Assembly (NCBI RefSeq): GCF_030817415.1
Contig: NZ_JAUSZI010000002.1
Coordinates: forward strand, 5,456,001-5,520,000
Reading direction: 5' to 3'
Length of the DNA stretch: 64,000 bases
Source of the DNA: Streptomyces umbrinus
GTDB lineage: Bacteria > Actinomycetota > Actinomycetes > Streptomycetales > Streptomycetaceae
The position numbers and the translations under genes are program-made. Position 1 is the first letter of the stretch. The number at the start of each line of letters is the position of its first letter. This document shows positions 1 through 64,000 of the stretch, one piece after another. The notes below the pieces were generated by a model. It ran no database searches, was not told where the DNA came from, and worked only from the letters and a program-made list of their open reading frames with translations.

Positions 1-1503
1 GCGGCCACCGCGGCCGTTGTCACCGTCCGCCGCGCCTCGGCGTGCGCCGCGACCTGCGGGACCCTCGGGTACGCCCGGGCCACCGGCGGCACCGGGACGG
101 TTCGGGGTGCCGAAGCCGGCCGCGGCACCATGTCTCCCCCGCGGCTGGCCGACTCGGGGCAACTGCTGCGTGGAGCCTCCGGCGTCGGCCCGGAAGAGGT
201 TGTCGAACTCGGCCGGCGGCTGCTGCCGGTCCTCGGGTACGCCCGGGCGCACCCCGTACTGCGCCGCGCCGGGCTGGGCCGGTACGGGCGCGATGAACTG
301 CGTGGGCTGGGCGTCGGGGTCGACGGCGGGCGGCAGGGGTCCGGCGCCGCTGCCTCCGGACACCGGTCCCGGCCCGTCCGGCCGGACCCGGCCGAGGTAC
401 CGCGTGGACTCGGAGGACATCGCCGTGGGTGCCGCCCCCGCGGGGGGCATCTCGGGCGGCAGCGCACCGGGACCCACCGGGGGAAGGAGCTGTGTGGCGC
501 CCTCGTCGACGGACGGCGCGGCGGGAACCGGCGGCAGGTACTGGGTCGCACCCTCGTCCATGGCGGCGACGGGCGGCAGCGCACCGGCACCCGCACCAAC
601 TGGCGGCAACGGCGCGGCAGTCTGACCACCGGCTGCGTACGGGCCGGGCGTCTGGCCACCGGGAGCCTGCGGGTAGCCGTAGCCACCCGGTGCCTGCGAC
701 CCGGCGGAACCGCCCTGCGGCTGCGGCTGGGGCGCCGCGTGGCCCGCGGGGGCCTGCGGGTAGCCGTAACCGCCCGGAGCCTGCGCCCCGGCAGGACCTT
801 GTGCGTGTGCTTGTCCCTGCGCATTCTCGGGTGCGTACGGGCCCGGAGTCTGCGGGGGGCCGTACCCGTTCATCGGTGCGCCCTCGTGCGGGAGAGGTGT
901 CCCGGCGCCCGAACCCTGCTGGGGCACGGAGCCCGCTCCGGGGTTCTGCGGCGGAAGCTGGCCGCCGGAGTTCGGCGCCTGCGGGCCGCCCCACGGGCCG
1001 CCCGCCGTGCCCTGCGCACCGTACTGGGCCGTCGGATCGGCGTACTGCGACGGCTGCCCGGCGTATCCGCCCTGCGCACCGGCACCGGCACCGGCACCGG
1101 AGCCCGGGGCCGACCCGTCCCAGCCCGGAGTCTGGGCTCCCGCGTCCGGAGCCTGGGCTGTCCAACTCGAGATCTGCGGGGGCGCGTCCTGGGCCGGGGC
1201 GCCCGGAGCCGGAGCGGCCCCGCCCTGGCCCGTGTGCTGCGTACCCCAGCCGGGGGCCTGCGCACCCTGGTCCTGGCCCGCATTACCCCATTCACCGGTC
1301 GGCGTCCAACCCTGCCCGGGCTCCGGAGAGGCCCCCGAAGCGGGTCCCGGACCCCACGGCTGGTCCCAGGCCTGACCGCCCGCCGGAACGGCGCGGTCGC
1401 CCGTCTGGCCCGGCAGGAGGGGTTCGCCGCCGTCGGACGGCAGCACGATGCCTTCGTGCGCGGGCCGCGCCGAGGGCTCGTCGCCCTGTCCGTTGTGCGT
1501 CAC
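1..1503 (-). CDS. Pro/Gln/Gly-rich protein, 3' end beyond the window
   Basis: A minus-strand frame stays open for 501 codons from a GTG at 1501-1503 to the left edge, so the C-terminus is outside the window. An AGGAG lies 5 nt before the GTG. The product is strongly biased to P, Q, G and A, with repeated GYGYPQAP-like units near residues 240-270 and two similar stretches (DEGATQYLPPV and DEGATQLLPPV). No folded domain is recognisable in the visible part, and it is probably largely disordered. Such N-terminal tails often precede a membrane or signalling domain in actinobacteria, but that part is not visible. Function unknown. Confidence 0.8.
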   Translation of the reverse strand, partial: MTHNGQGDEPSARPAHEGIVLPSDGGEPLLPGQTGDRAVPAGGQAWDQPWGPGPASGASPEPGQGWTPTGEWGNAGQDQGAQAPGWGTQHTGQGGAAPAPGAPAQDAPPQISSWTAQAPDAGAQTPGWDGSAPGSGAGAGAGAQGGYAGQPSQYADPTAQYGAQGTAGGPWGGPQAPNSGGQLPPQNPGAGSVPQQGSGAGTPLPHEGAPMNGYGPPQTPGPYAPENAQGQAHAQGPAGAQAPGGYGYPQAPAGHAAPQPQPQGGSAGSQAPGGYGYPQAPGGQTPGPYAAGGQTAAPLPPVGAGAGALPPVAAMDEGATQYLPPVPAAPSVDEGATQLLPPVGPGALPPEMPPAGAAPTAMSSESTRYLGRVRPDGPGPVSGGSGAGPLPPAVDPDAQPTQFIAPVPAQPGAAQYGVRPGVPEDRQQPPAEFDNLFRADAGGSTQQLPRVGQPRGRHGAAAGFGTPNRPGAAGGPGVPEGPAGRGARRGAADGDNGRGGR

Positions 1504-1542
1504 CGGGACTCCTACGAATGGGGGACCTTCGGAATCGTCGGT

Positions 1543-1644
1543 TCACGCTACCGGGTCCCCACAACCCGGTGCCACGCAGCACAGGTCGTGACGGCAGTCT
1601 CCGGGGGCGGCAGTAACGAATCCGCCCCCCAAGACGCTGTTCAT
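1543..1644 (-). CDS. possible 33-residue Cys-rich peptide
   Basis: ATG at 1642-1644 sits one base after a near-perfect AAAGGAGG. The frame reads 33 codons to TGA and contains four Cys in its second half. It ends 39 nt before the GTG of the Pro/Gln-rich gene on the same strand. An inverted repeat (ACCGGGT at 1550-1556 and ACCCGGT at 1564-1570) lies over its last codons. It may be a short translated leader or a small protein. Spurious translation cannot be excluded from one sequence. Confidence 0.4.
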   Translation of the reverse strand: MNSVLGGGFVTAAPGDCRHDLCCVAPGCGDPVA

Positions 1645-1717
1645 GCCTCCTTTCGCCTCAGGGCCCTCCGTTCACCCCGCGTTCACTCCCGCGTAGATCT
1701 CAGGTCTGTCCGGCGGA

Positions 1718-3103
1718 TCAGGCCGCCGCCTGCAGGTCCATGCGCGCCCCGAACTCCCGTACCACCGGCTCGTCCCGGTAGGGCTCCAGGCGCTGTTGGA
1801 AGTCGTCCAGGTACTCCGCCCCGCGGTTGGAGCGCAGCGTGCCGAGCAGTTCGACCGCGCGCAGACCGGTGTGACAGGCCTGCTCGACCTCACGCTGCTG
1901 GACCTGCGCGGTGGCCAGCAGTACGTAACCGATGGCGCGGCGCCTCGCACGCGTCTCGGGGTGCCCGGCGAGGGATTCCTGCGCGCACCGCGCGGCCGCC
2001 TCCGACTGCCCGAGGTCCCGGTGACAATGCGCCAACTCGTCGGCCAGATACGCCTCGTCGAAGTGCGCGATCCACCGCGGGTCGTCGCCGGAATCCGGAT
2101 CGGCCTGCTCCAGCGCCGCCACGGCCCGTCCGGACGCCGCCTGTGCCGAACGCGCGTCACCCATCAACGCGTGCCCCCGCGCCTCCGCGGCGTGGAACAT
2201 CGACTCCGCGCGCGGTGTGACCCGCCCGCGCGCCCCCTCCTGCGCCGCCCGCGCCAACTGGGCGATCTCCCGCGGATTGCCGAGCTGCGCCGCCAGGTGG
2301 CTCATGGACGCGGCGAGCACATACCCGCCGTACCCGCGGTCGCCCGCCGCCTGCGCGAGCCGCAGCGCCTGGATGTAGTACCGCTGCGCGAGCCCCGGCT
2401 GTCCGGTGTCGACCGCCATGTAGCCGGCCAGCTCCGTCAACCGCGCGACCGCCGCGAAGAGTTCACGCCCGACCGCTTCCCGGTACGAGCCCGCCAGCAG
2501 CCCGGAGACGACACTGTTCAGGTAGTGCACGACGACCGGGCGCACGTGCCCGCTGCCGTACTGGTGGTCCAGGTCGACCAGCGCCTGGGTCATCGCGCTC
2601 ACCGCCGCCACGTCGGACTGCCCGACCCGTGGCCCGGCCGCACGCGACACCTGCGCGTCCGGCGAGGAGATCAGCCAGTCCCGGCTCGGCTCGACGAGCG
2701 CGGAGGCCGCGACGGACGAGCCGGACAGGAAGTCCCGCCGCCCCACGTCGCTGCGCCACAGCTCGCAGACCTGCTCGATCGCCCCGAGGACGGTCGGCGA
2801 GAACTGCAGCCCCACGCCGGAGGCGAGGTTCTTGCCGTTCGCCATGCCAATCTCGTCGATCGTGACGGTCCGGCCCAGCTTGCGGCCGAGCGCCTCGGCG
2901 ATGATCGCGGGCGCCCGCCCGCGCGGCTGCTGTCCCCGCAGCCAGCGCGCCACGGACGTCTTGTCGTAGCGCAGATCGAGACCGTGCTCCGCGCCGCACA
3001 TGTTGACCCGGCGGGCCAGCCCGGCGTTGGAACAGCCCGCTTCCTGGATGAGCGCCTGCAGTCGTTCGTTCGGCTGCCGCGCGACGAGAGGCCTTGCGGC
3101 CAT
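1718..3103 (-). CDS. NsdA-like XRE/TPR transcriptional regulator
   Basis: 461 residues, ATG start with a GGGGG-type ribosome site. The N-terminal ~80 residues carry a divergent helix-turn-helix (NAGLARRVN followed by DKTSVARWLRG). Then comes a conserved RRDFLSGSSVAASAL segment near residue 120. The rest is alpha-helical with TPR-like repeats (GQPGLAQRYYIQALRLAQAAGD, GRAVAALEQAD). This architecture matches the Streptomyces family that includes NsdA, a negative regulator of development and antibiotic production. I think this is a paralogue rather than NsdA itself. It is divergent from the prim-pol gene and lies 214 bp upstream of the Pro/Gln-rich gene. Confidence 0.8.
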   Translation of the reverse strand: MAARPLVARQPNERLQALIQEAGCSNAGLARRVNMCGAEHGLDLRYDKTSVARWLRGQQPRGRAPAIIAEALGRKLGRTVTIDEIGMANGKNLASGVGLQFSPTVLGAIEQVCELWRSDVGRRDFLSGSSVAASALVEPSRDWLISSPDAQVSRAAGPRVGQSDVAAVSAMTQALVDLDHQYGSGHVRPVVVHYLNSVVSGLLAGSYREAVGRELFAAVARLTELAGYMAVDTGQPGLAQRYYIQALRLAQAAGDRGYGGYVLAASMSHLAAQLGNPREIAQLARAAQEGARGRVTPRAESMFHAAEARGHALMGDARSAQAASGRAVAALEQADPDSGDDPRWIAHFDEAYLADELAHCHRDLGQSEAAARCAQESLAGHPETRARRRAIGYVLLATAQVQQREVEQACHTGLRAVELLGTLRSNRGAEYLDDFQQRLEPYRDEPVVREFGARMDLQAAA

Positions 3104-3483
3104 TGGCGTACCCCCTGTGGCTGCGGTGCCTGCCCACGCACCGAGTTGACGGTCCTCAGTGACCGGGACCTCCCGCGCCCCTGCGGGGAGCGAAAAGATC
3201 CGGCCTCGAAGATCAATGCCCCGCGGACATACCGAAGATGCGAGACATGTGAGGATTGCCGGGGTAAAGGCTGCTGCCCGCCCCTCCGGTGGCTACCCAC
3301 CCCCCGCTGCCGCCTCCCATGCGCGCCCCCACAGATGCATCCATGCGCCCCACGTGTGGAATCGGTGCTCCTCCCCCGCGCGCGGGGGATAAAGAGGTGC
3401 AAGCCCGAAGGGTTTTCCCAAGAAGGGCGGTGGCGGGAGACGGGTGGGCGTAACCCCTGGTGGGTGCGGGAGTTGAGTTCAGC
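3104..3483. other. 380-bp divergent intergenic region
   Basis: Separates the TPR regulator (minus) from the prim-pol gene (plus). It contains a perfect 16-bp palindrome CCCCCGCGCGCGGGGG at 3373-3388 and no convincing short ORF. Promoters for both genes are expected here, but no clear consensus -10/-35 pair stands out. Confidence 0.5.
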
Positions 3484-4143
3484 GTGGAAGAGACGATCGC
3501 AGGCACCGAGACCGCCCAGATCCCGAAGCAGCGAGGCGAGTCGCTGCAGGACATCGCCGTGCGCTATGCCGAAGAGCGCCATTGGGACGTGTTCCCAGGC
3601 ACTTGGCTGGAAGCCGCCGACGGGGTGCAGCGCTGCTCGTGCGGCGAGCCCTCGTGCGCCGTGCCCGGCGCGCATCCGGCGCGTGAGGACTGGGCGACGC
3701 AGGCCACGGGCAGTGCGACCGTCGCACGTCGGCTGTGGGCGAAGCAGCCGTCGGCATCGATCCTGCTGCCCACGGGGCGGACGTTCGACGCGATCGACGT
3801 CCCCGAGACCTCGGGGTTTCTCGCGCTCGCCCGGATGCGGCGGATGGAGCTGACGCTCGGCCCTGTGACGTGTACGCCGGACCGGCGGATGCAGTTCTTC
3901 GTGTTGCCGGGTGCCGCTGTGAAGGCGCCCGATCTTGTGCGGAAGCTCGGGTGGCCGCTTGCTTCTCTTGATCTGGTTGTGATGGGGGAAGGTACGTATG
4001 TGGCTGCGCCGCCCACGCGGTTCGGGGCGCGGGGGGCTGTGCAGTGGGCCTGCCGGCCGACTCCGGCGAATCGGTGGCTGCCGGATGCGGAGGAGTTGAT
4101 CTCGCCCTTGGCTTACGCCTGCGGGCGGGACGCTCGTCGGTGA
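3484..4143 (+). CDS. bifunctional primase/polymerase N-terminal domain protein
   Basis: About 219 residues. I chose GTG 3484 (VEETIAGTETAQ), with GGGAG 11 nt upstream. An in-frame GTG at 3460 would add eight residues. The sequence has the prim-pol (AEP-like) start: AVRYAEERHWDVFPGTW, a Cys-rich CSCGEPSC segment, PGAHPA and a later GTYVAAPPT. In this family the domain is normally fused to a helicase in plasmids and phages. Stand-alone short versions are common in Streptomyces chromosomes and their role is unknown. It is transcribed away from the TPR regulator. Confidence 0.75.
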   Translation: MEETIAGTETAQIPKQRGESLQDIAVRYAEERHWDVFPGTWLEAADGVQRCSCGEPSCAVPGAHPAREDWATQATGSATVARRLWAKQPSASILLPTGRTFDAIDVPETSGFLALARMRRMELTLGPVTCTPDRRMQFFVLPGAAVKAPDLVRKLGWPLASLDLVVMGEGTYVAAPPTRFGARGAVQWACRPTPANRWLPDAEELISPLAYACGRDARR

Positions 4144-4197
4144 GGAGCCGTTCGGGTTCGGTGTGATCTGCCGTCTGCGGGTCGTCTTGGGCTGAGC

Positions 4198-4217
4198 GCG
4201 CAGTTCCCCGCGCCCCT
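4198..4217 (-). repeat. 20-bp Streptomyces intergenic repeat
   Basis: The complement reads AGGGGCGCGGGGAACTGCGC. This word recurs eleven times in the window (one copy with a single mismatch), always between genes. This copy lies 55 bp after the prim-pol stop. Confidence 0.85.
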
Positions 4218-4278
4218 ATCGGGGCGCCCCATGTCGGACCCGACCCGTATCGTGCCCTGCATGACGGAGGGAGTGCGG

Positions 4279-5052
4279 GTGAGCGACGCGGTGGCCGTGC
4301 GGGTGCGGGGGCTTTGGAAGCGGTTCGGGGAGCAGGTCGCCGTCGCGGGGATCGATCTGGAGTTGCCCGCGGGGCAGTTCATCGGGCTGGTCGGGCCCAA
4401 CGGGGCGGGGAAGACCACGACTCTGTCGATGGTGACCGGGCTGCTGCGGCCCGATCAGGGGTCCGTGGAGGTCGTCGGACACGATGTGTGGCGCGACCCC
4501 GTGGAGGTCAAGGCCCGGATCGGGGTCCTGCCCGAGGGGCTGCGGCTCTTCGAGCGGCTCTCGGGACGGGAACTCCTCGCCTACACGGGGCGGCTGCGCG
4601 GACTGCCCGGTGCCGAGGTCGACAAGCGGGCCACCCAGCTGCTCGACGTGCTCGACCTCGCCGGCGCCCAGCACAAACTCGTCGTCGACTACTCGACGGG
4701 CATGCGCAAGAAGATCGGGCTCGCGGCGGCGCTGCTGCACAACCCGGAAGTGCTGTTCCTCGACGAGCCGTTCGAGGGCGTCGACCCGGTCTCCGCGCAG
4801 ACGATCCGCGGGGTCCTGGAGCGCTACACCGCCTCCGGCGCGACCGTCGTCTTCTCGTCCCATGTGATGGAGCTCGTCGAGTCGCTGTGCGACTGGGTCG
4901 CCGTGATGGCCGCCGGCCGTATCCGCGCCCACGGCCCGCTCACCGAGGTGCGCGGCGAGGCGCCCTCCCTCCAGCAGGCCTTCCTCGAACTCGTCGGGGC
5001 GAACGCCCGCGACACCGGCTCCGACCTCGACTGGCTGGGCGGCGCCCGATGA
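4279..5052 (+). CDS. ABC transporter ATP-binding protein
   Basis: 257 residues from GTG 4279, chosen because GGAGGGAG (4266-4273) lies 5 nt upstream. In-frame ATGs at 4231 and 4261 lack this. Walker A is GPNGAGKT, the signature is YSTGMRKK, Walker B is VLFLDEPFEG, and the switch His is in FSSHVMEL. The order and the short single NBD fit an ABC-2 type exporter ATPase. Its stop overlaps the next start (ATGA), so it is translationally coupled to the permease. Substrate unknown. Confidence 0.9.
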   Translation: MSDAVAVRVRGLWKRFGEQVAVAGIDLELPAGQFIGLVGPNGAGKTTTLSMVTGLLRPDQGSVEVVGHDVWRDPVEVKARIGVLPEGLRLFERLSGRELLAYTGRLRGLPGAEVDKRATQLLDVLDLAGAQHKLVVDYSTGMRKKIGLAAALLHNPEVLFLDEPFEGVDPVSAQTIRGVLERYTASGATVVFSSHVMELVESLCDWVAVMAAGRIRAHGPLTEVRGEAPSLQQAFLELVGANARDTGSDLDWLGGAR

Positions 5053-6677
5053 GCGCCACAACCGCCACGAAGGCGCCCACCACCTCGACCGCCTCCGTCA
5101 CCCCCGTCGTCGTACGACTCAAGCTGTCGCTGCTGCGCAACGGGCTGCGGCAGTCGGCGGGGCGGCGGGCCGTGTACGTGGCGTCGCTCGTCATCGTGCT
5201 GCTGTTCGCCGCGCTCCAGCTCATCGGGCTGATCGCGCTGCGCGGCAACACCCACGCGATGACCGTGACGGTGCTGCTCACCGCCGTGCTGGCGCTCGGC
5301 TGGGCCGTGATGCCGCTCTTCTTCTCCGGCGGCGACGAGACCCTCGACCCGACCCGCCTGGTGATGCTGCCGCTGCGCCCGCAGCCGCTCGTACGCGCGT
5401 TGCTGGTGGCCTCGCTGGTCGGCATAGGCCCGCTGTTCACGCTGTGCCTGCTCGTCGGTTCGGTCGTCGCGATGGCGCACGGGGCGGCGGCGTACGTCAC
5501 CGGAGTCGTCGCGGTCGTCCTCGCGCTCCTGGTGTGCGTGGCCCTCGCGCGGACCATCGCGACCGCCAACACCCGGCTGCTGACCAGCCGCAAGGGCCGC
5601 GACCTGGCCGTGCTGAGCGGTCTGGTGATCGCGGTGGGCGCGCAGGTCGTCAACTTCGGGGCGCAGAAGCTCGGTTCGTCGGGCCTGTCCACGCTGGACC
5701 CGGCCGCCGACGTGGTCCGCTGGGTGCCGCCCGCGTCGGCGCTCGGCGCGGTGGACTCCGTCAGCGAGGGCTCGTACGCCGTCGGCCTCGCCCAGCTCGC
5801 CCTGAGCGGGGTGGCACTGGCGGTGCTGCTGGCCTTCTGGCAGCGGAGTCTGACCCGGCTGATGACCTCGCCCGACGGCTCGACGCTGCAGGCCGCCGAG
5901 CCCTCCCGGGACAAGGCGGGCCGTTCCTCCGGGCTCGGCCGGCTGCTGCCCGCGGGACGCACGGGCACGGTCATGGAGCGCAGCCTGCGGTACGTGTGGC
6001 GGGATCCGAAGACCAAGGCCGCGTGGGTGACCTCGCTCGCGATCGGCCTGATCGTGCCGGTGTTCAACGCGCTGCAGGGCACCGGCTCGATCTACTTCGC
6101 CTGCTTCGCGGCGGGCATGCTCGGCATCCAGATGTACAACCAGTTCGGGCAGGACACGTCCGCGTTCTGGATGGTCGCGATGACGATCTCGTCGACCCGG
6201 GACGCGTATGTTGAGCTGCGGGCACGGGCGTTGGCGCTCCTGGTGATCACCCTTCCGTACGCGGTCCTCGTGTGCGTCCTCACGACGGCGCTGCTCGGCG
6301 ACTGGCGCTCGCTGCCCGAGGTGTTCGGCCTGTCGTTCGCACTGCTCGGCGCGATGCTGGCGACCGGGGCCTGGTCCTCCGCCCGCTTCCCGTACTCGAT
6401 CCCGCAGGAGAGCTACAAGAACGTGGCTCCCGGCCAGGCGAGCCTCGCCGGATTCTCGATCTTCGGCGGCATGATCGCGGCCGCACTGCTCTGCGCCCCC
6501 GTCATCACCCTCACCATCTGGCTGAACGTCTCGTCGGACGGCCAGGACTGGACCTGGCTCCTCCTCCCGATCGGAACGGCCTACGGAGCGGCCATCGCCC
6601 TGGCAGGCCTGCACCTCGCCGCACCACGAACAGCACGGCAACTGCCGGAGATCCTGGCGGCGGTGAGCAAGGGCTGA
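5049..6677 (+). CDS. ABC-2 type transporter permease
   Basis: 542 residues, start ATG overlapping the ATPase stop by 4 bp. It begins with a Thr/Ala-rich tail, then repeated hydrophobic helices (for example around residues 40-60, 75-95, 125-170 and the C-terminal 120 residues), about 10-12 in all. A polar cytoplasmic loop (DKAGRSSGLGRLLPAGRTG) lies in the middle. The length and layout fit ABC-2 permeases paired with one ATPase. It ends 7 bp before two tandem copies of the 20-bp intergenic repeat. Confidence 0.85.
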   Translation: MSATTATKAPTTSTASVTPVVVRLKLSLLRNGLRQSAGRRAVYVASLVIVLLFAALQLIGLIALRGNTHAMTVTVLLTAVLALGWAVMPLFFSGGDETLDPTRLVMLPLRPQPLVRALLVASLVGIGPLFTLCLLVGSVVAMAHGAAAYVTGVVAVVLALLVCVALARTIATANTRLLTSRKGRDLAVLSGLVIAVGAQVVNFGAQKLGSSGLSTLDPAADVVRWVPPASALGAVDSVSEGSYAVGLAQLALSGVALAVLLAFWQRSLTRLMTSPDGSTLQAAEPSRDKAGRSSGLGRLLPAGRTGTVMERSLRYVWRDPKTKAAWVTSLAIGLIVPVFNALQGTGSIYFACFAAGMLGIQMYNQFGQDTSAFWMVAMTISSTRDAYVELRARALALLVITLPYAVLVCVLTTALLGDWRSLPEVFGLSFALLGAMLATGAWSSARFPYSIPQESYKNVAPGQASLAGFSIFGGMIAAALLCAPVITLTIWLNVSSDGQDWTWLLLPIGTAYGAAIALAGLHLAAPRTARQLPEILAAVSKG

Positions 6678-6684
6678 GCCCCCA

Positions 6685-6732
6685 AGGGGCGCGGGGAACT
6701 GCGCAGTCTTTTAGGGGCGCGGGGAACTGCGC
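6685..6732 (+). repeat. two tandem copies of the 20-bp intergenic repeat
   Basis: AGGGGCGCGGGGAACTGCGC occurs at 6685-6704 and again at 6713-6732, both in the same orientation as the upstream permease gene. The first begins 7 bp after its stop. The C-rich bases before each copy allow local hairpins, so they may act as weak terminators. Confidence 0.85.
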
Positions 6733-6800
6733 GATCAGCCCCCACCGGGCCGCGGGCGAAGGACAACCCGCGGAGCAACGGCGCGATCTTGTCCAACCGC

Positions 6801-7700
6801 CTAGCGGAGCGCCTCGTCCAGGAAAGGCTCAACGGCCGCGCGCCAAGCCTCCGGCTGGTCGTAGTGGACAAGATGCCCCGCATCGGCCACCTCCGCGTAC
6901 TGCCCGTTCGGCAGAACACGGACCATCTCCTGGGACTCGGCCCGGCCCAGCTCACCGTCGAGGCCACGGACGACGAGGGCGGGGCACTGGACCTGCGTGA
7001 GCTCCTCCCAGTGCGCGTCGTACACCCAGGTCTCGCGGGACTTGAGCATCTGCTCGGGCTCGAAGACGGGCCGCCAGCCGTCCGGAGACTCGGCCATCAC
7101 CTCGGCGTAGAACTCACCGCGCGAGGGGTTCGGACGCTCCACCCAGGGGTCGTCCTCGCCGAACCACTTCCGTACGTCGGCGAGTGTGGCGAAGGGGACC
7201 GGCCAGGCCTTGAACCAGTCCTCCCACTCGCGCTGCGAGGCTGCTCCCAGAGCCGAGGCCCGCATGTCGCAGATGACCAGGCCGCGCACGAGGTCGGGGC
7301 GCTTGGCGGCGAGCTGCCAGGCGGTCAGGGCGCCCATGGCGTGACCTATGAGGACGGCCGGGCCGAGGTCCAGCTGTTCGAGGGCGGCCTCGGCGTCCTC
7401 GACGTACGCACCGCGGGTGTAGGAGGCCTCGGGCGGCTTGTCGCTCTGGCCGTGGCCCCGTTGGTCGAGCGCGACGGCGCGATGCCGCTCGGAGAGCCAG
7501 CGGGCGGTGGGCGCCCAGTGGGATGCACGGCCCATGAGGCCGTGCAGTAACAGCACGCCGGGCGCACGCTCGATCGCCCCGGACGGGGTGCCGGTCCCTG
7601 AAGGGTCGCCCCTCGGAGGATCGATCTTGGGAGAGTCGGCGAACTCCCAGGCGGCGAGGCGTACGCCACCCGCACCGCTCACGTCGATGCGCCGCACCAT
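6801..7700 (-). CDS. alpha/beta-hydrolase-fold protein lacking the nucleophile Ser
   Basis: 299 residues from ATG 7700 with AAGGGGGG upstream. The fold is clear: LLLHGLMG oxyanion loop, ALDQRGHGQSDKP, a nucleophile-elbow segment, Asp in VRGLDGELG and the terminal His in DAGHLVHYDQPE. The elbow reads GHAMGA, so the usual Ser of G-x-S-x-G is Ala (residue 121). DNA here is GGTCACGCCATGGGC on the coding strand. The protein may therefore not be a hydrolase, or may act by another mechanism. It may be preceded by an overlapping 50-codon ORF. Confidence 0.85.
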   Translation of the reverse strand: MVRRIDVSGAGGVRLAAWEFADSPKIDPPRGDPSGTGTPSGAIERAPGVLLLHGLMGRASHWAPTARWLSERHRAVALDQRGHGQSDKPPEASYTRGAYVEDAEAALEQLDLGPAVLIGHAMGALTAWQLAAKRPDLVRGLVICDMRASALGAASQREWEDWFKAWPVPFATLADVRKWFGEDDPWVERPNPSRGEFYAEVMAESPDGWRPVFEPEQMLKSRETWVYDAHWEELTQVQCPALVVRGLDGELGRAESQEMVRVLPNGQYAEVADAGHLVHYDQPEAWRAAVEPFLDEALR

Positions 7701-7831
7701 CCGTTGGCACCCCCCTTGATCCGCTCGGCCGGGTCGTCCCGCACGAACCGGCCGGTCCACTCGTACCGCTTGGTCGTACCGGTGCTCCTGCTGGTTCTTC
7801 CTGCGTAATCCGTAGTGGTTCCGTCACTCAT
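7679..7831 (-). CDS. possible 50-residue small protein overlapping the hydrolase start
   Basis: ATG at 7829-7831 opens a frame of 50 codons that ends 22 bp inside the hydrolase gene, in another frame. The second half (RYEWTGRFVRDDPAERIKGG) has host-like GC-rich third positions. No good ribosome site is visible, and the start lies within a few bases of a possible -10, so a leaderless message is conceivable. An inverted repeat ATACGC/GCGTAT (7830-7835 and 7844-7849) covers the start. Unrecognised; may be spurious. Confidence 0.35.
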   Translation of the reverse strand: MSDGTTTDYAGRTSRSTGTTKRYEWTGRFVRDDPAERIKGGANGWCGAST

Positions 7832-7859
7832 ACGCTATCGAATGCGTATTCGAAGATGG

Positions 7860-8047
7860 GGGTCTTGGCGACAACACCCCTCCTTCGAGTGACCTCGCTC
7901 AAGGATTGACCGCCGCCGCCGAGGGGAGATCTTCAACGGGAGGCGGGCCGCTCGGGGAAAACGGTCCGTGGGGAATGACCCTGGGAGCTCGGGGCTCCGG
8001 GTCAGCACAGGGGAGGACAGGCCCCGGCGCCTCAGGGCGCCGGGGCC
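7860..8047 (+). ncRNA. candidate structured RNA ending in a strong terminator-like hairpin
   Basis: Hairpin one pairs TGACCC (7976-7981) with GGGTCA (7999-8004) and GGAGC with GCTCC inside it. Hairpin two is a perfect 12-bp stem (8020-8031 with 8036-8047, loop TCAG). No coding gene clearly needs this terminator on the plus strand, so a small RNA is possible. On the minus strand it could end dmdR1 transcripts about 320 bp downstream. The 5' end is a guess. Confidence 0.25.
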
Positions 8048-8297
8048 CTCCTCATGTCCGCGGCACATCCTCCCGCCCCCTCCCCGACCGCGCACCGGCG
8101 CCGCTGCCGCCACGGTCAAGAGCCCTCAGGTCATATGCCTCTCGCGACAGCCTCGCACGCAAACGGCCCGACCGCTGCGATTCCGCACACGGAATCTTCA
8201 TTTCTGAGCGAACACCGAGGTGGGACAACTGGGTTGTGTGTTACGGAAGTTGACGGCGGGTTCACGAACAGGCAGGGCAGCACAAGGGCGCCCCCGA

Positions 8298-8317
8298 AGG
8301 GGCGCGGGGAACTGCGC
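8298..8317 (+). repeat. 20-bp intergenic repeat
   Basis: Exact copy of AGGGGCGCGGGGAACTGCGC, 50 bp beyond the dmdR1 stop and in antisense orientation to that gene. Confidence 0.85.
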
Positions 8318-8367
8318 GACCAGCCCCCACCGACCCGCAGACGAAGAACCCGCAGCCAAGCGCAGCG

Positions 8368-9060
8368 CTACCGCTTCGCGACGAACACGTGCGACGCCAC
8401 GTCCGACTCCAGCTCCGCCGCCTCACCGCCGCTGCCCACCAGCACCCCACCCGCGGACTCCGTCACGCTGACGACGGACCCGGGCTGCACGCCCGCCCTC
8501 CGCAGCGTGTACATCAGCTGCGCGTCCGTCTGGATCGGCTCACCGATGCGACGGACGACGACCGTCTTGCCGTCGAGCCCGGGGTCGAGATCGGCCAGCG
8601 ACACCATGCCCGCGTCCAGGAACGGGTCTGCCCCGTCCTTCTCGCCCAGCTCCTCCAGGCCCGGGATCGGGTTGCCGTACGGCGACTCGGTGGGGTGACG
8701 CAGCAGTTCGAGCACGCGGCGCTCGACCGCCTCGCTCATCACGTGCTCCCAGCGGCAGGCCTCGGCGTGCACCTGCTCCCACTCCAGACCGATCACGTCG
8801 ACGAGCAGACACTCGGCGAGGCGGTGCTTGCGCATCACGCGCGTCGCGAGCCGGCGGCCCTCGTCCGTGAGCTCCAGGTGCCGGTCGCTGGCGACGGACA
8901 CCAGGCCGTCGCGCTCCATGCGCGCCACGGTCTGGCTGACCGTCGGCCCGCTCTGGTCGAGCCGCTCGGCGATACGGGCGCGCATGGGGACCACACCTTC
9001 CTCCTCCAGCTCGAGGATGGTGCGGAGATACATCTCCGTGGTGTCGATCAGTCCGGACAT
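8368..9060 (-). CDS. dmdR1: DmdR1, DtxR/IdeR-family iron-dependent repressor
   Basis: 230 residues, ATG start with GAGGGG upstream, the usual length for Streptomyces DmdR1. It has a winged HTH (residues ~1-65, QSGPTVSQTVARMERDGL), a dimerisation and metal domain, and a C-terminal SH3-like domain. All DtxR metal ligands are present at the canonical numbers: Met10, Cys102, Glu105 and His106 (ancillary/primary site), and His79, Glu83 and His98. Known role: with Fe2+ it represses siderophore and iron-uptake genes at iron boxes. It is divergent from the SIS gene, and an open antisense frame lies across it. Confidence 0.93.
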   Translation of the reverse strand: MSGLIDTTEMYLRTILELEEEGVVPMRARIAERLDQSGPTVSQTVARMERDGLVSVASDRHLELTDEGRRLATRVMRKHRLAECLLVDVIGLEWEQVHAEACRWEHVMSEAVERRVLELLRHPTESPYGNPIPGLEELGEKDGADPFLDAGMVSLADLDPGLDGKTVVVRRIGEPIQTDAQLMYTLRRAGVQPGSVVSVTESAGGVLVGSGGEAAELESDVASHVFVAKR

Positions 9061-9093
9061 ACGTGCCCCTCGATTAGCTCTGCCGGAGGCTGA
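8389..9093 (+). CDS. adm: Adm-like antisense ORF overlapping dmdR1
   Basis: A 234-codon plus-strand frame runs almost exactly antisense to dmdR1. In S. coelicolor a protein of about this size (Adm), encoded antiparallel to dmdR1, was reported and linked to siderophore and antibiotic control. The matching length is the main support here. The translation is rich in R, H, L and V with no recognisable domain. Open antisense frames are common in GC-rich genes, so coding status is uncertain. Confidence 0.4.
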   Translation: MRRHVRLQLRRLTAAAHQHPTRGLRHADDGPGLHARPPQRVHQLRVRLDRLTDATDDDRLAVEPGVEIGQRHHARVQERVCPVLLAQLLQARDRVAVRRLGGVTQQFEHAALDRLAHHVLPAAGLGVHLLPLQTDHVDEQTLGEAVLAHHARREPAALVRELQVPVAGDGHQAVALHARHGLADRRPALVEPLGDTGAHGDHTFLLQLEDGAEIHLRGVDQSGHTCPSISSAGG

Positions 9094-9268
9094 GTGGCTC
9101 ACCGGCGTGTGCGCTGGCCCTGGCACCAATTCTGACGCATCCCACTGACAACCGTGCCGCGCAGGTGAAACCGCGTGGTGACGAGTGCCGGCGCGAACGG
9201 CCGGACCATGAGCTCGGCCGGGCGGGAACGGGGGCCCTCAGCACCCAGTGTCGCCCCTGACGACCGTA

Positions 9269-9298
9269 TTGACACAGCACTGGTCCAGACCGCAACGT
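9269..9298 (+). promoter_or_regulatory. promoter with DasR-like (dre) box
   Basis: TTGACA at 9269-9274 is a perfect -35. CAACGT (9293-9298) could be the -10, 18 bp on. Between them lies ACTGGTCCAGACCG (9279-9292), close to the DasR responsive element ACTGGTCTAGACCA (12 of 14). It lies upstream of both the SIS gene and divergent dmdR1. DasR control of dmdR1 is described in S. coelicolor. Confidence 0.65.
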
Positions 9299-9344
9299 GA
9301 TCCGCGACACGACCGGAAGTGGACGGGGAGAGAGGGCTTCGCGC

Positions 9345-10100
9345 ATGGGCGACAGCAAGCTGGCCGGGCAGTTCTTCGACGCCGCGATCGGCCTGCTGCA
9401 GCGGGCGCGGGACGAGGAGGCCGGGGCCGTCGAGGCCGCCGGGACGCTGATCGCCGACACGGTCGCCGAGGGCGGGCGGCTCTTCGCGTTCGGCGCCGGG
9501 CACTCGTCGCTGGCCGCGCAGGACCTGGTGTACCGGGCGGGCGGCCTCGCGCTGATGAACCTGCTCGCCGTGCCGGGTGCCGTCGGGGTGGACGTCGTGC
9601 CGGCGACGCTGGGCTCCGCGCTGGAGCGGGTCGACGGCCTGGCCAGCGCCGTCCTCGACACCAGCCCGGCCCGCTCCGGCGACGTACTCGTGATCATCTC
9701 CCTCTCCGGGCGCAACGCCCTGCCCGTGGAGATGGCGATGCACGCCCGCGCGCTGGGCCTCAAGGTCATCGGGGTCACGTCGGTCGCGTACGCCTCCGAG
9801 ACGAAGTCCCGGCACACCTCGGGCACGTACCTGAAGGACCACTGCGACGTCGTCCTCGACTCGAAGATCGCGATCGGCGACGCGGAGCTCACGCTCGACA
9901 GCGTCCCGGCGCCGTTCGCGCCCGCCTCCACGGTCGTGACCTCCGCCCTCCTCCAGGCGGTCATGGCCACCGCGGCGGGCACCCTCGCGGACCGCGGCAT
10001 CGAGCCCCCGCTCCTGCGCTCCGGCAACGTGGACGGCGGCCACGAGTGGAACGGCCGCGTGTTCGAGGAGTACGGGGACCGGATCTTCTACCGCCGTTGA
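9345..10100 (+). CDS. SIS-domain protein, UPF0309 family
   Basis: 251 residues. ATG 9345 was chosen because GAGAGGG lies 8 nt upstream and homologues begin M-x-DSKLAGQFFDA. The SIS phosphosugar-binding fold shows in FAFGAGHSSLAAQDLVYRAGG (split: GAGHSSL, DLVYRAGG) and SLSGRNALPVEMA. The family is thought to bind or isomerise amino-sugar phosphates, which fits the DasR-like box in its promoter. Probably a cytoplasmic single gene: a 20-bp repeat follows 47 bp after the stop. Confidence 0.85.
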   Translation: MGDSKLAGQFFDAAIGLLQRARDEEAGAVEAAGTLIADTVAEGGRLFAFGAGHSSLAAQDLVYRAGGLALMNLLAVPGAVGVDVVPATLGSALERVDGLASAVLDTSPARSGDVLVIISLSGRNALPVEMAMHARALGLKVIGVTSVAYASETKSRHTSGTYLKDHCDVVLDSKIAIGDAELTLDSVPAPFAPASTVVTSALLQAVMATAAGTLADRGIEPPLLRSGNVDGGHEWNGRVFEEYGDRIFYRR

Positions 10101-10147
10101 TCCTCCGGAGGGGCCGGTACTGAACCTGCGGCCGCCAGTGGCTGATC

Positions 10148-10167
10148 GCGCAGTTCCCCGCGCCCCT
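10148..10167 (-). repeat. 20-bp intergenic repeat
   Basis: Complement of AGGGGCGCGGGGAACTGCGC, 47 bp beyond the SIS gene stop. It starts a cluster of three different dispersed repeats that extends to 10282. Confidence 0.85.
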
Positions 10168-10213
10168 AAAAGACGACCGGCAACCTCTTCCAGCCCGCCC
10201 GGCCACGTTCTTT

Positions 10214-10282
10214 CAGCCCGTCCGGCGTTTGAGGACGAGCGCGGCAGCGCGATACCGGGGGTTCGGGGGCGGAGCCCCTGAG
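10214..10282. repeat. two further dispersed Streptomyces repeats
   Basis: 10214-10243 holds the frequent Streptomyces word CAGCCCGTCCGGCGTTTGAG and its continuation. 10257-10282 holds a 26-bp G-rich repeat (starts GGGGGTTCGGGGGCGG). An exact inverted copy of the latter is at 39706-39731. Confidence 0.75.
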
Positions 10283-10344
10283 GCAGGGACGGGAATGGGT
10301 AGGGGCGGCGGGGGCGAAACTCCTGAGGCGAGCTCCGGCCCACC

Positions 10345-11754
10345 TCATCCCCTCCCCCCCAACGCCTCCCCCAGATCCAGCGCCGCCGCGATGCGAACGG
10401 CGACATCCTCCGCGTACGTGGCGTCGAGCCGCTCGAACTGCGTACGGCTGGAGCCGCGCAGGAACGTGACGACGCCCAGCGTCCGCCCCCGGCTGCGCAG
10501 CACCGCGCACAGGGCATGGACGGAGTCCGGGGGCCACTGCCGGGCGACAGCCCACTCACGCGCCCGCTCGGGCTCACTCGCCCCGGCCCCCGCACGCGCC
10601 GCCCCCGCACTGGCCCGTACGGACCCGATCCGCTCGACACACTGAAGCGCGGGATGCCCGTCGGCATACCGCACGGGCAGCCCCGCCCGCCCCGCGGGAA
10701 GGCTCGGCCCCGGCGCCCCGGAGGGCGTGGCGGCGGCCCGTACGAGCCGGACCGGCCCCTCGCCGTCGGGCACGGCACCACCGGCCACCCGGTCGATCAG
10801 CGCGTGGTCGGCGAAGCCGGCCAGGGCGAAGTCGAGGTGGACGCTCGCCGCCTCCGCCGGGTCCTCGCACTCGGCGGCAGCGCGCGCGGCCCGGTGCAGC
10901 TGGTTGGTCCTGAACCGCAGGAGCGCCGCCTCCTGCTCGGTCTGCTTGGCCTCGGTCACGTCCTGGAAGAGCCAACCCACCCCCAGCGGAACCGGTTCTT
11001 CCGCGAGCGGTGAGGCGAGCCGCAGGAAGCCGCTGCGCCAGCACCGCCGCTGTTGTTCGCCCTCGGCGGTCCGCACGGTCACCCACATCTCGGCGGGCGC
11101 GGGCGGAGCGCCCTCCGCGAGGACGTGTGTGAGCGCGCTCTCCAGCTCCTCCACGCCCTGCGCGAGCAGCTCACCCAGGGGGCGCCCCAGTACGGCCGTA
11201 CGCCCCGCGCCGAACGCGCGCGCCGCGTGCGCGTTGACGACGGCGGGCCGCAGATCGGCGTCGACGAGCACGACGCCCCAGGAGGCGTCGTCGAACAGTG
11301 CCTCGCTCAGCGCGATCGACCGCTCCAGATCGATCTGCGCGTGCACCTCGCTGAAGGCGCAGTACACCCCGGCCGGCTTCCCGTCGGGACCCGGCACGGC
11401 GGCCGACTGAGTCCGTACGAGCACCCGGCCGCCGTCCTTGGTCAGCAGCGCGAACTCATGGACCTGCCGTCCGGGTGCCTGCATCGCGGAGAGCAGCCGG
11501 CCCTCGACCTCCTCGGCGTCCGCGGGGCGTACGGCCCAGCCGGCGAACCCCTGCCGTCCGACCGCCTCGGCCGCGGTCCAGCCGAGAATCCGCTCCGCCT
11601 CCCGGTTCCAGTGCGTCACCACTCCGTCGGCGTCGAACGCGCACAGCGCCGCGTCCATCCCGTCGAGCAGAGCGGCGAGCAGATCGGCCCCGTCCCGCTC
11701 GGGCTCCTGCGGCCCGAGCTCGTCCGTGGTCCCACTACGCCGCGAAGCACTCAC
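10345..11754 (-). CDS. PAS/GAF-domain sensor protein
   Basis: 469 residues, GTG start (VSASRRSGTTDEL). Two PAS units: residues ~25-140 (ALLDGMDAALCAFDADGVVTHWN split as AALCAFDADGVV; ILGWTAAEAVG) and ~150-275 (VVLVDADLRPAVVNAHA, ending FQDVTEAK). The C-terminal ~180 residues are GAF-like (HALCAVLRSRGRTLGVVTFLRG). There is no kinase, GGDEF, phosphatase or DNA-binding domain, although PAS-GAF arrays like this usually precede SpoIIE-type phosphatases in Streptomyces. It may be a truncated sensor or a partner protein. Ligand unknown. Confidence 0.8.
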   Translation of the reverse strand: MSASRRSGTTDELGPQEPERDGADLLAALLDGMDAALCAFDADGVVTHWNREAERILGWTAAEAVGRQGFAGWAVRPADAEEVEGRLLSAMQAPGRQVHEFALLTKDGGRVLVRTQSAAVPGPDGKPAGVYCAFSEVHAQIDLERSIALSEALFDDASWGVVLVDADLRPAVVNAHAARAFGAGRTAVLGRPLGELLAQGVEELESALTHVLAEGAPPAPAEMWVTVRTAEGEQQRRCWRSGFLRLASPLAEEPVPLGVGWLFQDVTEAKQTEQEAALLRFRTNQLHRAARAAAECEDPAEAASVHLDFALAGFADHALIDRVAGGAVPDGEGPVRLVRAAATPSGAPGPSLPAGRAGLPVRYADGHPALQCVERIGSVRASAGAARAGAGASEPERAREWAVARQWPPDSVHALCAVLRSRGRTLGVVTFLRGSSRTQFERLDATYAEDVAVRIAAALDLGEALGGRG

Positions 11755-12149
11755 CTGGCACCCCCTGCAGGCCGTGTCGGCGTGTCCTGCGCGGTGTGCC
11801 CGCGCGTCTGATCACTCACTTCACTCACTACGAATCACTCACTAGGAATCATTCAACTCGAACGTGACGCAGCCCACATCTGGTTCCCACAAGATTGAGG
11901 AAATCGTTGTGTGGGGCCCAGGCCTCCCAGGCTCGGAGGCCAGACATGGACGCAGCCACACCGGACACCGGGATCGCCGACGGGAACGTGCGGATCGGCG
12001 GAGTCCCAGGTCACAGCAGGCGCCGCCGGGTCGGCGTACGTAGCAGCAAGATCGGGTGCGCGTTCGAGGAATGGGATTGATTCGCACGAATGGGCGTTTT
12101 CGGAGGAGATCGGCTTCCTCGGGGCCCCTTGATCCCTAGCGTCGTCTGT
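11755..12149. other. 395-bp region upstream of the PAS/GAF gene and the IscB locus
   Basis: No supported ORF. It should contain the promoter of the minus-strand PAS/GAF gene and the unknown left boundary of the IscB element. TTGATC at 12130-12135 may be part of a plus-strand promoter. Confidence 0.4.
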
Positions 12150-12486
12150 AACACGCCGAAAGGAGGTCACTCGCTCCTCGGCCGCAAGCCGCAGCCTGTG
12201 CCTGTCACGGACGGGTCGAGTGACCAGCCCCAGTCATCACGATCCGAAGATCAGGGAGGTGCCCTCGATGACTACGTTTCCTGCAGGCGAGCAGACCCAC
12301 CAGGCTGTGCTTCCTCAGCAGCCTGCTCTGGAATCCGTGGGAGCAGACACCCCTGGGAGCAGGGACGAAACGGCTCACGGACACCCCGCCACCGCGCGGG
12401 GCACCGGCAGGGAACATGGGCGAGGGGAGACCGACGGGCGTGGCACCGGACCCCGTCGGCGTCACGCCGAAACCAGCGCTTCGGCG
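12150..12486 (+). ncRNA. probable omega-RNA of the IscB locus
   Basis: The stretch just upstream of iscB folds into a series of strong stems. GGTCACTCG (12165-12173) pairs with CGAGTGACC (12217-12225), enclosing two hairpins (CGGC/GCCG and CCTGTC/GACGGG). Further stems are CCCCGC/GCGGGG (12384-12401), CCGACGGG/CCCGTCGG (12431-12459) and CGCCGAA/TTCGGCG (12465-12486). In known IscB systems the guide RNA (omega-RNA) is encoded directly upstream, with the guide at its 5' end. Ends are approximate. The guide would come from sequence just left of about 12150. Confidence 0.6.
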
Positions 12487-13927
12487 ATGGAGACGGCAGA
12501 GAACGGGAGCGGTGACGTTCCCGCGCAGGGCCATACGTACGCCGGTGGCATCGGCGCGAGCAGGGTCTTCGTCCTCTCCAAGGACGGCCGACCCCTCATG
12601 CCCTGCCATCCCGCCCGCGCACGCGAACTCCTCGGCAAAGGGCGGGCCGTGGTCGCCCGGCAGGTTCCCTTCACCATCCGGTTGAAGGACCGCACCCTCG
12701 CCGAGTCAGAGGTCGACGGCGTGCAGTTACGCATCGACCCCGGCTCCAAGGGCACGGGTCTCGCCCTCACCGACGAGAAGAAGGAAGCCGACGAGCAGGG
12801 CGCCACTGTCACCGTCCGGCGCGGACTGATCTCAGTCGAACTCCAGCACCGGGGCGATCAGATCCGCATGTGCATGCAACAGCGCGCCGGTTATCGCCAC
12901 AGGCGCCGATCAGTCAACTGCCGCTACCGAGTACCCCGCTCGAACAACCGCACCCGCCCCGGAGGATGGCTGCCGCCCTCACTGCGCCACCGCGTCGACA
13001 CCACCGTCTCCCTGGCCAGGCGCATGTGCCGATACGCACCCGTCACCGAGATCCACATGGAACGCGTCGCCTTCGACACCCACGCCATGAGCGCAGGCAG
13101 GCCCCTCACCAGAGCCGAGCAGCAACAGGGCACGCTCGCCGGAACCGAAATCCGCTCCTACCTCCTCACCAAGTGGAACCGCGCCTGCGCCTACTGCGAC
13201 GCCACCTGCGTACCTCTGAACATCGACCATCTCCGGCCCCGGAGCCGCGGAGGCTCGGACCGTGTCTCGAACCTTGTCCTCGCCTGCGTTCCCTGCAACC
13301 AGGCCAAAGGCAGCACGCCCGTCGAAATCTTTCTGGCTCACCGACCCGACCGCCTCGCGAAGATCCTCCGCCAGGTCAGGACACCGCTCCATGACGCCGC
13401 CGCCATGAACGCCACCCGATGGCGGCTCACAGAGGCTTTGGAAACCCTCGGGAGACCGGTCCACGCCTGGTCGGGCGGCCGTACCAAGTGGAACCCGCAC
13501 CGCCATGGGACTGGGCAAGACCCACACTTTGGACGCCCTGTCCGTCGGACGTCTGGATCACGAGAGCGGCGACGCGATCGTCCGACTGCCGGTGCAGGTC
13601 CTCATCGTCAAGGCCACTGGACGCGGCTCGTACGCCCGCACCACACCGGACCGGTTCGGGTTCCCTCGCCTTCGGCGGGCCCGGACAAAGCAGCACTTCG
13701 GGTACGTCACCGGGGATCTCGTACGAGCCGTCGTGCCGATCGGCAAATGGGCGGGCACATGGACAGGGCGTATCTCAGTGCGGGCCATGGGACAGCACAG
13801 CCTCACCACACCTGCAGGCCGCTTCAACGTCCGTTACCGGAACCTCCGGCTTGTGCAGCGGGGCGATGGCTACGGGTACGCCGCCAGGCAAGAGCCAGTG
13901 GAGTCGACGTCTCGAAAAACCGGTTGA
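12487..13927 (+). pseudogene. iscB: IscB RNA-guided nuclease, frameshifted
   Basis: Start ATG 12487; the open frame further upstream is probably RNA, not protein. PLMP domain: RPLMP at residues 35-39. RuvC-I LRIDPGSKGTGLAL (Asp84), Arg-rich bridge helix ~122-150, RuvC-II EIHMERVAFD (Glu192), then an HNH domain with CAYC (234-237), NIDHLRPRSRGG (Asp247, His248) and CVPCNQAKG. After KWNPHR the frame shifts. RuvC-III (GKTHTLDALSVG) and the C-terminal target-interaction domain (to 13927) follow in the +2 frame from 13505. One extra C in 13501-13504 explains this. Without it the protein would be ~479 residues, normal for IscB. No TnpA transposase is nearby. Confidence 0.85.
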
Positions 13928-14201
13928 GCGACGTCCGAACGGTTCTTAGGGTGTGGGGACACGAGAAGGGAGGTGGTTTGGCAGATGTATGCAAACCGGA
14001 CGCGTGAGGTGGCTGCGGGCTAGCGGCCCGTCACCACATTCAGTGCGGTGCCGGACCAGCGCGTGAGACGAGCGTGCAGCCGGCCCAATCTCAAGCAGTC
14101 ACCCGACCCGCGAGCTCGCCGGTAAGTCCGGCCGGCTCCCTCCTCGGAGGGGACCAGAGTTCGCGGGTCGTCTGCGTTTCGCAGGTGTGTGAGGCGCGGC
14201 A
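13928..14201. other. structured intergenic DNA at the right side of the IscB locus
   Basis: No credible ORF. A hairpin GGTTTG (13975-13980) / CAAACC (13992-13997), 50 bp after the iscB stop, is of the kind found at right ends of IS200/IS605-type elements. A larger branched structure follows at 14105-14184 (listed separately). Confidence 0.45.
14105..14184. other. branched inverted-repeat structure, possible structured RNA
   Basis: A 13-bp stem (14105-14117 with 14157-14169, one G-U in RNA) encloses two hairpins: GCCGG/CCGGC (14118-14132) and CCCTC/GAGGG (14138-14151). A third hairpin CTGCG/CGCAG (14172-14184) follows. It fits no tRNA. It could be an element end, a terminator, or an unknown RNA on either strand. 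Confidence 0.45.
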
Positions 14202-14230
14202 CTGGCGTATTGGGTGAGCCGGAGTACTCT
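14202..14230 (+). promoter_or_regulatory. promoter of leader peptide and dioxygenase
   Basis: CTGGCG (14202-14207) and TACTCT (14225-14230) are separated by 17 bp. Transcription would start about 14236-14237, right at the ATG of the leader ORF, giving a leaderless message. Confidence 0.5.
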
Positions 14231-14236
14231 TGCGCC

Positions 14237-14314
14237 ATGCTTCCGATGCTCGTTCGACGCCGTCACGTGGACTACGTGCGCGTCACGAGCATGGGCTGTC
14301 GGCCTTCTGCCTGA
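14237..14314 (+). CDS. 25-residue leader peptide (RRHVD-type)
   Basis: The ORF encodes MLPMLVRRRHVDYVRVTSMG followed by CRPSA. RRxHVD-x-x-R-x-x-S with a Cys just after is the hallmark of the short actinobacterial 'putative leader peptides' that precede sulfur- and cysteine-related genes. The coding DNA itself forms a long stem (ATGCTCGT 14246-14253 with ACGAGCAT 14285-14292, plus GACGC/GCGTC and CACGT/ACGTG inside). A second stem pairs GGGCTG (14293-14298, at the Cys codon) with CAGCCC (14318-14323). This looks like a translation-controlled attenuator for the dioxygenase gene 80 bp downstream. Confidence 0.75.
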   Translation: MLPMLVRRRHVDYVRVTSMGCRPSA

Positions 14315-14393
14315 CCTCAGCCCCCTTCAGCTCTTTCACCTGGTACCTGTGGTCCCCGCCCCACCCTCGGCGGCTGCCCCGGGCCCGTAACCC

Positions 14394-15494
14394 ATGCGGA
14401 CGCACACCATGACGAACCCGAACGTGGCGACGAACCCGTCGGATCAGCCGTATCAGTCCTCTTCGCCTTCGCCGGACGAGCCGTATCAGCCGTATCGGCA
14501 GCTTCCGATCATTGATCTTTCCGCGGCCGGTCGCGGGCCTCAGGCGCGTGCGCTGCTGCACGCTCAGTTGCACAGTGCCGCTCACGACGTGGGGTTCTTC
14601 CAGCTCGTGGGGCACGGGGTGGGGGAAGGCGAGACCGCTGCCCTGCTCGACGCGATGCGTCGGTTCTTCGCGCTTCCGGAGGCGGACCGGCTCGCGATCG
14701 ACAACGTCAACTCGCCGCATTTCCGCGGCTATACGCGGACCGGTGACGAGCGCACCGGCGGCAGCCAGGACTGGCGCGACCAGCTCGACATAGGTGCGGA
14801 ACGGACCGCCCGGACACCCGGTCCCGGTGAGCCCGCGTACTGGTGGCTGGAGGGGCCCAACCAGTGGCCGGCCGCGCTGCCGGAGCTGCGTACCGCCGCC
14901 CTGGCGTGGATCGACCGGCTCAGCTCCGTCGCGGCGCGGCTGCTGCGCGAGCTGCTCACCGCCATCGGCGCGCCCGCCGGTTTCTACGAGCCGGTGTTCG
15001 GCGAGCGTGCCCATCCGCATCTGAAGCTGGTCCGGTATCCGGGCAGTGCGAGGGACGGTGCCGGTCAGGGGGTCGGGGCGCACAAGGACTACGGGTTCCT
15101 GACGCTGCTGCTGCAGGACCAGGTGGGCGGGTTGCAGGTGCAGCGGGAGGACGGGCTGTTCCATGACGTGCCGCCGATCCCGGGGGCGTTCGTGGTGAAT
15201 CTGGGTGAGCTGCTGGAGGTGGCCACCGACGGGTATCTCGTCGCCACCAATCACCGGGTGGTGAGTCCGGCCGGTGCGACCGAGCGGTTCTCCGTTCCCT
15301 TCTTCTACAACCCGCGGCTCGACGCCCGGATCGAGCCGCTGCCCTTCCCGTACGCCTCCGCCGCGCCCGGGGTGACGAGCGACCCGGCGAACCCGCTCTT
15401 CGCGGAGTACGGGCGGAACGAGCTGAAGGGCAAGCTGCGGGCGCATCCACTGGTCGCGGCCCGTCATCACGCGGAGTTGCTGGTCCCAGCGTGA
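14394..15494 (+). CDS. isopenicillin-N-synthase-like 2-oxoglutarate/Fe(II) dioxygenase
   Basis: 366 residues from ATG 14394; ATG 14409 is an equal alternative, and neither has a strong ribosome site. The DIOX_N part is residues ~36-150 (LPIIDLSAAG, GFFQLVGHGV). The catalytic jelly roll has iron ligands His230 and Asp232 (AHKDYGF) and His287 (TNHRVVSP), and Arg298/Ser300 (RFS) to bind 2-oxoglutarate. The first 35 residues are polar with DEPY/DQPY repeats. Substrate unknown. The cysteine-type leader upstream suggests a link to sulfur supply. Confidence 0.88.
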   Translation: MRTHTMTNPNVATNPSDQPYQSSSPSPDEPYQPYRQLPIIDLSAAGRGPQARALLHAQLHSAAHDVGFFQLVGHGVGEGETAALLDAMRRFFALPEADRLAIDNVNSPHFRGYTRTGDERTGGSQDWRDQLDIGAERTARTPGPGEPAYWWLEGPNQWPAALPELRTAALAWIDRLSSVAARLLRELLTAIGAPAGFYEPVFGERAHPHLKLVRYPGSARDGAGQGVGAHKDYGFLTLLLQDQVGGLQVQREDGLFHDVPPIPGAFVVNLGELLEVATDGYLVATNHRVVSPAGATERFSVPFFYNPRLDARIEPLPFPYASAAPGVTSDPANPLFAEYGRNELKGKLRAHPLVAARHHAELLVPA

Positions 15495-15544
15495 CCGCAT
15501 GATCCGTACGACCCGCGTGGCCCGCGTGGCCCGCGTAAGACAGG

Positions 15545-15574
15545 TGTGGCGGCTCCCCATGGAGAACCGCCACA
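15545..15574. terminator. bidirectional hairpin between dioxygenase and citrate synthase
   Basis: TGTGGCGG (15545-15552) pairs with CCGCCACA (15567-15574), with CTCC/GGAG continuing inside around loop CCAT. It lies between two convergent genes. Confidence 0.65.
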
Positions 15575-15596
15575 TGTGCCCTGAACACATGAGAAA

Positions 15597-16697
15597 TCAG
15601 TGGGCGATGTCTTCGTAGCCCTGGATCTCGCGCGGGTTGCGGGTGCCCGGTCCGACATAGCGTGCGGAGGGCCGTACGAGCCGGCCCGTGCGCTTCTGTT
15701 CCAGGATGTGCGCGGACCAGCCGGCGGTGCGGGCGCAGGTGAACATCGAGGTGAACATGTGGGCCGGGACCTCGGCGAAGTCGAGGACGATGGCGGCCCA
15801 GAACTCGACGTTCGTGGCGAGGACGCGGTCCGGGCGGCGGGCGTGGAGCTCCGCCAGAGCCGCCTTCTCCAGGGCCTCGGCGACCTTGAAGCGGGGGGCG
15901 CCGAGTTCGCGGGCGGTGCGGCGCAGGACGCGTGCGCGGGGGTCCTCGGCGCGGTACACGCGGTGGCCGAAGCCCATCAGCCGCTCGCCCTTGTCGAGGG
16001 CCTGCCGGACGTAGGCGTCGGCGTCGCCGGTGCGTTCGATCTCCTCGATCATGCCGAGGACGCGGGAGGGGGCGCCGCCGTGCAGCGGGCCCGACATCGC
16101 TCCGACGGCGCCCGAGAGTGCCGCCGCCACGTCGGCGCCGGTGGAGGCGATGACGCGGGCCGTGAAGGTGGACGCGTTCATGCCGTGTTCGGCAGCGGAC
16201 GTCCAGTAGGCGTCGACGGCCGCGACGTGCTTGGGGTCGGGCTCGCCGCGCCAGCGGATCATGAAGCGTTCGACGACGGACTGGGCCTTGTCGATCTCGC
16301 GCTGCGGGACCATGGCCAGGCCCTGGCCGCGGGCGGACTGGGCGACGTACGAGAGGGCCATGACGGCGGCGCGGGCGAGGTCCGCGCGGGCCTGCTGCTC
16401 GTCGATGTCGAGGAGGGGGCGCAGGCCCCACACGGGCGCCAGCATGGCGAGCGCGGACTGGACGTCCACGCGGATGTCCCCGGAGTGGACGGGGATCGGG
16501 AACGGCTCGGCGGGCGGCAGGCCGGGGTTGAAGGCTCCGTCGACGAGCAGTCCCCAGACGTTGCCGAAGGAGACGTGGCCGACCAGATCCTCGATGTCGA
16601 CGCCCCGGTACCGCAGGGCGCCGCCCTCCTTGTCCGGTTCGGCGATCTCCGTCTCGAAAGCGACGACTCCTTCGAGCCCGGGTACGAAGTCGGACAT
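15597..16697 (-). CDS. citrate synthase-like protein (citrate synthase 2)
   Basis: 366 residues from ATG 16697, chosen for AGGAG 8 nt upstream; the longer open frame has no support. Family motifs are present: YRGVDIEDLVG near the N-terminus, SAAEHGMNAS (substrate His), GPLHGGAPSRV and MGFGHRVYRAEDPRA (second His and Arg). It condenses acetyl-CoA (or propionyl-CoA) with oxaloacetate. Streptomyces carry a second full-length enzyme, so this may be the 2-methylcitrate-type or accessory form. Convergent with the dioxygenase and divergent from pdxH. Confidence 0.85.
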   Translation of the reverse strand: MSDFVPGLEGVVAFETEIAEPDKEGGALRYRGVDIEDLVGHVSFGNVWGLLVDGAFNPGLPPAEPFPIPVHSGDIRVDVQSALAMLAPVWGLRPLLDIDEQQARADLARAAVMALSYVAQSARGQGLAMVPQREIDKAQSVVERFMIRWRGEPDPKHVAAVDAYWTSAAEHGMNASTFTARVIASTGADVAAALSGAVGAMSGPLHGGAPSRVLGMIEEIERTGDADAYVRQALDKGERLMGFGHRVYRAEDPRARVLRRTARELGAPRFKVAEALEKAALAELHARRPDRVLATNVEFWAAIVLDFAEVPAHMFTSMFTCARTAGWSAHILEQKRTGRLVRPSARYVGPGTRNPREIQGYEDIAH

Positions 16698-16998
16698 CAG
16701 GCGGCTCCTCATGATGTGTGCGACAGATGGTTTGCGGGGTGTGCGAGGGTGCTCGTGACCATATGTCTGTGACGGGTGTGGCCGTCCGGTTCCGCGGTCG
16801 CCTCGTGGACTCGCGGTCCGTACGTCACCCCGGTGATGCCCCGTCCGGATGGCGGTCACCCAACCGTTTCGGAAGCAGGACGATATCCCTTGGTGTCACC
16901 TTTGGGGAGAGTACGCGGCACTGAGTGCCACGGCGTGACGAAGGCCACGCCCGCCGCGAGCTCCTCTGTCGCCTTTCGGAATACGGCAGGATGACCGC

Positions 16999-17664
16999 GT
17001 GACCGACCGTGAACCCGTCCTCGACCCGGCGTTGATGCGCAAGCACTACCGGGCCGAGGGAATCGACGAGACCGAGCTGGCCGACCACCCGATGGAGCAG
17101 TTCGCGCGCTGGTTCGCCCTGGCCGCCACCGACGGCGTGATGTTCGAGCCGAACGCCATGGTCGTCTCCACCGCGGACGCCGAGGGGCGGCCCAGCTCCC
17201 GCACGGTCCTCCTGAAGCAGTACGACGAACAGGGTTTCGTCTTCTTCACCAACTACGAGTCCCGCAAGGCGCGCGATCTCGCCGGCAACCCGTACGTCTC
17301 CCTGCTCTTCCCGTGGCACGCGATGGCCCGGCAGGTCATCGTCAGCGGTACGGCCCGGCGCACGGGCCGTGACGAGACGGCCGCGTACTTCCGCACCCGT
17401 CCGCACGGCTCCCAGCTCGGTGCCTGGACGAGCACCCAGTCCGCGGTGATCTCCTCCCGCGCCGAACTGGACACCGCGTACGCCGAACTGGCCACTCGCT
17501 ACCCGGAGGGCGAACAGGTCCCGGTCCCCCCGAACTGGGGCGGCTTCCGCGTCGCCCCGCAGTCGATCGAGTTCTGGCAGGGCCGCGAGAACCGCCTCCA
17601 CGACCGCCTGCGCTATGTGACCCGGGAGGACGGGTCGTGGCGGCTGGAGCGGCTCAGTCCTTGA
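16999..17664 (+). CDS. pdxH: pyridoxamine 5'-phosphate oxidase
   Basis: 221 residues, GTG start, typical length. FMN-binding split-barrel motifs: [20 protein letters not shown] (split [21 protein letters not shown]), [19 protein letters not shown], and the C-terminal [24 protein letters not shown] (split EFWQGR, RLHDR). It oxidises pyridoxamine or pyridoxine 5'-phosphate to PLP using O2. It is a lone gene with a 300-bp divergent region towards citrate synthase, and it ends 12 bp from the convergent TetR gene. Confidence 0.95.
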
Positions 17665-17676
17665 GGGAGAGGGCCC

Positions 17677-18315
17677 TCAGCCCAGCACCTCGTCCAGGAT
17701 CTTCGACCACTGGGCGACCACTCGTTCCCGGCGGGCCCCGTCGTCCGTGAGGAGGTTGGCGAGGCCGAGGCCCCGGGACATGTCCAGGAAGCCCTGGACG
17801 GTTTCGCGGGCGCCGGGGCGGGATTCGTCGGCGTTGAGGAGTTCGACGGCTATGCGGTGGGTCTCGCGGCCTACGTGGGCCTCCAACTCCGTTACACGGG
17901 GGCGTAGTTGGTCCTCGTTGGAGGCGGCCACCCAGAGGTGGAGGGCGGCTCGGAAGAGGGGGCCGGTGTAGAGGTCGACGAGGGCGGCGACGACCGAGTG
18001 GCGGTTCGTGGGGCCGTCGGGGAACAGGTCGCGCAGGGCGGTGGAGCGTTCTTCGGCGACGTACTCGACGGCTGCCGTGAAGAGGTCCTCGCGGGTCGGG
18101 AAGTGGTGCTGGGCGGCGCCCCGGGAGACGCCGGCGCGTTCGGCGACGACGGAGACCGTGGAGCCTGCCCAGCCGTGTTCGGCGAGGCAGGCGACCGCGG
18201 CTTCGAGGAGGCGCCGGCGGGTGGCCCGGCTGCGGTCCTGTTTGGGGACGCGCTCGACCAGCGGCGCGCCGTTCACCACGCCGCCCGTCGTGGCACCACT
18301 GTTCACCGCACCCAT
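17677..18315 (-). CDS. TetR-family regulator of the acyl-CoA cluster
   Basis: 212 residues. N-terminal HTH from ~residue 30: TRRRLLEAAVACLAEHGW then VSVVAERAGVSRGAAQHHF. The C-terminal ligand domain has no recognised motif. The start lies 13 bp inside the end of the enoyl-CoA hydratase gene, so it is the last gene of that operon and probably controls it in response to an acyl-CoA. Reading begins MGAVNSGATTGG, a flexible tail. Confidence 0.85.
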   Translation of the reverse strand: MGAVNSGATTGGVVNGAPLVERVPKQDRSRATRRRLLEAAVACLAEHGWAGSTVSVVAERAGVSRGAAQHHFPTREDLFTAAVEYVAEERSTALRDLFPDGPTNRHSVVAALVDLYTGPLFRAALHLWVAASNEDQLRPRVTELEAHVGRETHRIAVELLNADESRPGARETVQGFLDMSRGLGLANLLTDDGARRERVVAQWSKILDEVLG

Positions 18316-19037
18316 GGAGGATCCCGTCGTTCGAGGAAGGCCGTCATTCCCTCGCGGGCGTGCGGGGAGGAGAACAGCCGGGCCGAGAGCGCGGTGAGGT
18401 CGGCCGCGTCCCGGTCGAAGGTGTCCAGCACCTTAGCCGTGAGCAGCCGTTTCGTCTCGGCGAGCCCTTGTGGGGAGGACCGGCGCAGCCCGTCGAGCAC
18501 GGGCGCGAGTACGTCGTCGGCGTCCTCGCCCGCCGCCGTGACGAGGCCGATCCGGGCGGCCTCGGCCGCGTCGAACCTCTCCCCCGTGAGGTAGTAGCGG
18601 GCCACCGCGCGCGGGTCGAGCCGCGGCAGCAGGGGCAGCGAGATCACGGCCGGGGCGACCCCGATGCGTACCTCCGTGAACGCGAACGTGGCCTCCTGGG
18701 AGGCGACGGCGATGTCGCAGGCGCCGAGCAGTCCGAGGCCGCCCGCGCGCACATGGCCGGTGACGCGGGCGACGATCGGTTTGGGCAGTTCGACGATCCG
18801 GCGCAGCAGGGCGACCAGGACGTCGGGGTCCGGCGGGTCGCGCAGGTCCGCGCCCGCGCTGAAGGTGTTGCCGGTGTGGGTGAGGACGACGGCGCGCACG
18901 TCACCGTCCTTGCCGCACTCCGTGAGCGCGTCCGCCAGCTCCCCCACGAGTCGGGCGGAGAGGGCGTTGCGCCGCTCGGGCGCGTCGAGCGCGAGGGTGG
19001 TGATCCCGCGCTCGTGCGCCCGCCGTACCACTGTCAT
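18303..19037 (-). CDS. enoyl-CoA hydratase/isomerase
   Basis: 244 residues, a normal crotonase length. The fold is evident from ALDAPERRNALSARLVGEL, the oxyanion loop FSAGADLRD, and VTGHVRAGGLGLLGACDIAVAS (split GHVRAGGLGLLG). One usual catalytic Glu falls in FTEVRIGVAP. It hydrates 2-enoyl-CoA. Its start overlaps the stop of a 12-codon ORF created by a duplication of the ligase/hydratase junction. Confidence 0.88.
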   Translation of the reverse strand: MTVVRRAHERGITTLALDAPERRNALSARLVGELADALTECGKDGDVRAVVLTHTGNTFSAGADLRDPPDPDVLVALLRRIVELPKPIVARVTGHVRAGGLGLLGACDIAVASQEATFAFTEVRIGVAPAVISLPLLPRLDPRAVARYYLTGERFDAAEAARIGLVTAAGEDADDVLAPVLDGLRRSSPQGLAETKRLLTAKVLDTFDRDAADLTALSARLFSSPHAREGMTAFLERRDPPWVR

Positions 19038-19090
19038 GCGCGCTCCCTCGGTTCCCGCCGTACCACCGTCATGCCCGCTCCCTCAGTTCC
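19021..19090. repeat. 35-bp tandem duplication of a stop/start junction
   Basis: Two 35-bp copies (19021-19055 and 19056-19090) with four mismatches cover the end of the CoA ligase gene and the start of the hydratase gene. Each carries an ATGA overlap. Confidence 0.85.
19034..19072 (-). CDS. 12-codon ORF in the duplicated junction
   Basis: Reads MTVVRREPRERA then stop. Its ATG overlaps the ligase stop (ATGA) and its TGA overlaps the hydratase ATG (ATGA). It has the first codons of the hydratase and the last codons of the ligase fused by the duplication. It may simply carry ribosomes across the junction. Confidence 0.4.
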   Translation of the reverse strand: MTVVRREPRERA

Positions 19091-20637
19091 CGCCGCAGGA
19101 TCTTGCCGGAGGCCGCCCTGGGCACGCCTTCGATGAAGACGACCTGCCTGATCTTCTTGTACGGGGCGACCCGCTCGGCGACGTACCCCATGACCTCGTC
19201 CTCGGTGAGGTCGTCGGCGGCCGGCTGGCGCACCACGTACGCGTGCGGCCGTTCGTTGTTGTCGCTGTCGTAGACGCCGATGACGGCGGCGTCGGCGATG
19301 CCGGGGTGGGTGAGCAGGAGCGCCTCCAACTCGGCGGGGGCCACCTGGAAGCCCTTGTACTTGATGAGTTCCTTGACGCGGTCGACGACGTACAGCCAGC
19401 CGCCCGCGTCGACGTGCCCGACGTCCCCGGTGTGCAGCCAGCCGTTCTCGTCGATCATCGCGGCGGTCGCCTCGGGGCGGCCGAGGTAGCCCTTCATGAC
19501 CTGCGGTCCGCGGATGACGATCTCGCCGCGCTCGTCGACGCCGACGTCCTTGCCGGGGTCGTCCAGGGAGACGATCCGCATCTCCGTGGCGGGGATGAGT
19601 TTTCCGACGCTTCCGGGGGGCGGGTTCGGGGAGTCCCGGGGCACGACGTGGGTGCCGGGCGAGAGTTCCGTCATGCCGTACGCCTGGCCTACGGGCGGCA
19701 GTCCCAGCCTGCGCGAACAGGCCTCCGCCAGCTCGGCGTCCAGGGGCGCGGCCGCGCTGATGATGTACTCCAGGGACGACAGGTCGTAGCCCTCGACGGC
19801 CGGGTGCTTGGCGAGGGCGAGGACGATCGGCGGAGCCACGAACAGGCCGGTGATGCGGTGTTTCTCGATGGCCGCGAGGAACGTTTCGAGGTCGAAGCGC
19901 GGCAGCACGACGACGGTGGCGCCCTGCCTCAGCGGCGCGTTCATGAGGGCGGTGAGCCCGTAGATGTGGAAGAACGGCAGGACGGCGAGGATGCGGTCGC
20001 CGGGGCCCATCGGCATGGTGGGCGACAGTTGCGCCAGGTTGGTGGCGATGTTCCGGTGGGTGAGCATCACGCCCTTGGGGATGCCGGTCGTCCCGGAGGA
20101 GTACGGGAGGGCCGCCACGTCCTCCACCGGGTCGATGTCGATCTGCGGCTCGGGGGCCGTGGAGCCCAGCATGTCGAGCAGCGAGCGGTGCCCGGGTGCC
20201 TGGTCGCAGACGAAGATCTCCCGTACGCCGCCCGCGAGTTCGGCCGCCGTACGGGCCGTGTCCAGGAGCGGTGACACGGTGACGATCCACTCGGCCTTGC
20301 AGTCCCGCAGCTGCTTGGCGAACTCCTCGGGCGTGGCGAGCGGATGCACGGTGGTGACCGACGCCCCCGCGCGCGTGGCGGCGAAGAACGCCACCGGGAA
20401 GGCGACGGTGTTGGGGCTGTGCAGCGCCAGCACGTCCCCCTTGCCGACCCCGAGGTCGGCGAGTTCGGCGGCGATCCGCCGGTGGAACGTGTCGAGTTGG
20501 GCGTAGGTGAGGGTCATCCCGTCCACGCCGTCGATCAGCGCGGGCGTGTCGCCCCGGGAGGCGGCGCGGCCCAGCACCGCCTCGTGGATGGGTTCTTCGA
20601 CGGCGGGGACGTCTTCGTACTCGCTGCGGAACACCAT
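19069..20637 (-). CDS. 4-coumarate/acyl-CoA ligase-family AMP-forming enzyme
   Basis: 522 residues, full length for the ANL superfamily. The P-loop is YSSGTTGIPKGVM, followed by PFFHIYGLTA, YGMTELSPGTH, the Asp/Arg segment GWLHTGDVGHVD and DRVKELIKYKGFQVAP, and the catalytic Lys in PRAASGKILRREL. It activates a carboxylic acid as acyl-AMP, then acyl-CoA. It is the probable entry step of the cluster, 43 bp downstream of the acyl-CoA dehydrogenase. Confidence 0.9.
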   Translation of the reverse strand: MVFRSEYEDVPAVEEPIHEAVLGRAASRGDTPALIDGVDGMTLTYAQLDTFHRRIAAELADLGVGKGDVLALHSPNTVAFPVAFFAATRAGASVTTVHPLATPEEFAKQLRDCKAEWIVTVSPLLDTARTAAELAGGVREIFVCDQAPGHRSLLDMLGSTAPEPQIDIDPVEDVAALPYSSGTTGIPKGVMLTHRNIATNLAQLSPTMPMGPGDRILAVLPFFHIYGLTALMNAPLRQGATVVVLPRFDLETFLAAIEKHRITGLFVAPPIVLALAKHPAVEGYDLSSLEYIISAAAPLDAELAEACSRRLGLPPVGQAYGMTELSPGTHVVPRDSPNPPPGSVGKLIPATEMRIVSLDDPGKDVGVDERGEIVIRGPQVMKGYLGRPEATAAMIDENGWLHTGDVGHVDAGGWLYVVDRVKELIKYKGFQVAPAELEALLLTHPGIADAAVIGVYDSDNNERPHAYVVRQPAADDLTEDEVMGYVAERVAPYKKIRQVVFIEGVPRAASGKILRRELRERA

Positions 20638-20680
20638 GGCGGGCCCTTTCCAGGAGCCGGAAGTTGTAGAGGAGATAGTG

Positions 20681-21841
20681 CTAGTAGGACTTCGGCAGGC
20701 CCAGGGTCTGGTGCGAGACGTAGTTGAGGATCATCTCCCGGCTGACGGGGGCGATCCGGGCCACGCGGGACGCGGTGATGAGGGACGCGAGGCCGAACTC
20801 GCCGGTCAGGCCGTTGCCGCCGAGGGTGTGCACGGACTGGTCGACCGCTTTGACACAGGCTTCGCCGGCCGCGTACTTGGCCATGTTGGCGGCCTCTCCG
20901 GCTCCCGCGTCGTCCCCGGAGTCGTACAGGAAGGCCGCCTTCTGCATCATCAGACGGGCGAGTTCCAGGTCGATGTGTGCCTGCGCGAGGGGGTGCGCGA
21001 TGGCCTGGTGGGCGCCGATGGGGTCCCGCCAGACGGTGCGTTCGCGGGCGTAGGTGATGGCCCGGGAGAGGGCGTAGCGGCCCATGCCGATCGCGAAGGC
21101 GGCGGTCATGATGCGCTCGGGGTTGAGGCCCGCGAAGAGCTGCAGCAGGCCCGCGTCCTCGTTTCCGACGAGTGCGTCGGCGGGCAGGCGTACGTCGTCG
21201 AGGGTCAGCTCGAACTGCTTCTCCGCGCCGTGCAGTTCCATGTCGATCTGCCGCCGCTCGAAGCCGGGGGCGTCGCGCGGGACGATGAACAGGCAGGGCT
21301 TGAGTTTGCCCGTACGGGCGTCTTCCGCGCGGCCGACGATGAGCGTGGCGTCCGCGATGTCCACGCCGGAGATGAAGACCTTGCGGCCCGTGAGGATCCA
21401 GTCGGTTCCGTCCCGGCGGGCCGTCGTGGTGATGCGGTGGCTGTTGGAGCCGGCGTCGGGTTCGGTGATGCCGAACGCCATGGTGCGGGTTCCGTCGGCC
21501 AGGGCCGGGAGCCAGTCCTGTTTCTGGTTGTCCGTGCCGAAGCGGGCGATCACTGTGCCGCAGATGGCCGGGGAGACGACCATCATGAGGAGAGGGCAGC
21601 CTGCGGCGCCCAACTCCTCCAGGACGATGGAGAGTTCGGCGATGCCACCGCCTCCGCCTCCGTATTCCTCGGGGAGGTTGACGCCCAGGTAGCCGAGCTT
21701 GGCTGCCTCTGACCAGAGTTCGTCGGGGTGGGCGCCCGCGGCGATGACCTTGGTGAGGTATTCGCGGCCGTAGCGGGTGCCGAGGGCTGCTACGGCTGCT
21801 CGGAGGGCCTTGTGTTCGTCTGTTTCGAGGACGGTTGTCAT
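20681..21841 (-). CDS. acyl-CoA dehydrogenase
   Basis: 386 residues. Typical order: N-terminal helices, flavin and substrate motifs MAFGITEPDAGSNSHRI and WILTGRKVFISG, then the helical C-domain with YARERTVWRDPIGAHQAIAH (split ERTVWRDPIG) and HTLGGNGLTGEFGLASL. It forms a trans-2-enoyl-CoA with FAD. It lies between carboxylase alpha and the ligase. The 105-bp gap towards the carboxylase holds a 20-bp repeat, so there may be internal processing or a second promoter. Confidence 0.9.
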   Translation of the reverse strand: MTTVLETDEHKALRAAVAALGTRYGREYLTKVIAAGAHPDELWSEAAKLGYLGVNLPEEYGGGGGGIAELSIVLEELGAAGCPLLMMVVSPAICGTVIARFGTDNQKQDWLPALADGTRTMAFGITEPDAGSNSHRITTTARRDGTDWILTGRKVFISGVDIADATLIVGRAEDARTGKLKPCLFIVPRDAPGFERRQIDMELHGAEKQFELTLDDVRLPADALVGNEDAGLLQLFAGLNPERIMTAAFAIGMGRYALSRAITYARERTVWRDPIGAHQAIAHPLAQAHIDLELARLMMQKAAFLYDSGDDAGAGEAANMAKYAAGEACVKAVDQSVHTLGGNGLTGEFGLASLITASRVARIAPVSREMILNYVSHQTLGLPKSY

Positions 21842-21903
21842 GGGGCTCCTCAGGGGGAGGGGGGTTCTGTTGTGTGGAGGGTGCGCGTTCGTTGTGGCTG
21901 GGC

Positions 21904-21923
21904 GCGCAGTTCCCCGCGCCCCT
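21904..21923 (-). repeat. 20-bp intergenic repeat within the acyl-CoA cluster
   Basis: Complement of AGGGGCGCGGGGAACTGCGC, 23 bp downstream of the carboxylase alpha stop, between two genes of the same strand. Confidence 0.85.
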
Positions 21924-21946
21924 AAAAGCAGTTGGTCCCGGCTCGC

Positions 21947-23818
21947 CTAAAGGGGCGGCCCTTGCTGGACGACCGCCAACAAGGCGCCCACCTCTACCTG
22001 TTGGCCGGGGACTGCGTGCAGGGCCGTCAGCGTGCCTGTCGCTGGGGCTGTGATCTTGTGTTCCATCTTCATTGCCTCCAGCCAGATGAGGGGGTCTCCG
22101 GCCTGTACGGCGGAGCCGGTGGTGAGGCCGTCGGCGATGCGGGCGACCGTGCCGGGCATGGGGGCGAGGAGGGAGCCGGGGGCCTGTTGGGCGGCGGGGT
22201 CCGGGAAGCGGGGCAGGACGGTGAGCGCGGTGGTGTTCACGTAGACGCGGTCGTCGTGGCGGGTGACGTCGAACTTCCGGCGTACGCCGTCGATTTCGAG
22301 TACGACGAGATTCGCGGCGGCGCTCAGCACGCGGACACCGTCGGCTGTCAGGCCCTCGCGGGTGCGCCGGTAGTGGACCTCGTGCTCGCCGTGCGCCGAG
22401 GCGTAGCGCTTGGTCTGGGGCTGGGAGGGCAGGTTGCGCCAGCCGCCGAACCGGGAACGGCCGTGGGCGTCCGCGAGGGCGGCGGCCAGGGGGGCGTACG
22501 GGTCCGGGGCGGCCGTGGTGAGGTCGGCCAGGTGGCGTTCGTAGAAGGCCGTGTCCATGCGGGCCGTCGTGAACTCCTCGTGGCGCAGGGAGCGTACGAG
22601 GAGGTCGCGGTTGGTGACCGGGCCGTGGATCGTGGCGCGCTCCAGGGCGCCGGCGAGGCGGCGGACGGCCTCCGCGCGCGTGGGGGCGTACGCGACGGCC
22701 TTGGCGAGCATGGCGTCGTAGTGGACGCCGATCGTGTCGCCGTCCTCGTAGCCCGTGTCCAGGCGGATGCCGGGTACGGAGAGGCGGTGCAGGGTGCCGG
22801 TCTGCGGGGCCCAGTTCTGGGCGGGGTCCTCGGCGTAGAGGCGGGCCTCGACCGCGTGGCCGGAGGGCGATGGAGGGTCGCCGTCCAGGGCGGCTCCCTC
22901 GGCGACGCTCAGCTGCAGGGCGACCAGGTCGATGCCGAACACGGCCTCCGTGACGGGGTGTTCGACCTGGAGGCGGGTGTTCATCTCCAGGAAGTGGACG
23001 TCGTCCCCGGAGACCAGGAACTCGACGGTGCCCGCGCCCGTATAGGTGATCGTGCGCGCGGCGGCCGTCGCCGCGGAGCGCAGGCGCTTCTCGACGCCGG
23101 GGGCGAGGGCCGGCGCGGGGGCCTCCTCGATGACCTTCTGGTGGCGGCGCTGGAGGGAGCAGTCGCGGGTGCCGTACGCCCACACGGTGCCGTGGGTGTC
23201 GGCGACGATCTGCACCTCGACATGGCGTCCGCGTTCGACGTACGCCTCGACGAAGACCGTGCCGTCCCCGAAGGCGCTCTGCGCCTCAGTCGACGCGGCC
23301 TTCAACTCGCCTTCCAGGTCGGGCAGTTCGCGGACGATCCGCATGCCGCGGCCGCCACCGCCCGAAGCCGCCTTCACCAGGACCGGCAGATCGGCCTCGG
23401 TCACCGCGCCGGGGTCAAGGGGGGCGAGCAACGGCACGCCGGCGGCCGCCATCAGCTCCTTGGCGCGGGTCTTGGAGGCCATCGCCTCGATCGCCTCGGG
23501 CGGCGGGCCGATCCAGACCAGGCCCGCGTCGAGGACGGCCCGCGCGAAGTCGGCGTTCTCGGACAGGAAGCCGTACCCGGGGTGCACAGCCTCCGCGCCC
23601 GCCGTCAGCGCGGCCTTCACGATCAGCTCGCCGCGCAGATACGTCTCGGTGGGCGTCGAGCCCGGCAGGCGTACCGCGGTGTCGGCCACGCGCGTGTGGA
23701 GGGCGTTCTCGTCGGCGTCCGAGTAGACGGCGACAGTTCGGATGTCCAACTCACGGCAGGTTCGGAAGACTCGGCAGGCGATCTCGCCCCGGTTGGCGAC
23801 CAGCACACTCGAAATCAT
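21947..23818 (-). CDS. acyl-CoA carboxylase alpha subunit (biotin carboxylase + BCCP)
   Basis: 623 residues from ATG 23818. Biotin carboxylase N-domain: VLVANRGEIACRVFRTC. ATP-grasp: KAASGGGGRGMRIVRE. Active-site segment: FLEMNTRLQVEHPVTE. The C-terminal biotinyl domain has EAMKMEHKI with the biotin Lys at 584. It carboxylates its own biotin with ATP and bicarbonate for transfer by the adjacent beta subunit (8-bp gap). Most like the methylcrotonyl/geranyl-CoA carboxylase alpha class by its length and by context. Confidence 0.92.
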   Translation of the reverse strand: MISSVLVANRGEIACRVFRTCRELDIRTVAVYSDADENALHTRVADTAVRLPGSTPTETYLRGELIVKAALTAGAEAVHPGYGFLSENADFARAVLDAGLVWIGPPPEAIEAMASKTRAKELMAAAGVPLLAPLDPGAVTEADLPVLVKAASGGGGRGMRIVRELPDLEGELKAASTEAQSAFGDGTVFVEAYVERGRHVEVQIVADTHGTVWAYGTRDCSLQRRHQKVIEEAPAPALAPGVEKRLRSAATAAARTITYTGAGTVEFLVSGDDVHFLEMNTRLQVEHPVTEAVFGIDLVALQLSVAEGAALDGDPPSPSGHAVEARLYAEDPAQNWAPQTGTLHRLSVPGIRLDTGYEDGDTIGVHYDAMLAKAVAYAPTRAEAVRRLAGALERATIHGPVTNRDLLVRSLRHEEFTTARMDTAFYERHLADLTTAAPDPYAPLAAALADAHGRSRFGGWRNLPSQPQTKRYASAHGEHEVHYRRTREGLTADGVRVLSAAANLVVLEIDGVRRKFDVTRHDDRVYVNTTALTVLPRFPDPAAQQAPGSLLAPMPGTVARIADGLTTGSAVQAGDPLIWLEAMKMEHKITAPATGTLTALHAVPGQQVEVGALLAVVQQGPPL

Positions 23819-23826
23819 GGGACCTC

Positions 23827-25430
<1,604 letters not shown>

Positions 25431-25434
<4 letters not shown>

Positions 25435-27212
25435 AGCAGGACCTCCGGGATGTCGAGGTGGCGGGAGCGCAGCCATTCGCCGAGGGCCTTGGCCTGCGGA
25501 TCGAAACGGTGCTGGGCGGCGACGCCCTCGCCGAGCACTCCCTCTACTACGAAGTTGAGGGCGCGCAGGTTCGGCAGGACGTGGCGTACGACGGTCAAGT
25601 CGGCCGTTTCCGGAAGGTGTTCACGGAACCGGTCCGTGGTGAGGGTGTGCGCCAGCCAGCGCCAGGCGTCGTCCGTGCGGGCCCAGACGCCGACGTTCGC
25701 GTTGCCGCCCTTGTCGCCGCTGCGGGCTCCGGCGACGAGGCCGAGGGGGGCGCGGCGGGTCGGTCCCGGGGGTTCCTGCGCCTCGGGCAGCGGTTCCGGC
25801 AGCGGCGGTTCTTCCAGCGGCTCCAGTACGCGGGTGTCGTGGGCCGGCATCACATGGATCCGGTGCCCGTCGTGGAGGACGGCCATATGGTCCACGTCGC
25901 CATGGGGGACGTACACATCCTCGAAGACCCCATAGGGCGCACCCTTTCCCGGTGGCGCCAACACATGGAATCCGGGGTAGCTGCCGAGGGCCAGCTCGAC
26001 GGCGGCTCCGCTGAGGGTCCGGCCCACCGCGTTCTGGTCGGGGTCGCGCACGACGAGCCTCAGGAGGGCGCTGGCCGTCTCCTCGGTGGGGGCGTCCGGA
26101 TGGTCGGTGCGGGCGAGGTCCCAACGGACGTCGGCGGGACGGGACTTGGCCGCCATGAGCGCGGTCTCCAGCTGGGCCCGTACGAGCGCGGCCTTCTTCT
26201 CGATGTCGAGCCCGGTCAGGACGAAGACGACCTCGTTGCGGAAACCGCCGAGGCGGTTGAGCCCGACCTTGAGGGTGGGCGGCGGGGCCTCGCCGCGCAC
26301 GCCGTCGATCCGTACCCGGTCGGGGCCCTCCTGGGTGAGCCGGACCGTGTCGAGGCGCGCGGTGACGTCGGGGCCCGCGTACCGGGCGCCGGACGTCTCG
26401 TACAGGAGCTGGGCGGTGACCGTGCCGAGATCCACGACGCCGCCGGTGCCGTCGTGCTTGGTGATGACGCTCGTGCCGTCCTCGTGGATTTCGGCGACGG
26501 GGAAGCCCGGGTGGTGCAGACGCTCCGGGTCGTACTCGGCGAAGAAGGCGTAGTTGCCGCCGGTGGCCTGGGTGCCGCACTCCAGGACGTGCCCGGCGAC
26601 GACAGCACCCGCGAGCCGGTCGTACTCCCCCACGCTCGACTGCGCTCGCGCGGGGGGACCCCCACCCGGTGCCCAGCCGAAGTGGGCTGCGGCCGGTCCC
26701 GTGACCAGGGCGGCGTCGGTGACACGGCCGGTGACGACGATGTCCGCGCCCTCGCGGAGGCAGGTGGCGATGCCTTCGCCGCCCAGGTAGGCGTGCGCGG
26801 CGAGGCTCTTGGGGTGGCGTGCGGTGAGGTCGTCGCCCTCGACGTGCGCGACCCGTGCCGGGATGCCGAGCCGCAGGGCCAACTCCCTCACGGCGTCGGC
26901 GAGTCCGGCCGGGTTGAGGCCGCCGGCGTTGGCGACGATCCGTACGCCCTTCTCGTGAGCGAGCCCAAGACACTCCTCCAACTGCCGCAGGAAGGTGCGC
27001 GCGTAGCCGCCGGCCGGGTTCTTGAGGCGGTCGCGGCCGAGGATGAGCATGGTCAGCTCGGCGAGGTAGTCGCCGGTCAGGACGTCCAGGGGACCGCCGG
27101 TGAGCATCTCGCGCATCGCGTCGAACCGGTCGCCGTAGAAGCCGGAGGCGTTGCCGATGCGGAGGGGGCGGGGGTGAGGGGCGGGGCTGGGGCCGGGGGC
27201 TGCCTCGGTCAT
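25431..27212 (-). CDS. AtuA-like (DUF1446) acyclic terpene/acyl utilisation protein
   Basis: 593 residues, ATG 27212, overlapping the stop of the gene before it. It begins [19 protein letters not shown], then [43 protein letters not shown] and a C-terminal AtuA-like domain ([18 protein letters not shown]). AtuA is required for citronellol/geranyl-CoA breakdown in Pseudomonas, with unknown chemistry. Near residues 182-195 (coding positions 26625-26664) a Streptomyces dispersed repeat is inserted in frame, adding about 13 residues ([13 protein letters not shown]). Confidence 0.82.
26625..26664. repeat. dispersed palindromic repeat inside the AtuA-like gene
   Basis: CTCCCCCACGCTCGACTGCG and the following GCTCGCGCGGGGGGACCCCC match the intergenic repeat at 39655-39696. 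The arms CTCCCCC and GGGGGGA pair around a central stem. Confidence 0.75.
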
Positions 27213-28009
27213 TCCGTGGCTCCCTTCGGGGGGCGTCCCGTACCCGGCGGCCCGGCGAAGGCCTGCGCGATGTCGAGCCAGCGGTCGGCGTCGGCCCCTT
27301 GCGCCCGTACGGCGAGATCGGCGCGGTGGGCCCGCCGGACGACGAGCAGGCAGAAGTCGAGGGCGGGGCCGGTGACGCGCTGGGCGGCGTCCTCGGGGCC
27401 GTACGTCCACAGCTCCCCGTCGCCGGAGGGCGGAGTGAGTTCGACCCGGAACTCCTCCTCGGGCGGAGTGAGTCCCCGTACCCCGAAGGCGAAGTCCCGG
27501 GCCCGCACCCCGATGCGCGCCACATGCCGCAGCCGGTCGGTGGGTGGCCTCATCACATGCAACGCGTCGGCGATGTCCTGTCCGTGTGCCCAGGTCTCCA
27601 TCAGCCGGGCCGTCGCCATGGAGGCACCGGACATGGGCGGCCCGTACCAGGGAAAGCGCACTCCTCTGGGCGCCGAACACAGCGCCTTGTGCAGGGCGTC
27701 ACGTCCGGCGCGCCACTCGGCGAGCAACTGTGCGGGCGGCAGCCCGGCGCCTTCCTCGGCCCCGTCGTCGACGAACCGGTCCGGGGCGGCGAGCGCCTTC
27801 CCCACCTCCACCGCGAAGGCCTCCAGGTCGGTCGCCGCGAGCAGCGCCGACCGGTCGGTCCAGGCGAGATGCGCGATCTGATGAGCGACGGTCCAGCCCG
27901 CCGCCGGGGTCGCGAGCGCCCAGGCGTCCTCGCTCAACTCCCCCACCAGCCGGTCGAGTTCCTCGCTCTCGTCGCGCAGATCGTCGAACACTGGCGTCGG
28001 ATCGGTCAC
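27209..28009 (-). CDS. TIGR03084/DinB-like (maleylpyruvate isomerase N-terminal-type) protein
   Basis: 266 residues from GTG 28009, with GAGGGGAG upstream. A four-helix DinB-like bundle: [23 protein letters not shown] (split [10 protein letters not shown]), [16 protein letters not shown] with the metal-binding His pair, and [14 protein letters not shown] with a third His. Family members are mycothiol- or metal-dependent enzymes. It is first in the acyl-CoA operon, and its stop overlaps the AtuA-like start. Confidence 0.75.
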
Positions 28010-28410
28010 GATGCGCTCCCCTCGGGCACGGCGGTGTGCGGCGCGGTGTGCCCAGGAGCATGGCAGCGACCAGAGAAACAATCAAGCGTGCTTGGATAAT
28101 TTACGTGCATTGCAGAGCGTGGCACTCCGGAGACTCTCAGCTGCCACGGCATCGAAGGCGGAGCCCTTCACCGCGTTCGTGACGACCGCCGTCATCGACA
28201 GAGCGCGCTGGTCACCGGTCCACCGACACCTCTTTCCGGGGGTGCCGCTCTTCTTTCCGGGGGTGCCGCTCTGGCTCCGATTCCCTTCCGCCTCGCCATC
28301 GCCGCGTAGAGGTCACGGACGGCCCTTCCGCCGCACAGAAGGCCGCCCCGGAGCTCGGCCCGGGGCGGCCTTCTGTGTCCAGGGAGAGCGACGGAGACCC
28401 CACGACGGGT
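28010..28410. other. 400-bp intergenic region with repeat and terminator
   Basis: Contains the promoter region of the acyl-CoA operon near 28080-28110 (AT-rich TAAATTAT on the minus strand), a tandem ~20-bp repeat CTTTCCGGGGGTGCCGCTCT at ~28231-28271, and a 17-bp perfect terminator hairpin. No supported ORF. Confidence 0.55.
28335..28376. terminator. strong hairpin terminator
   Basis: ACAGAAGGCCGCCCCGG (28335-28351) pairs perfectly with 28360-28376 around an 8-nt loop. It lies 35 bp beyond the small minus-strand gene at 28411 and likely ends it. Confidence 0.8.
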
Positions 28411-28632
28411 CTACGCGGCGGCAGGCGGCTCCTCGTCGTCCGCCGGGGGCGGCACTTCAGGCTCGTCGTCCGCTGGAGGCGGCAACTCGTCGGGCTTGGG
28501 CGATTCATCGCCCTTCTTCTTGAAGCGGTCCCACGCATCGCGCACGTTCCCGGCGGAGTCGATCACGTCCGGGAGCTGGTCCAGCACTCCTTTTACAGAG
28601 AAAAGGAAGATTGCGGCCACGCCAGACCCCAC
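28411..28632 (-). CDS. small hypothetical membrane-associated protein
   Basis: About 73 residues from GTG 28632. Starts VGSGVAAIFLFSVKGVLDQL (a short hydrophobic helix), then a charged helix (SAGNVRDAWDRFKKKGDE) and an acidic Pro-rich tail with two PPPADDE repeats. The frame is open further upstream but without protein-like sequence. A perfect terminator follows. The start is uncertain. Not recognised. Confidence 0.4.
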   Translation of the reverse strand: MGSGVAAIFLFSVKGVLDQLPDVIDSAGNVRDAWDRFKKKGDESPKPDELPPPADDEPEVPPPADDEEPPAAA

Positions 28633-28905
28633 GGGAGGCCGGAGCGGGGCATGCCCGCACCCGCAGGCTGGGCCGGAGGAGTGCCGGGCGTCATGCTGAG
28701 ACCCCAGGTGCCCGCCGGCCTTACTTCCCGTGGTTGATCTCAATACGACACGTAACACCCAGGGAGCAGAGGCAGACGTCCAATGATCGTGGCCGCCATG
28801 GCGAGCGCCTAGTTGGACCGTCCGCGGGAGGGGACAACTCGTTCGTGCGCTGGACATGATGCACGCGGCCTGCATGGCGCCCGTGAACTGGGCGAATGTC
28901 GGCTC

Positions 28906-29166
28906 TCAGAGGACAGGATCCGAAGTGATCTGCCAGATGGTGACAAGTTCTGTGCGCGGCGTGACCATGTAGACGAAGAAACCGCCATCCACGAACGCGT
29001 GCTTCGCCCCCTCGTCCGCCCCCTGAAAGGAAGGTCCATGGAGGTAGAGGGCTTCGGCCGCCCGTACCAGTTCGTCCGCTTTCTACTCCACCTCGCCGAT
29101 GAACGCGGGCGGAGCGCCGGACGCGACGGTCTCCTCCTCCGGGACGTATTCCCAATGCCAGGTCAC
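28906..29166 (-). pseudogene. RelE-like toxin interrupted by an amber codon
   Basis: GTG 29166 overlaps the stop of the DUF6247 gene (GTGA). The frame encodes VTWHWEYVPEEETVASG and on to EVE, then TAG (29083-29085). In the same frame it continues KADELVRAAEALYL, FQGADEGAKHAFVDGGFFVY and TELVTIWQITSDPVL to TGA at 28906. Without the TAG it would be an 86-residue RelE/ParE-like toxin, a normal size, with a typical strand-rich C-terminus. Either the toxin is inactivated or the TAG is read through. Confidence 0.75.
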
Positions 29167-29525
29167 GCTGTGCGCACCGCCTTGGCCGCCCCACGGTAAA
29201 TACCGCTGGCCGTGGTCAGGTGTGTGCGCGCCTCGTCCGGGGCGGTCGCGACGTGAGCGAGGTATTCAGCGTGGTGGTAAGCCTTCGCCATCCCCGGATG
29301 CCGCTCGATCTCGATCAAGGCGGCCCAGTGGTTGAGGTAGGCGTGGACCGGCTTGATGGAGCCGTACTCCACGGCCTCTGCGAGTGCGTAGTCCTTGGCT
29401 TGGTCGTAGGCGGCCAGAAGCTGCGGGGCAACCACGGCGCAGGCCGCGCGGAGGGCGGCGGGGGTGCACTCCGGGCGCGGGATAAGCGGTCCGTCGCCTG
29501 CTGTTTCGACGTGCTGCGCGCTCAC
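29163..29525 (-). CDS. DUF6247-family protein, probable antitoxin
   Basis: 120 residues. Starts MSAQHVETAGDGPLIPRPEC, the usual beginning of DUF6247 proteins, then TPAALRAACAVVAPQLLAAY and YLNHWAALIEIERHPGMAKA. The family typically sits directly before a small RelE-like gene in Streptomyces. Here the overlaps on both sides (ATGA before, GTGA after) make a tight three-gene operon. Antitoxin function is inferred from context. Confidence 0.75.
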   Translation of the reverse strand: MSAQHVETAGDGPLIPRPECTPAALRAACAVVAPQLLAAYDQAKDYALAEAVEYGSIKPVHAYLNHWAALIEIERHPGMAKAYHHAEYLAHVATAPDEARTHLTTASGIYRGAAKAVRTA

Positions 29526-29833
29526 GCTGCCGTTCCCTTCGTTGTATCGGTACCAGTTGCCCTGCTCTTGACCTCGCGCATCTGGCCCTCTTGCATCTGC
29601 CGGATGCGCGAAGAGGTGTATCCGGATGCTTCGGCCACACGGACCGGCCAGCCGCGCCGGGTGGAGGTGGCCAGGGCGTTGCTGATGGCCTCTGCAAGGC
29701 GGCCGGAGGCGGCGTCGAACACTGCGCGCGCCGTGCGGATACTGTCGATGGCTGCCTTCTCGTCCGGGGTCATGGCACCCGGCGGGAGGTGCGGGGTGTT
29801 GCGGGGATGGGGGGTATTGGGGGTCCTGGGCAC
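29522..29833 (-). CDS. small helix-turn-helix protein of the toxin-antitoxin operon
   Basis: 103 residues from GTG 29833, or 83 from ATG 29773. After a Pro-rich tail the core is EKAAIDSIRTARAVFDAASG, then VRVAEASGYTSSRIRQMQEG, which looks like a DNA-binding HTH. No ribosome site precedes the GTG, and TACAGT a few bases upstream would suit a leaderless message. It probably autoregulates the operon. Confidence 0.65.
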   Translation of the reverse strand: MPRTPNTPHPRNTPHLPPGAMTPDEKAAIDSIRTARAVFDAASGRLAEAISNALATSTRRGWPVRVAEASGYTSSRIRQMQEGQMREVKSRATGTDTTKGTAA

Positions 29834-29916
29834 GAACCCGACTGTAGCGCTGACACTATTATTTGCGAAACGATTTGCGTTTTCTACCAGCTACGTCGGC
29901 CGCCCCCGACCATCGG

Positions 29917-30915
29917 TCAAGACGTCGCCCCGGCGTCCAGACCCTTCGCCCTGCCCCGGCCCACCTGGGTCCGTACCGCCCCCATGCTCGCCGCGATGAC
30001 GAGGGTGATCGCCAGGGCCTCCGTCATGGAGAGGGTCTGGCTCAGGACCAGGAAGCCGGCGATCGAGGCGACGGCCGGTTCGAGGCTCATGAGGACGGCG
30101 AAGGTGGAGGCGGGCAGGCGGCGGAGGGCGAGGAGTTCGAGGGTGTAGGGGAGCACGGAGGAGAGGACGGCGACGGCGGAGCCCAGGGCGATCGTGGTCG
30201 GGTCCAGCAGCTTCGTGCCGGACTCGACGAGGCCCAGGGGCAGGAACAGCACGGCCGCGACCGCCATGGCAAGCGCCAACCCGTCGGCCTGCGGGAAGCG
30301 CCGGCCCGTACGGGCACTGAAGACGATGTACGCGGCCCACATGGCGCCGGCCGACAGGGCGAACGCGACGCCGACCGGGTCGAGGCTGTCGAAGCCCCCG
30401 CCGCCGAGGAGGAAGACGCCGCCGAGGGCGAGGCCGGCCCAGACGAAGTTGAGGGCGCGGCGGGAGGCCACCACCGAGAGCACGAGGGGGCCGAGCACTT
30501 CCAGGGTGACGGCGGGGCCGAGCGGGATGCGGGCGACCGACTGGTAGAAGAGGCCGTTCATCGCCGCCATTGTGATGCCGAAGACGACGACGGTCCCCCA
30601 GTCGGTGCGCGAGTGCCCCCGCAGTCTGGGGCGACAGACCACGAGCATCACGATCGCGGCGACGACGAGGCGGAGCGTGACGACGCCCAGCGCTCCGGTG
30701 CGCGGCATGAGCGTCACGGCGAGGGCGCCGCCGAACTGGACGGAGATGCCTCCGGCGAGCACGAGTCCCACGGGGCCCAGGGCCCGGATCCCTCGCGGGC
30801 TGCCCGCCGGGCCGGGCCCGGGGGCGGCGACCTGGTCGGACACGGGGGCCGGGCCGGCGACGGCGGCCGCGGGGTCGGTGACCGACGGGGACCGGTCAGC
30901 GCTGGGGATGTTCAC
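29917..30915 (-). CDS. EamA-family (DMT) exporter
   Basis: 332 residues from GTG 30915. Ten hydrophobic helices in two EamA repeats: first half LVLAGGISVQFGGALAVTLM to ALGGVFLLGG; second half GVAFALSAGAMWAAYIVFSA to ITLVIAASMGAV. RhtA/YdcZ-like threonine or amino-acid exporters have this layout. It is a single gene with its own promoter and a palindrome downstream of that promoter. The substrate is not deducible. Confidence 0.85.
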   Translation of the reverse strand: MNIPSADRSPSVTDPAAAVAGPAPVSDQVAAPGPGPAGSPRGIRALGPVGLVLAGGISVQFGGALAVTLMPRTGALGVVTLRLVVAAIVMLVVCRPRLRGHSRTDWGTVVVFGITMAAMNGLFYQSVARIPLGPAVTLEVLGPLVLSVVASRRALNFVWAGLALGGVFLLGGGGFDSLDPVGVAFALSAGAMWAAYIVFSARTGRRFPQADGLALAMAVAAVLFLPLGLVESGTKLLDPTTIALGSAVAVLSSVLPYTLELLALRRLPASTFAVLMSLEPAVASIAGFLVLSQTLSMTEALAITLVIAASMGAVRTQVGRGRAKGLDAGATS

Positions 30916-30953
30916 GGGGCCGTCCAGGAAGTTCGGGTCGAGAGTTGTGGTTC

Positions 30954-31022
30954 GATGCACGTTGCAGTGCATCTTGGTGGACTTGCCGGTCCAGGGTAAT
31001 GGACTTGGTCAGGGCTGTACAA
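30954..31022 (-). promoter_or_regulatory. EamA promoter and palindromic operator
   Basis: On the minus strand, TTGTAC (31017-31022) and TACCCT (30993-30998) are 18 bp apart. A perfect palindrome GATGCAC-6-GTGCATC (30954-30973) lies about 15-30 bp downstream of the expected start of transcription, as for a repressor or a small RNA hairpin. Confidence 0.55.
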
Positions 31023-31211
31023 CAGTTTTGCAGCTTACGCTGCGGTGGAATGTCCGGTGGCGGTGCTGGTCCTGTCGACTAGGCCGCGGCCCCGGTGGGG
31101 GATCCGACGACCGCCCTCACCACGGCCGCACAGCCCTCCAGGCCCCCACGGGAACCCTGACGGCGTCGTGCCGAACGCCTGATCCTCGTGGGCCATCCCC
31201 TTGGTCCCGGG

Positions 31212-31259
31212 ATCCCTACGTCTCGGGATCCCTACGTCTCGGGACCTCTACGTCTCGGG
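31212..31259. repeat. three tandem 16-bp repeats
   Basis: ATCCCTACGTCTCGGG occurs twice, then a variant ACCTCTACGTCTCGGG. The last copy runs into the 3' end of the oxidoreductase gene (its stop is at 31248). Confidence 0.8.
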
Positions 31260-34200
31260 GCCGTCCAGACCCTCCGCCAGCACCTCGGCCAGGTGTCTGC
31301 CCTTCCGGCCTCCGAGCTGTTCGAGCTGTTCCAGTTGGGTGCGGCACGAGAATCCGTCCGCCAGGACCACCGGTTCCTCGCCCGCCGCCCGGACCGCCGG
31401 CAGCAGTTGTTCCTCCGCGCAGGCCACCGACACTTCGTAGTGGCCCTTCTCGAAGCCGAAGTTGCCCGCCAGGCCGCAGCAGCCGCCGGAGAGTTCGCCG
31501 GTCAGGCCCGCCGCCGTGCGCAGGCGGCGGTCCGGTGCGTCGCCGAGGATCGCGTGCTGGTGGCAGTGGGTCTGGCCGACGACCGGGCGGTCCAGGCGGG
31601 GCGGGGTCCAGTTCGGGGCATGGCGTTCGAGTGCCTCCGCGAAGGTCATGACCGCCGATGCCACGCGCTGGGCTCGCGGATCGTCGGGCAGCAGCTCGGG
31701 CAGGTCCGTACGGAGGGCGGCGGCGCAGCTCGGTTCGAGGACGACGATGGGCGGGCCCTCCCCGGGGAAGGCCGGGTCCCCGAGCGGGTACAGCAGGTCG
31801 AGGGTGCGGCGCATCACCTTGCGGGCGCGGTCCAGTTGGCCCGTGGAGACATAGGTCAGGCCGCAGCAGACCCGGCCACGGGGAGCCGAGCGGGGGAAGG
31901 CGGGCGGGTTCGGGGCGGTCGGCACTCCCTCGCCCGGCGTCCCGCCCGGTAGCGGCCGCAATCCCATGGTCGGCCTCCGCCGAAGCCACCTGCCCACGAC
32001 CGGCACCCGCAGAAGCCCCCTACCCATCGGCGGCCACGGCAGCACCCTCATCCCCGCCGCCTCCAGGACCCGGGCCGCCGCCTTTCCTACGGACGGCGAC
32101 AGATACTCCGTGAAGGTGTCCGGCCAGAGGATGACCGTCTTGGGCAGGCCCTCCGGATGTTCTTCGTACGCGACGCCGCCCTCGCGCATTTGCTGCCGCA
32201 CCTGCGCCCTGGCCCTGCGGCCCCACCACCGGGTGAACGTCTCCCCCGCCACCCGCGGAATCTCCCGCTCGGGCGCGATCCCGCCCAGCCGCTTGGCGAC
32301 GGCCGCCAACGGACGTACCGAAGCGAGGAAGTTGACCGGGCCGGCCAGGCGCAGGCGGGACACCGTCCCGAGCCAGACCGGCAGCCATCCCATCGCGTAG
32401 TGCGCGGGCGGCCGCCGACGGCCTTCGTAGTGGTGGTGCAGGAACTCCGCCTTGTACGTGGCCATGTCGACGCCGACCGGGCAGTCGGAGCGGCAGCCCT
32501 TGCAGGACAGGCACAGGTCCAGTGCGTCGCGGACCGCCGTGGACGCCCAGCCGTCGGTGACGATCTCGCCCGCGAGCATCTCGTGCAGCAGCCGGGCCCG
32601 TCCGCGCGTGGAGTGCTCCTCCTCGCCGGTCGCGCGGAAGGAGGGGCACATCACGCCGGAGCCCGGGCCGGCGGTCTCCGTGCGGCACTTGGCGACGCCC
32701 ACGCATCTGCGGACCGCCGCCGAGAAGTCCCCGCCGTCGTGCGGATAGCCGAAGGCCACGTCCACCGGCTCGCGCGGGAGCACGGCGAATCTGAGGTTCT
32801 CGTCCAGGGCGGCGGGCCTGACCAGCATTCCCGGGTTGAGCAGGTCGTCCGGGTCCCACAGCGCCTTGGCCCGCTCGAAGAGGGCGACCATCTCCTGCCC
32901 GTACATCTTCGGAAGCAGTTCGGCCCGGGCCTGTCCGTCGCCGTGCTCTCCGGAGAGCGAGCCGCCGTGGGCGACGACCAGCTCCGCCAGCTCCTCCGAG
33001 AAGCGGCGGAAGCGGCCGATGCCCTCGCGGGAGAGGAGATCGAAGTCGATACGTACGTGGATGCAGCCGTCCCCGAAGTGCCCGTACGGCGTGCCGCGCA
33101 GGCCGTGGGAGGTCAGCAGCCCCCTGAAGTCCCGCAGGTATGGGCCGAGTCGGGCCGGGGGCACCGCGCAGTCCTCCCAGCCGGGCCAGGCCTCGGTGCC
33201 GTCCGGCATCCGGGTCGCCGTGCCGCTCGCGTCCTCGCGGACCCGCCACAGGGCCCGCTGGCCGGCCGGGTCGGTGACCACGAGGGAGTCGACGACGTCC
33301 GCGGCACGCACGATCTCGTCCGCACGCCCGCGTGCCTCCGCCGCCGTGCCGCCGCCCGTCTCCACGAACAGCCAGGCGCCGCCCCTGGGCAGTCCCGCGT
33401 CCGCCCGTACGAGATCGGCCGCCATGCCCTCCACCGTCAATGGCCGGTGCGGCAGCAGGCCCGCGGCGGCCTCGGCGGCCGCGCTCTCGTCCGCGTACGC
33501 CAGCACGGCCAGCGCACGCGCGCGTGGGGCCTCGACCAGAGCGACGACCGCCTCCGTCAGCACGCCGAGGGTGCCCTCGGAGCCGCAGAAGGAGCGGGCG
33601 ACGTCGGCGCCCTTCTCGGGGAGCAGCGCGTCCAACGCGTACCCCGAGATACGGCGGGGCAGGTCCGGGAAGCCGGTGCGCAGCCGCCCCAACTCGCCCT
33701 CCACCAGGGCCCGCAGCCCCTCCGGAGCGCCCGACCAGGACCTGCCCGGTGACAGGAACTCGCCCCTGGCCGTCACCACGGACAGCTCGTGCACGCTGTC
33801 GGCCGTCGTGCCCCAGGCCACCGAGTGCGACCCGCACGAGTTGTTTCCGATCATCCCGCCGAGCGTGCACCGGCTGTGGGTCGACGGGTCGGGCCCGAAG
33901 CGCAGGCCGTGCGGCGCGACCGCCTCCTGGAGGCGGTCCAGGACGACCCCCGGCTGGACCACGGCCGTGCGCGCCTCCGCGTCCAGGGACACGATCCGGT
34001 TCATGTGGCGGGTGAAGTCCAGGACCACACCTGTGCCGGTCGCCTGTCCCGCGATCGACGTACCACCACCGCGCGCGACGACCGGCACGCGGAGACGGGA
34101 GCAGACGGACAGCGCCGCCGCCACGTCGTCGGCGTCTCTCGGGGCGACCACACCGAGCGGCACGCGCCGGTAGTTGGACGCGTCCATGGTGGTCAGCGCC

Positions 34201-34283
34201 CTCGCCGTCGCGTCGAAGGCGACCTCTCCGCGCACGGCTTTCCGCAGCTCCGACCGCAGCTCCCCGAGATCCGTTTCCGTCAT
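31248..34283 (-). CDS. FAD-binding and Fe-S oxidoreductase (YdiJ/GlpC-type)
   Basis: 1011 residues from ATG 34283. The N-terminal FAD_binding_4 domain has VVARGGGTSIAGQATGTGVV (split GGGTSIAGQ) and PDPSTHSRCTLGGMIGNNSC (split TLGGMIGNNSCG). The FAD-oxidase C-domain lies around 300-540. A Fe-S module has CLSCKGCRSDCPVGVDMATY, and the C-terminal CCG domain has CCGLTYVSTGQL and CCGLAGNFGFEKGH. Members oxidise D-2-hydroxyacids (D-lactate, D-2-hydroxyglutarate) and feed electrons to the respiratory chain. Divergent from cvnA. Confidence 0.88.
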   Translation of the reverse strand: MTETDLGELRSELRKAVRGEVAFDATARALTTMDASNYRRVPLGVVAPRDADDVAAALSVCSRLRVPVVARGGGTSIAGQATGTGVVLDFTRHMNRIVSLDAEARTAVVQPGVVLDRLQEAVAPHGLRFGPDPSTHSRCTLGGMIGNNSCGSHSVAWGTTADSVHELSVVTARGEFLSPGRSWSGAPEGLRALVEGELGRLRTGFPDLPRRISGYALDALLPEKGADVARSFCGSEGTLGVLTEAVVALVEAPRARALAVLAYADESAAAEAAAGLLPHRPLTVEGMAADLVRADAGLPRGGAWLFVETGGGTAAEARGRADEIVRAADVVDSLVVTDPAGQRALWRVREDASGTATRMPDGTEAWPGWEDCAVPPARLGPYLRDFRGLLTSHGLRGTPYGHFGDGCIHVRIDFDLLSREGIGRFRRFSEELAELVVAHGGSLSGEHGDGQARAELLPKMYGQEMVALFERAKALWDPDDLLNPGMLVRPAALDENLRFAVLPREPVDVAFGYPHDGGDFSAAVRRCVGVAKCRTETAGPGSGVMCPSFRATGEEEHSTRGRARLLHEMLAGEIVTDGWASTAVRDALDLCLSCKGCRSDCPVGVDMATYKAEFLHHHYEGRRRPPAHYAMGWLPVWLGTVSRLRLAGPVNFLASVRPLAAVAKRLGGIAPEREIPRVAGETFTRWWGRRARAQVRQQMREGGVAYEEHPEGLPKTVILWPDTFTEYLSPSVGKAAARVLEAAGMRVLPWPPMGRGLLRVPVVGRWLRRRPTMGLRPLPGGTPGEGVPTAPNPPAFPRSAPRGRVCCGLTYVSTGQLDRARKVMRRTLDLLYPLGDPAFPGEGPPIVVLEPSCAAALRTDLPELLPDDPRAQRVASAVMTFAEALERHAPNWTPPRLDRPVVGQTHCHQHAILGDAPDRRLRTAAGLTGELSGGCCGLAGNFGFEKGHYEVSVACAEEQLLPAVRAAGEEPVVLADGFSCRTQLEQLEQLGGRKGRHLAEVLAEGLDGPET

Positions 34284-34473
34284 GCCTCCAAGAATGCACC
34301 CCGTCACTGACAGTGACCCCCGGCGGGCGAAGGAGGGCCGGCCCCCGGTTTGGGGACGACTTGTGAAAGCGGGCACGAATCCTGCCCGGTCCGATCACGA
34401 ACTCCCATATAGTGACCGCCAGTTGAGCACCAGGTGTCGCATCCCGCCCAGGACACGACCGAGGACACGATTG

Positions 34474-36714
34474 ATGACCGCGCCCACCCCGCAAGCGCGC
34501 CCCACCCCTGATCGGCCGTCTCCGGCGCACCTCGGCGGGGAACGACCTCGCCTGCGTGCCGTCGTGCTCGCCCCGCTCCTGGCCGCCGTACCGGCGGCGC
34601 TCGCCGTCGGCGCCGCGGTCGCCCTGGCCCCCGCGTCGGTACGCGTGCCCCTCGCCTGGGGCGGCAGCGCGGGCGTCGTCCTGCTGTGCGCGGCCGTCGC
34701 CCTGGCGAGCCGCGCCATGGCGACGTCGCGATTACTCGTCCGCCGCCTCGAAGCGGTGTCCCAGGAGGCCGGCCGGCTGCTCCAGGAGCACGCCCGCCTC
34801 ACCGAGGAGTCGGCCCGCGAACGCGCGCGTCTGACCGACGACCACACCCGGGAACGCGCCCGCCTCGCCGAGCAGAACACCCACCAGAAGGTCCGCCTGG
34901 CCGCCGAACTCGACCGGGAGCGCGTCCGCCTCGGCGCAGAGCACGCGCGCGTGGCCGACGAACTGCGGCAGGCGAGAACCGAACGCGCCGCCGCGATCTC
35001 GGCGGCCGCCAACACCGCGGGACGGCTGCAGGCCCTGGCCACGAGCATGCTGGCCGATCTGCGTGCCATGGAGGAGCGGCACGCCGACGAGGACGTCCTC
35101 ACCGACCTCCTCCACCTCGACCACCGCACCGCCCAGGCGGGCCGTCTCGCCGACTCCGTCGCCGTCCTCGCGGGTGCGCGCTCGGGCCGCCGCTGGGCGC
35201 GGCCCATCGTCATGGAGTCGATCCTGCGCGGCGCGATGGGCCGTATCAGCGGCTACCAGCGCGTACGAGTGCACTCGTCGAGCGAGGCCGCCGTCGCCGG
35301 GCACGCCGCCGAGGGCGTGATGCACGCACTCGCCGAAATCCTCGACAACGCCGCGAACTTCTCGCCTCCGACGGCCGAAGTGCACGTCTACGTAGAGGAG
35401 GTTCCGGCCGGAGTCATCGTCTCCGTGGAGGACAGCGGGCTGGTGATGGGCGAGGTGCAGCTGCGCCGCGCCGAACGCGCCGTCTCCGGCGAGGAGGCTG
35501 AACTCGGCGGCCTCAGCGGCACCCGGCTCGGCCTCGCGGTCGTCGGCCGCCTCTCCCGGAAGTACGGCCTGAAGGTCTCCTTCCGCCCCTCCGCACGCGG
35601 CGGCACGGGCGTCCTGGTGCTCATTCCCCAGGACATCCTCGCGAGCCCGGCCTCGACGGCGACGCCTCCGTCTACGCCTACGTCGACGCAGGCTCCGACT
35701 TGGACGCCCACTTCGGCTTCGACGTCGGCTTCCGGTTCAACGTGGGCTTCCGCTTCGACGTCGGCTTCGGTGCCTACTTCGGCCTCGACGTCGGCTTCGA
35801 GGCCGACTTCGACGAATGGCTCGGCTCCGGAGGCTGCACCGACGTCGGCTTGGGGTTCGGCGTCGGCGCCTGCCGCGGAGCCGACGTCGGCTTCGGCTTC
35901 CGCTTCGGATCAGACGCCGGCTTCCGACCCGGCTTCGGGTACAAGTGGCGGTGCGGGTGCGGGTACGAGTGGCGGTACAAGTGCGGGTGCTGGTACGGAT
36001 GCCGCATCGGCTGCAGCACCGGCCACGGGCTTCACTTCGCCCCCGGCGCCGCCCCTGAGCCACGTACCGCCCGTGCCCCACGTACCGACGGCCACCCCGG
36101 CCTCGGCACCGGGCCCGGCCGTGGCCTGGGTCCAGATTCCGGCCGCGCATGACGCCTCTGAGACCCGTGGCACCCACGGGACCCACGGAACCCATGGCGC
36201 CAGCGACACTCACGCCGCTCACGCCGCCCGTCACGCCCGCGAGCCCGAGGCGTCCGACCCGGCGCCGCAGTCCTGGCCGCAGCCCCAGCCCTGGCCCCGC
36301 CCCCAGGAGTCGTACGCCGCCGCGCACGCCCGCTCCGACCTGGACCCGGAGCCCGTGCCGACCCATGGCTCCCCGCTCCAGCCCGTGGTCGCCGACCCCC
36401 TCGTCACCCTCCCCAAGCGCCGCCGGGGCCGAACCCTCGCGGAGGCGGAGGCCGAAGTGGAGGCCCAGCGCTCGCGCACCCGGCCGCCGACCGCGCTCGA
36501 GAACCCCGACGGATCCAACGGATCCGACGGCTCCGGCACCCCTTACTCCTCCTACTCCCCGGAGGCCCCCGGCTCCGCGCCCGACGACGTGATGACCCGC
36601 GCCGCCCGCTTCAGCAGTTTCCGCCAAGCCGTCCGAGGGACGTCGGCGGAGGAGCCCGTACAAGCCCGTACGAGCCCTGCCACCTCCCACCCGGAAAGCG
36701 ACCCCACTTCATGA
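34474..36714 (+). CDS. cvnA: conservon sensor-kinase-like protein CvnA
   Basis: 746 residues from ATG 34474. N-terminal two hydrophobic helices (~residues 25-45, 55-75), then a long charged coiled coil (80-190, ARERARLTDDHTRERARLAE). The HATPase domain has HALAEILDNAANFSPP (N box) and LGLAVVGRLSRKYGL (G2). The G1 segment reads VEDSGLVMGE, so the second Gly of the usual DxGxG is Val. The C-terminal ~350 residues are low-complexity T/S/A then H/P-rich. CvnA acts with the B, C and D proteins at the membrane. The stop overlaps the cvnB start. Confidence 0.88.
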   Translation: MTAPTPQARPTPDRPSPAHLGGERPRLRAVVLAPLLAAVPAALAVGAAVALAPASVRVPLAWGGSAGVVLLCAAVALASRAMATSRLLVRRLEAVSQEAGRLLQEHARLTEESARERARLTDDHTRERARLAEQNTHQKVRLAAELDRERVRLGAEHARVADELRQARTERAAAISAAANTAGRLQALATSMLADLRAMEERHADEDVLTDLLHLDHRTAQAGRLADSVAVLAGARSGRRWARPIVMESILRGAMGRISGYQRVRVHSSSEAAVAGHAAEGVMHALAEILDNAANFSPPTAEVHVYVEEVPAGVIVSVEDSGLVMGEVQLRRAERAVSGEEAELGGLSGTRLGLAVVGRLSRKYGLKVSFRPSARGGTGVLVLIPQDILASPASTATPPSTPTSTQAPTWTPTSASTSASGSTWASASTSASVPTSASTSASRPTSTNGSAPEAAPTSAWGSASAPAAEPTSASASASDQTPASDPASGTSGGAGAGTSGGTSAGAGTDAASAAAPATGFTSPPAPPLSHVPPVPHVPTATPASAPGPAVAWVQIPAAHDASETRGTHGTHGTHGASDTHAAHAARHAREPEASDPAPQSWPQPQPWPRPQESYAAAHARSDLDPEPVPTHGSPLQPVVADPLVTLPKRRRGRTLAEAEAEVEAQRSRTRPPTALENPDGSNGSDGSGTPYSSYSPEAPGSAPDDVMTRAARFSSFRQAVRGTSAEEPVQARTSPATSHPESDPTS
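35649..36020. repeat. imperfect hexamer-rich repeat coding Thr/Ser/Ala tail
   Basis: A run of variants of TCGACGTCGGCTTC encodes TSASTSAS-type repeats in cvnA. It is likely length-variable between strains. A shifted reading gives DVGF repeats, which is an artefact of the periodicity. Confidence 0.7.
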
Positions 36715-37229
36715 CCGGCCCCACCGGCCCCACCGGCAGCACGGCAACGGCCGCCGTCGCCGCATCGGCGTCCGCCTCCACCACCTCCTACTCCTCCGCC
36801 TCCGCCTCCGCCTCCACCGAGGAGAAGCTGACCTGGCTCATGCAGGGCATGCTGGCGCGCACCCCCGGCGCCCGGCACGCGCTCGTGCTCTCCCGGGACG
36901 GCCTGAAGCTGTGTCGTACGCCGGAACTCTCCGTCGACCAGGCCGACCAGCTCGCCGCCATCGCCGCCGGTATCCAGTCGCTGTCCCACGGGGCGTCCAT
37001 GGAGTTCGGGGACGGCACCGGGGGCGTACGGTCGGCGATGGCCGAGTTCTACGGCGGGGTCCTGTTCATCGTGGAGGCGGGCGAGGGCGCGCACTTGGCC
37101 CTGGTCACGGCCGAGGAGGCGGACCCGGGGCTCGTCGGGCACAACATGGCCGAACTCGTGGAACAGCTCGGCGAACACCTGAGTTCACAGCCTCGTACGT
37201 CACTGAGCGCGCAGCCACGCACGTCATGA
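36711..37229 (+). CDS. cvnB: conservon roadblock/LC7-domain protein CvnB
   Basis: 172 residues. A Ser/Ala-rich leader of ~35 residues, then the roadblock fold: EEKLTWLMQGMLARTPGARH, ALVLSRDGLKLC, AAIAAGIQSLSHG, GVLFIVEAGEGAHLALVTAE. Roadblock proteins serve as scaffolds or GTPase-activating partners for the CvnD GTPase. ATGA overlap with cvnA. Its C-terminus carries QPRTS twice (SSQPRTSLSAQPRTS). Confidence 0.9.
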   Translation: MTGPTGPTGSTATAAVAASASASTTSYSSASASASTEEKLTWLMQGMLARTPGARHALVLSRDGLKLCRTPELSVDQADQLAAIAAGIQSLSHGASMEFGDGTGGVRSAMAEFYGGVLFIVEAGEGAHLALVTAEEADPGLVGHNMAELVEQLGEHLSSQPRTSLSAQPRTS

Positions 37230-37582
37230 GCCGGCCGGGCAGGGACGACGCGCCCGACCGGCTCTACACCGTCACGCAGGGACGCAGCCGGTCCACGCCC
37301 GGAACCCCGTTCGATCTGGTGACCCTGGTCGTCGCCGAGTGCGACGCGGTCCCCGGCATGCAGTCGGAGCACGCGGCGATCCTGCGCCTCGCCGAACGGC
37401 CCACCGCCGTCGCGGAGGTCGCCGCGGAACTGCGGCTGCCGGTCAGCATCACGAAGATCCTGCTCTCCGACCTCCTCGCCGAGGGCCGCGTCAGCGCCCG
37501 CCACCCGCGCAGGGCCGCAATCGCCGGCCGCCCCGATCCCGACATCCTGGAGCAGGTGCTCGTTGGACTCCGCAACCTCTGA
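37226..37582 (+). CDS. cvnC: conservon DUF742 protein CvnC
   Basis: 118 residues, ATG overlapping the cvnB stop. DUF742 features: RLYTVTQGRSR, FDLVTLVVAE, then a winged-helix-like part (AILRLAERPTAVAEVAAELR, VSITKILLSDLLAEGRVSAR) and the conserved end DPDILEQVLVGLRNL. It possibly binds DNA or partners within the conservon complex. It overlaps cvnD by 20 bp. Confidence 0.9.
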   Translation: MSRPGRDDAPDRLYTVTQGRSRSTPGTPFDLVTLVVAECDAVPGMQSEHAAILRLAERPTAVAEVAAELRLPVSITKILLSDLLAEGRVSARHPRRAAIAGRPDPDILEQVLVGLRNL

Positions 37583-38351
37583 ACCAACCGCCGACGCCCG
37601 TACGCCCGACGCCCATGCGGCAGAGGACCGTGCGCCGGAGGACCCTGCACCCGAGGACCGTGCACCCGAGGTTCGTACGCCGCTGGAGGCGTCCGCCGAC
37701 AACGGGCTGAAGATCGTGGTCGTGGGCGGTTTCGGCGTCGGCAAGACGACGATGATCCACTCGGTGAGCGAGATCCGCCCTCTCAGCACCGAGGAGACGA
37801 TCACGGGGGCCGGCGGGACGGTCGACGACGTCAGCGCGGTGCCCGGCAAGTCCCGGACGACCGTCGCCTTCGACTTCGGCCGCATCACGCTCAGCGCGCG
37901 CACCGTGCTCTACCTCTTCGGCGCGCCCGGTCAGGAGCGCTTCTGGTACCTCTGGGACCGGCTCTTCACCGGCGCGCTCGGTGCGGTCGTCCTCGTCGAC
38001 ACCCGCCGCATCGACGACTCCTGGTACGCCATCGACCGGCTCGAACGCCTCGGTACGCCGTTCATCGTCGCCCGCAACGACTTCGGCGGCCCCGCCCACA
38101 CACCCGAGCAGGTCCGCGACGCCCTCGACCTCGCCCCGCACATCCCGCTCGTCGACTGCGACGCACGCTCCCGCGACTCCGGCAAGCGTGTCCTGATCAC
38201 CCTCATCGAGCACATCAAGAGCCTGTACCTCGCCGAGGACCCGCAGGTCATCGAGAGGGTGCGGGCCGCCAGGAGCCCGTACGCAGCCGAGGGCGCCGCC
38301 GGTACGCCGCAGGACCAAGCCACCGCACCCACGCAGGAGTTGGCCCGGTGA
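37563..38351 (+). CDS. cvnD: conservon small GTPase CvnD
   Basis: 262 residues from TTG 37563. N-terminal acidic Pro-rich repeats (PEDPAPEDRAPE). P-loop GGFGVGKTTMIHSVSE near residue 55, switch region ETITGAGGTVDD, LYLFGAPGQERFWYLW (G3 variant) and ARNDF in place of NKxD. This is the usual Ras/Mgl-like conservon GTPase, expected to cycle nucleotides at the inner membrane with CvnA-C. The stop overlaps the P450 start. Confidence 0.92.
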   Translation: MDSATSEPTADARTPDAHAAEDRAPEDPAPEDRAPEVRTPLEASADNGLKIVVVGGFGVGKTTMIHSVSEIRPLSTEETITGAGGTVDDVSAVPGKSRTTVAFDFGRITLSARTVLYLFGAPGQERFWYLWDRLFTGALGAVVLVDTRRIDDSWYAIDRLERLGTPFIVARNDFGGPAHTPEQVRDALDLAPHIPLVDCDARSRDSGKRVLITLIEHIKSLYLAEDPQVIERVRAARSPYAAEGAAGTPQDQATAPTQELAR

Positions 38352-39622
38352 ACCCCGGCGATCCCGCCCCCGTGCGCCTCAACGGGCCCCGGTTCCTGGC
38401 CGAACCCGCCGAGCTGTACCGGGAGTTGAGGCGCGAGCACGGTGCCGTGGCGTCGGTGCTGCTCGACGGGGACATCCCGGCCTGGCTCGTGCTCGGCTAC
38501 CGCGAACTGCATCAAGTCACCGGGGATCCCGTGCTGTTCAGCCGCGACTCCGGCCTCTGGAACCAGTGGGACCGGGTACCCGACGACTGGCCGTTGCTGC
38601 CGGTGATCGGCCGCGGGCAGCCGTCCATCCTCTACACCGTCGGCGAACGCCATCGCGAGCGTGCGGCGATGGTCAGCGACGCCCTCGAAGCCGTCGACGC
38701 CTTCGAACTGCGTACCCTCGCCGAGCGGTTCGCCGACGAACTGATCGACGCGGTGTGCGCCAAGGGCGCGACGGACCTGGTCGCGGACTACGCGGCCCTG
38801 CTCCCCGTACGCGTCCTGGCCACCCTCTACGGCTTCGCCGACGAACAGGGCCCCGGACTCGTCGCCGCCCTGAACGACATGGTCGACGGCCACGAGGGCG
38901 CCATCGCCGGGCAGTTGCACGTGGCCGCCGCCATGGCCCACCTGGTGGCGGCCCGGGCGGCGCGCCCCGCGGACGACGTGGTCAGCCGAATGCTCGCGCG
39001 GGGACACACGGGAGGACACACGGGAGGCCCTGGTGGAGGGGCCGCGGGCGGCTTCACACACGAGGAGATCACCCAGGACCTGATGGTCATGATGGCCGCG
39101 GGGCACCAGCCGACCGCCGACTGGATCGGCAACTCGCTGCGGCTGATGCTCACGGACGAGCGGTTCGCGGCCTCGCTCTTCGGCGGGCGGCGCAGCGTCG
39201 CCGAGGCGATGAACGAGGTGCTGTGGGAGGACACGCCCACGCAGAACGTGGCCGGCCGCTGGGCCGCCCGCGACACGCGGCTCGGGGGTCGGGCCGTACG
39301 CGCCGGTGACCTCCTGCTCCTCGGCCTCCAGGCCGCCAACCACGATCCACAGGTCCGCACCCACAGCTCCGCCCTCACCGGCGGCAACAGCGCACACTTC
39401 TCCTTCGGCCACGGCGAACACCGCTGCCCGTTCCCGGCCCAGGAAATCGCGGAGGTCATCGCCCGCACAGCCATCGAGGTAGTCCTGGACCGCCTCCCGG
39501 ACATAGACCTGGCCATCCCCGCCAAGTCCCTCACCCGCCGCCCCTCCCCCTGGCTACGAGGCCTGACCTCCCTCCCGGTCCGCTTCACTCCGGCCCCACC
39601 GGTCGGCGCCGCGCGCGCATAG
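38348..39622 (+). CDS. cytochrome P450, CYP157-like without the ExxR motif
   Basis: 424 residues. Heme loop FSFGHGEHRCPF with Cys360. The I helix reads MMAAGHQPTADWIG. The K helix is NEVLWEDTP: Glu290-Val-Leu-Trp293, so the Arg of ExxR is Trp. This departure is known in the CYP157 family, which is typically encoded in conservons. There is a Gly-rich insertion near 219-235 (GHTGGHTGGPGG). Start overlaps cvnD. The substrate and redox partner are unknown. Confidence 0.9.
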   Translation: MNPGDPAPVRLNGPRFLAEPAELYRELRREHGAVASVLLDGDIPAWLVLGYRELHQVTGDPVLFSRDSGLWNQWDRVPDDWPLLPVIGRGQPSILYTVGERHRERAAMVSDALEAVDAFELRTLAERFADELIDAVCAKGATDLVADYAALLPVRVLATLYGFADEQGPGLVAALNDMVDGHEGAIAGQLHVAAAMAHLVAARAARPADDVVSRMLARGHTGGHTGGPGGGAAGGFTHEEITQDLMVMMAAGHQPTADWIGNSLRLMLTDERFAASLFGGRRSVAEAMNEVLWEDTPTQNVAGRWAARDTRLGGRAVRAGDLLLLGLQAANHDPQVRTHSSALTGGNSAHFSFGHGEHRCPFPAQEIAEVIARTAIEVVLDRLPDIDLAIPAKSLTRRPSPWLRGLTSLPVRFTPAPPVGAARA

Positions 39623-41083
<1,461 letters not shown>

Positions 41084-41112
41084 CCGGTCAGGGTCCCCCC
41101 GACTCCTTCGGC

Positions 41113-41156
41113 AAGGCCTGGTCCACCAGCGGTTGTTGGCTGGTGGACCAGGCCTT
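41113..41156 (+). terminator. serC terminator
   Basis: Perfect 18-bp stem (41113-41130 with 41139-41156, loop GGTTGTTG) followed by TTTT. Confidence 0.9.
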
Positions 41157-41223
41157 TTCCGTATCCCCAGCAGGTTCCGAAGCATCGGCCGGGCACCCGA
41201 CGACGCCGCTTCGCGATGCGTGA

Positions 41224-41805
41224 CACACCATCACCGCGGACGCGTTGTTCGCCTACCACCCGACCTTCATTCCGGGTCTGCTGCAGACAGAGGACTACAC
41301 CCGCGCCCTGCTGGAGAAGCGGAACTCACCCGAGCGTCTCGACGCCATCGTCGGCCTGCGCGGCGAGCGCCAGGAACGACTGCTGCGCGGGGACGAGAAG
41401 CCGGAACTGAACTTTCTGGTGGACGAGGCCGCGCTGCGCCGCTGGATCGGTGGACCGACCGTGATGCGCGCCCAGCTCGAATACGTGAAGGCCGCGGCGG
41501 AACACCCCCATGTCACCTTGGGCGTGGTGCCATTCACCGTCGGCGACCACCCGGTGCTGCGCAGTGGATCGATCGCACTGACCTTCACGGATGACGACGA
41601 CGTGCTGTTCTCGGAGACTGCGAGCGGCGCTTTCACCACCCGGAACGACCAGTCGGTCGTCGACAACTACCTGACCGATTTCCAGAACTCCCGCACCGGA
41701 GCCCTCTTCGGGGACCGGATGACCGCCTTCATCGACGAGATCATCGCGCAATACCCGAACGGCCTCGCCGATATTTCGACAGGCCTGCCGGACAGCCCGT
41801 CCTAG
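41224..41805 (+). pseudogene. 5'-truncated XRE/DUF5753 regulator
   Basis: The frame opens just after a TGA (41221-41223) and begins directly in the DUF5753 domain: ALFAYHPTFIPGLLQTEDYT, then ERLLRGDEKPELNFLVDEAA and YLTDFQNSRTGALFGDRMTA. The usual ~90-residue HTH is missing, and the best start is a TTG (41245) without ribosome site. In intact relatives the HTH binds DNA and a DUF397 partner is encoded next door. Here none follows on this strand. Probably a remnant. Confidence 0.75.
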
Positions 41806-41857
41806 TAGGAAGCGACATCCCCACTGGCAACAGTCGGGCAGAGACCGGGAGAGACCC

Positions 41858-42406
41858 GTGACGGGGTTCTTCACATGGATACGGGACCAACGGGTACGGC
41901 TCAGCGAGCGATTCGCCCTGCCCGAGCAAGGACCGGCTCGACAGCCCGGCGACGACCCGGACACGGATGATGTCGAAGTTCCCCCGCCCGCTCTCCTCGG
42001 CCCACCGCCGCTGACGGGCCGCCCACCGACCTGGCGCGACCTGATACGTGACGTCCTGTACGTGGACGCCGCACAGATCAACTTCCGCAGGACAAGCCTC
42101 TGGCTGGTGTTTCTGCTACCGGTGGCAGCCATCGTTGTGTGGGTGGTGGCGATGCTGCTCTCCGCCCTCACTCGCGCCGTCGACCCGGACGCGGCCACCC
42201 CCTCCATCCTTCAACTGGTATGGAGCATCGTCGGCTTGAGCGGCCTGACTGGCGGCTTCTGGACATGGCTTCGAATACGAGCGCGGCGTCAGGAGCAACT
42301 CCCCAACCCGCCGCCCATCGATCCAGCCCCTACCGATCCGGCGGCCGGTACTGGTCGGCAGGAGCCCGGGCCACAAGGTGCGGAAACCGGCGAGCCGCAG
42401 CCGTAG
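41858..42406 (+). CDS. hypothetical membrane protein
   Basis: 182 residues. The N-terminus is polar (MTGFFTWIRDQRVRLSERFA), residues ~83-105 form a strong helix (LWLVFLLPVAAIVVWVVAML), a second helix is at ~118-135 (LQLVWSIVGLSGLTGGFW), and the tail is Pro-rich. No family recognised. It lies 52 bp after the DUF5753 remnant and may have been in the same unit. Its last 77 bp overlap a convergent ORF. Confidence 0.6.
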   Translation: MTGFFTWIRDQRVRLSERFALPEQGPARQPGDDPDTDDVEVPPPALLGPPPLTGRPPTWRDLIRDVLYVDAAQINFRRTSLWLVFLLPVAAIVVWVVAMLLSALTRAVDPDAATPSILQLVWSIVGLSGLTGGFWTWLRIRARRQEQLPNPPPIDPAPTDPAAGTGRQEPGPQGAETGEPQP

Positions 42407-42641
42407 CCCCGCGATCAAGAAGCAGCCCCGCACCCGCCGCGGTGAGCGCGCCGACAACTGCCCAGACCCAGGGGCGGGCCTCGGAGGCAACAGTGAACGA
42501 CAGGAGTACCCCTGCCGTGGTCGCTGTGCCGCCGGCTAATACACAGAGGACCACCATTACGACAGCGAGCGGCAATAGAGGCTTCGGCCCGCCTGTTTCC
42601 GCATTCCGCATCGCATGCGGTGGTCCGGTGGAATCCCCCAT
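42330..42641 (-). CDS. hypothetical small membrane protein
   Basis: 103 residues from ATG 42641 (GGGGACG just upstream). Two hydrophobic helices (LLPLAVVMVVLCVLAGG and WVWAVVGALTAAGAGLLL), then a basic tail. It follows the DUF397 gene on the same strand. It overlaps the convergent membrane-protein gene by 77 bp, so at least one of the two ends may be wrong. Confidence 0.5.
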   Translation of the reverse strand: MGDSTGPPHAMRNAETGGPKPLLPLAVVMVVLCVLAGGTATTAGVLLSFTVASEARPWVWAVVGALTAAGAGLLLDRGATAAARRFPHLVARAPADQYRPPDR

Positions 42642-42767
42642 CACGTCCCCAGCCAGTCTTCCTTGGCGCCTCTGGTGGTGCTCTGGATGCTGTGTCGCCG
42701 AGAGCCCCAATCGAACCACATGCACCTCCCGCCCCGTCGGCCCCCTACGTCGAAGGCCGAAAATCAC

Positions 42768-42977
42768 TCATCTCACGGTCGGGTCCGGATACCGCCTGCA
42801 TAAGTTGTGCAGGAAGTTACTCCAAGTCGCGGGGCAGAATGCCACGTTCGGCCCAGTTGGACGCTTGGAGTCACGGACTCGGACCCCTCCCCCCTCGAAG
42901 GCGACTTCGACACAATCATCCGGGTCGGAGGCGCTGCTTTTGCGCCAGATGAGCACAGGAAGGTCCTCATCGGCCAC
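42768..42977 (-). CDS. orphan DUF397 protein
   Basis: 69 residues from GTG 42977, with GAGGGAG 6 nt upstream. Family signature: [33 protein letters not shown] and [12 protein letters not shown]397 proteins act as partners or antitoxin-like counterparts of XRE/DUF5753 regulators. No such regulator is adjacent on this strand. Upstream is a perfect inverted repeat GAGATAC-4-GTATCTC (43035-43052), a likely operator. Confidence 0.8.
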
Positions 42978-43538
42978 CCTCGACTCCCTCGCGCCACCAG
43001 GCAGGCGACCTCACTCCCCGAGCCATGCATGTCCGAGATACCCCCGTATCTCCCACTGTTGCTTCCTCCCGCACGCTAATGCATCGGCAGGAAGCTCCGC
43101 AGGGTGACGGCGGGAGCGGCCAGAGCACGTCACAACCGAGCCGTCGATCACTCAATCCTGCTCCTATTTTGTCACTATTCAGGTTAGGGTCTCCAAACTC
43201 CTGGGGCCTAGGCGGAAACCGGCCCAGGCGGCGCGGGCCGGCCCGCACGGGAAGACAGCACCCCGGCAGCCCGGCCGCTGGAACCTCCGTACCTCCAGAG
43301 AAACGACGGTCGGCCAGTCCGGTATGAGCTGCCAGGGCGACGAAGACTCTGGAGATCATCGCCATCCGGAGCGCGACCGCGAACAGACCGCCCGCCGCCT
43401 CCGGGTTGGGCACGGGCAGCCCGAGCCACACTCCGAGCCAGAGACGGCAAACGCATGGGCAAGGGCGGCCGGCACGGCAACCGTGCCGTGCCGGGCGCCC
43501 CAGTCTGTGGCAATGGCGCCCGTCTCATGCCGCACGGC
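42978..43538. other. 560-bp region: operator, permease remnant and cellulase 3' hairpin
   Basis: Contains the inverted repeat GAGATAC/GTATCTC (43035-43052), the decayed ABC-permease fragment (43278-43447) and a hairpin CGGCACGG/CCGTGCCG (43470-43488) that may terminate the cellulase transcript. No intact gene. Confidence 0.6.
43278..43447 (-). pseudogene. decayed partial copy of the ABC-2 permease gene
   Basis: 43312-43447 matches about 45514-45648 of the intact permease gene at roughly 85-90%, with an identical core AACAGACCGCCCGCCGCCTC and beyond. 43278-43292 matches 45336-45350. The 144-bp difference in offset shows an internal deletion. In the protein frame it still reads [20 protein letters not shown]. 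Same orientation as the intact gene, on the other side of the cellulase. Confidence 0.8.
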
Positions 43539-45320
<1,782 letters not shown>

Positions 45321-46187
45321 TTACTTGCTGAGCTTCTGGAACCTCCGTACCGCCAGCGGGACGAAGATCAGGGTGAGGACCAGCGGCCAGACGGCCGACA
45401 TCAGCAGCGCGTGCTGCTCGACCCACGAGTCGCCGCTGCCCACCGGCGTGCCGAACAGTTCGCGGGTGGCCGCGGCCGTCGACGAGATCGGGTTCCAGGC
45501 CGCCACATGGCCGAGCCAGTCCGGCATCAGCTGCGGGGCGACGAAGATGCTGGAGATCATCGTGAGCGGGAACGCGACCGCGAACAGACCGCCCGCCGCC
45601 TCCGGGTTGGGCACGAGCAGCCCGAGCCACACCCCGAGCCAGATCAGCGCGAACCGCAGCCACAGCAGCAGCGCGAAGGCCCCCAGGAAGCCGAAGCCGC
45701 CGTCGGGCCGCCAGCCCATGGCGACGGCGGTGAGCATCAGGATCGTCAACTCCGCGCAGGCGACGATGAGATCGGTGACCCCGCGCCCGGCGACGACCGC
45801 GGACGGCGCCATCGGCATGGAGCGGAACCGGTCGATGACGCCCTTCGTGGAGTCGTACACGACGAGCGTCGCGGTGTTGATGAACCCGAAGGCCATCGTC
45901 ATCACGAACATGCCGGGCATCAGGAAGTCCCGGTAGTCGCCGCCGCCCGGCACCTTCATCGCACTGCCGAACACGTACCCGTACAGCAGCACCGACAGGA
46001 TCGGGAAGCCCAACTGCCAGGCGATGTTGATGGGTTGGCGCTGGTAGTGGGTGAGCCCGCGCCGGACGACGTTCCAGCAGTCGGCGAGCACCCAGTACGC
46101 GCGGCCGTGGTCGCTCTGCGCGGCCGGGGCCGGGGCTGGGCCGTCCGGTCCGGGGGTGACCTGTGCGGTCGGGTCGAGGGTGGTCAT
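45321..46187 (-). CDS. DrrB-type ABC-2 permease
   Basis: 288 residues. Six helices; family marks [58 protein letters not shown] and [20 protein letters not shown]. These are typical of DrrB daunorubicin-resistance-type exporters. The start overlaps the ATPase stop by 4 bp. A partial duplicate lies at 43278-43447. It probably pumps a hydrophobic drug or lipid. Confidence 0.9.
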
Positions 46188-47224
46188 GCCGCCTCCTTCT
46201 CGTTCGGCACGTCCGTCTCGTCCGTCTCGTCCGTCTCGTTCGGCACGTTCGTCTCGTTCCGTGCGTTCGTCTCGTTCCGCACGTCCGTGCGGTGGCCGGT
46301 CAGGCGCAGGAACACGTCGTCGAGGCTCGGCCTGCGCAGCCCGATGTCCTCCACGCGCACGCCCTCGTCCTGGAGGGTGCGGGCCACCTCGGTGAGGGCC
46401 GCGACCCGGTCGGTCACGGGCGCGTGCACCCTCAACTCGGTCTCGTCCGACTCCGGTTCGCCGTCCGAGACCCGGGCCACGACCTTCACCGCCCGCGCGA
46501 TGTCGGCCCGCTCGGCGACCACGACCTCGATCCGGTCGCCGCCCACCGTGCTCTTCAGCCCGTCCGGGGTGTCGTCGGCGATGGACCGCCCCTGGTCGAT
46601 CACGGTGATGTGCGAGGCGAGCTTGTCGGCCTCCTCCAGATACTGCGTGGTCAGCAGCACGGTGGTGCCGCCGGTGACCAACGCCCGTACGGAGTCCCAG
46701 ACTTCACCCCGGCCGCGCGGGTCGAGCCCGGTCGTCGGCTCGTCCAGGAACAGCACCCTCGGCGTGAGGATCATCGACGCGGCGAGGTCGAGGCGCCGCC
46801 GCATGCCGCCGCTGTACTTCCCGACTCCCCTGTCCGCGGCGTCGGTCAGGTCGAACTGCTCCAGCAGCTCGCCCGCCCGCAGCCGCGCCCGGCGCCCGCC
46901 CAGGTGGAACAGCCGGCCGAACATCTCCAGGTTCTGCCGGCCGGTGAGCACCTCGTCCACCGCCGCGTACTGACCGGTGAGCCCGATCCGGGCCCGCACC
47001 TCCCGCGGCTGCCGTGCGACATCCAGGCCCGCCACCCGAGCACTTCCCCCGTCCAGCTTCACCAGCGTGGAGAGGATGCGGACGGCGGTCGTCTTGCCCG
47101 CGCCGTTCGGCCCCAGCAGGCCGTGCACCGTGCCCTCCCGCACGGCCAGGTCGAAGCCGTCGAGGGCCCGCTTCTCCCCGTACCGCTTCTCCAGCCCCAC
47201 GGCGCTCACCGCGTAACCGCTCAC
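46184..47224 (-). CDS. DrrA-type ABC transporter ATPase
   Basis: 346 residues from GTG 47224 with GGGGGAG upstream. Walker [30 protein letters not shown], signature [12 protein letters not shown], Walker [14 protein letters not shown], and the DrrA C-domain [16 protein letters not shown]. The last ~30 residues are a repeat of NET/DET units ([20 protein letters not shown]), coded by a CTCGTCCGT-type DNA repeat at 46197-46285. Operon with the permease; TetR is divergent. Confidence 0.92.
46197..46285. repeat. short tandem repeat coding the NET/DET tail
   Basis: Variants of CTCGTCCGT and CTCGTTCGGCACGTT are repeated about nine times at the 3' end of the ATPase gene. Likely slippage-prone. Confidence 0.75.
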
Positions 47225-47275
47225 AGCACTCCCCCATCCCTGAAACCCGCTTCTGAAGCCCATCCCTGAAACTGA

Positions 47276-47307
47276 GTACGCCGTACCCCATTGAGAGTAC
47301 ACCGTAC
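47276..47307. promoter_or_regulatory. paired TetR operators
   Basis: GTACGCCGTAC (47276-47286) and GTACACCGTAC (47297-47307), 21 bp apart, lie between the divergent ATPase and TetR genes. Each is GTAC-N3-GTAC. This spacing (two helical turns) suits two TetR dimers. Confidence 0.7.
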
Positions 47308-47340
47308 CCAGTTCTGGCCCAAGGGATTATTCTGAGGTCC

Positions 47341-48105
47341 ATGACAAGCGGCTCGGGCGGCACGGAGACCAGCGGGAGCGGAGACATCGTCCGCACCCTC
47401 CACCTGCTGTGGGACACGGGCCCCCGGCCCAGCCGCGGACCCAAGCCGGGCCTCACGCTCGACCGGATCGTGGAAGCGGCGGTCCGGATCGCGGACACGG
47501 AAGGGCTGGAGGCCGTCTCGATGCGCCGGCTCTCCACGGAGCTCGGCACCGGCACGATGTCCCTCTACCGGTACGTTCCCGGCAAGGGCGAGCTGCTCGA
47601 CCTGATGCTGGACCGCGTCCAGCGCCCGGGCGAGGACACGTCCGTCTTCGGCGACAACTGGCGCTCGGCCCTGGAGGTGCTCGGCCGCGAAAGCCTCGCC
47701 CTCTACCAGCGCCACCCGTGGCTACTGCAGGTCAACCAGTCCCGCCCGGTCCTCGGCCCCAGCGCCATCGACGGCATGGAGAAGGTGATCTCCCAGATCA
47801 AGTCCATGGGCCTGAGCGACCCGGAGCTGGTCTCGGTGGTCATCATGATCGACTCGTACGTCACCGGCGCCGCCCGCTCCCAGCTGTACACGCAGGAGGC
47901 GGAGCGCAGGACGGGTCTGACGGACGCGGAGTTCTGGGCCGCCCAGGCCCCGATCCTGGAGCAGGTCATGACCGGCGGCCGCTACCCCGTGATGGCCTCA
48001 CTCACCGAGGACGCCTTCGGCTCCGACTTCGACCACTTCGACTTCGGCCTGCAGCGGATCCTGGACGGCTTGGAGGCACTGGTGGAGCGCAGGGGCGCCC
48101 GCTAG
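47341..48105 (+). CDS. TetR-family repressor of the DrrAB-type exporter
   Basis: 254 residues. HTH: DRIVEAAVRIADTEGLEAVS, MRRLSTELGTGTMSLYRYVP. The C-terminal part is the TetR_C_1 type (LGRESLALYQRHPWLLQV, VVIMIDSYVTGAARSQL). It is divergent from the exporter ATPase with two operator-like boxes between. It probably senses the exported drug. A 20-bp repeat follows 11 bp after the stop. Confidence 0.9.
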   Translation: MTSGSGGTETSGSGDIVRTLHLLWDTGPRPSRGPKPGLTLDRIVEAAVRIADTEGLEAVSMRRLSTELGTGTMSLYRYVPGKGELLDLMLDRVQRPGEDTSVFGDNWRSALEVLGRESLALYQRHPWLLQVNQSRPVLGPSAIDGMEKVISQIKSMGLSDPELVSVVIMIDSYVTGAARSQLYTQEAERRTGLTDAEFWAAQAPILEQVMTGGRYPVMASLTEDAFGSDFDHFDFGLQRILDGLEALVERRGAR

Positions 48106-48116
48106 GGGCGCCCTTC

Positions 48117-48136
48117 AGGGGCGCGGGGAACTGCGC
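48117..48136 (+). repeat. 20-bp intergenic repeat
   Basis: Exact copy of AGGGGCGCGGGGAACTGCGC, 11 bp after the TetR stop, in its orientation. Confidence 0.85.
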
Positions 48137-48198
48137 GACCAGCCACGGCCGGCCCGCACTGTCAGGCGGCCCTCACCCCCCCTGCGGCCCGCGGAGCG

Positions 48199-49191
48199 CT
48201 AGTCGCGCCGCAGCAGTCGCTTGAGACCGTAGATGACGGCCAGGGCGACCACCAACGCAACGGCCCCCATCTTGATGTCGGCGTTCATCCCGTCACCACC
48301 GCCACCCCCGTCGGCCGAACTGCCTTCCCCGGAAGGCGACTTACCGTCTCCGCCGCCCCCGCCCGGCACGTTCCCCGGTTCCACCGAGCTGTCCGAGCCC
48401 TCACTCCCGTACAGCAATGTGGATCCGTCGGGGGTGTACGCCATCGACTCGCCCTGCCCCTGGAGCGGCACGCTCAGCCGCCCCTCCTTCTTCACCTTCC
48501 CGCCGTTCCAGTCGTACGCGAGGCCGCCGAAGTAGCCGCGTACGGCGAGCTGCTTGCCGTCGGGGGAGAAGGCGCCGTCGGTGACCCAGAGGTCGATGGC
48601 GCCGATGCGTTTGAAGGTGTTGGTGCCGGAGGGGGTGAGCTTGGCGGGCCCCTCGTACAGCCCTCCCCCGTCCTCGTTCTTCGAGACGATGTAGACGCGT
48701 CCGGTCTTCGGGTGGACCATCAGCGCCTCGGCGTCCCGCGCCCCGTCGGCGTACTTCACGTCGTACTGCGTGGCGCGGACGGTCTGGTTCTTGAGCTGCT
48801 TGGGCTCGGGCAGCTCGTAGATCCAGACGTGGTCCCAGGTGCCGCCGAGGTTGTCGCCGATGTCACCGACGTAGAGGTGGCCGTTCGGGCCCATGGAGAT
48901 GGCCTCGACGTCCCGGGGCCGGCCGACGCCCGTCATCGTGACCGTGGCGACGGTCTCGCCGGTCTTGCTGTCGACGGCGTAGAGGAAGGCCCCGTCGTCG
49001 CTGTCGTTGTGGGTCCAGTAGACGCCGGGGTGGGCGCGGGAGGCGACGAGCCCGCTGGACTCGGTGATCCGGGGATCCTTGATCGTGAACCCGTCCGCCC
49101 CCTCCGAACCGGCGCTGTCGGCGGCAACGGCGGGCGCGACGAGCACCCCGGCGAGGAGGGCCCCGAAAAGGAACGCAAGCGAGCGACGCAT
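48199..49191 (-). CDS. secreted, membrane-anchored beta-propeller protein
   Basis: 330 residues. Signal peptide at 1-23 (RRSLAFLFGALLAGVLVAPA, AVA-A site). The body has six or seven repeats of the type GHLYVGDIGDN, GRVYIVSKNEDGGG and DGAFSPDGKQLAVRGY, as in SMP-30/NHL-like propellers. A Gly/Ser/Asp-rich linker (~275-300) leads to a terminal helix (MGAVALVVALAVIYGL) with KRLLRRD inside. It is probably exposed on the outer membrane face. No catalytic role visible. Confidence 0.8.
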   Translation of the reverse strand: MRRSLAFLFGALLAGVLVAPAVAADSAGSEGADGFTIKDPRITESSGLVASRAHPGVYWTHNDSDDGAFLYAVDSKTGETVATVTMTGVGRPRDVEAISMGPNGHLYVGDIGDNLGGTWDHVWIYELPEPKQLKNQTVRATQYDVKYADGARDAEALMVHPKTGRVYIVSKNEDGGGLYEGPAKLTPSGTNTFKRIGAIDLWVTDGAFSPDGKQLAVRGYFGGLAYDWNGGKVKKEGRLSVPLQGQGESMAYTPDGSTLLYGSEGSDSSVEPGNVPGGGGGDGKSPSGEGSSADGGGGGDGMNADIKMGAVALVVALAVIYGLKRLLRRD

Positions 49192-49279
49192 GCCCCAAGC
49201 CTGCCATCCCCGCCGCCGGTTCAGCGGGCGTGTCCAGCCTCACACCCTGCCTCTCACGCTGATCGTCCATGATGAGCGG

Positions 49280-49963
49280 ATGCTCAGGTTCATGCCCGTC
49301 GGCGATTCCATGACCATCGGAAGCGCGGGTGAACACACCTGGCGTTACCGGATGTGGCAGCACCTGCGCGCGACGTACGGCGGCCCCTTCAAGATCGTCG
49401 GCCCGCGCGAGACGCTCTACGACAAGGCCACGGAGACCGCCGACTCGTACGAGTACGCCGACCGGGACTTTCCCCTCGCCCATCTGGCGGGGTGGGGCGA
49501 GGGCTGGCACCACCTGACCCCGCTGATCGCGGACGCGGTCCGCAGGTCGCGCGCGGACGTGCTCCTGGTCTCCCTCGGCCTGATCGACCTGGGCTTCTAC
49601 ACGAACGCGGCCCAGACGGCGGAGAACGCCCGCACCTTCATCGCCGAGGCCCGCTCGGCGAACCCCCGCGTGGCGATGGTCCTCCTCCCGGTGATCCCGA
49701 ACACGAGGGCGGAGACGGACGCGCCCTTCGCCCGCGAGGTCAACCTCTTCAACGAACTCCTCGCGAAGACGGTCGCGGACCTGGACGAGCCCGCGTCCCC
49801 CCTCCTCCTGGCCTCGGTCCCGCCCTCGTACGACATCACCCACGACACGTACGACGGCACCCACCCCAACCCCTCCGGCGAACACAAACTGGCGGCCTCC
49901 TTCGCCGAGGCGATGCATCAGGCGTGGGACGTGGGCGAACGGTACGAGGCCGAAAGCGACTGA
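49280..49963 (+). CDS. SGNH/GDSL hydrolase
   Basis: 227 residues from ATG 49280 (ATG 49292 possible). Block I MPVGDSMTIGSAGEHTWR carries the nucleophile Ser. Block V DGTHPNPSGEHKLA carries Asp and His. Block III reads SLGLIDLG, with Ile where Asn usually stands. No signal peptide, so cytoplasmic or exported another way. An esterase or carbohydrate deacetylase is likely. The gene stands alone between the propeller and a Uma2 gene. Confidence 0.85.
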   Translation: MLRFMPVGDSMTIGSAGEHTWRYRMWQHLRATYGGPFKIVGPRETLYDKATETADSYEYADRDFPLAHLAGWGEGWHHLTPLIADAVRRSRADVLLVSLGLIDLGFYTNAAQTAENARTFIAEARSANPRVAMVLLPVIPNTRAETDAPFAREVNLFNELLAKTVADLDEPASPLLLASVPPSYDITHDTYDGTHPNPSGEHKLAASFAEAMHQAWDVGERYEAESD

Positions 49964-50051
49964 CCGAATCACGGCGTGCCCTGGTCACCGTGCGTATCGT
50001 TGTACTGCGCGGCTGCACTCGTCCGAGGAGCGGCCGGGGAGGAGCGCCACG

Positions 50052-50639
50052 ATGACCGTCCTGGAAGACAGGATCGAGATGGCCGACACGAACGTCGATC
50101 GCCTGGACCAGTGGTTCGCGCGACTTGAGCGGATGCCCGTCCCCGAGGGAATCAAGGTCGAGATCGTCGGGGGTAACGTCTTCATGACGCCGCAGCGAAG
50201 CGTCCACTGGCACGTCATCCGGAGGATCATCCGGGCGTTGGAGGACAGGTTCGGCATGGACGTCGAGGCATTGTCCGACGTGCGGATCGACTTCCCCGGT
50301 CACGAGAACGGCTTCTGCCCCGACGTGGTCAAGATGCGTGACGGCGCTACGGATGGCACCGAAGGCCGCTGGCGTCACGAGGATGTCGAATTCGTCGCCG
50401 AGGTCATCTCAAGGGGGACGGCCCAGAACGACTACGGCCCCAAAAAGGACGCCTACGCCGCCGCCGAAGTCCCCATCTACCTCATCGCCGACCCGTACCA
50501 GGGCAAGTGCCACCTCTTCACGCAGCCCAAGGACGGGGAGTACATCAGCGAACTCTCCCTCGCCTTCGGCGCGGACGTCGACATGACAGGCACGGTCCTC
50601 GACCTCACCCTCAAGACGGACGAGTTCCCGCGGGACTGA
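50052..50639 (+). CDS. Uma2-family (DUF820) nuclease-fold protein, copy 1
   Basis: 195 residues; GGGGAGGAG upstream of ATG. PD-(D/E)xK-like motifs: GIKVEIVGGNVFMTP, FCPDVVKM, EFVAEVIS and KKDAYAAAEVPIYLIADP. The family is abundant in Streptomyces and cyanobacteria, with unknown biological role. A paralogue at 57657-58244 shares the promoter, leader and first codons almost exactly. Confidence 0.85.
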   Translation: MTVLEDRIEMADTNVDRLDQWFARLERMPVPEGIKVEIVGGNVFMTPQRSVHWHVIRRIIRALEDRFGMDVEALSDVRIDFPGHENGFCPDVVKMRDGATDGTEGRWRHEDVEFVAEVISRGTAQNDYGPKKDAYAAAEVPIYLIADPYQGKCHLFTQPKDGEYISELSLAFGADVDMTGTVLDLTLKTDEFPRD

Positions 50640-50654
50640 CACCTCGGCACACTC

Positions 50655-50675
50655 TTGACCTCAACCAAACTTGAG
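50655..50675 (+). promoter_or_regulatory. MarR gene promoter with inverted repeat
   Basis: TTGACC (50655-50660) overlaps the inverted repeat CTCAA-6-TTGAG (50660-50675), 16 bp before the ATG. Possibly an autoregulatory operator. Confidence 0.45.
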
Positions 50676-50691
50676 CTCCTACGGTCGGCCC

Positions 50692-51162
50692 ATGACCACA
50701 CAGCGGCTCACCCCGTACCCCCGTCAGCAGCTCGCCGCTCAGCCCATCGGTTACTGGACGGGCGCCGCCCACCGTGAGGTGGTGGGCCGGATACGCAAGG
50801 AGCTGGCGACGGAGTCGCTCACCCAGCCCCACTGGTGGATTCTCAACCACGTCGCCGCGTCCCCGGCCCACTGGACCCGCGCCGAACTCGCCGCCAAGCT
50901 CACCCGCTACGACGACCAGGGCATCGACTTCACCGAGGTCTTCGCCGACCTGGCGGGCCGCGGCTGGACGACAGAGGACGCCACAGGCACCCTCACCCTC
51001 ACCGAGGCGGGAGAAGCCGGCCGCATCCGCGCCAAGGAGCGCAACCTCCGGGCCCACGAGCAGACACATGCCGGGATCACCGAGGAGGAGTACGTGGCCA
51101 CGCTCGACGTTCTGCGCCGGGTGATAGCGAACCTGGGCGGGGACAGCGACCTGCCGGAGTAG
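50692..51162 (+). CDS. MarR-like winged-helix regulator
   Basis: 156 residues from ATG 50692. A winged-helix core: LTQPHWWILNHVAASPAHWT, RAELAAKLTRYDDQGIDFTE, then wing TTEDATGTLTLTEAGEAGR and a terminal helix EEEYVATLDVLRRVIANLGG. The short spacer from its own -35 suggests autoregulation. No neighbour on the same strand. Target unknown. Confidence 0.75.
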   Translation: MTTQRLTPYPRQQLAAQPIGYWTGAAHREVVGRIRKELATESLTQPHWWILNHVAASPAHWTRAELAAKLTRYDDQGIDFTEVFADLAGRGWTTEDATGTLTLTEAGEAGRIRAKERNLRAHEQTHAGITEEEYVATLDVLRRVIANLGGDSDLPE

Positions 51163-51217
51163 GTCCGGCGGCCTTACGTTCCGCTCCCGCAGCCGTCACA
51201 CCTGCGTCCGCCCACCG

Positions 51218-51499
51218 TCAGTACTTTGATCGCAGCGCGATCGCCAGGTCGGCGAAGTCGATGGTGAGGGCCTTGGCGTCCGCGTCGGTGGCCCTGTCGG
51301 CGAGAGACTGCGTCCACCAGTGGTCGAGGAACGCCTCGAAGGCGGACCCTTCCGAGAGGGTCGCCAGTTCGGTGTCGAGGTCCGGCAGCCGGTCGGGGCG
51401 GAGGGCCGCGCGGATTCCCTCAAGGTTGCGCGGAACCACGGGCCCGGTGAAACCGACGGCCTCGCGGGCCTCCTGAAGGATCTCGCTCCATGCCGCCAT
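51218..51499 (-). CDS. small hypothetical protein
   Basis: 93 residues from ATG 51499, GAGAGGAG upstream. All-helical and acidic: WSEILQEAREAVGFTGPVVP, EGIRAALRPDRLPDLDTELA, FEAFLDHWWTQSLADRAT, DFADLAIALRSKY. It resembles the small proteins that precede toxins in Streptomyces (compare the DUF6247 gene at 29163), but no toxin follows. It is 55 bp downstream of the HTH protein at 51555 and co-oriented. Confidence 0.6.
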   Translation of the reverse strand: MAAWSEILQEAREAVGFTGPVVPRNLEGIRAALRPDRLPDLDTELATLSEGSAFEAFLDHWWTQSLADRATDADAKALTIDFADLAIALRSKY

Positions 51500-51554
51500 G
51501 TCCCTGCTCCTCTCCGAGGCCGCCTTCCGGGCTGCGGCAGCAGCGTATGACGCG

Positions 51555-52562
51555 CTACGCACCGGCGGCACACTCCTGCACACGCGTCCCCCACTCTTCG
51601 GAGAGCGGCTGGAAAGTCGCCTCGAACGCGGCCGCCGTGCGGCAGCGGAGGCAGTGGGTTTCGTCGTTGCGGGGGCGGAAGACGTGTTCGTTGCCGGGGC
51701 CCGGGCAGGTCACCAGGGCCCGCCGGGCCGGAGCCGGGGCCCACTCGGGCGGCGGAGTGGGAGTCACCTGGCACCTCGCCGCCGGAAGCTTCTCGATCAG
51801 GCGGTGGCGCAGGAACCCGACCGCCGAACGGACGCCGCCCGCCGGGAGGCCGCTCGTCAGGGCCCGGCGGAGGTCCGGCGCCGAGACACCCCGCCGCAGC
51901 CACTCCGCCGCCGCGTCGGCCAGGAGACGGGCCTCCCGTACGCCGAGGAGCAGATCCCGGTGCGCGTGGCGCAGGGACAGCAACACCCCTTCCGCCTCGG
52001 TGAGTTCGGGGGCGACCCCGAGGGCCTGGGCGGGGGTGGACTCTGGCTCTGGCTCCTCGCCAGTGGCCGCAATGGCGGCTTCATCGGCGTCCGGGGCCCG
52101 GTCTTCGGGTGGTGGGTGGGGAAGGTTCTTGTCTCCCAAGTCTTCCGTCTTGGGAGAGTCACCGACCGTCCGTTCCCCCGGCCCGCCGACCGTCGGAGGA
52201 CGCTCACTCGGTACGTCCGCGTCCGCCCCTCCCTCGCGGGCCCGGGACGCCTCGTCACGCGTGAGGGTGACATTGGTGAGGAGTTGTTCCGTGACCCAGC
52301 GGCCCCGCGCACCCTGCTCACGCCACTCGTGCAAGTAACCGCAGTCCGCGAGGAGTTGCTTGGCCTTCTGGTAGGCCCGGCCCTTCAGCCCCAGCCTGGC
52401 CGCGTGTTCGCTGAGCGGCTTGGGGGCGGCGGCCTCGGACTCGGGGAGCCCCTGCACGTACAGCAGCAGAACCTTCGCGTCACTGTTGAGCCGCGAGTGC
52501 CGTACGACGTCGTGTGAAGCCTTCGTGTAGCGCCGAACCGGCGCGATAGCATGCCGAAGCAT
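51555..52562 (-). CDS. HTH replication-initiator-like protein
   Basis: 335 residues from ATG 52562, chosen because relatives begin MLRHxIxPxRRYTK; the frame opens at 52640. N-terminal winged-helix: HDVVRHSRLNSDAKVLLLYV, EHAARLGLKGRAYQKAKQLL. A Pro/Glu-rich linker (~105-190), an alpha-helical part (LLSLRHAHRDLLLGVREARL) and a C-terminal CPGPGNEHVFRPR...HCLRC zinc-type motif. It resembles plasmid or ICE-associated replication proteins in Streptomyces. A palindrome TGGACGTCCA (52570-52579) lies at the start. Confidence 0.65.
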   Translation of the reverse strand: MLRHAIAPVRRYTKASHDVVRHSRLNSDAKVLLLYVQGLPESEAAAPKPLSEHAARLGLKGRAYQKAKQLLADCGYLHEWREQGARGRWVTEQLLTNVTLTRDEASRAREGGADADVPSERPPTVGGPGERTVGDSPKTEDLGDKNLPHPPPEDRAPDADEAAIAATGEEPEPESTPAQALGVAPELTEAEGVLLSLRHAHRDLLLGVREARLLADAAAEWLRRGVSAPDLRRALTSGLPAGGVRSAVGFLRHRLIEKLPAARCQVTPTPPPEWAPAPARRALVTCPGPGNEHVFRPRNDETHCLRCRTAAAFEATFQPLSEEWGTRVQECAAGA

Positions 52563-52667
52563 CTCTGGTGGACGTCCATCCACTAGGAGTGAAGGTCCTC
52601 GGTCGGTGTTGGTAGCACCTCCGGGGACCGCTCCGTACACGGATGCGCACGGAGTGTGATGTCGCGG

Positions 52668-53087
52668 TCACCGTACAGCACCGGCCAAGCGACTCACCAC
52701 TTCGTGCAGCAACCCCGCATCCACGAACGGCACTTCGGCCGTCGGCTCCGACCTCCACTCCAACGGCCAGGTCAACCCACCCAGCGCGGGCACCCCCACG
52801 TACGCCCATCCCCGTGCGCCGCGCCCCAGGGCCCGCGCCCCGGAGGGCCAGCGGTAGCCGGTGACACTTTGCGGGGGCAACAGGAAGTACATGTACCGGT
52901 GCCCCGTCGCTTCGCGGATGATCGGGCCCGCCTGGAAGTCCGTGAACTGCATCAGCTCGTACGCCACTTGTTCTGCGAGTACGTCCGCGATGCGTACGGC
53001 GTCGAAGTGGATGCCGGCGTGACGGAGGCCGTGGCCGGAGGCGGGGATCCAGGCGTGGAGGACGGCGGGGGGAGTTTTCGGGTTCAT
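52668..53087 (-). CDS. hypothetical protein linked to XRE/DUF397 loci
   Basis: 139 residues. HAWIPASGHGLRHAGIHFDA, PIIREATGHRYMYFLLPPQS, GWAYVGVPALGGLTWPLEWR. Similar sequences are found beside XRE/DUF397 pairs and have a prim-pol-like core pattern, but no function is assigned. Divergent from the XRE regulator, with a shared operator region. Confidence 0.6.
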   Translation of the reverse strand: MNPKTPPAVLHAWIPASGHGLRHAGIHFDAVRIADVLAEQVAYELMQFTDFQAGPIIREATGHRYMYFLLPPQSVTGYRWPSGARALGRGARGWAYVGVPALGGLTWPLEWRSEPTAEVPFVDAGLLHEVVSRLAGAVR

Positions 53088-53107
53088 GGAGCAAATGCTT
53101 ACGGGCC

Positions 53108-53122
53108 GTCACATACTGTGAC
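53108..53122. promoter_or_regulatory. operator between divergent genes
   Basis: GTCACA-TAC-TGTGAC is a perfect inverted repeat between the divergent starts 53087 and 53171. The palindromic word GTGCAC then occurs three times (about 53141, 53151 and 53171). Probable XRE binding site. Confidence 0.55.
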
Positions 53123-53170
53123 CAGGGTTACGCAAGGTCCGTGCACCTCTGTGCACTTGGGGAGGTCGCT

Positions 53171-53980
53171 GTGCACTCCAGTGAACGCGGGTCGGAGTCC
53201 TTCGGTGTGCTGTTGCGGTTCCACCGCGAACGGGCCGGGATGACGCAGGAAGGGCTCGGCGGTCACGTCGGGTATTCCAAGTCGCAGGTGGCGATGGTGG
53301 AGCGCGGCGAGCGACCGCCCAAGGGCAAGCTGGTCGAGACCGCGGACCAGGTGCTGGGTGCACAAGGTGCACTACTGGTGTTGGCGGAGAAGGAGTTCGG
53401 GGGGAACGGGCTCCGGCCATGGACGGAGGACTACCTTGCGGAGGAGAGGAAGGCTTCTGCGCTGCACGTGTACCAGACCCATCTGATCCCCGGTTCGCTC
53501 CAGACCGAGGCGTACGCACGGGCTGTCTACACCTGCAATCGCTACCCGACCCTGGACGACGACGAGATCGAGAAGCGGGTCGCATCCCGGCTGGAGCGGC
53601 AGCAGCTCTTCGAGCGCAAGCCTTCGCCGAGCGTCAGCTACGTACTCGAACAGAGCACGCTCACACGGCCGTTGGGCAGTCCGGCGACGCTGAAGGTACA
53701 GCTGGACCACGTCCTCGCCATCGGCCGACTCCGCCACGTCGAGGTCCAGGTCATGCCGCACAACCGGCAGACGCACGCCGGACTGAACGGCCCCATGATC
53801 CTGCTGGAGACAACCGAGCGTCACCAGCTCGCCTACATCGAAGGGCCGAGCGGCGGCTACTTCGTGAGCGAACATCCTGACCTAGGAGACCTGTTCGGCA
53901 AATATGGCATTCTGCGGGCACAGGCCCTCACTCCCGAGGAGTCCGCGAAGCTGATCGAAGAGGTGGCGCGGGAGCTATGA
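53171..53980 (+). CDS. XRE-family regulator with DUF5753 (Scr1-like)
   Basis: 269 residues from GTG 53171 with GGGGAGG 5 nt before. HTH at ~10-70: HRERAGMTQEGLGGHVGYSK, SQVAMVERGERPPKGKLVET. DUF5753 at ~95-265: IPGSLQTEAYARAVY, ERQQLFERKPSPSVSYVLEQ, HVEVQVMPHNRQTHAGLNGP. Such proteins work with a DUF397 partner in controlling development and antibiotic production (Scr1/Scr2 in S. coelicolor). Its stop overlaps the DUF397 start. Confidence 0.9.
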   Translation: MHSSERGSESFGVLLRFHRERAGMTQEGLGGHVGYSKSQVAMVERGERPPKGKLVETADQVLGAQGALLVLAEKEFGGNGLRPWTEDYLAEERKASALHVYQTHLIPGSLQTEAYARAVYTCNRYPTLDDDEIEKRVASRLERQQLFERKPSPSVSYVLEQSTLTRPLGSPATLKVQLDHVLAIGRLRHVEVQVMPHNRQTHAGLNGPMILLETTERHQLAYIEGPSGGYFVSEHPDLGDLFGKYGILRAQALTPEESAKLIEEVAREL

Positions 53981-54252
53981 GCACGGACCTCGACTGGTTC
54001 AAGAGCAGCTACAGCGGCGGCGAGGGCGAATGCTTGGAAGTCGCCCTGCAGTGGTCCAAAAGCAGCTACAGCGGCAGCGAGGGCGAATGCATCGAGATAG
54101 CCATAGCCCAGACCGCCCCCGCCACCCCCACCACCATCCACATCCGCGACTCCAAAACCCCCACCGCCCCCACTCTCAAGGTCACCCCCACCGCTTGGTC
54201 CGCCTTCCTCCCATACGCCTCCGCGCGCGGCGGACGCAACCGTGACTCGTGA
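53977..54252 (+). CDS. DUF397 protein with duplicated signature motif
   Basis: 91 residues, ATG overlapping the XRE stop (ATGA). The family start WFKSSYSGGEGECLEVAL is followed directly by a second copy WSKSSYSGSEGECIEIAI, then the normal end IHIRDSKTPTAPTLKVTPTA. So the first half of DUF397 is tandemly doubled. Partner of the upstream XRE protein. Confidence 0.88.
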   Translation: MSTDLDWFKSSYSGGEGECLEVALQWSKSSYSGSEGECIEIAIAQTAPATPTTIHIRDSKTPTAPTLKVTPTAWSAFLPYASARGGRNRDS

Positions 54253-54466
54253 TGACCAGGTCACCCGCACCTTCGCCCCGCCCGACGCCGCGAGCAGGCA
54301 GCGCAAGCGCGCAGCATTCTTGAACTGGCTGGCGGAAGGCGGTCTACCCGATCTCACGGGCCTCGTGGAGAAACCCCAGCCCGAGGGAGCTCACCCCTCC
54401 GACGCCCCGCTGGGCGCCTCCCGAGGCGAGGCCGATGCCCCCGTACCCGTACCCGTACCCCCGTGA
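54242..54466 (+). CDS. possible small ORF after DUF397
   Basis: 74 codons from GTG 54242, overlapping the DUF397 end by 11 bp. The start (QRKRAAFLNWLAEGGLPDLT) looks protein-like, but the end is low-complexity and overlaps the convergent MFS gene by 76 bp. May be spurious. Confidence 0.3.
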   Translation: MTRDDQVTRTFAPPDAASRQRKRAAFLNWLAEGGLPDLTGLVEKPQPEGAHPSDAPLGASRGEADAPVPVPVPP

Positions 54467-55683
54467 CCCTCCGGCGCCCGCAACGAACGAACCTGCGGCG
54501 AAAGCAGCGCCAGCGCCGTCGCCCCCACCACCATCGCCGAACACCCCGCCAGAGCGGCCCCCGTGCCCACCGCCGAAGCGAGCGGCCCCGCGGCCAGGAG
54601 GCCAAGCGGTGCGAAGGCCAGGGAGCCGAACCATTCGTACGAGCTGACGCGGGAGATGATCTCCTCGGGGATCTCGCGGTGGAGGGTCGTGGTCCACAGG
54701 ACGCTGAAGACGTCCGCGGAGAGGCCCGCGCAGAACATCGCCAGGGCCACCGTCCAGACGGGCGCGCGGAGCGCGAGCAGGGCGATCGGTACGGCCGCCG
54801 GGAACGTGGCCAGGACCGCCACGAGTACGGGCCGGGAGACGCGGACGCGGGCGGCCAGGCCCGCCCCCGCGATCGTGCCAAGGGCCTGCGCGCCGACGAT
54901 CAGTGACCAGGCACGGGCCCCGCCGAAGTGCTCCTCGGCGACCAGAGGCCCGAGCACGCCGACGTTGGCGTTGAGGGCGGCAACGACGAACGCGTACTGG
55001 GCGACCACGGCCCACAGCCACTGCCGGGAGGCGAACTCCCGCCAGCCGTCCCGCAGATCGGCCCAGCCGGAGGACGCCTCCCTCGGGCGGGCCGTCACCC
55101 GCAGCCCCCTGATGAGGAGCGCGCTGAGCGCGAAGGAGGCCGCGTTGAGAGCCAGCGCCCAGCCGGCTCCGACGAACGCGACGGTCACGCCCGACAGCGC
55201 GAGGCCCAGCAGCATCGAGGAGTTGGTGCCCATCTGCAGCAGGCCGTTGGCCCGTTGCAGCCGCTCCGAGGGAACGATCAGCGGGACCACACCCGTCATC
55301 GCCGGCGCGAACAGCGCGGTCGCCGTCCCCGCCAGGACTGCAAGGAGGCACATCGCCGTCAGCGGTGCGTGCCCGGTGAGCACCATCGCGGCCAGACCCG
55401 CGTAGGCGGCGGCTCCGAGGAGGTCGGACACCACCATGAGCCGCGAACGCGACACCCGGTCCGCGATCACACCGCCGACCAGGATGAACACCAGCTGCGG
55501 CAGCGCCTGACAGGCCAGCACCAACGACAGGCGGCCAGGACCGGCCCCCGGCAGCGCCAGCACCGCGAACGCCAGCGCCACCCGCGCGAAGGCGTTCCCC
55601 AGCACCGAGACCGTACGGGCCGAGAACAGCAGCACGAACCGGCGGTCGCGCCGGAGTGACGGATCGGCACCGGGGGTTGTCAT
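54391..55683 (-). CDS. MFS transporter
   Basis: 430 residues. Twelve hydrophobic helices: from FARVALAFAVLALPG through VFILVGGVIADRVSRSRLMV (motif A-like) to the last pairs near 350-400. MFS_3/enterobactin-exporter-like (Pfam MFS_3 type) by motif GVIADRVSR and length. The start is 60 bp from the divergent aldo/keto reductase. The ribosome site is weak. Substrate unknown. Confidence 0.85.
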   Translation of the reverse strand: MTTPGADPSLRRDRRFVLLFSARTVSVLGNAFARVALAFAVLALPGAGPGRLSLVLACQALPQLVFILVGGVIADRVSRSRLMVVSDLLGAAAYAGLAAMVLTGHAPLTAMCLLAVLAGTATALFAPAMTGVVPLIVPSERLQRANGLLQMGTNSSMLLGLALSGVTVAFVGAGWALALNAASFALSALLIRGLRVTARPREASSGWADLRDGWREFASRQWLWAVVAQYAFVVAALNANVGVLGPLVAEEHFGGARAWSLIVGAQALGTIAGAGLAARVRVSRPVLVAVLATFPAAVPIALLALRAPVWTVALAMFCAGLSADVFSVLWTTTLHREIPEEIISRVSSYEWFGSLAFAPLGLLAAGPLASAVGTGAALAGCSAMVVGATALALLSPQVRSLRAPEGHGGTGTGTGASASPREAPSGASEG

Positions 55684-55743
55684 GGGCGGACACCCTAGGA
55701 GTGGTGTTGCCTAGAGCGCACTCCACGCCGTTGGCTATGAGCC

Positions 55744-56736
55744 ATGAAGTACACGCAGCTGGGACGCACAGGACTCAAGGTCAGCCGACTCGTGCTCGGG
55801 ACCATGAACTTCGGTCCGCAGACCGACGAGGCCGACAGTCACGCGATCATGGACGCGGCGCTGGACGCGGGGATCAACTACTTCGACACCGCCAACGTGT
55901 ACGGCTGGGGCGAGAACAAGGGCCGTACCGAAGAGATCATCGGCAACTGGTTCGCCAAGGGTGGCGAGCGGCGCGACAAGGTCGTGCTCGCCACCAAGGT
56001 GTACGGGAACATGGCCGCCGACGGCGACGCCTGGCCCAACCACGACAAGCTCTCCGCGGTCAATATCCGCCGGGCCGTCGACGCCAGCCTCAAGCGGCTC
56101 CAGACCGACTACATCGACGTCTACCAGTTCCACCACGTCGACCGCCGCACTCCCTTCGAGGAGATCTGGCAGGCCATCGACGTACTCGTGCAGCAGGGCA
56201 AGATCCTCTACGTCGGGTCCTCCAACTTCCCCGGCTACAAGATCGCCCAGGCCAACGAGATCGCCGCCAGGCGCGGCGGCACCATCGGCCTCGTCAGCGA
56301 GCAGTGCCTCTACAACCTCGCCGAGCGCCGCGCCGAGATGGAGGTCATTCCGGCCGCGCAGGAGTACGGGCTCGGCGTCATCCCGTGGTCCCCGCTGCAC
56401 GGCGGCCTGCTCGGCGGTGTCATCAAGAAGGAGGTCGAGGGCGGACGCCGGGCGAGCGGCCGGGCCGCCGACGCCCTCGCCAACACCGCCATCCGCGCGC
56501 AGATCCAGTCGTACGAGGACCTGCTCGACAAGCACGGCATCGAGCCCGGCGAGGCCGCCCTGGCCTGGCTCCTCACCCGCCCCGGCGTCACCGGCCCGAT
56601 CGTCGGCCCCCGCACGGCCGGGCAACTGGACTCCGCCCTCAGGGCCGTCGAGCTGGAACTGAGCGAAGACCTACTGACCGGCCTCGACGAGATCTTCCCG
56701 GGCCCGGGCCCTTCTCCGGAGGCCTTCGCCTGGTAG
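55744..56736 (+). CDS. aldo/keto reductase
   Basis: 330 residues. (beta/alpha)8 signs: GRTGLKVSRLVLGTMNFG, NYFDTANVYGWGENKGRTEE (catalytic Asp and Tyr), VVLATKVYG (Lys), VYQFHHVD (His) and the NADP site near GPIVGPRTAGQL. It reduces aldehydes or ketones with NADPH. Divergent from the MFS gene. A 20-bp repeat follows 24 bp after the stop. Confidence 0.92.
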   Translation: MKYTQLGRTGLKVSRLVLGTMNFGPQTDEADSHAIMDAALDAGINYFDTANVYGWGENKGRTEEIIGNWFAKGGERRDKVVLATKVYGNMAADGDAWPNHDKLSAVNIRRAVDASLKRLQTDYIDVYQFHHVDRRTPFEEIWQAIDVLVQQGKILYVGSSNFPGYKIAQANEIAARRGGTIGLVSEQCLYNLAERRAEMEVIPAAQEYGLGVIPWSPLHGGLLGGVIKKEVEGGRRASGRAADALANTAIRAQIQSYEDLLDKHGIEPGEAALAWLLTRPGVTGPIVGPRTAGQLDSALRAVELELSEDLLTGLDEIFPGPGPSPEAFAW

Positions 56737-56760
56737 CACCGGGCAAGGGAAGCGCCCTAT

Positions 56761-56780
56761 AGGGGCGCGGGGAACTGCGC
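56761..56780 (+). repeat. 20-bp intergenic repeat
   Basis: Exact copy of AGGGGCGCGGGGAACTGCGC, 24 bp after the aldo/keto reductase stop, in its orientation. Confidence 0.85.
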
Positions 56781-56842
56781 GACCAGCCACAACGGGCCCG
56801 CAGCCGCACAACCCGCCGGAGCACAACCGCGGTGGCGGCCGG

Positions 56843-56932
56843 TCACCTACCGACGGCCGCCGCCATCGCCACCACAACAAACATCAGCACAAGAACACCG
56901 GCCATGATCCGGTTACGCGTCTTCGGGTCCAC
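56843..56932 (-). CDS. 29-residue single-helix membrane peptide
   Basis: GTG 56932 to TGA 56843. It reads VDPKTRNRIMAGVL then a hydrophobic run LMFVVVAMAAAVGR. The charged N-terminus plus one membrane helix is a typical small membrane protein. It is on the same strand as, and 25 bp downstream of, the RNA ligase-family gene. Confidence 0.6.
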   Translation of the reverse strand: MDPKTRNRIMAGVLVLMFVVVAMAAAVGR

Positions 56933-56957
56933 GCCACCGAGCCTAACCGCCCCTCCC

Positions 56958-57542
56958 TCAGCCACCCCCGGCGAGGGGTCCGCCGAGGGCCCACCGCCCG
57001 TACACCTCGTACCGCGGCTGCTCCCCCGGCACCCCCGAGGCGGGCAGCCGGCTCCGCATCAGGCAGAGATCGGCGACCGTCCACCCCCGCCCCTCGAACC
57101 CGCCCAGCAAGGAAACGTACGGAGCGAAGTCCGTCTCCTCCCGGCTCCGCGCCAGTGTGAGGTGCGGCCGGTACCGCCGGTGCTCCTCCCGCTCCACCCC
57201 GGCCTTCCGCCCCGCCGCCCCCGCCCGCTCGGCGAGCAGCCGCAACGTACGTACGTCCCCCGCGGCGCCCGCCCACAACGCGCGACCCCCGAAACGGCCG
57301 CCGCCCCGCAGGGACAGCGGGAAGGGGTCCGTCCGCCGCGCCGCGCGTTCCAGGCGGGCCGACAGATCCGGTACGAGCTCCTCGTCGACCTCTCCGTAGA
57401 ACGCGAGCGTGAAGTGCCAGCCGGGCCGGCCCGTCCAGCGCAGCCCGTGGCCGGCCCCGGGCAGGTTCCTCAACTCGTCGACCACCGAGGAGAGTTCGAC
57501 GGTCACGTTCTCCGGGGGCAGCACGGCGGCGAAGAGTCTCAT
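56958..57542 (-). CDS. thpR: RNA 2',3'-cyclic phosphodiesterase (2'-5' RNA ligase family)
   Basis: 194 residues from ATG 57542, GGGGAG upstream. Two HxT motifs: WHFTLAFYG (His43) and RPHLTLAR (His127), as in the 2H phosphoesterase family. It opens RNA 2',3'-cyclic phosphate or makes 2'-5' linkages. Short gap to the tiny membrane peptide gene. Divergent from the second Uma2 gene. Confidence 0.88.
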   Translation of the reverse strand: MRLFAAVLPPENVTVELSSVVDELRNLPGAGHGLRWTGRPGWHFTLAFYGEVDEELVPDLSARLERAARRTDPFPLSLRGGGRFGGRALWAGAAGDVRTLRLLAERAGAAGRKAGVEREEHRRYRPHLTLARSREETDFAPYVSLLGGFEGRGWTVADLCLMRSRLPASGVPGEQPRYEVYGRWALGGPLAGGG

Positions 57543-57656
57543 GGCGTCAGTCTCCCCGCCGCGTGCTGTCGAGTCCGCGCGTGTCCTGGTCACCGTGCGT
57601 ATCGTTGTACTGCGCGGCTGCGCTCGAACGAGTCGTAGCCGGGGAGGAGCGCCACG

Positions 57657-58244
57657 ATGACCGTCCTTGAAGACAGGATCGAGATGGCCGAGATCGGCGG
57701 CGAACTCACGCTCGACGCGATGTTCGAGTGGCTGGAGAAGATGCCCGTCCCCGAGGGATACAAGGTTGAGATCGTCGGGGGGAACATTTTCATGTCGCCG
57801 CAGCGCCACACGCACTGGCGGATCATCTTCAAAATCCTCAAGCAACTGGGCGCCCGGTACCCGGACGAGTGCCTGGCGTCCGACGTTCGCATCGACTTTC
57901 CCGGGCACCTCAACGGGTTCGCGGCCGACGTGGCCGCCCTCGCGGAGGGCTTCGAGCCGGACGACAAGGGCCGCCTGCGGTATCAGGACGTCGAGTTCGT
58001 CGCCGAGGTGATCTCCAAGGGCACCGCCCGGAAGGACTACGAGCCGAAGAAGGCCGCGTACGCCGCCGCCGAGGTGCCGGTGTACCTGATCGTGGACCCG
58101 TACACCGGCCGCTGGCACCTGCACACGCAGCCGAAGGACGGCGAGTACCAAGGCAGGACCAGCTTCGGCTTCGGCGACGAGGTCGACCTGACCGGGACGC
58201 CCGTCGATCTCGTCCTCAAGACCGACGAGTTCCCCCGCGACTGA
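57657..58244 (+). CDS. Uma2-family (DUF820) nuclease-fold protein, copy 2
   Basis: 195 residues, the same length as copy 1 (50052-50639). GYKVEIVGGNIFMSP, GFAADVAALA, EFVAEVISKG, KKAAYAAAEVPVYLIVDPYT. The promoter region (57588-57656) and first ~15 codons are nearly identical to copy 1, while the middle differs clearly. It suggests duplication or gene conversion of the 5' part. Confidence 0.85.
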   Translation: MTVLEDRIEMAEIGGELTLDAMFEWLEKMPVPEGYKVEIVGGNIFMSPQRHTHWRIIFKILKQLGARYPDECLASDVRIDFPGHLNGFAADVAALAEGFEPDDKGRLRYQDVEFVAEVISKGTARKDYEPKKAAYAAAEVPVYLIVDPYTGRWHLHTQPKDGEYQGRTSFGFGDEVDLTGTPVDLVLKTDEFPRD

Positions 58245-58270
58245 GCCGAGGCTCCGGCCTGCGCGAAGGC

Positions 58271-59620
58271 CTACGCGGCAGTCGCCAGCGCCCGTTCCCG
58301 CGGGACGAAGCGGACCTGCGGGTGGCCGTGGTGCCAGCCCACCGACAGGCGCAGTCCGCCCACGCGGGCCAGGGCCAGGCCGACGGTGACCGCGGCCAGG
58401 GCAGAGACGACTCCGCCGACGGCGAAGCCGACCCGGGGACCGTAGGCGTCCGTGATCCAGCCGACGACGGGCGCCCCCAGTGGCGTACCGCCCATGAAGA
58501 CCATCATGAACAGGGCCATGACGCGGCCGCGCATGGCCGGGTCGGTGCCCATCTGGACCGCGGTGTTCGCCGTGACGTTGACGGTCAGGCCGGCGATCCC
58601 GATCGGGACCATGAGGAGGGCGAACAGCCAGTAGGACGGTGCCAGGGCGGCCACGATCTCCAGGACACCGAAGGCGACGGCGGCCGCGACCAGCACGCGC
58701 GCCCGGGCCGTGCCACGACGGGCGGCGAGAAGCGCGCCCGCGAGCGACCCCACGGCCATCAGCGTGTTGAAGAGGCTGTACGCGCCCGCGCCGGCGTGGA
58801 AGACGTCGTCCGCGTAGGCCGAGAGCCAGACCGGGAAGTTGAAGCCGAAGGTCCCGATGAAGCCGACGAGGATGATCGGCCACATCAGGTCGGGGCGTCC
58901 TGCGACATAGCGCAGGCCCTCGCGGAGCTGGCCCTTGCCGCGCGGGGTGCGCTCGACCTGGTTCAGCTCGCGGGAGCGCATCAGGAGCAGACCGGCGATG
59001 GGCGCGACGAACGACAGCCCGTTGAGCAGGAACGCCCAGCCCGTGCCCACGCTCGTGATCAGCACACCCGCGACGGCGGGGCCGACCAGGCGGGCGGACT
59101 GGAAGTTGGCGGAGTTGAGGCTGACCGCGTTCTGCAGCTGGTCGGGGCCGACCATCTCGGAGACGAAGGACTGCCGGGCCGGGTTGTCGATCACCGTGGC
59201 GAGGCCGACGGCGAAGGCGGCGACGTAGACGTGCCAGACCTGGACATGGCCGGAGATGGTGAGGAAGGCGAGCGCGAGGCCCGTGAGACCCATGGCGGTC
59301 TGGGTGGCCAGCAGCGTCGGGCGCTTCGGGAGGCGGTCCACGAGGACACCGCCGTAGAGACCGAAGAGCAGCATCGGCAGGAACTGCAGGGCCGTGGTGA
59401 TACCGACGGCGGCGGAGGAGCCGGTGAGGCTCAGCACCAGCCAGTCCTGGGCGATTCGCTGCATCCAGGTGCCGGTGTTGGAGACGACCTGGCCGGTGAA
59501 GAACAGCCGGTAGTTCCTGATCTTCAGCGAGCTGAACATCGAGGAGCGGGGCTTGGGAGCGGACGGGGAGTTGTGGGCGGCAGGTGCGGGGGCGGAGTCT
59601 GCTCCGGGTCCCGTACTCAA
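58271..59620 (-). CDS. MFS transporter regulated by MarR
   Basis: 449 residues from TTG 59620 (AAGGAGG 8 nt upstream). Twelve helices; QDWLVLSLTGSSAAVGITTA, MLLFGLYGGVLVDRLPKRPT (motif A). Pfam MFS_3 type, usually multidrug or siderophore exporters. It is 51 bp downstream of a MarR gene on the same strand, presumably one operon. Confidence 0.88.
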   Translation of the reverse strand: MSTGPGADSAPAPAAHNSPSAPKPRSSMFSSLKIRNYRLFFTGQVVSNTGTWMQRIAQDWLVLSLTGSSAAVGITTALQFLPMLLFGLYGGVLVDRLPKRPTLLATQTAMGLTGLALAFLTISGHVQVWHVYVAAFAVGLATVIDNPARQSFVSEMVGPDQLQNAVSLNSANFQSARLVGPAVAGVLITSVGTGWAFLLNGLSFVAPIAGLLLMRSRELNQVERTPRGKGQLREGLRYVAGRPDLMWPIILVGFIGTFGFNFPVWLSAYADDVFHAGAGAYSLFNTLMAVGSLAGALLAARRGTARARVLVAAAVAFGVLEIVAALAPSYWLFALLMVPIGIAGLTVNVTANTAVQMGTDPAMRGRVMALFMMVFMGGTPLGAPVVGWITDAYGPRVGFAVGGVVSALAAVTVGLALARVGGLRLSVGWHHGHPQVRFVPRERALATAA

Positions 59621-59671
59621 CGGCGTTCGCCTCCTTGGACGGGGGTGGGTTCGGTGTGCGGGTGCGCGCGG

Positions 59672-60109
59672 TTACAGATGTGCGAGCTTCTCCAGGACGG
59701 GGGCGGCCTCGCGGAGCTTCGCCCAGTCGTCCTCGTCGAGGCCGTCGACCAGTCCGGCCAGCCACGCGTTCCGCTTGCGGCGGCTCTCGTCGAGCATGGC
59801 CTCGGCCCGCTCGGTCTGCGTGACGACCTTCTGGCGCCGGTCCTCGGGGTGCGGCTCCAGCTTGACCAGGCCCTTGGCTTCGAGGAGCGCCACGATGCGG
59901 GTCATCGAGGGCGGCTGCACATGCTCCTTGCGGGCGAGCTCGCCCGGGGTGGCCGTACCGCAGCGGGCGAGGGTGCCGAGCACCGACATCTCGGTCGGGC
60001 TCAGCGACTCGTCGACCCGCTGGTGCTTGAGTCGACGTGACAGGCGCATCACGGCGGATCGCAGGGAGTTCACGGCGGCAACGTCGTCGCCATGGGTCAG
60101 GTCAGGCAT
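59672..60109 (-). CDS. MarR-family regulator
   Basis: 145 residues. ALRSAVMRLSRRLKHQ split around SLSPTEMSVLGTLARCGTAT, recognition helix SMTRIVALLEAKGLVKLEPH, wing PEDRRQKVVTQTERA, dimer helix LDEDDWAKLREAAPVLEKLA. It lies upstream of the MFS gene and presumably represses it. An operator-like inverted repeat sits at 60117-60134, in its own promoter. Confidence 0.9.
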   Translation of the reverse strand: MPDLTHGDDVAAVNSLRSAVMRLSRRLKHQRVDESLSPTEMSVLGTLARCGTATPGELARKEHVQPPSMTRIVALLEAKGLVKLEPHPEDRRQKVVTQTERAEAMLDESRRKRNAWLAGLVDGLDEDDWAKLREAAPVLEKLAHL

Positions 60110-60116
60110 GTTCCTT

Positions 60117-60134
60117 AGAGTAACTCATTACTCT
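60117..60134. promoter_or_regulatory. MarR operator
   Basis: AGAGTAA-CTCA-TTACTCT is a perfect inverted repeat, 8 bp from the MarR start. AT-rich MarR-type box, probably autoregulatory for the MarR-MFS unit. Confidence 0.65.
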
Positions 60135-60264
60135 CGCTAAAGACCACCCGAGTGCACGCCTGATGCCCGTGAATCGGGCCACTGACGCTTTTCATCACTC
60201 ATATGAGTGAGACCGCTCCGGAAAGTGACCCGACGGGCGCCCGGATACGGCAACCCTCGACCGC

Positions 60265-60447
60265 ATGGGGACCAGTGTGCTCAGCCTGCGGATAGACGGG
60301 GAGCTGCTCGATCGGCTCCGGCACCATGCGGCCAAACGGGGAATGAGCGTCCAGGACTACGTCGTCCGGACGCTCGTACGCGACGACTTCGACGAGCGGT
60401 TCCAGACCGCGGTCGAGGAGACGGAAAAGTTCTACGGGGTCACGTGA
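60265..60447 (+). CDS. ribbon-helix-helix (Arc/MetJ) protein
   Basis: 60 residues. TSVLSLRIDGELLDRLRHHA then KRGMSVQDYVVRTLVRDDFD is a classic RHH fold (strand, helix, helix). Small RHH proteins are often antitoxins. No toxin follows within 200 bp. The 3' end carries GCGGGGTCACGTGAGCCC-type direct repeats (60435-60487). Confidence 0.75.
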   Translation: MGTSVLSLRIDGELLDRLRHHAAKRGMSVQDYVVRTLVRDDFDERFQTAVEETEKFYGVT

Positions 60448-60487
60448 GCCCGGGAGCCCGAATGCTCTGCGGGGTCACGTGAGCCCA
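60435..60487. repeat. direct repeat around an RHH gene end
   Basis: CGGGGTCACGTGAGCCC occurs twice, 35 bp apart, the first overlapping the stop of the RHH gene. Confidence 0.7.
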
Positions 60488-60515
60488 AGGCGGATCGGGG
60501 CTCGGATCTCAGATC

Positions 60516-61967
60516 TCAGGTCAGGCCCAGCGCCGGCATCAGGTAGTAGAAGACGAACACCGCCGACACCACGTACATCGCGACCGGTACGTCCCGCCCG
60601 CGCCCGGCCGCCAGCCGCAGCACGACGAACGTGATGAAGCCCATGCCGATGCCGTTCGTGATCGAGTACGTGAACGGCATCATCAGCATCGTCACGAACG
60701 CCGGGATCGCGATGGTGTGGTCGTTCCAGTCGATCTGGCGGATCGAGCCGGACATGATCAGGAAGCCGACCGCGAGCAGCGCGGGCGTGGCGGCCTGCGA
60801 CGGGACCATCGCGGCGACGGGGGTCAGGAACAGCGCGGCACCGAATAGCGCGCCGGTGACGACGTTCGCGAAACCGGTGCGCGCGCCCTCGCCGACGCCA
60901 GCCGTGGACTCCACGAAGCAGGTGGTGGCGGAGGACGAGGTGGCGCCGCCCGCGGCGACCGCGATGCCGTCGACGAAGAGCACCTTGTTGATGCCCGGCA
61001 TGTTGCCGTCCTTGTCGGTCAGCTTCGCCTCGTCGCCGATGCCCATGATCGTGCCCATCGCGTCGAAGAAGCACGACAGCAGCACGGTGAAGACGAACAG
61101 CACACCGGTCAGTACGCCGACCTTGCCGAAGCCGCCGAAGAGGCTGACCTGCCCGACGAGCCCGAAGTCGGGGCCGGCCACCGGGCTGCCGGGCCACTTC
61201 GGAGTGGTCAGACCCCAGGAGGGCACCGTGGCGACGGCGTTGATGACGAGCGCGACGACGGTCATGGCGACGATCGAGATCAGGATCGCGCCCGGCACCT
61301 TGCGCACGATGAGCGCGAGCGTGAGGAGCGTGCCGAGCACGAAGACCAGGACGGGCCAGCCGTCGAGGTGACCGGTCCCGCCGAGCTGCAGCGGCACGGT
61401 CGTCCGGGCGGCGTCCGGGATGCGCGAGACGAAGCCCGAGTCGACCAGGCCGATCAGCATGATGAACAGGCCGATACCGATCGCGATGCCCTTGCGCAGA
61501 CCGAGCGGCACGGCGTTCATCACGCGCTCACGCAGACCGGTGGCGACGAGCAGCATCACCACGAACCCCGCGAGCACCACCATGCCCATGGCGTCCGGCC
61601 AGGACATCCGGGGCGCGAGCTGGAGCGCGACGACCGTGTTCACGCCGAGACCGGCGGCGAGCGCGATCGGTACGTTGCCGATGACGCCCATCAGGAGCGT
61701 GGTGAACGCAGCCGTCAGCGCGGTCGCGGTGACCAGCTGGCCGTTGTCCAGCTGGTGTCCGTACATGTCCTTCGCGCTGCCCAGGATGATCGGGTTCAGC
61801 ACGATGATGTAGGCCATCGCGAAGAAGGTGGCGAAACCGCCACGGATCTCGCGCGACAGCGTGCTGCCGCGCTCCGAGATCCGGAAATAGCGGTCGAGCG
61901 CGCCGGAGCCGGACCGGGGGTCCGGCTGCTTGGGCGCGGAGGCCTTGGCGGGGGCCGAGGTGGGCAT
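60516..61967 (-). CDS. AzgA-family NCS2 purine permease
   Basis: 483 residues. REIRGGFATFFAMAYIIVLN and GTIMGIGDEAKL (after SCFFDAMG), TSSSATTCFVESTAGVGEG, and 12-14 helices. AzgA/PbuG-type transporters take up hypoxanthine, guanine or adenine with H+. Divergent from the DUF2530 gene. No purine riboswitch pattern was seen in the 187-bp upstream region. Confidence 0.9.
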   Translation of the reverse strand: MPTSAPAKASAPKQPDPRSGSGALDRYFRISERGSTLSREIRGGFATFFAMAYIIVLNPIILGSAKDMYGHQLDNGQLVTATALTAAFTTLLMGVIGNVPIALAAGLGVNTVVALQLAPRMSWPDAMGMVVLAGFVVMLLVATGLRERVMNAVPLGLRKGIAIGIGLFIMLIGLVDSGFVSRIPDAARTTVPLQLGGTGHLDGWPVLVFVLGTLLTLALIVRKVPGAILISIVAMTVVALVINAVATVPSWGLTTPKWPGSPVAGPDFGLVGQVSLFGGFGKVGVLTGVLFVFTVLLSCFFDAMGTIMGIGDEAKLTDKDGNMPGINKVLFVDGIAVAAGGATSSSATTCFVESTAGVGEGARTGFANVVTGALFGAALFLTPVAAMVPSQAATPALLAVGFLIMSGSIRQIDWNDHTIAIPAFVTMLMMPFTYSITNGIGMGFITFVVLRLAAGRGRDVPVAMYVVSAVFVFYYLMPALGLT

Positions 61968-62154
61968 GCGGGGACCTCATCGCCGGCGAACATCCCCGAT
62001 GTCCATGTGGCGTTTCGTGATTTGGCGTTTCATACGAACGGAAGTGGCCAGAAGCAAACAGTTTCAGTATGAACATACGTCACGGAGAGCGCTATCTCCG
62101 CGCGTAGACATGACCGCCCGCGCATGGTCCTGATCACCTCGTAAGCTGTCCCCC

Positions 62155-62442
62155 ATGGCAGGGTTTTTTTCGGGATCCCCGAAACACGAGGCACCGGAGC
62201 CCCTGGAGGGTCCCGTGGTCGCCACCGTCGTCGGTGGCACGATCCTCTGGTTCGTCCTCTTCCTGGCACAGCTCCCCTTCTACAACTGGTTCGACGACCA
62301 CGGACACCTGTGGTGGCTCTGGACCTGCCTGGCCGGCGCGGGCCTCGGCCTGATCGGCATCTGGTACGTCAGGGGCCGCGAAGCGGCGATCAAGAGGGAC
62401 GAGGCGGCACAGGAGCCACCCTCGGACGCCCCGCCCCTTTAG
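62155..62442 (+). CDS. DUF2530 membrane protein
   Basis: 95 residues. EPLEGPVVATVVGGTILWFV, LFLAQLPFYNWFDDHGHLWW, LWTCLAGAGLGLIGIWYVRG, then a polar tail. This is the DUF2530 family, found in actinobacteria beside this purine permease. Two membrane helices. The stop TAG lies at the start of a 20-bp repeat. Confidence 0.85.
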   Translation: MAGFFSGSPKHEAPEPLEGPVVATVVGGTILWFVLFLAQLPFYNWFDDHGHLWWLWTCLAGAGLGLIGIWYVRGREAAIKRDEAAQEPPSDAPPL

Positions 62443-62460
62443 GGGCGCGGGGAACTGCGC
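62441..62460 (+). repeat. 20-bp intergenic repeat
   Basis: Exact copy of AGGGGCGCGGGGAACTGCGC whose first base pair overlaps the DUF2530 stop codon. Confidence 0.85.
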
Positions 62461-62618
62461 GACCAACCCCCACTGCCCCGCAGACGAACAACCGCACCCC
62501 CGCGGAACTCACCGCGGAGCGCCCCGTACAACCGCGGTACCACCCCGGGTCCTCCCCTGGTCGGATCTTTGCCGCACTCGGCGGGTGAAGCCGTATATCC
62601 CCCCGTACCGTCGGATGC

Positions 62619-64000
62619 ATGACGCACATCGACGCGGGCGCCGAACTCGACCCTGTGCATCCCCACCCCGTACCCGCCCCCGCGCCGAGGGCGGTGGGCC
62701 TCACCGCGGCCGAGGTCGCCGAGCGGGTGGCGCGGGGCGAGGTCAACGACGTACCCGTGCGCAGCAGTCGCTCCACGGCCGACATCGTCCGGGCGAACGT
62801 CTTCACCCGGTTCAACGCGATCATCGGTGTGCTCTGGCTGATCATGATGTTCGTCGCGCCGTTCCAGGACAGCCTGTTCGGCTATGTGATCCTCGCGAAC
62901 ACCGGGATCGGCATCATCCAGGAGCTGCGCGCGAAGAAGACCCTGGACTCGCTGGCGGTGATCGGCGAGGCGCGGCCGACCGTCCGCAGGGACGGGGTCG
63001 CCGCCGAGGTCGGCACCTCCGAGATCGTGCTCGGGGATCTGATCGAGATCGGGCCGGGCGACAAGATCGTCGTGGACGGCGAGTGCGTCGAGGCCGACGG
63101 GCTGGAGATCGACGAGTCGCTGCTCACGGGTGAGGCGGACCCGGTCGTCAAACAGCCCGGCGACCAGGTGATGTCGGGCAGCTTCGTGGTGGCGGGCGGC
63201 GGCGCGTTCACCGCGACGAAGGTGGGGCGCGAGGCGTATGCGGTGCAGCTCGCCGAGGAGGCGAGCCGCTTCACGCTCGTCCACTCCGAGCTGCGGACCG
63301 GTATCTCCACGATCCTCAAGTACGTGACGTGGATGATGATCCCGGCCGCGATCGGCCTGGCCATCACCCAACTCGTCGTCAAGAACGACGACTTCAAGGA
63401 CTCGATCGCCCGCGCCGTCGGCGGGATCGTGCCCATGGTCCCGGAGGGGCTGGTCCTCCTCACCTCCGTCGCCTTCGCGATCGGGGTGATCCGGCTTGGC
63501 CGGAAACAGTGCCTCGTCCAGGAACTCCCGGCCATCGAGGGCCTCGCCCGCGTCGACACGGTCTGCCTCGACAAGACGGGCACGCTGACCGAGGGCGGCA
63601 TGGACGTCACCGAGCTGCGCTCCCTCAACGGCAGCGACGAGTCGTACGTACGTAAAGTGCTGGGCGCCCTCGGCGAGTCCGACCCGCGGCCGAACGCCTC
63701 GCTCCAGGCCATCATCGACGCCTACCCGGACCAGAAGGACTGGCGCTGCGTCCAGGCGCTGCCCTTCTCCTCCGCGCGCAAGTACAGCGGGGCGTCCTTC
63801 ACGGAGGGCGACGGCGAGTCGAGTACGTGGCTGCTGGGTGCCCCGGATGTGCTGCTGCCGTCCGAGGACCCGGCCCTCGCCGAGACCGAGCAGCTCAACG
63901 AGCAGGGGCTGCGGGTGCTGCTGCTGGCCCGGGCCGACAAGGACCTCGACGATCCGCTGGTCCAGGAGGGCGCACGGCCGACCGCGCTCGTCGTCCTGGA
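62619..64000 (+). CDS. P-type cation-transporting ATPase, 3' end beyond the window
   Basis: ATG 62619 opens a frame with no stop to the right edge, 460 codons seen. A domain: VILGDLIEIGPGDKIVVD-like segment and ESLLTGEADPV. Phosphorylation site DKTGTLT with Asp318. M1-M4 helices as LWLIMMFVAPF and VTWMMIPAAIGLAITQLVVK. Position, MVPEGLVLLTSVAF and a cytoplasmic N-terminus without heavy-metal domain suggest a type II/III (calcium, magnesium or similar) ATPase. Ion uncertain. Confidence 0.88.
   Translation, partial: MTHIDAGAELDPVHPHPVPAPAPRAVGLTAAEVAERVARGEVNDVPVRSSRSTADIVRANVFTRFNAIIGVLWLIMMFVAPFQDSLFGYVILANTGIGIIQELRAKKTLDSLAVIGEARPTVRRDGVAAEVGTSEIVLGDLIEIGPGDKIVVDGECVEADGLEIDESLLTGEADPVVKQPGDQVMSGSFVVAGGGAFTATKVGREAYAVQLAEEASRFTLVHSELRTGISTILKYVTWMMIPAAIGLAITQLVVKNDDFKDSIARAVGGIVPMVPEGLVLLTSVAFAIGVIRLGRKQCLVQELPAIEGLARVDTVCLDKTGTLTEGGMDVTELRSLNGSDESYVRKVLGALGESDPRPNASLQAIIDAYPDQKDWRCVQALPFSSARKYSGASFTEGDGESSTWLLGAPDVLLPSEDPALAETEQLNEQGLRVLLLARADKDLDDPLVQEGARPTALVVL

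What the first reader, a model, noticed from the sequence alone, without database searches (positions are those of the whole stretch)
12150..13927. IscB locus with a readable omega-RNA and a single-base frameshift
PLMP, RuvC-I and -II, bridge helix and HNH are all intact in one frame. RuvC-III (GKTHTLDALSVG) and the target-interaction domain follow in another frame from 13505. One extra C in 13501-13504 accounts for it. A chain of stems (12165-12486) right upstream is what an omega-RNA should look like. So this is either a recently lost or a still partly used RNA-guided nuclease in a chromosome with no transposase beside it.
Basis: partly seen in the sequence, partly recalled or inferred. Interest (0 to 1): 0.85.

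Follow-up and report, generated by a model that had tools for sequence, protein, structure and literature searches.

The report
RNA-guided homing nuclease beside an sRNA
A broken copy of a Streptomyces RNA-guided DNA cutter sits beside a conserved small-RNA gene, and across related species its guide resembles other strains' versions of that gene rather than its own, which suggests a natural gene-copying (homing) system.

Summary
An IscB gene is split by a one-base frameshift (10 nt at 13495-13504; 44 of 49 copies at this site have 9, only the window 10), and Rfam HEARO, the omega-RNA, matches 12166-12435.

The surroundings matter more. In a Streptomyces clade this IscB always lies directly upstream of the conserved sRNA Ms_IGR-5 (18 of 18 closest relatives). 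Its guide (12150-12165) resembles that sRNA's 5' leader. Of 45 guides, 23 equal over 13 nt a leader from 130 element-free genomes and 37 come within one mismatch; column-shuffled controls give about 2 and 14. Over 16 nt only 4 match. No guide is within one mismatch of its own downstream leader (6.8 expected). Leaders are followed by GTGR; the guide's own locus has C, not G, at the third base. A distant IscB clade at another gene start shows a like pattern in three members.

Best reading: RNA-guided "intronless homing": cutting element-free alleles and being copied in with a resistant leader. Cutting and homing are inferred. The window copy is one of 13 broken copies among 49. One pre-stated prediction failed (G251).

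The parts
12137..12142 (+). putative -10 box (TAGCGT) of the omega-RNA promoter; transcription would start near 12150 (inferred)
   Evidence: sequence; similar box at the same place in many carriers
12150..12165 (+). putative guide, AACACGCCGAAAGGAG; its last 13 nt equal the Ms_IGR-5 leader of the element-free genomes G109 and G032
12166..12435 (+). omega-RNA scaffold (Rfam HEARO); first four bases GTCA, so no GTGR motif behind the guide's own DNA
   Evidence: covariation
12268..13504 (+). iscB first part from the conserved ATG inside the omega-RNA: N-terminal extension, PLMP, RuvC-I, RuvC-II, HNH
13495..13504 (+). stretch holding the one-base frameshift: 10 nt here, 9 nt in 44 of 49 copies
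13505..13927 (+). iscB second part in another frame: RuvC-III and C-terminal domain; its stop TGA (13925-13927) overlaps the putative -35 box of the sRNA promoter
13924..13952 (+). putative Ms_IGR-5 promoter: TTGAGC (13924-13929), 17 nt, TAGGGT (13947-13952)
   Evidence: sequence; same layout in element-free sites
13957..13972 (+). own sRNA leader (GGACACGAGAAGGGAG), 6 of 13 nt different from the guide
13973..13976 (+). GTGG, the putative target-adjacent motif behind the leader
13959..14176 (+). sRNA Ms_IGR-5 (RF02471, 95.3 bits)

Best explanation
The locus is a degenerate copy of an IscB/omega-RNA homing cassette parked just upstream of the Ms_IGR-5 sRNA gene. In intact copies the omega-RNA would begin with a guide equal or close to an sRNA-leader allele of other strains. 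IscB would cut such an allele at leader|GTGR in an element-free chromosome that it meets, for example by conjugation, and repair from the carrier chromosome would copy the cassette together with the carrier's own, mismatched (resistant) leader. The guide's own DNA is spared because C, not G, stands at the third base of the motif. Shown here by sequence comparison: the fixed site, guides matching other strains' alleles, avoidance of the own allele, purifying selection on intact copies, decay of others. Inferred: transcription start, the motif, cutting, and repair by homing. The window copy cannot make a full nuclease as read.
For: The 18 closest of 29 relatives sit beside Ms_IGR-5, the 11 others do not. 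23 of 45 guides equal an element-free leader over 13 nt and 37 are within one mismatch, against 1.65 (2000 shuffles) and 13.7 (300 shuffles) for column-shuffled guides. The two commonest element-free leaders (48 and 11 of 130) are the two commonest guides (7 and 4 of 45). Own leader within one mismatch 0 of 45, 6.8 expected, P 2.6e-4. The commonest leader with GTGGTT is in 98 of 295 genomes: 1 of 21 carriers or remnants at the site, tallied by hand, against 97 of 274 others, P 0.003. Scaffold third base C in 45 of 45; GTGG or GTGA behind 130 of 130 leaders. The two element-free genomes nearest the window both hold its guide allele (4 of 130 overall), P 7e-4, and the window's leader tract differs from theirs while the sRNA body is 96-97% identical. 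Like pattern in distant clade C. 36 of 49 copies intact, median dN/dS 0.22.
Against: No cutting, motif or transcript is measured. Only 4 of 45 guides match an element-free leader over the full 16 nt; the 13-nt length is my choice, in line with the 13-15 nt effective guide reported for another IscB (PMC13180657, passages). Five of 45 guides match no leader within two mismatches (L016, L105, L110, L116, L157). Avoidance depends on the control: exact matches alone are not significant for distinct pairs (P 0.057) or distinct guides (0.49), one-mismatch avoidance against distinct alleles is P 0.12, and shuffling among carriers gives 0.44 (exact), 0.055 (one mismatch) and 0.020 (two). Carriers are related, so tests are not fully independent. 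The 130 leaders come from a list ranked by likeness to the window. A prediction written down beforehand failed: 0 of the 5 nearest element-free relatives of G251 carry its guide allele. The G026 test was chosen knowing its allele was in the pool. iscB follows citrate synthase only moderately (rho 0.50), which neither proves nor excludes transfer.
Confidence: 0.62

Rival explanations
1. Ordinary transposon relic: a classic IscB element whose guide records its left flank and serves to retain the element after excision.
For: Distant clades A and B look like this: guide equals or resembles the left half of the element-free site, ATGA follows on the right. IscB relatives occur in several copies in G256.
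Against: In the window clade a full leader with GTGR remains to the right of iscB, the upstream promoter region is conserved as part of the element while the guide varies, and no transposase is near. A simple flank record does not predict avoidance of the own leader.
Confidence: 0.15
2. Domesticated regulator: IscB binds its own sRNA leader through partial matching next to GTGR and represses it without cutting.
For: Own leaders keep GTGR and share on average 4.7 nt with the guide next to it; the position beside the sRNA promoter is conserved.
Against: RuvC-I D, RuvC-II E, RuvC-III H and D are invariant in 36 of 36 intact copies, unlike a dead regulator. The shared stretch is not longer than in random pairings (5.0). 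Guides fit other strains' alleles better.
Confidence: 0.1
3. Allelic exclusion or defence: the nuclease destroys incoming chromosomes or plasmids with foreign leader alleles and gains nothing by copying.
For: Same targeting data as the best explanation.
Against: One-locus targeting of a universal sRNA is a poor defence; the replaced leader tract between the window and G109/G032 fits copying.
Confidence: 0.09
4. Coincidence or fossil: the guide-like stretch is only a Shine-Dalgarno leader behind a promoter, or a neutral relic of the sRNA 5' end.
For: Both sequences are leaders with a GGAG core behind a -10-like box, and only 4 of 45 match over 16 nt.
Against: Exact 13-nt allele matches far exceed column-shuffled controls, which keep the GGAG core. 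Other clades carry the start site of their own neighbouring gene instead. A relic of the own gene should match the own leader best.
Confidence: 0.04

Closest known systems
IscB / HEARO (OMEGA) RNA-guided nucleases: NCBIfam NF040563, Rfam RF02033
   Same: Protein family, omega-RNA fold, guide at the 5' end of the RNA, RTGR-like motif behind the target; the last point rests on the ATGA/GTGA preference of HEARO elements, which is recalled.
   Different: Fixed chromosomal site beside an sRNA gene, no transposase near, guide resembling alleles of the neighbour in other strains, own site kept but mismatched; in the window the gene is frameshifted.
Intronless homing by free-standing endonucleases, e.g. 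phage T4 SegF and SegG (PMC2988022, passages)
   Same: Nuclease gene near but apart from its cut site; relatives without the gene carry the cuttable allele; flank co-conversion is the expected outcome.
   Different: Target would be set by an RNA guide, and the hosts are bacterial chromosomes; activity not shown.
TnpB as a gene drive of insertion sequences in plasmids (PMC11870625, passages)
   Same: RNA-guided nuclease acting on copies that lack the element.
   Different: There the element has TnpA, the guide is its insertion flank and the insertion interrupts the target.

Membership tests
IscB | Curated IscB profile over threshold | tested here: met
   NF040563 389 bits, cut-off 175, on the first part
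IscB | PLMP, RuvC-I to -III and HNH in one reading frame | tested here: not met
   Split at 13495-13504 in the window; 36 of 49 copies at the site are intact
IscB | HEARO-type omega-RNA directly upstream | tested here: met
   12166-12435, E 3.5e-12, though below Rfam's curated score; covariation
IscB | RNA-guided cutting with a target-adjacent motif | not testable with these tools
   GTGR inferred from alignments only
Free-standing homing endonuclease (intronless homing) | Element-free alleles exist and hold the predicted target | tested here: met
   23 of 45 guides exact over 13 nt, 4 of 45 over 16 nt, in 130 element-free genomes
Free-standing homing endonuclease (intronless homing) | Carrier allele resists its own nuclease | tested here: inconclusive
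   Own leader mismatched by at least two of 13 nt in 45 of 45; resistance itself not measured
Free-standing homing endonuclease (intronless homing) | Spread by double-strand break and gene conversion | not testable with these tools
   Replaced leader tract in the window against G109 and G032 is only suggestive
IS200/IS605 transposon | TnpA transposase in the element | tested here: not met
   None among the seven neighbouring proteins tested

The most novel reading that the evidence does not exclude
Streptomyces chromosomes host an allele-recognising, RNA-guided homing system. IscB guides shift among the 5' leader alleles of a conserved sRNA, or of other gene starts, while carriers keep a different, resistant leader. 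This would be a natural, programmable gene drive and an arms race at a Shine-Dalgarno/start-codon site, with cycles of gain, decay and loss.
Probability: 0.52. Interest if true: 0.92.

Novelty: new variant of a known kind. Interest (0 to 1): 0.83.

Why it matters
What stand-alone IscB genes without a transposase do is, as far as I know (recalled), open. The pattern gives a directly testable answer, homing with allele-specific guides, and names targets and a putative motif for dozens of natural systems. It would be a natural gene drive between bacterial chromosomes and would offer a reason for variable 5' leaders on a conserved sRNA.

Tried and rejected
Programmed frameshift: rejected, since 44 of 49 copies have the 9-nt spacing and the window alone has 10. 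Scr2736 RNA match at 13472-13549: 22.8 bits against a curated 43, taken as chance. Another guide match in the own genome: none within 3 mismatches of guide plus NTGR except the guide itself. Guide acting on the sRNA transcript: guide and sRNA have the same sense and cannot pair (reasoning). Spread on plasmids: the best match among 82 plasmid records with a relative is 61% identical, so this clade was not seen in that collection. Nearest-relative prediction for G251: failed. Descent with the host: iscB against citrate synthase gives Mantel rho 0.50 over 30 carriers, neither purely vertical nor free.

Papers: the searches listed no paper whose title or abstract start describes this pattern; only listings were seen there. 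Passages were read in PMC8388888, PMC8079986, PMC8780764, PMC4974804, PMC2988022, PMC11870625, PMC9755519 and PMC13180657; no whole text was read. PMC10910872, which holds both 'IscB' and 'homing', was not opened.

4 of 49 occupied sites with an incomplete omega-RNA start (L020, L122, L139, L140) are not in the guide counts. Of 140 regions fetched for leaders, 6 (L306-L311) were excluded because I had picked them for carrying the commonest leader, and 4 (L292, L301, L304, L305) because they hold the element or a remnant; 130 remain.

Full report
What is there. The window lies in a 12.4-Mb genome of three contigs. The closest named relatives of the element are Streptomyces, so the host is taken to be one; that is inference. 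One frame is open through PLMP, RuvC-I, RuvC-II and HNH to 13504; RuvC-III and the C-terminal part follow in another frame at 13505-13927. NCBIfam guided_IscB (389 bits, cut-off 175) and Pfam RRXRR and HNH confirm the family. The two parts are separated by 10 nt; 44 of 49 copies have 9, one has 8, three are deleted there. Rfam HEARO matches 12166-12435 (E 3.5e-12, below the curated score), and 26 of 59 predicted pairs in a 31-sequence alignment show pair-keeping changes on both sides. The sRNA Ms_IGR-5 lies at 13959-14176, 31 nt after the iscB stop.

Fixed site. Of 295 congeneric genomes 33 hold a relative. Of 29 relatives examined with Rfam (L003-L031), the 18 closest all have Ms_IGR-5 directly downstream on the same strand and the 11 others do not at E 0.01. 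Adding the loci (best 80 of 190 kept by the tool) and searching with own profiles gives 49 distinct sites with both iscB/omega-RNA and sRNA, window included. In all 49 the two lie on the same strand, and the sRNA starts within 40 nt of the iscB end (one, L122, overlaps by this estimate). The sRNA is transcribed in S. lividans and S. avermitilis, and homologues are ribosome-protected in mycobacteria (PMC8079986, PMC8780764, PMC4974804; passages).

The guide. The 16 nt before the scaffold differ between carriers but look like the sRNA's own 5' leader. Leaders of 130 element-free genomes were collected. Over the last 13 nt, 23 of 45 guides equal one of them and 37 come within one mismatch; guides with shuffled columns average 1.65 and 13.7. 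Over all 16 nt only 4 of 45 are exact. Another IscB needs 13-15 guide bases (PMC13180657, passages), so 13 nt is a reasonable length, but it was my choice. Five of 45 guides fit no leader within two mismatches. The two commonest element-free leaders (48 and 11 of 130) are the two commonest guides (7 and 4 of 45). The 130 come from the top of a list ranked by likeness to the window and favour its leader type. The unranked count is 98 of 295 genomes with the commonest leader plus GTGGTT: 1 of 21 carriers or remnants at the site, tallied by hand, against 97 of 274 others (P 0.003).

Avoidance of the own leader. 0 of 45 guides are within one mismatch of the leader downstream of their own iscB and 1 within two; 6.8 and 10.4 are expected if own leaders were drawn from the element-free pool (P 2.6e-4 and 3.6e-5). 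With 43 distinct pairs P is 7e-4 and 1e-4; with 30 distinct guides 0.015 and 0.0065; against the 42 distinct alleles 0.12 and 0.034; exact matches alone give 0.023, 0.057, 0.49 and 0.6. Shuffling among carriers gives 0.44 (exact), 0.055 and 0.020. The direction is constant, the strength depends on the control, and carriers are related. Two remnants (L292, L301) also keep a guide unlike their own leader.

Target motif. GTGG or GTGA follows 130 of 130 leaders, and the scaffold's third base is C in 45 of 45, so the guide's own DNA lacks the motif. Distant clades support RTGR. In clade B (L133, L136, L137) the guide CGGCTCTAGGGGATCG is followed by ATGA in 20 of 30 element-free loci fetched. In clade A (L129, L134, L327) the site is a ribosome-binding site before ATGA: AGGG|ATGACG stands in 27 of 30 loci, the exact guide of L129 in 1 of 30, and the element's right end supplies another ribosome-binding site. 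Both look like classic interrupted targets.

Independent replicate. Clade C (L322, L324, L141) sits about 300 nt upstream of a gene starting GTGAATATCC. CGAAGGACCTGAA|GTGA stands in 14 of 30 element-free loci. The guide of L324 ends in that sequence, that of L322 differs from it by one base, and that of L141 equals over 16 nt the own sites of L322 and L324. The own sites are lengthened: CGAAGGACCTTTGAA|GTGA in L322 and L324, CGAAGGACTTCTTGAA|GTGA in L141. This is three members only, but at another gene and in another IscB clade.

Nearest relatives. The two genomes closest to the window by left flank, G109 and G032, both carry its guide allele (4 of 130 overall; P 7e-4). The window's leader is 41-47% identical to theirs, the stretch after it 69%, the sRNA body 96-97%; G109 and G032 agree at 94%, 100% and 96%. 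This looks like a replaced tract. For G026, chosen because its guide allele was in the pool, 3 of the 7 nearest carry it (P 9e-4). A prediction written down beforehand for G251 failed, 0 of 5. In that cluster, though, four of the five nearest element-free genomes have the commonest leader and none of the five carriers does; one carrier's guide (G049) equals that leader over 16 nt and three more come within one mismatch over 13.

Selection and decay. Of 49 copies 36 are intact and 13 broken. The RuvC-I D, RuvC-II E, the HNH zinc cysteines and RuvC-III H and D are invariant in 36 of 36 (the HNH histidine was not counted). Median dN/dS over 250 random pairs is 0.22. Median protein divergence is 0.27 for iscB and 0.05 for citrate synthase in 30 carriers, with moderate congruence. 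Gain, decay and loss is the known life cycle of homing genes (recalled).

Mechanism. Shown: site, guide likeness, avoidance, selection, decay. Inferred: transcription from the box at 12137-12142, cutting at leader|GTGR, copying by repair. The analogy is intronless homing in phage T4, where the nuclease gene lies away from its cut site and flanks are co-converted (PMC2988022, passages); TnpB as a plasmid gene drive is the closest RNA-guided precedent (PMC11870625, passages). As read, the window copy would make no full nuclease, though its guide and scaffold are intact.

Noticed in passing
window 12268-12435: The iscB start codon lies inside the omega-RNA: a conserved ATG behind GGGAGGTG was found in 42 of 45 carriers, with the frame open to PLMP in 40, so the 3' part of the omega-RNA is also coding. 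In the predicted fold the start codon is paired, which could couple RNA folding and translation.
   Followed up: partly
L118 702-3421 (same locus as L013): The omega-RNA is split: its first part matches at 702-827 and the rest from 3299, and Rfam reports a group II intron end just before the second part in L013.
   Followed up: no
window 13973-14023: Ms_IGR-5 holds a short reading frame behind a strong Shine-Dalgarno core: ATG at 13985, stop TAG at 14021-14023 (MYANRTREVAAG), similar in element-free relatives; ribosome protection of homologues is reported for mycobacteria (PMC4974804, passage).
   Followed up: partly
L129, L134, L327 (clade A): The element sits at the start codon of a conserved gene and its right end supplies a replacement ribosome-binding site for that gene.
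   Followed up: partly
   Followed up: no
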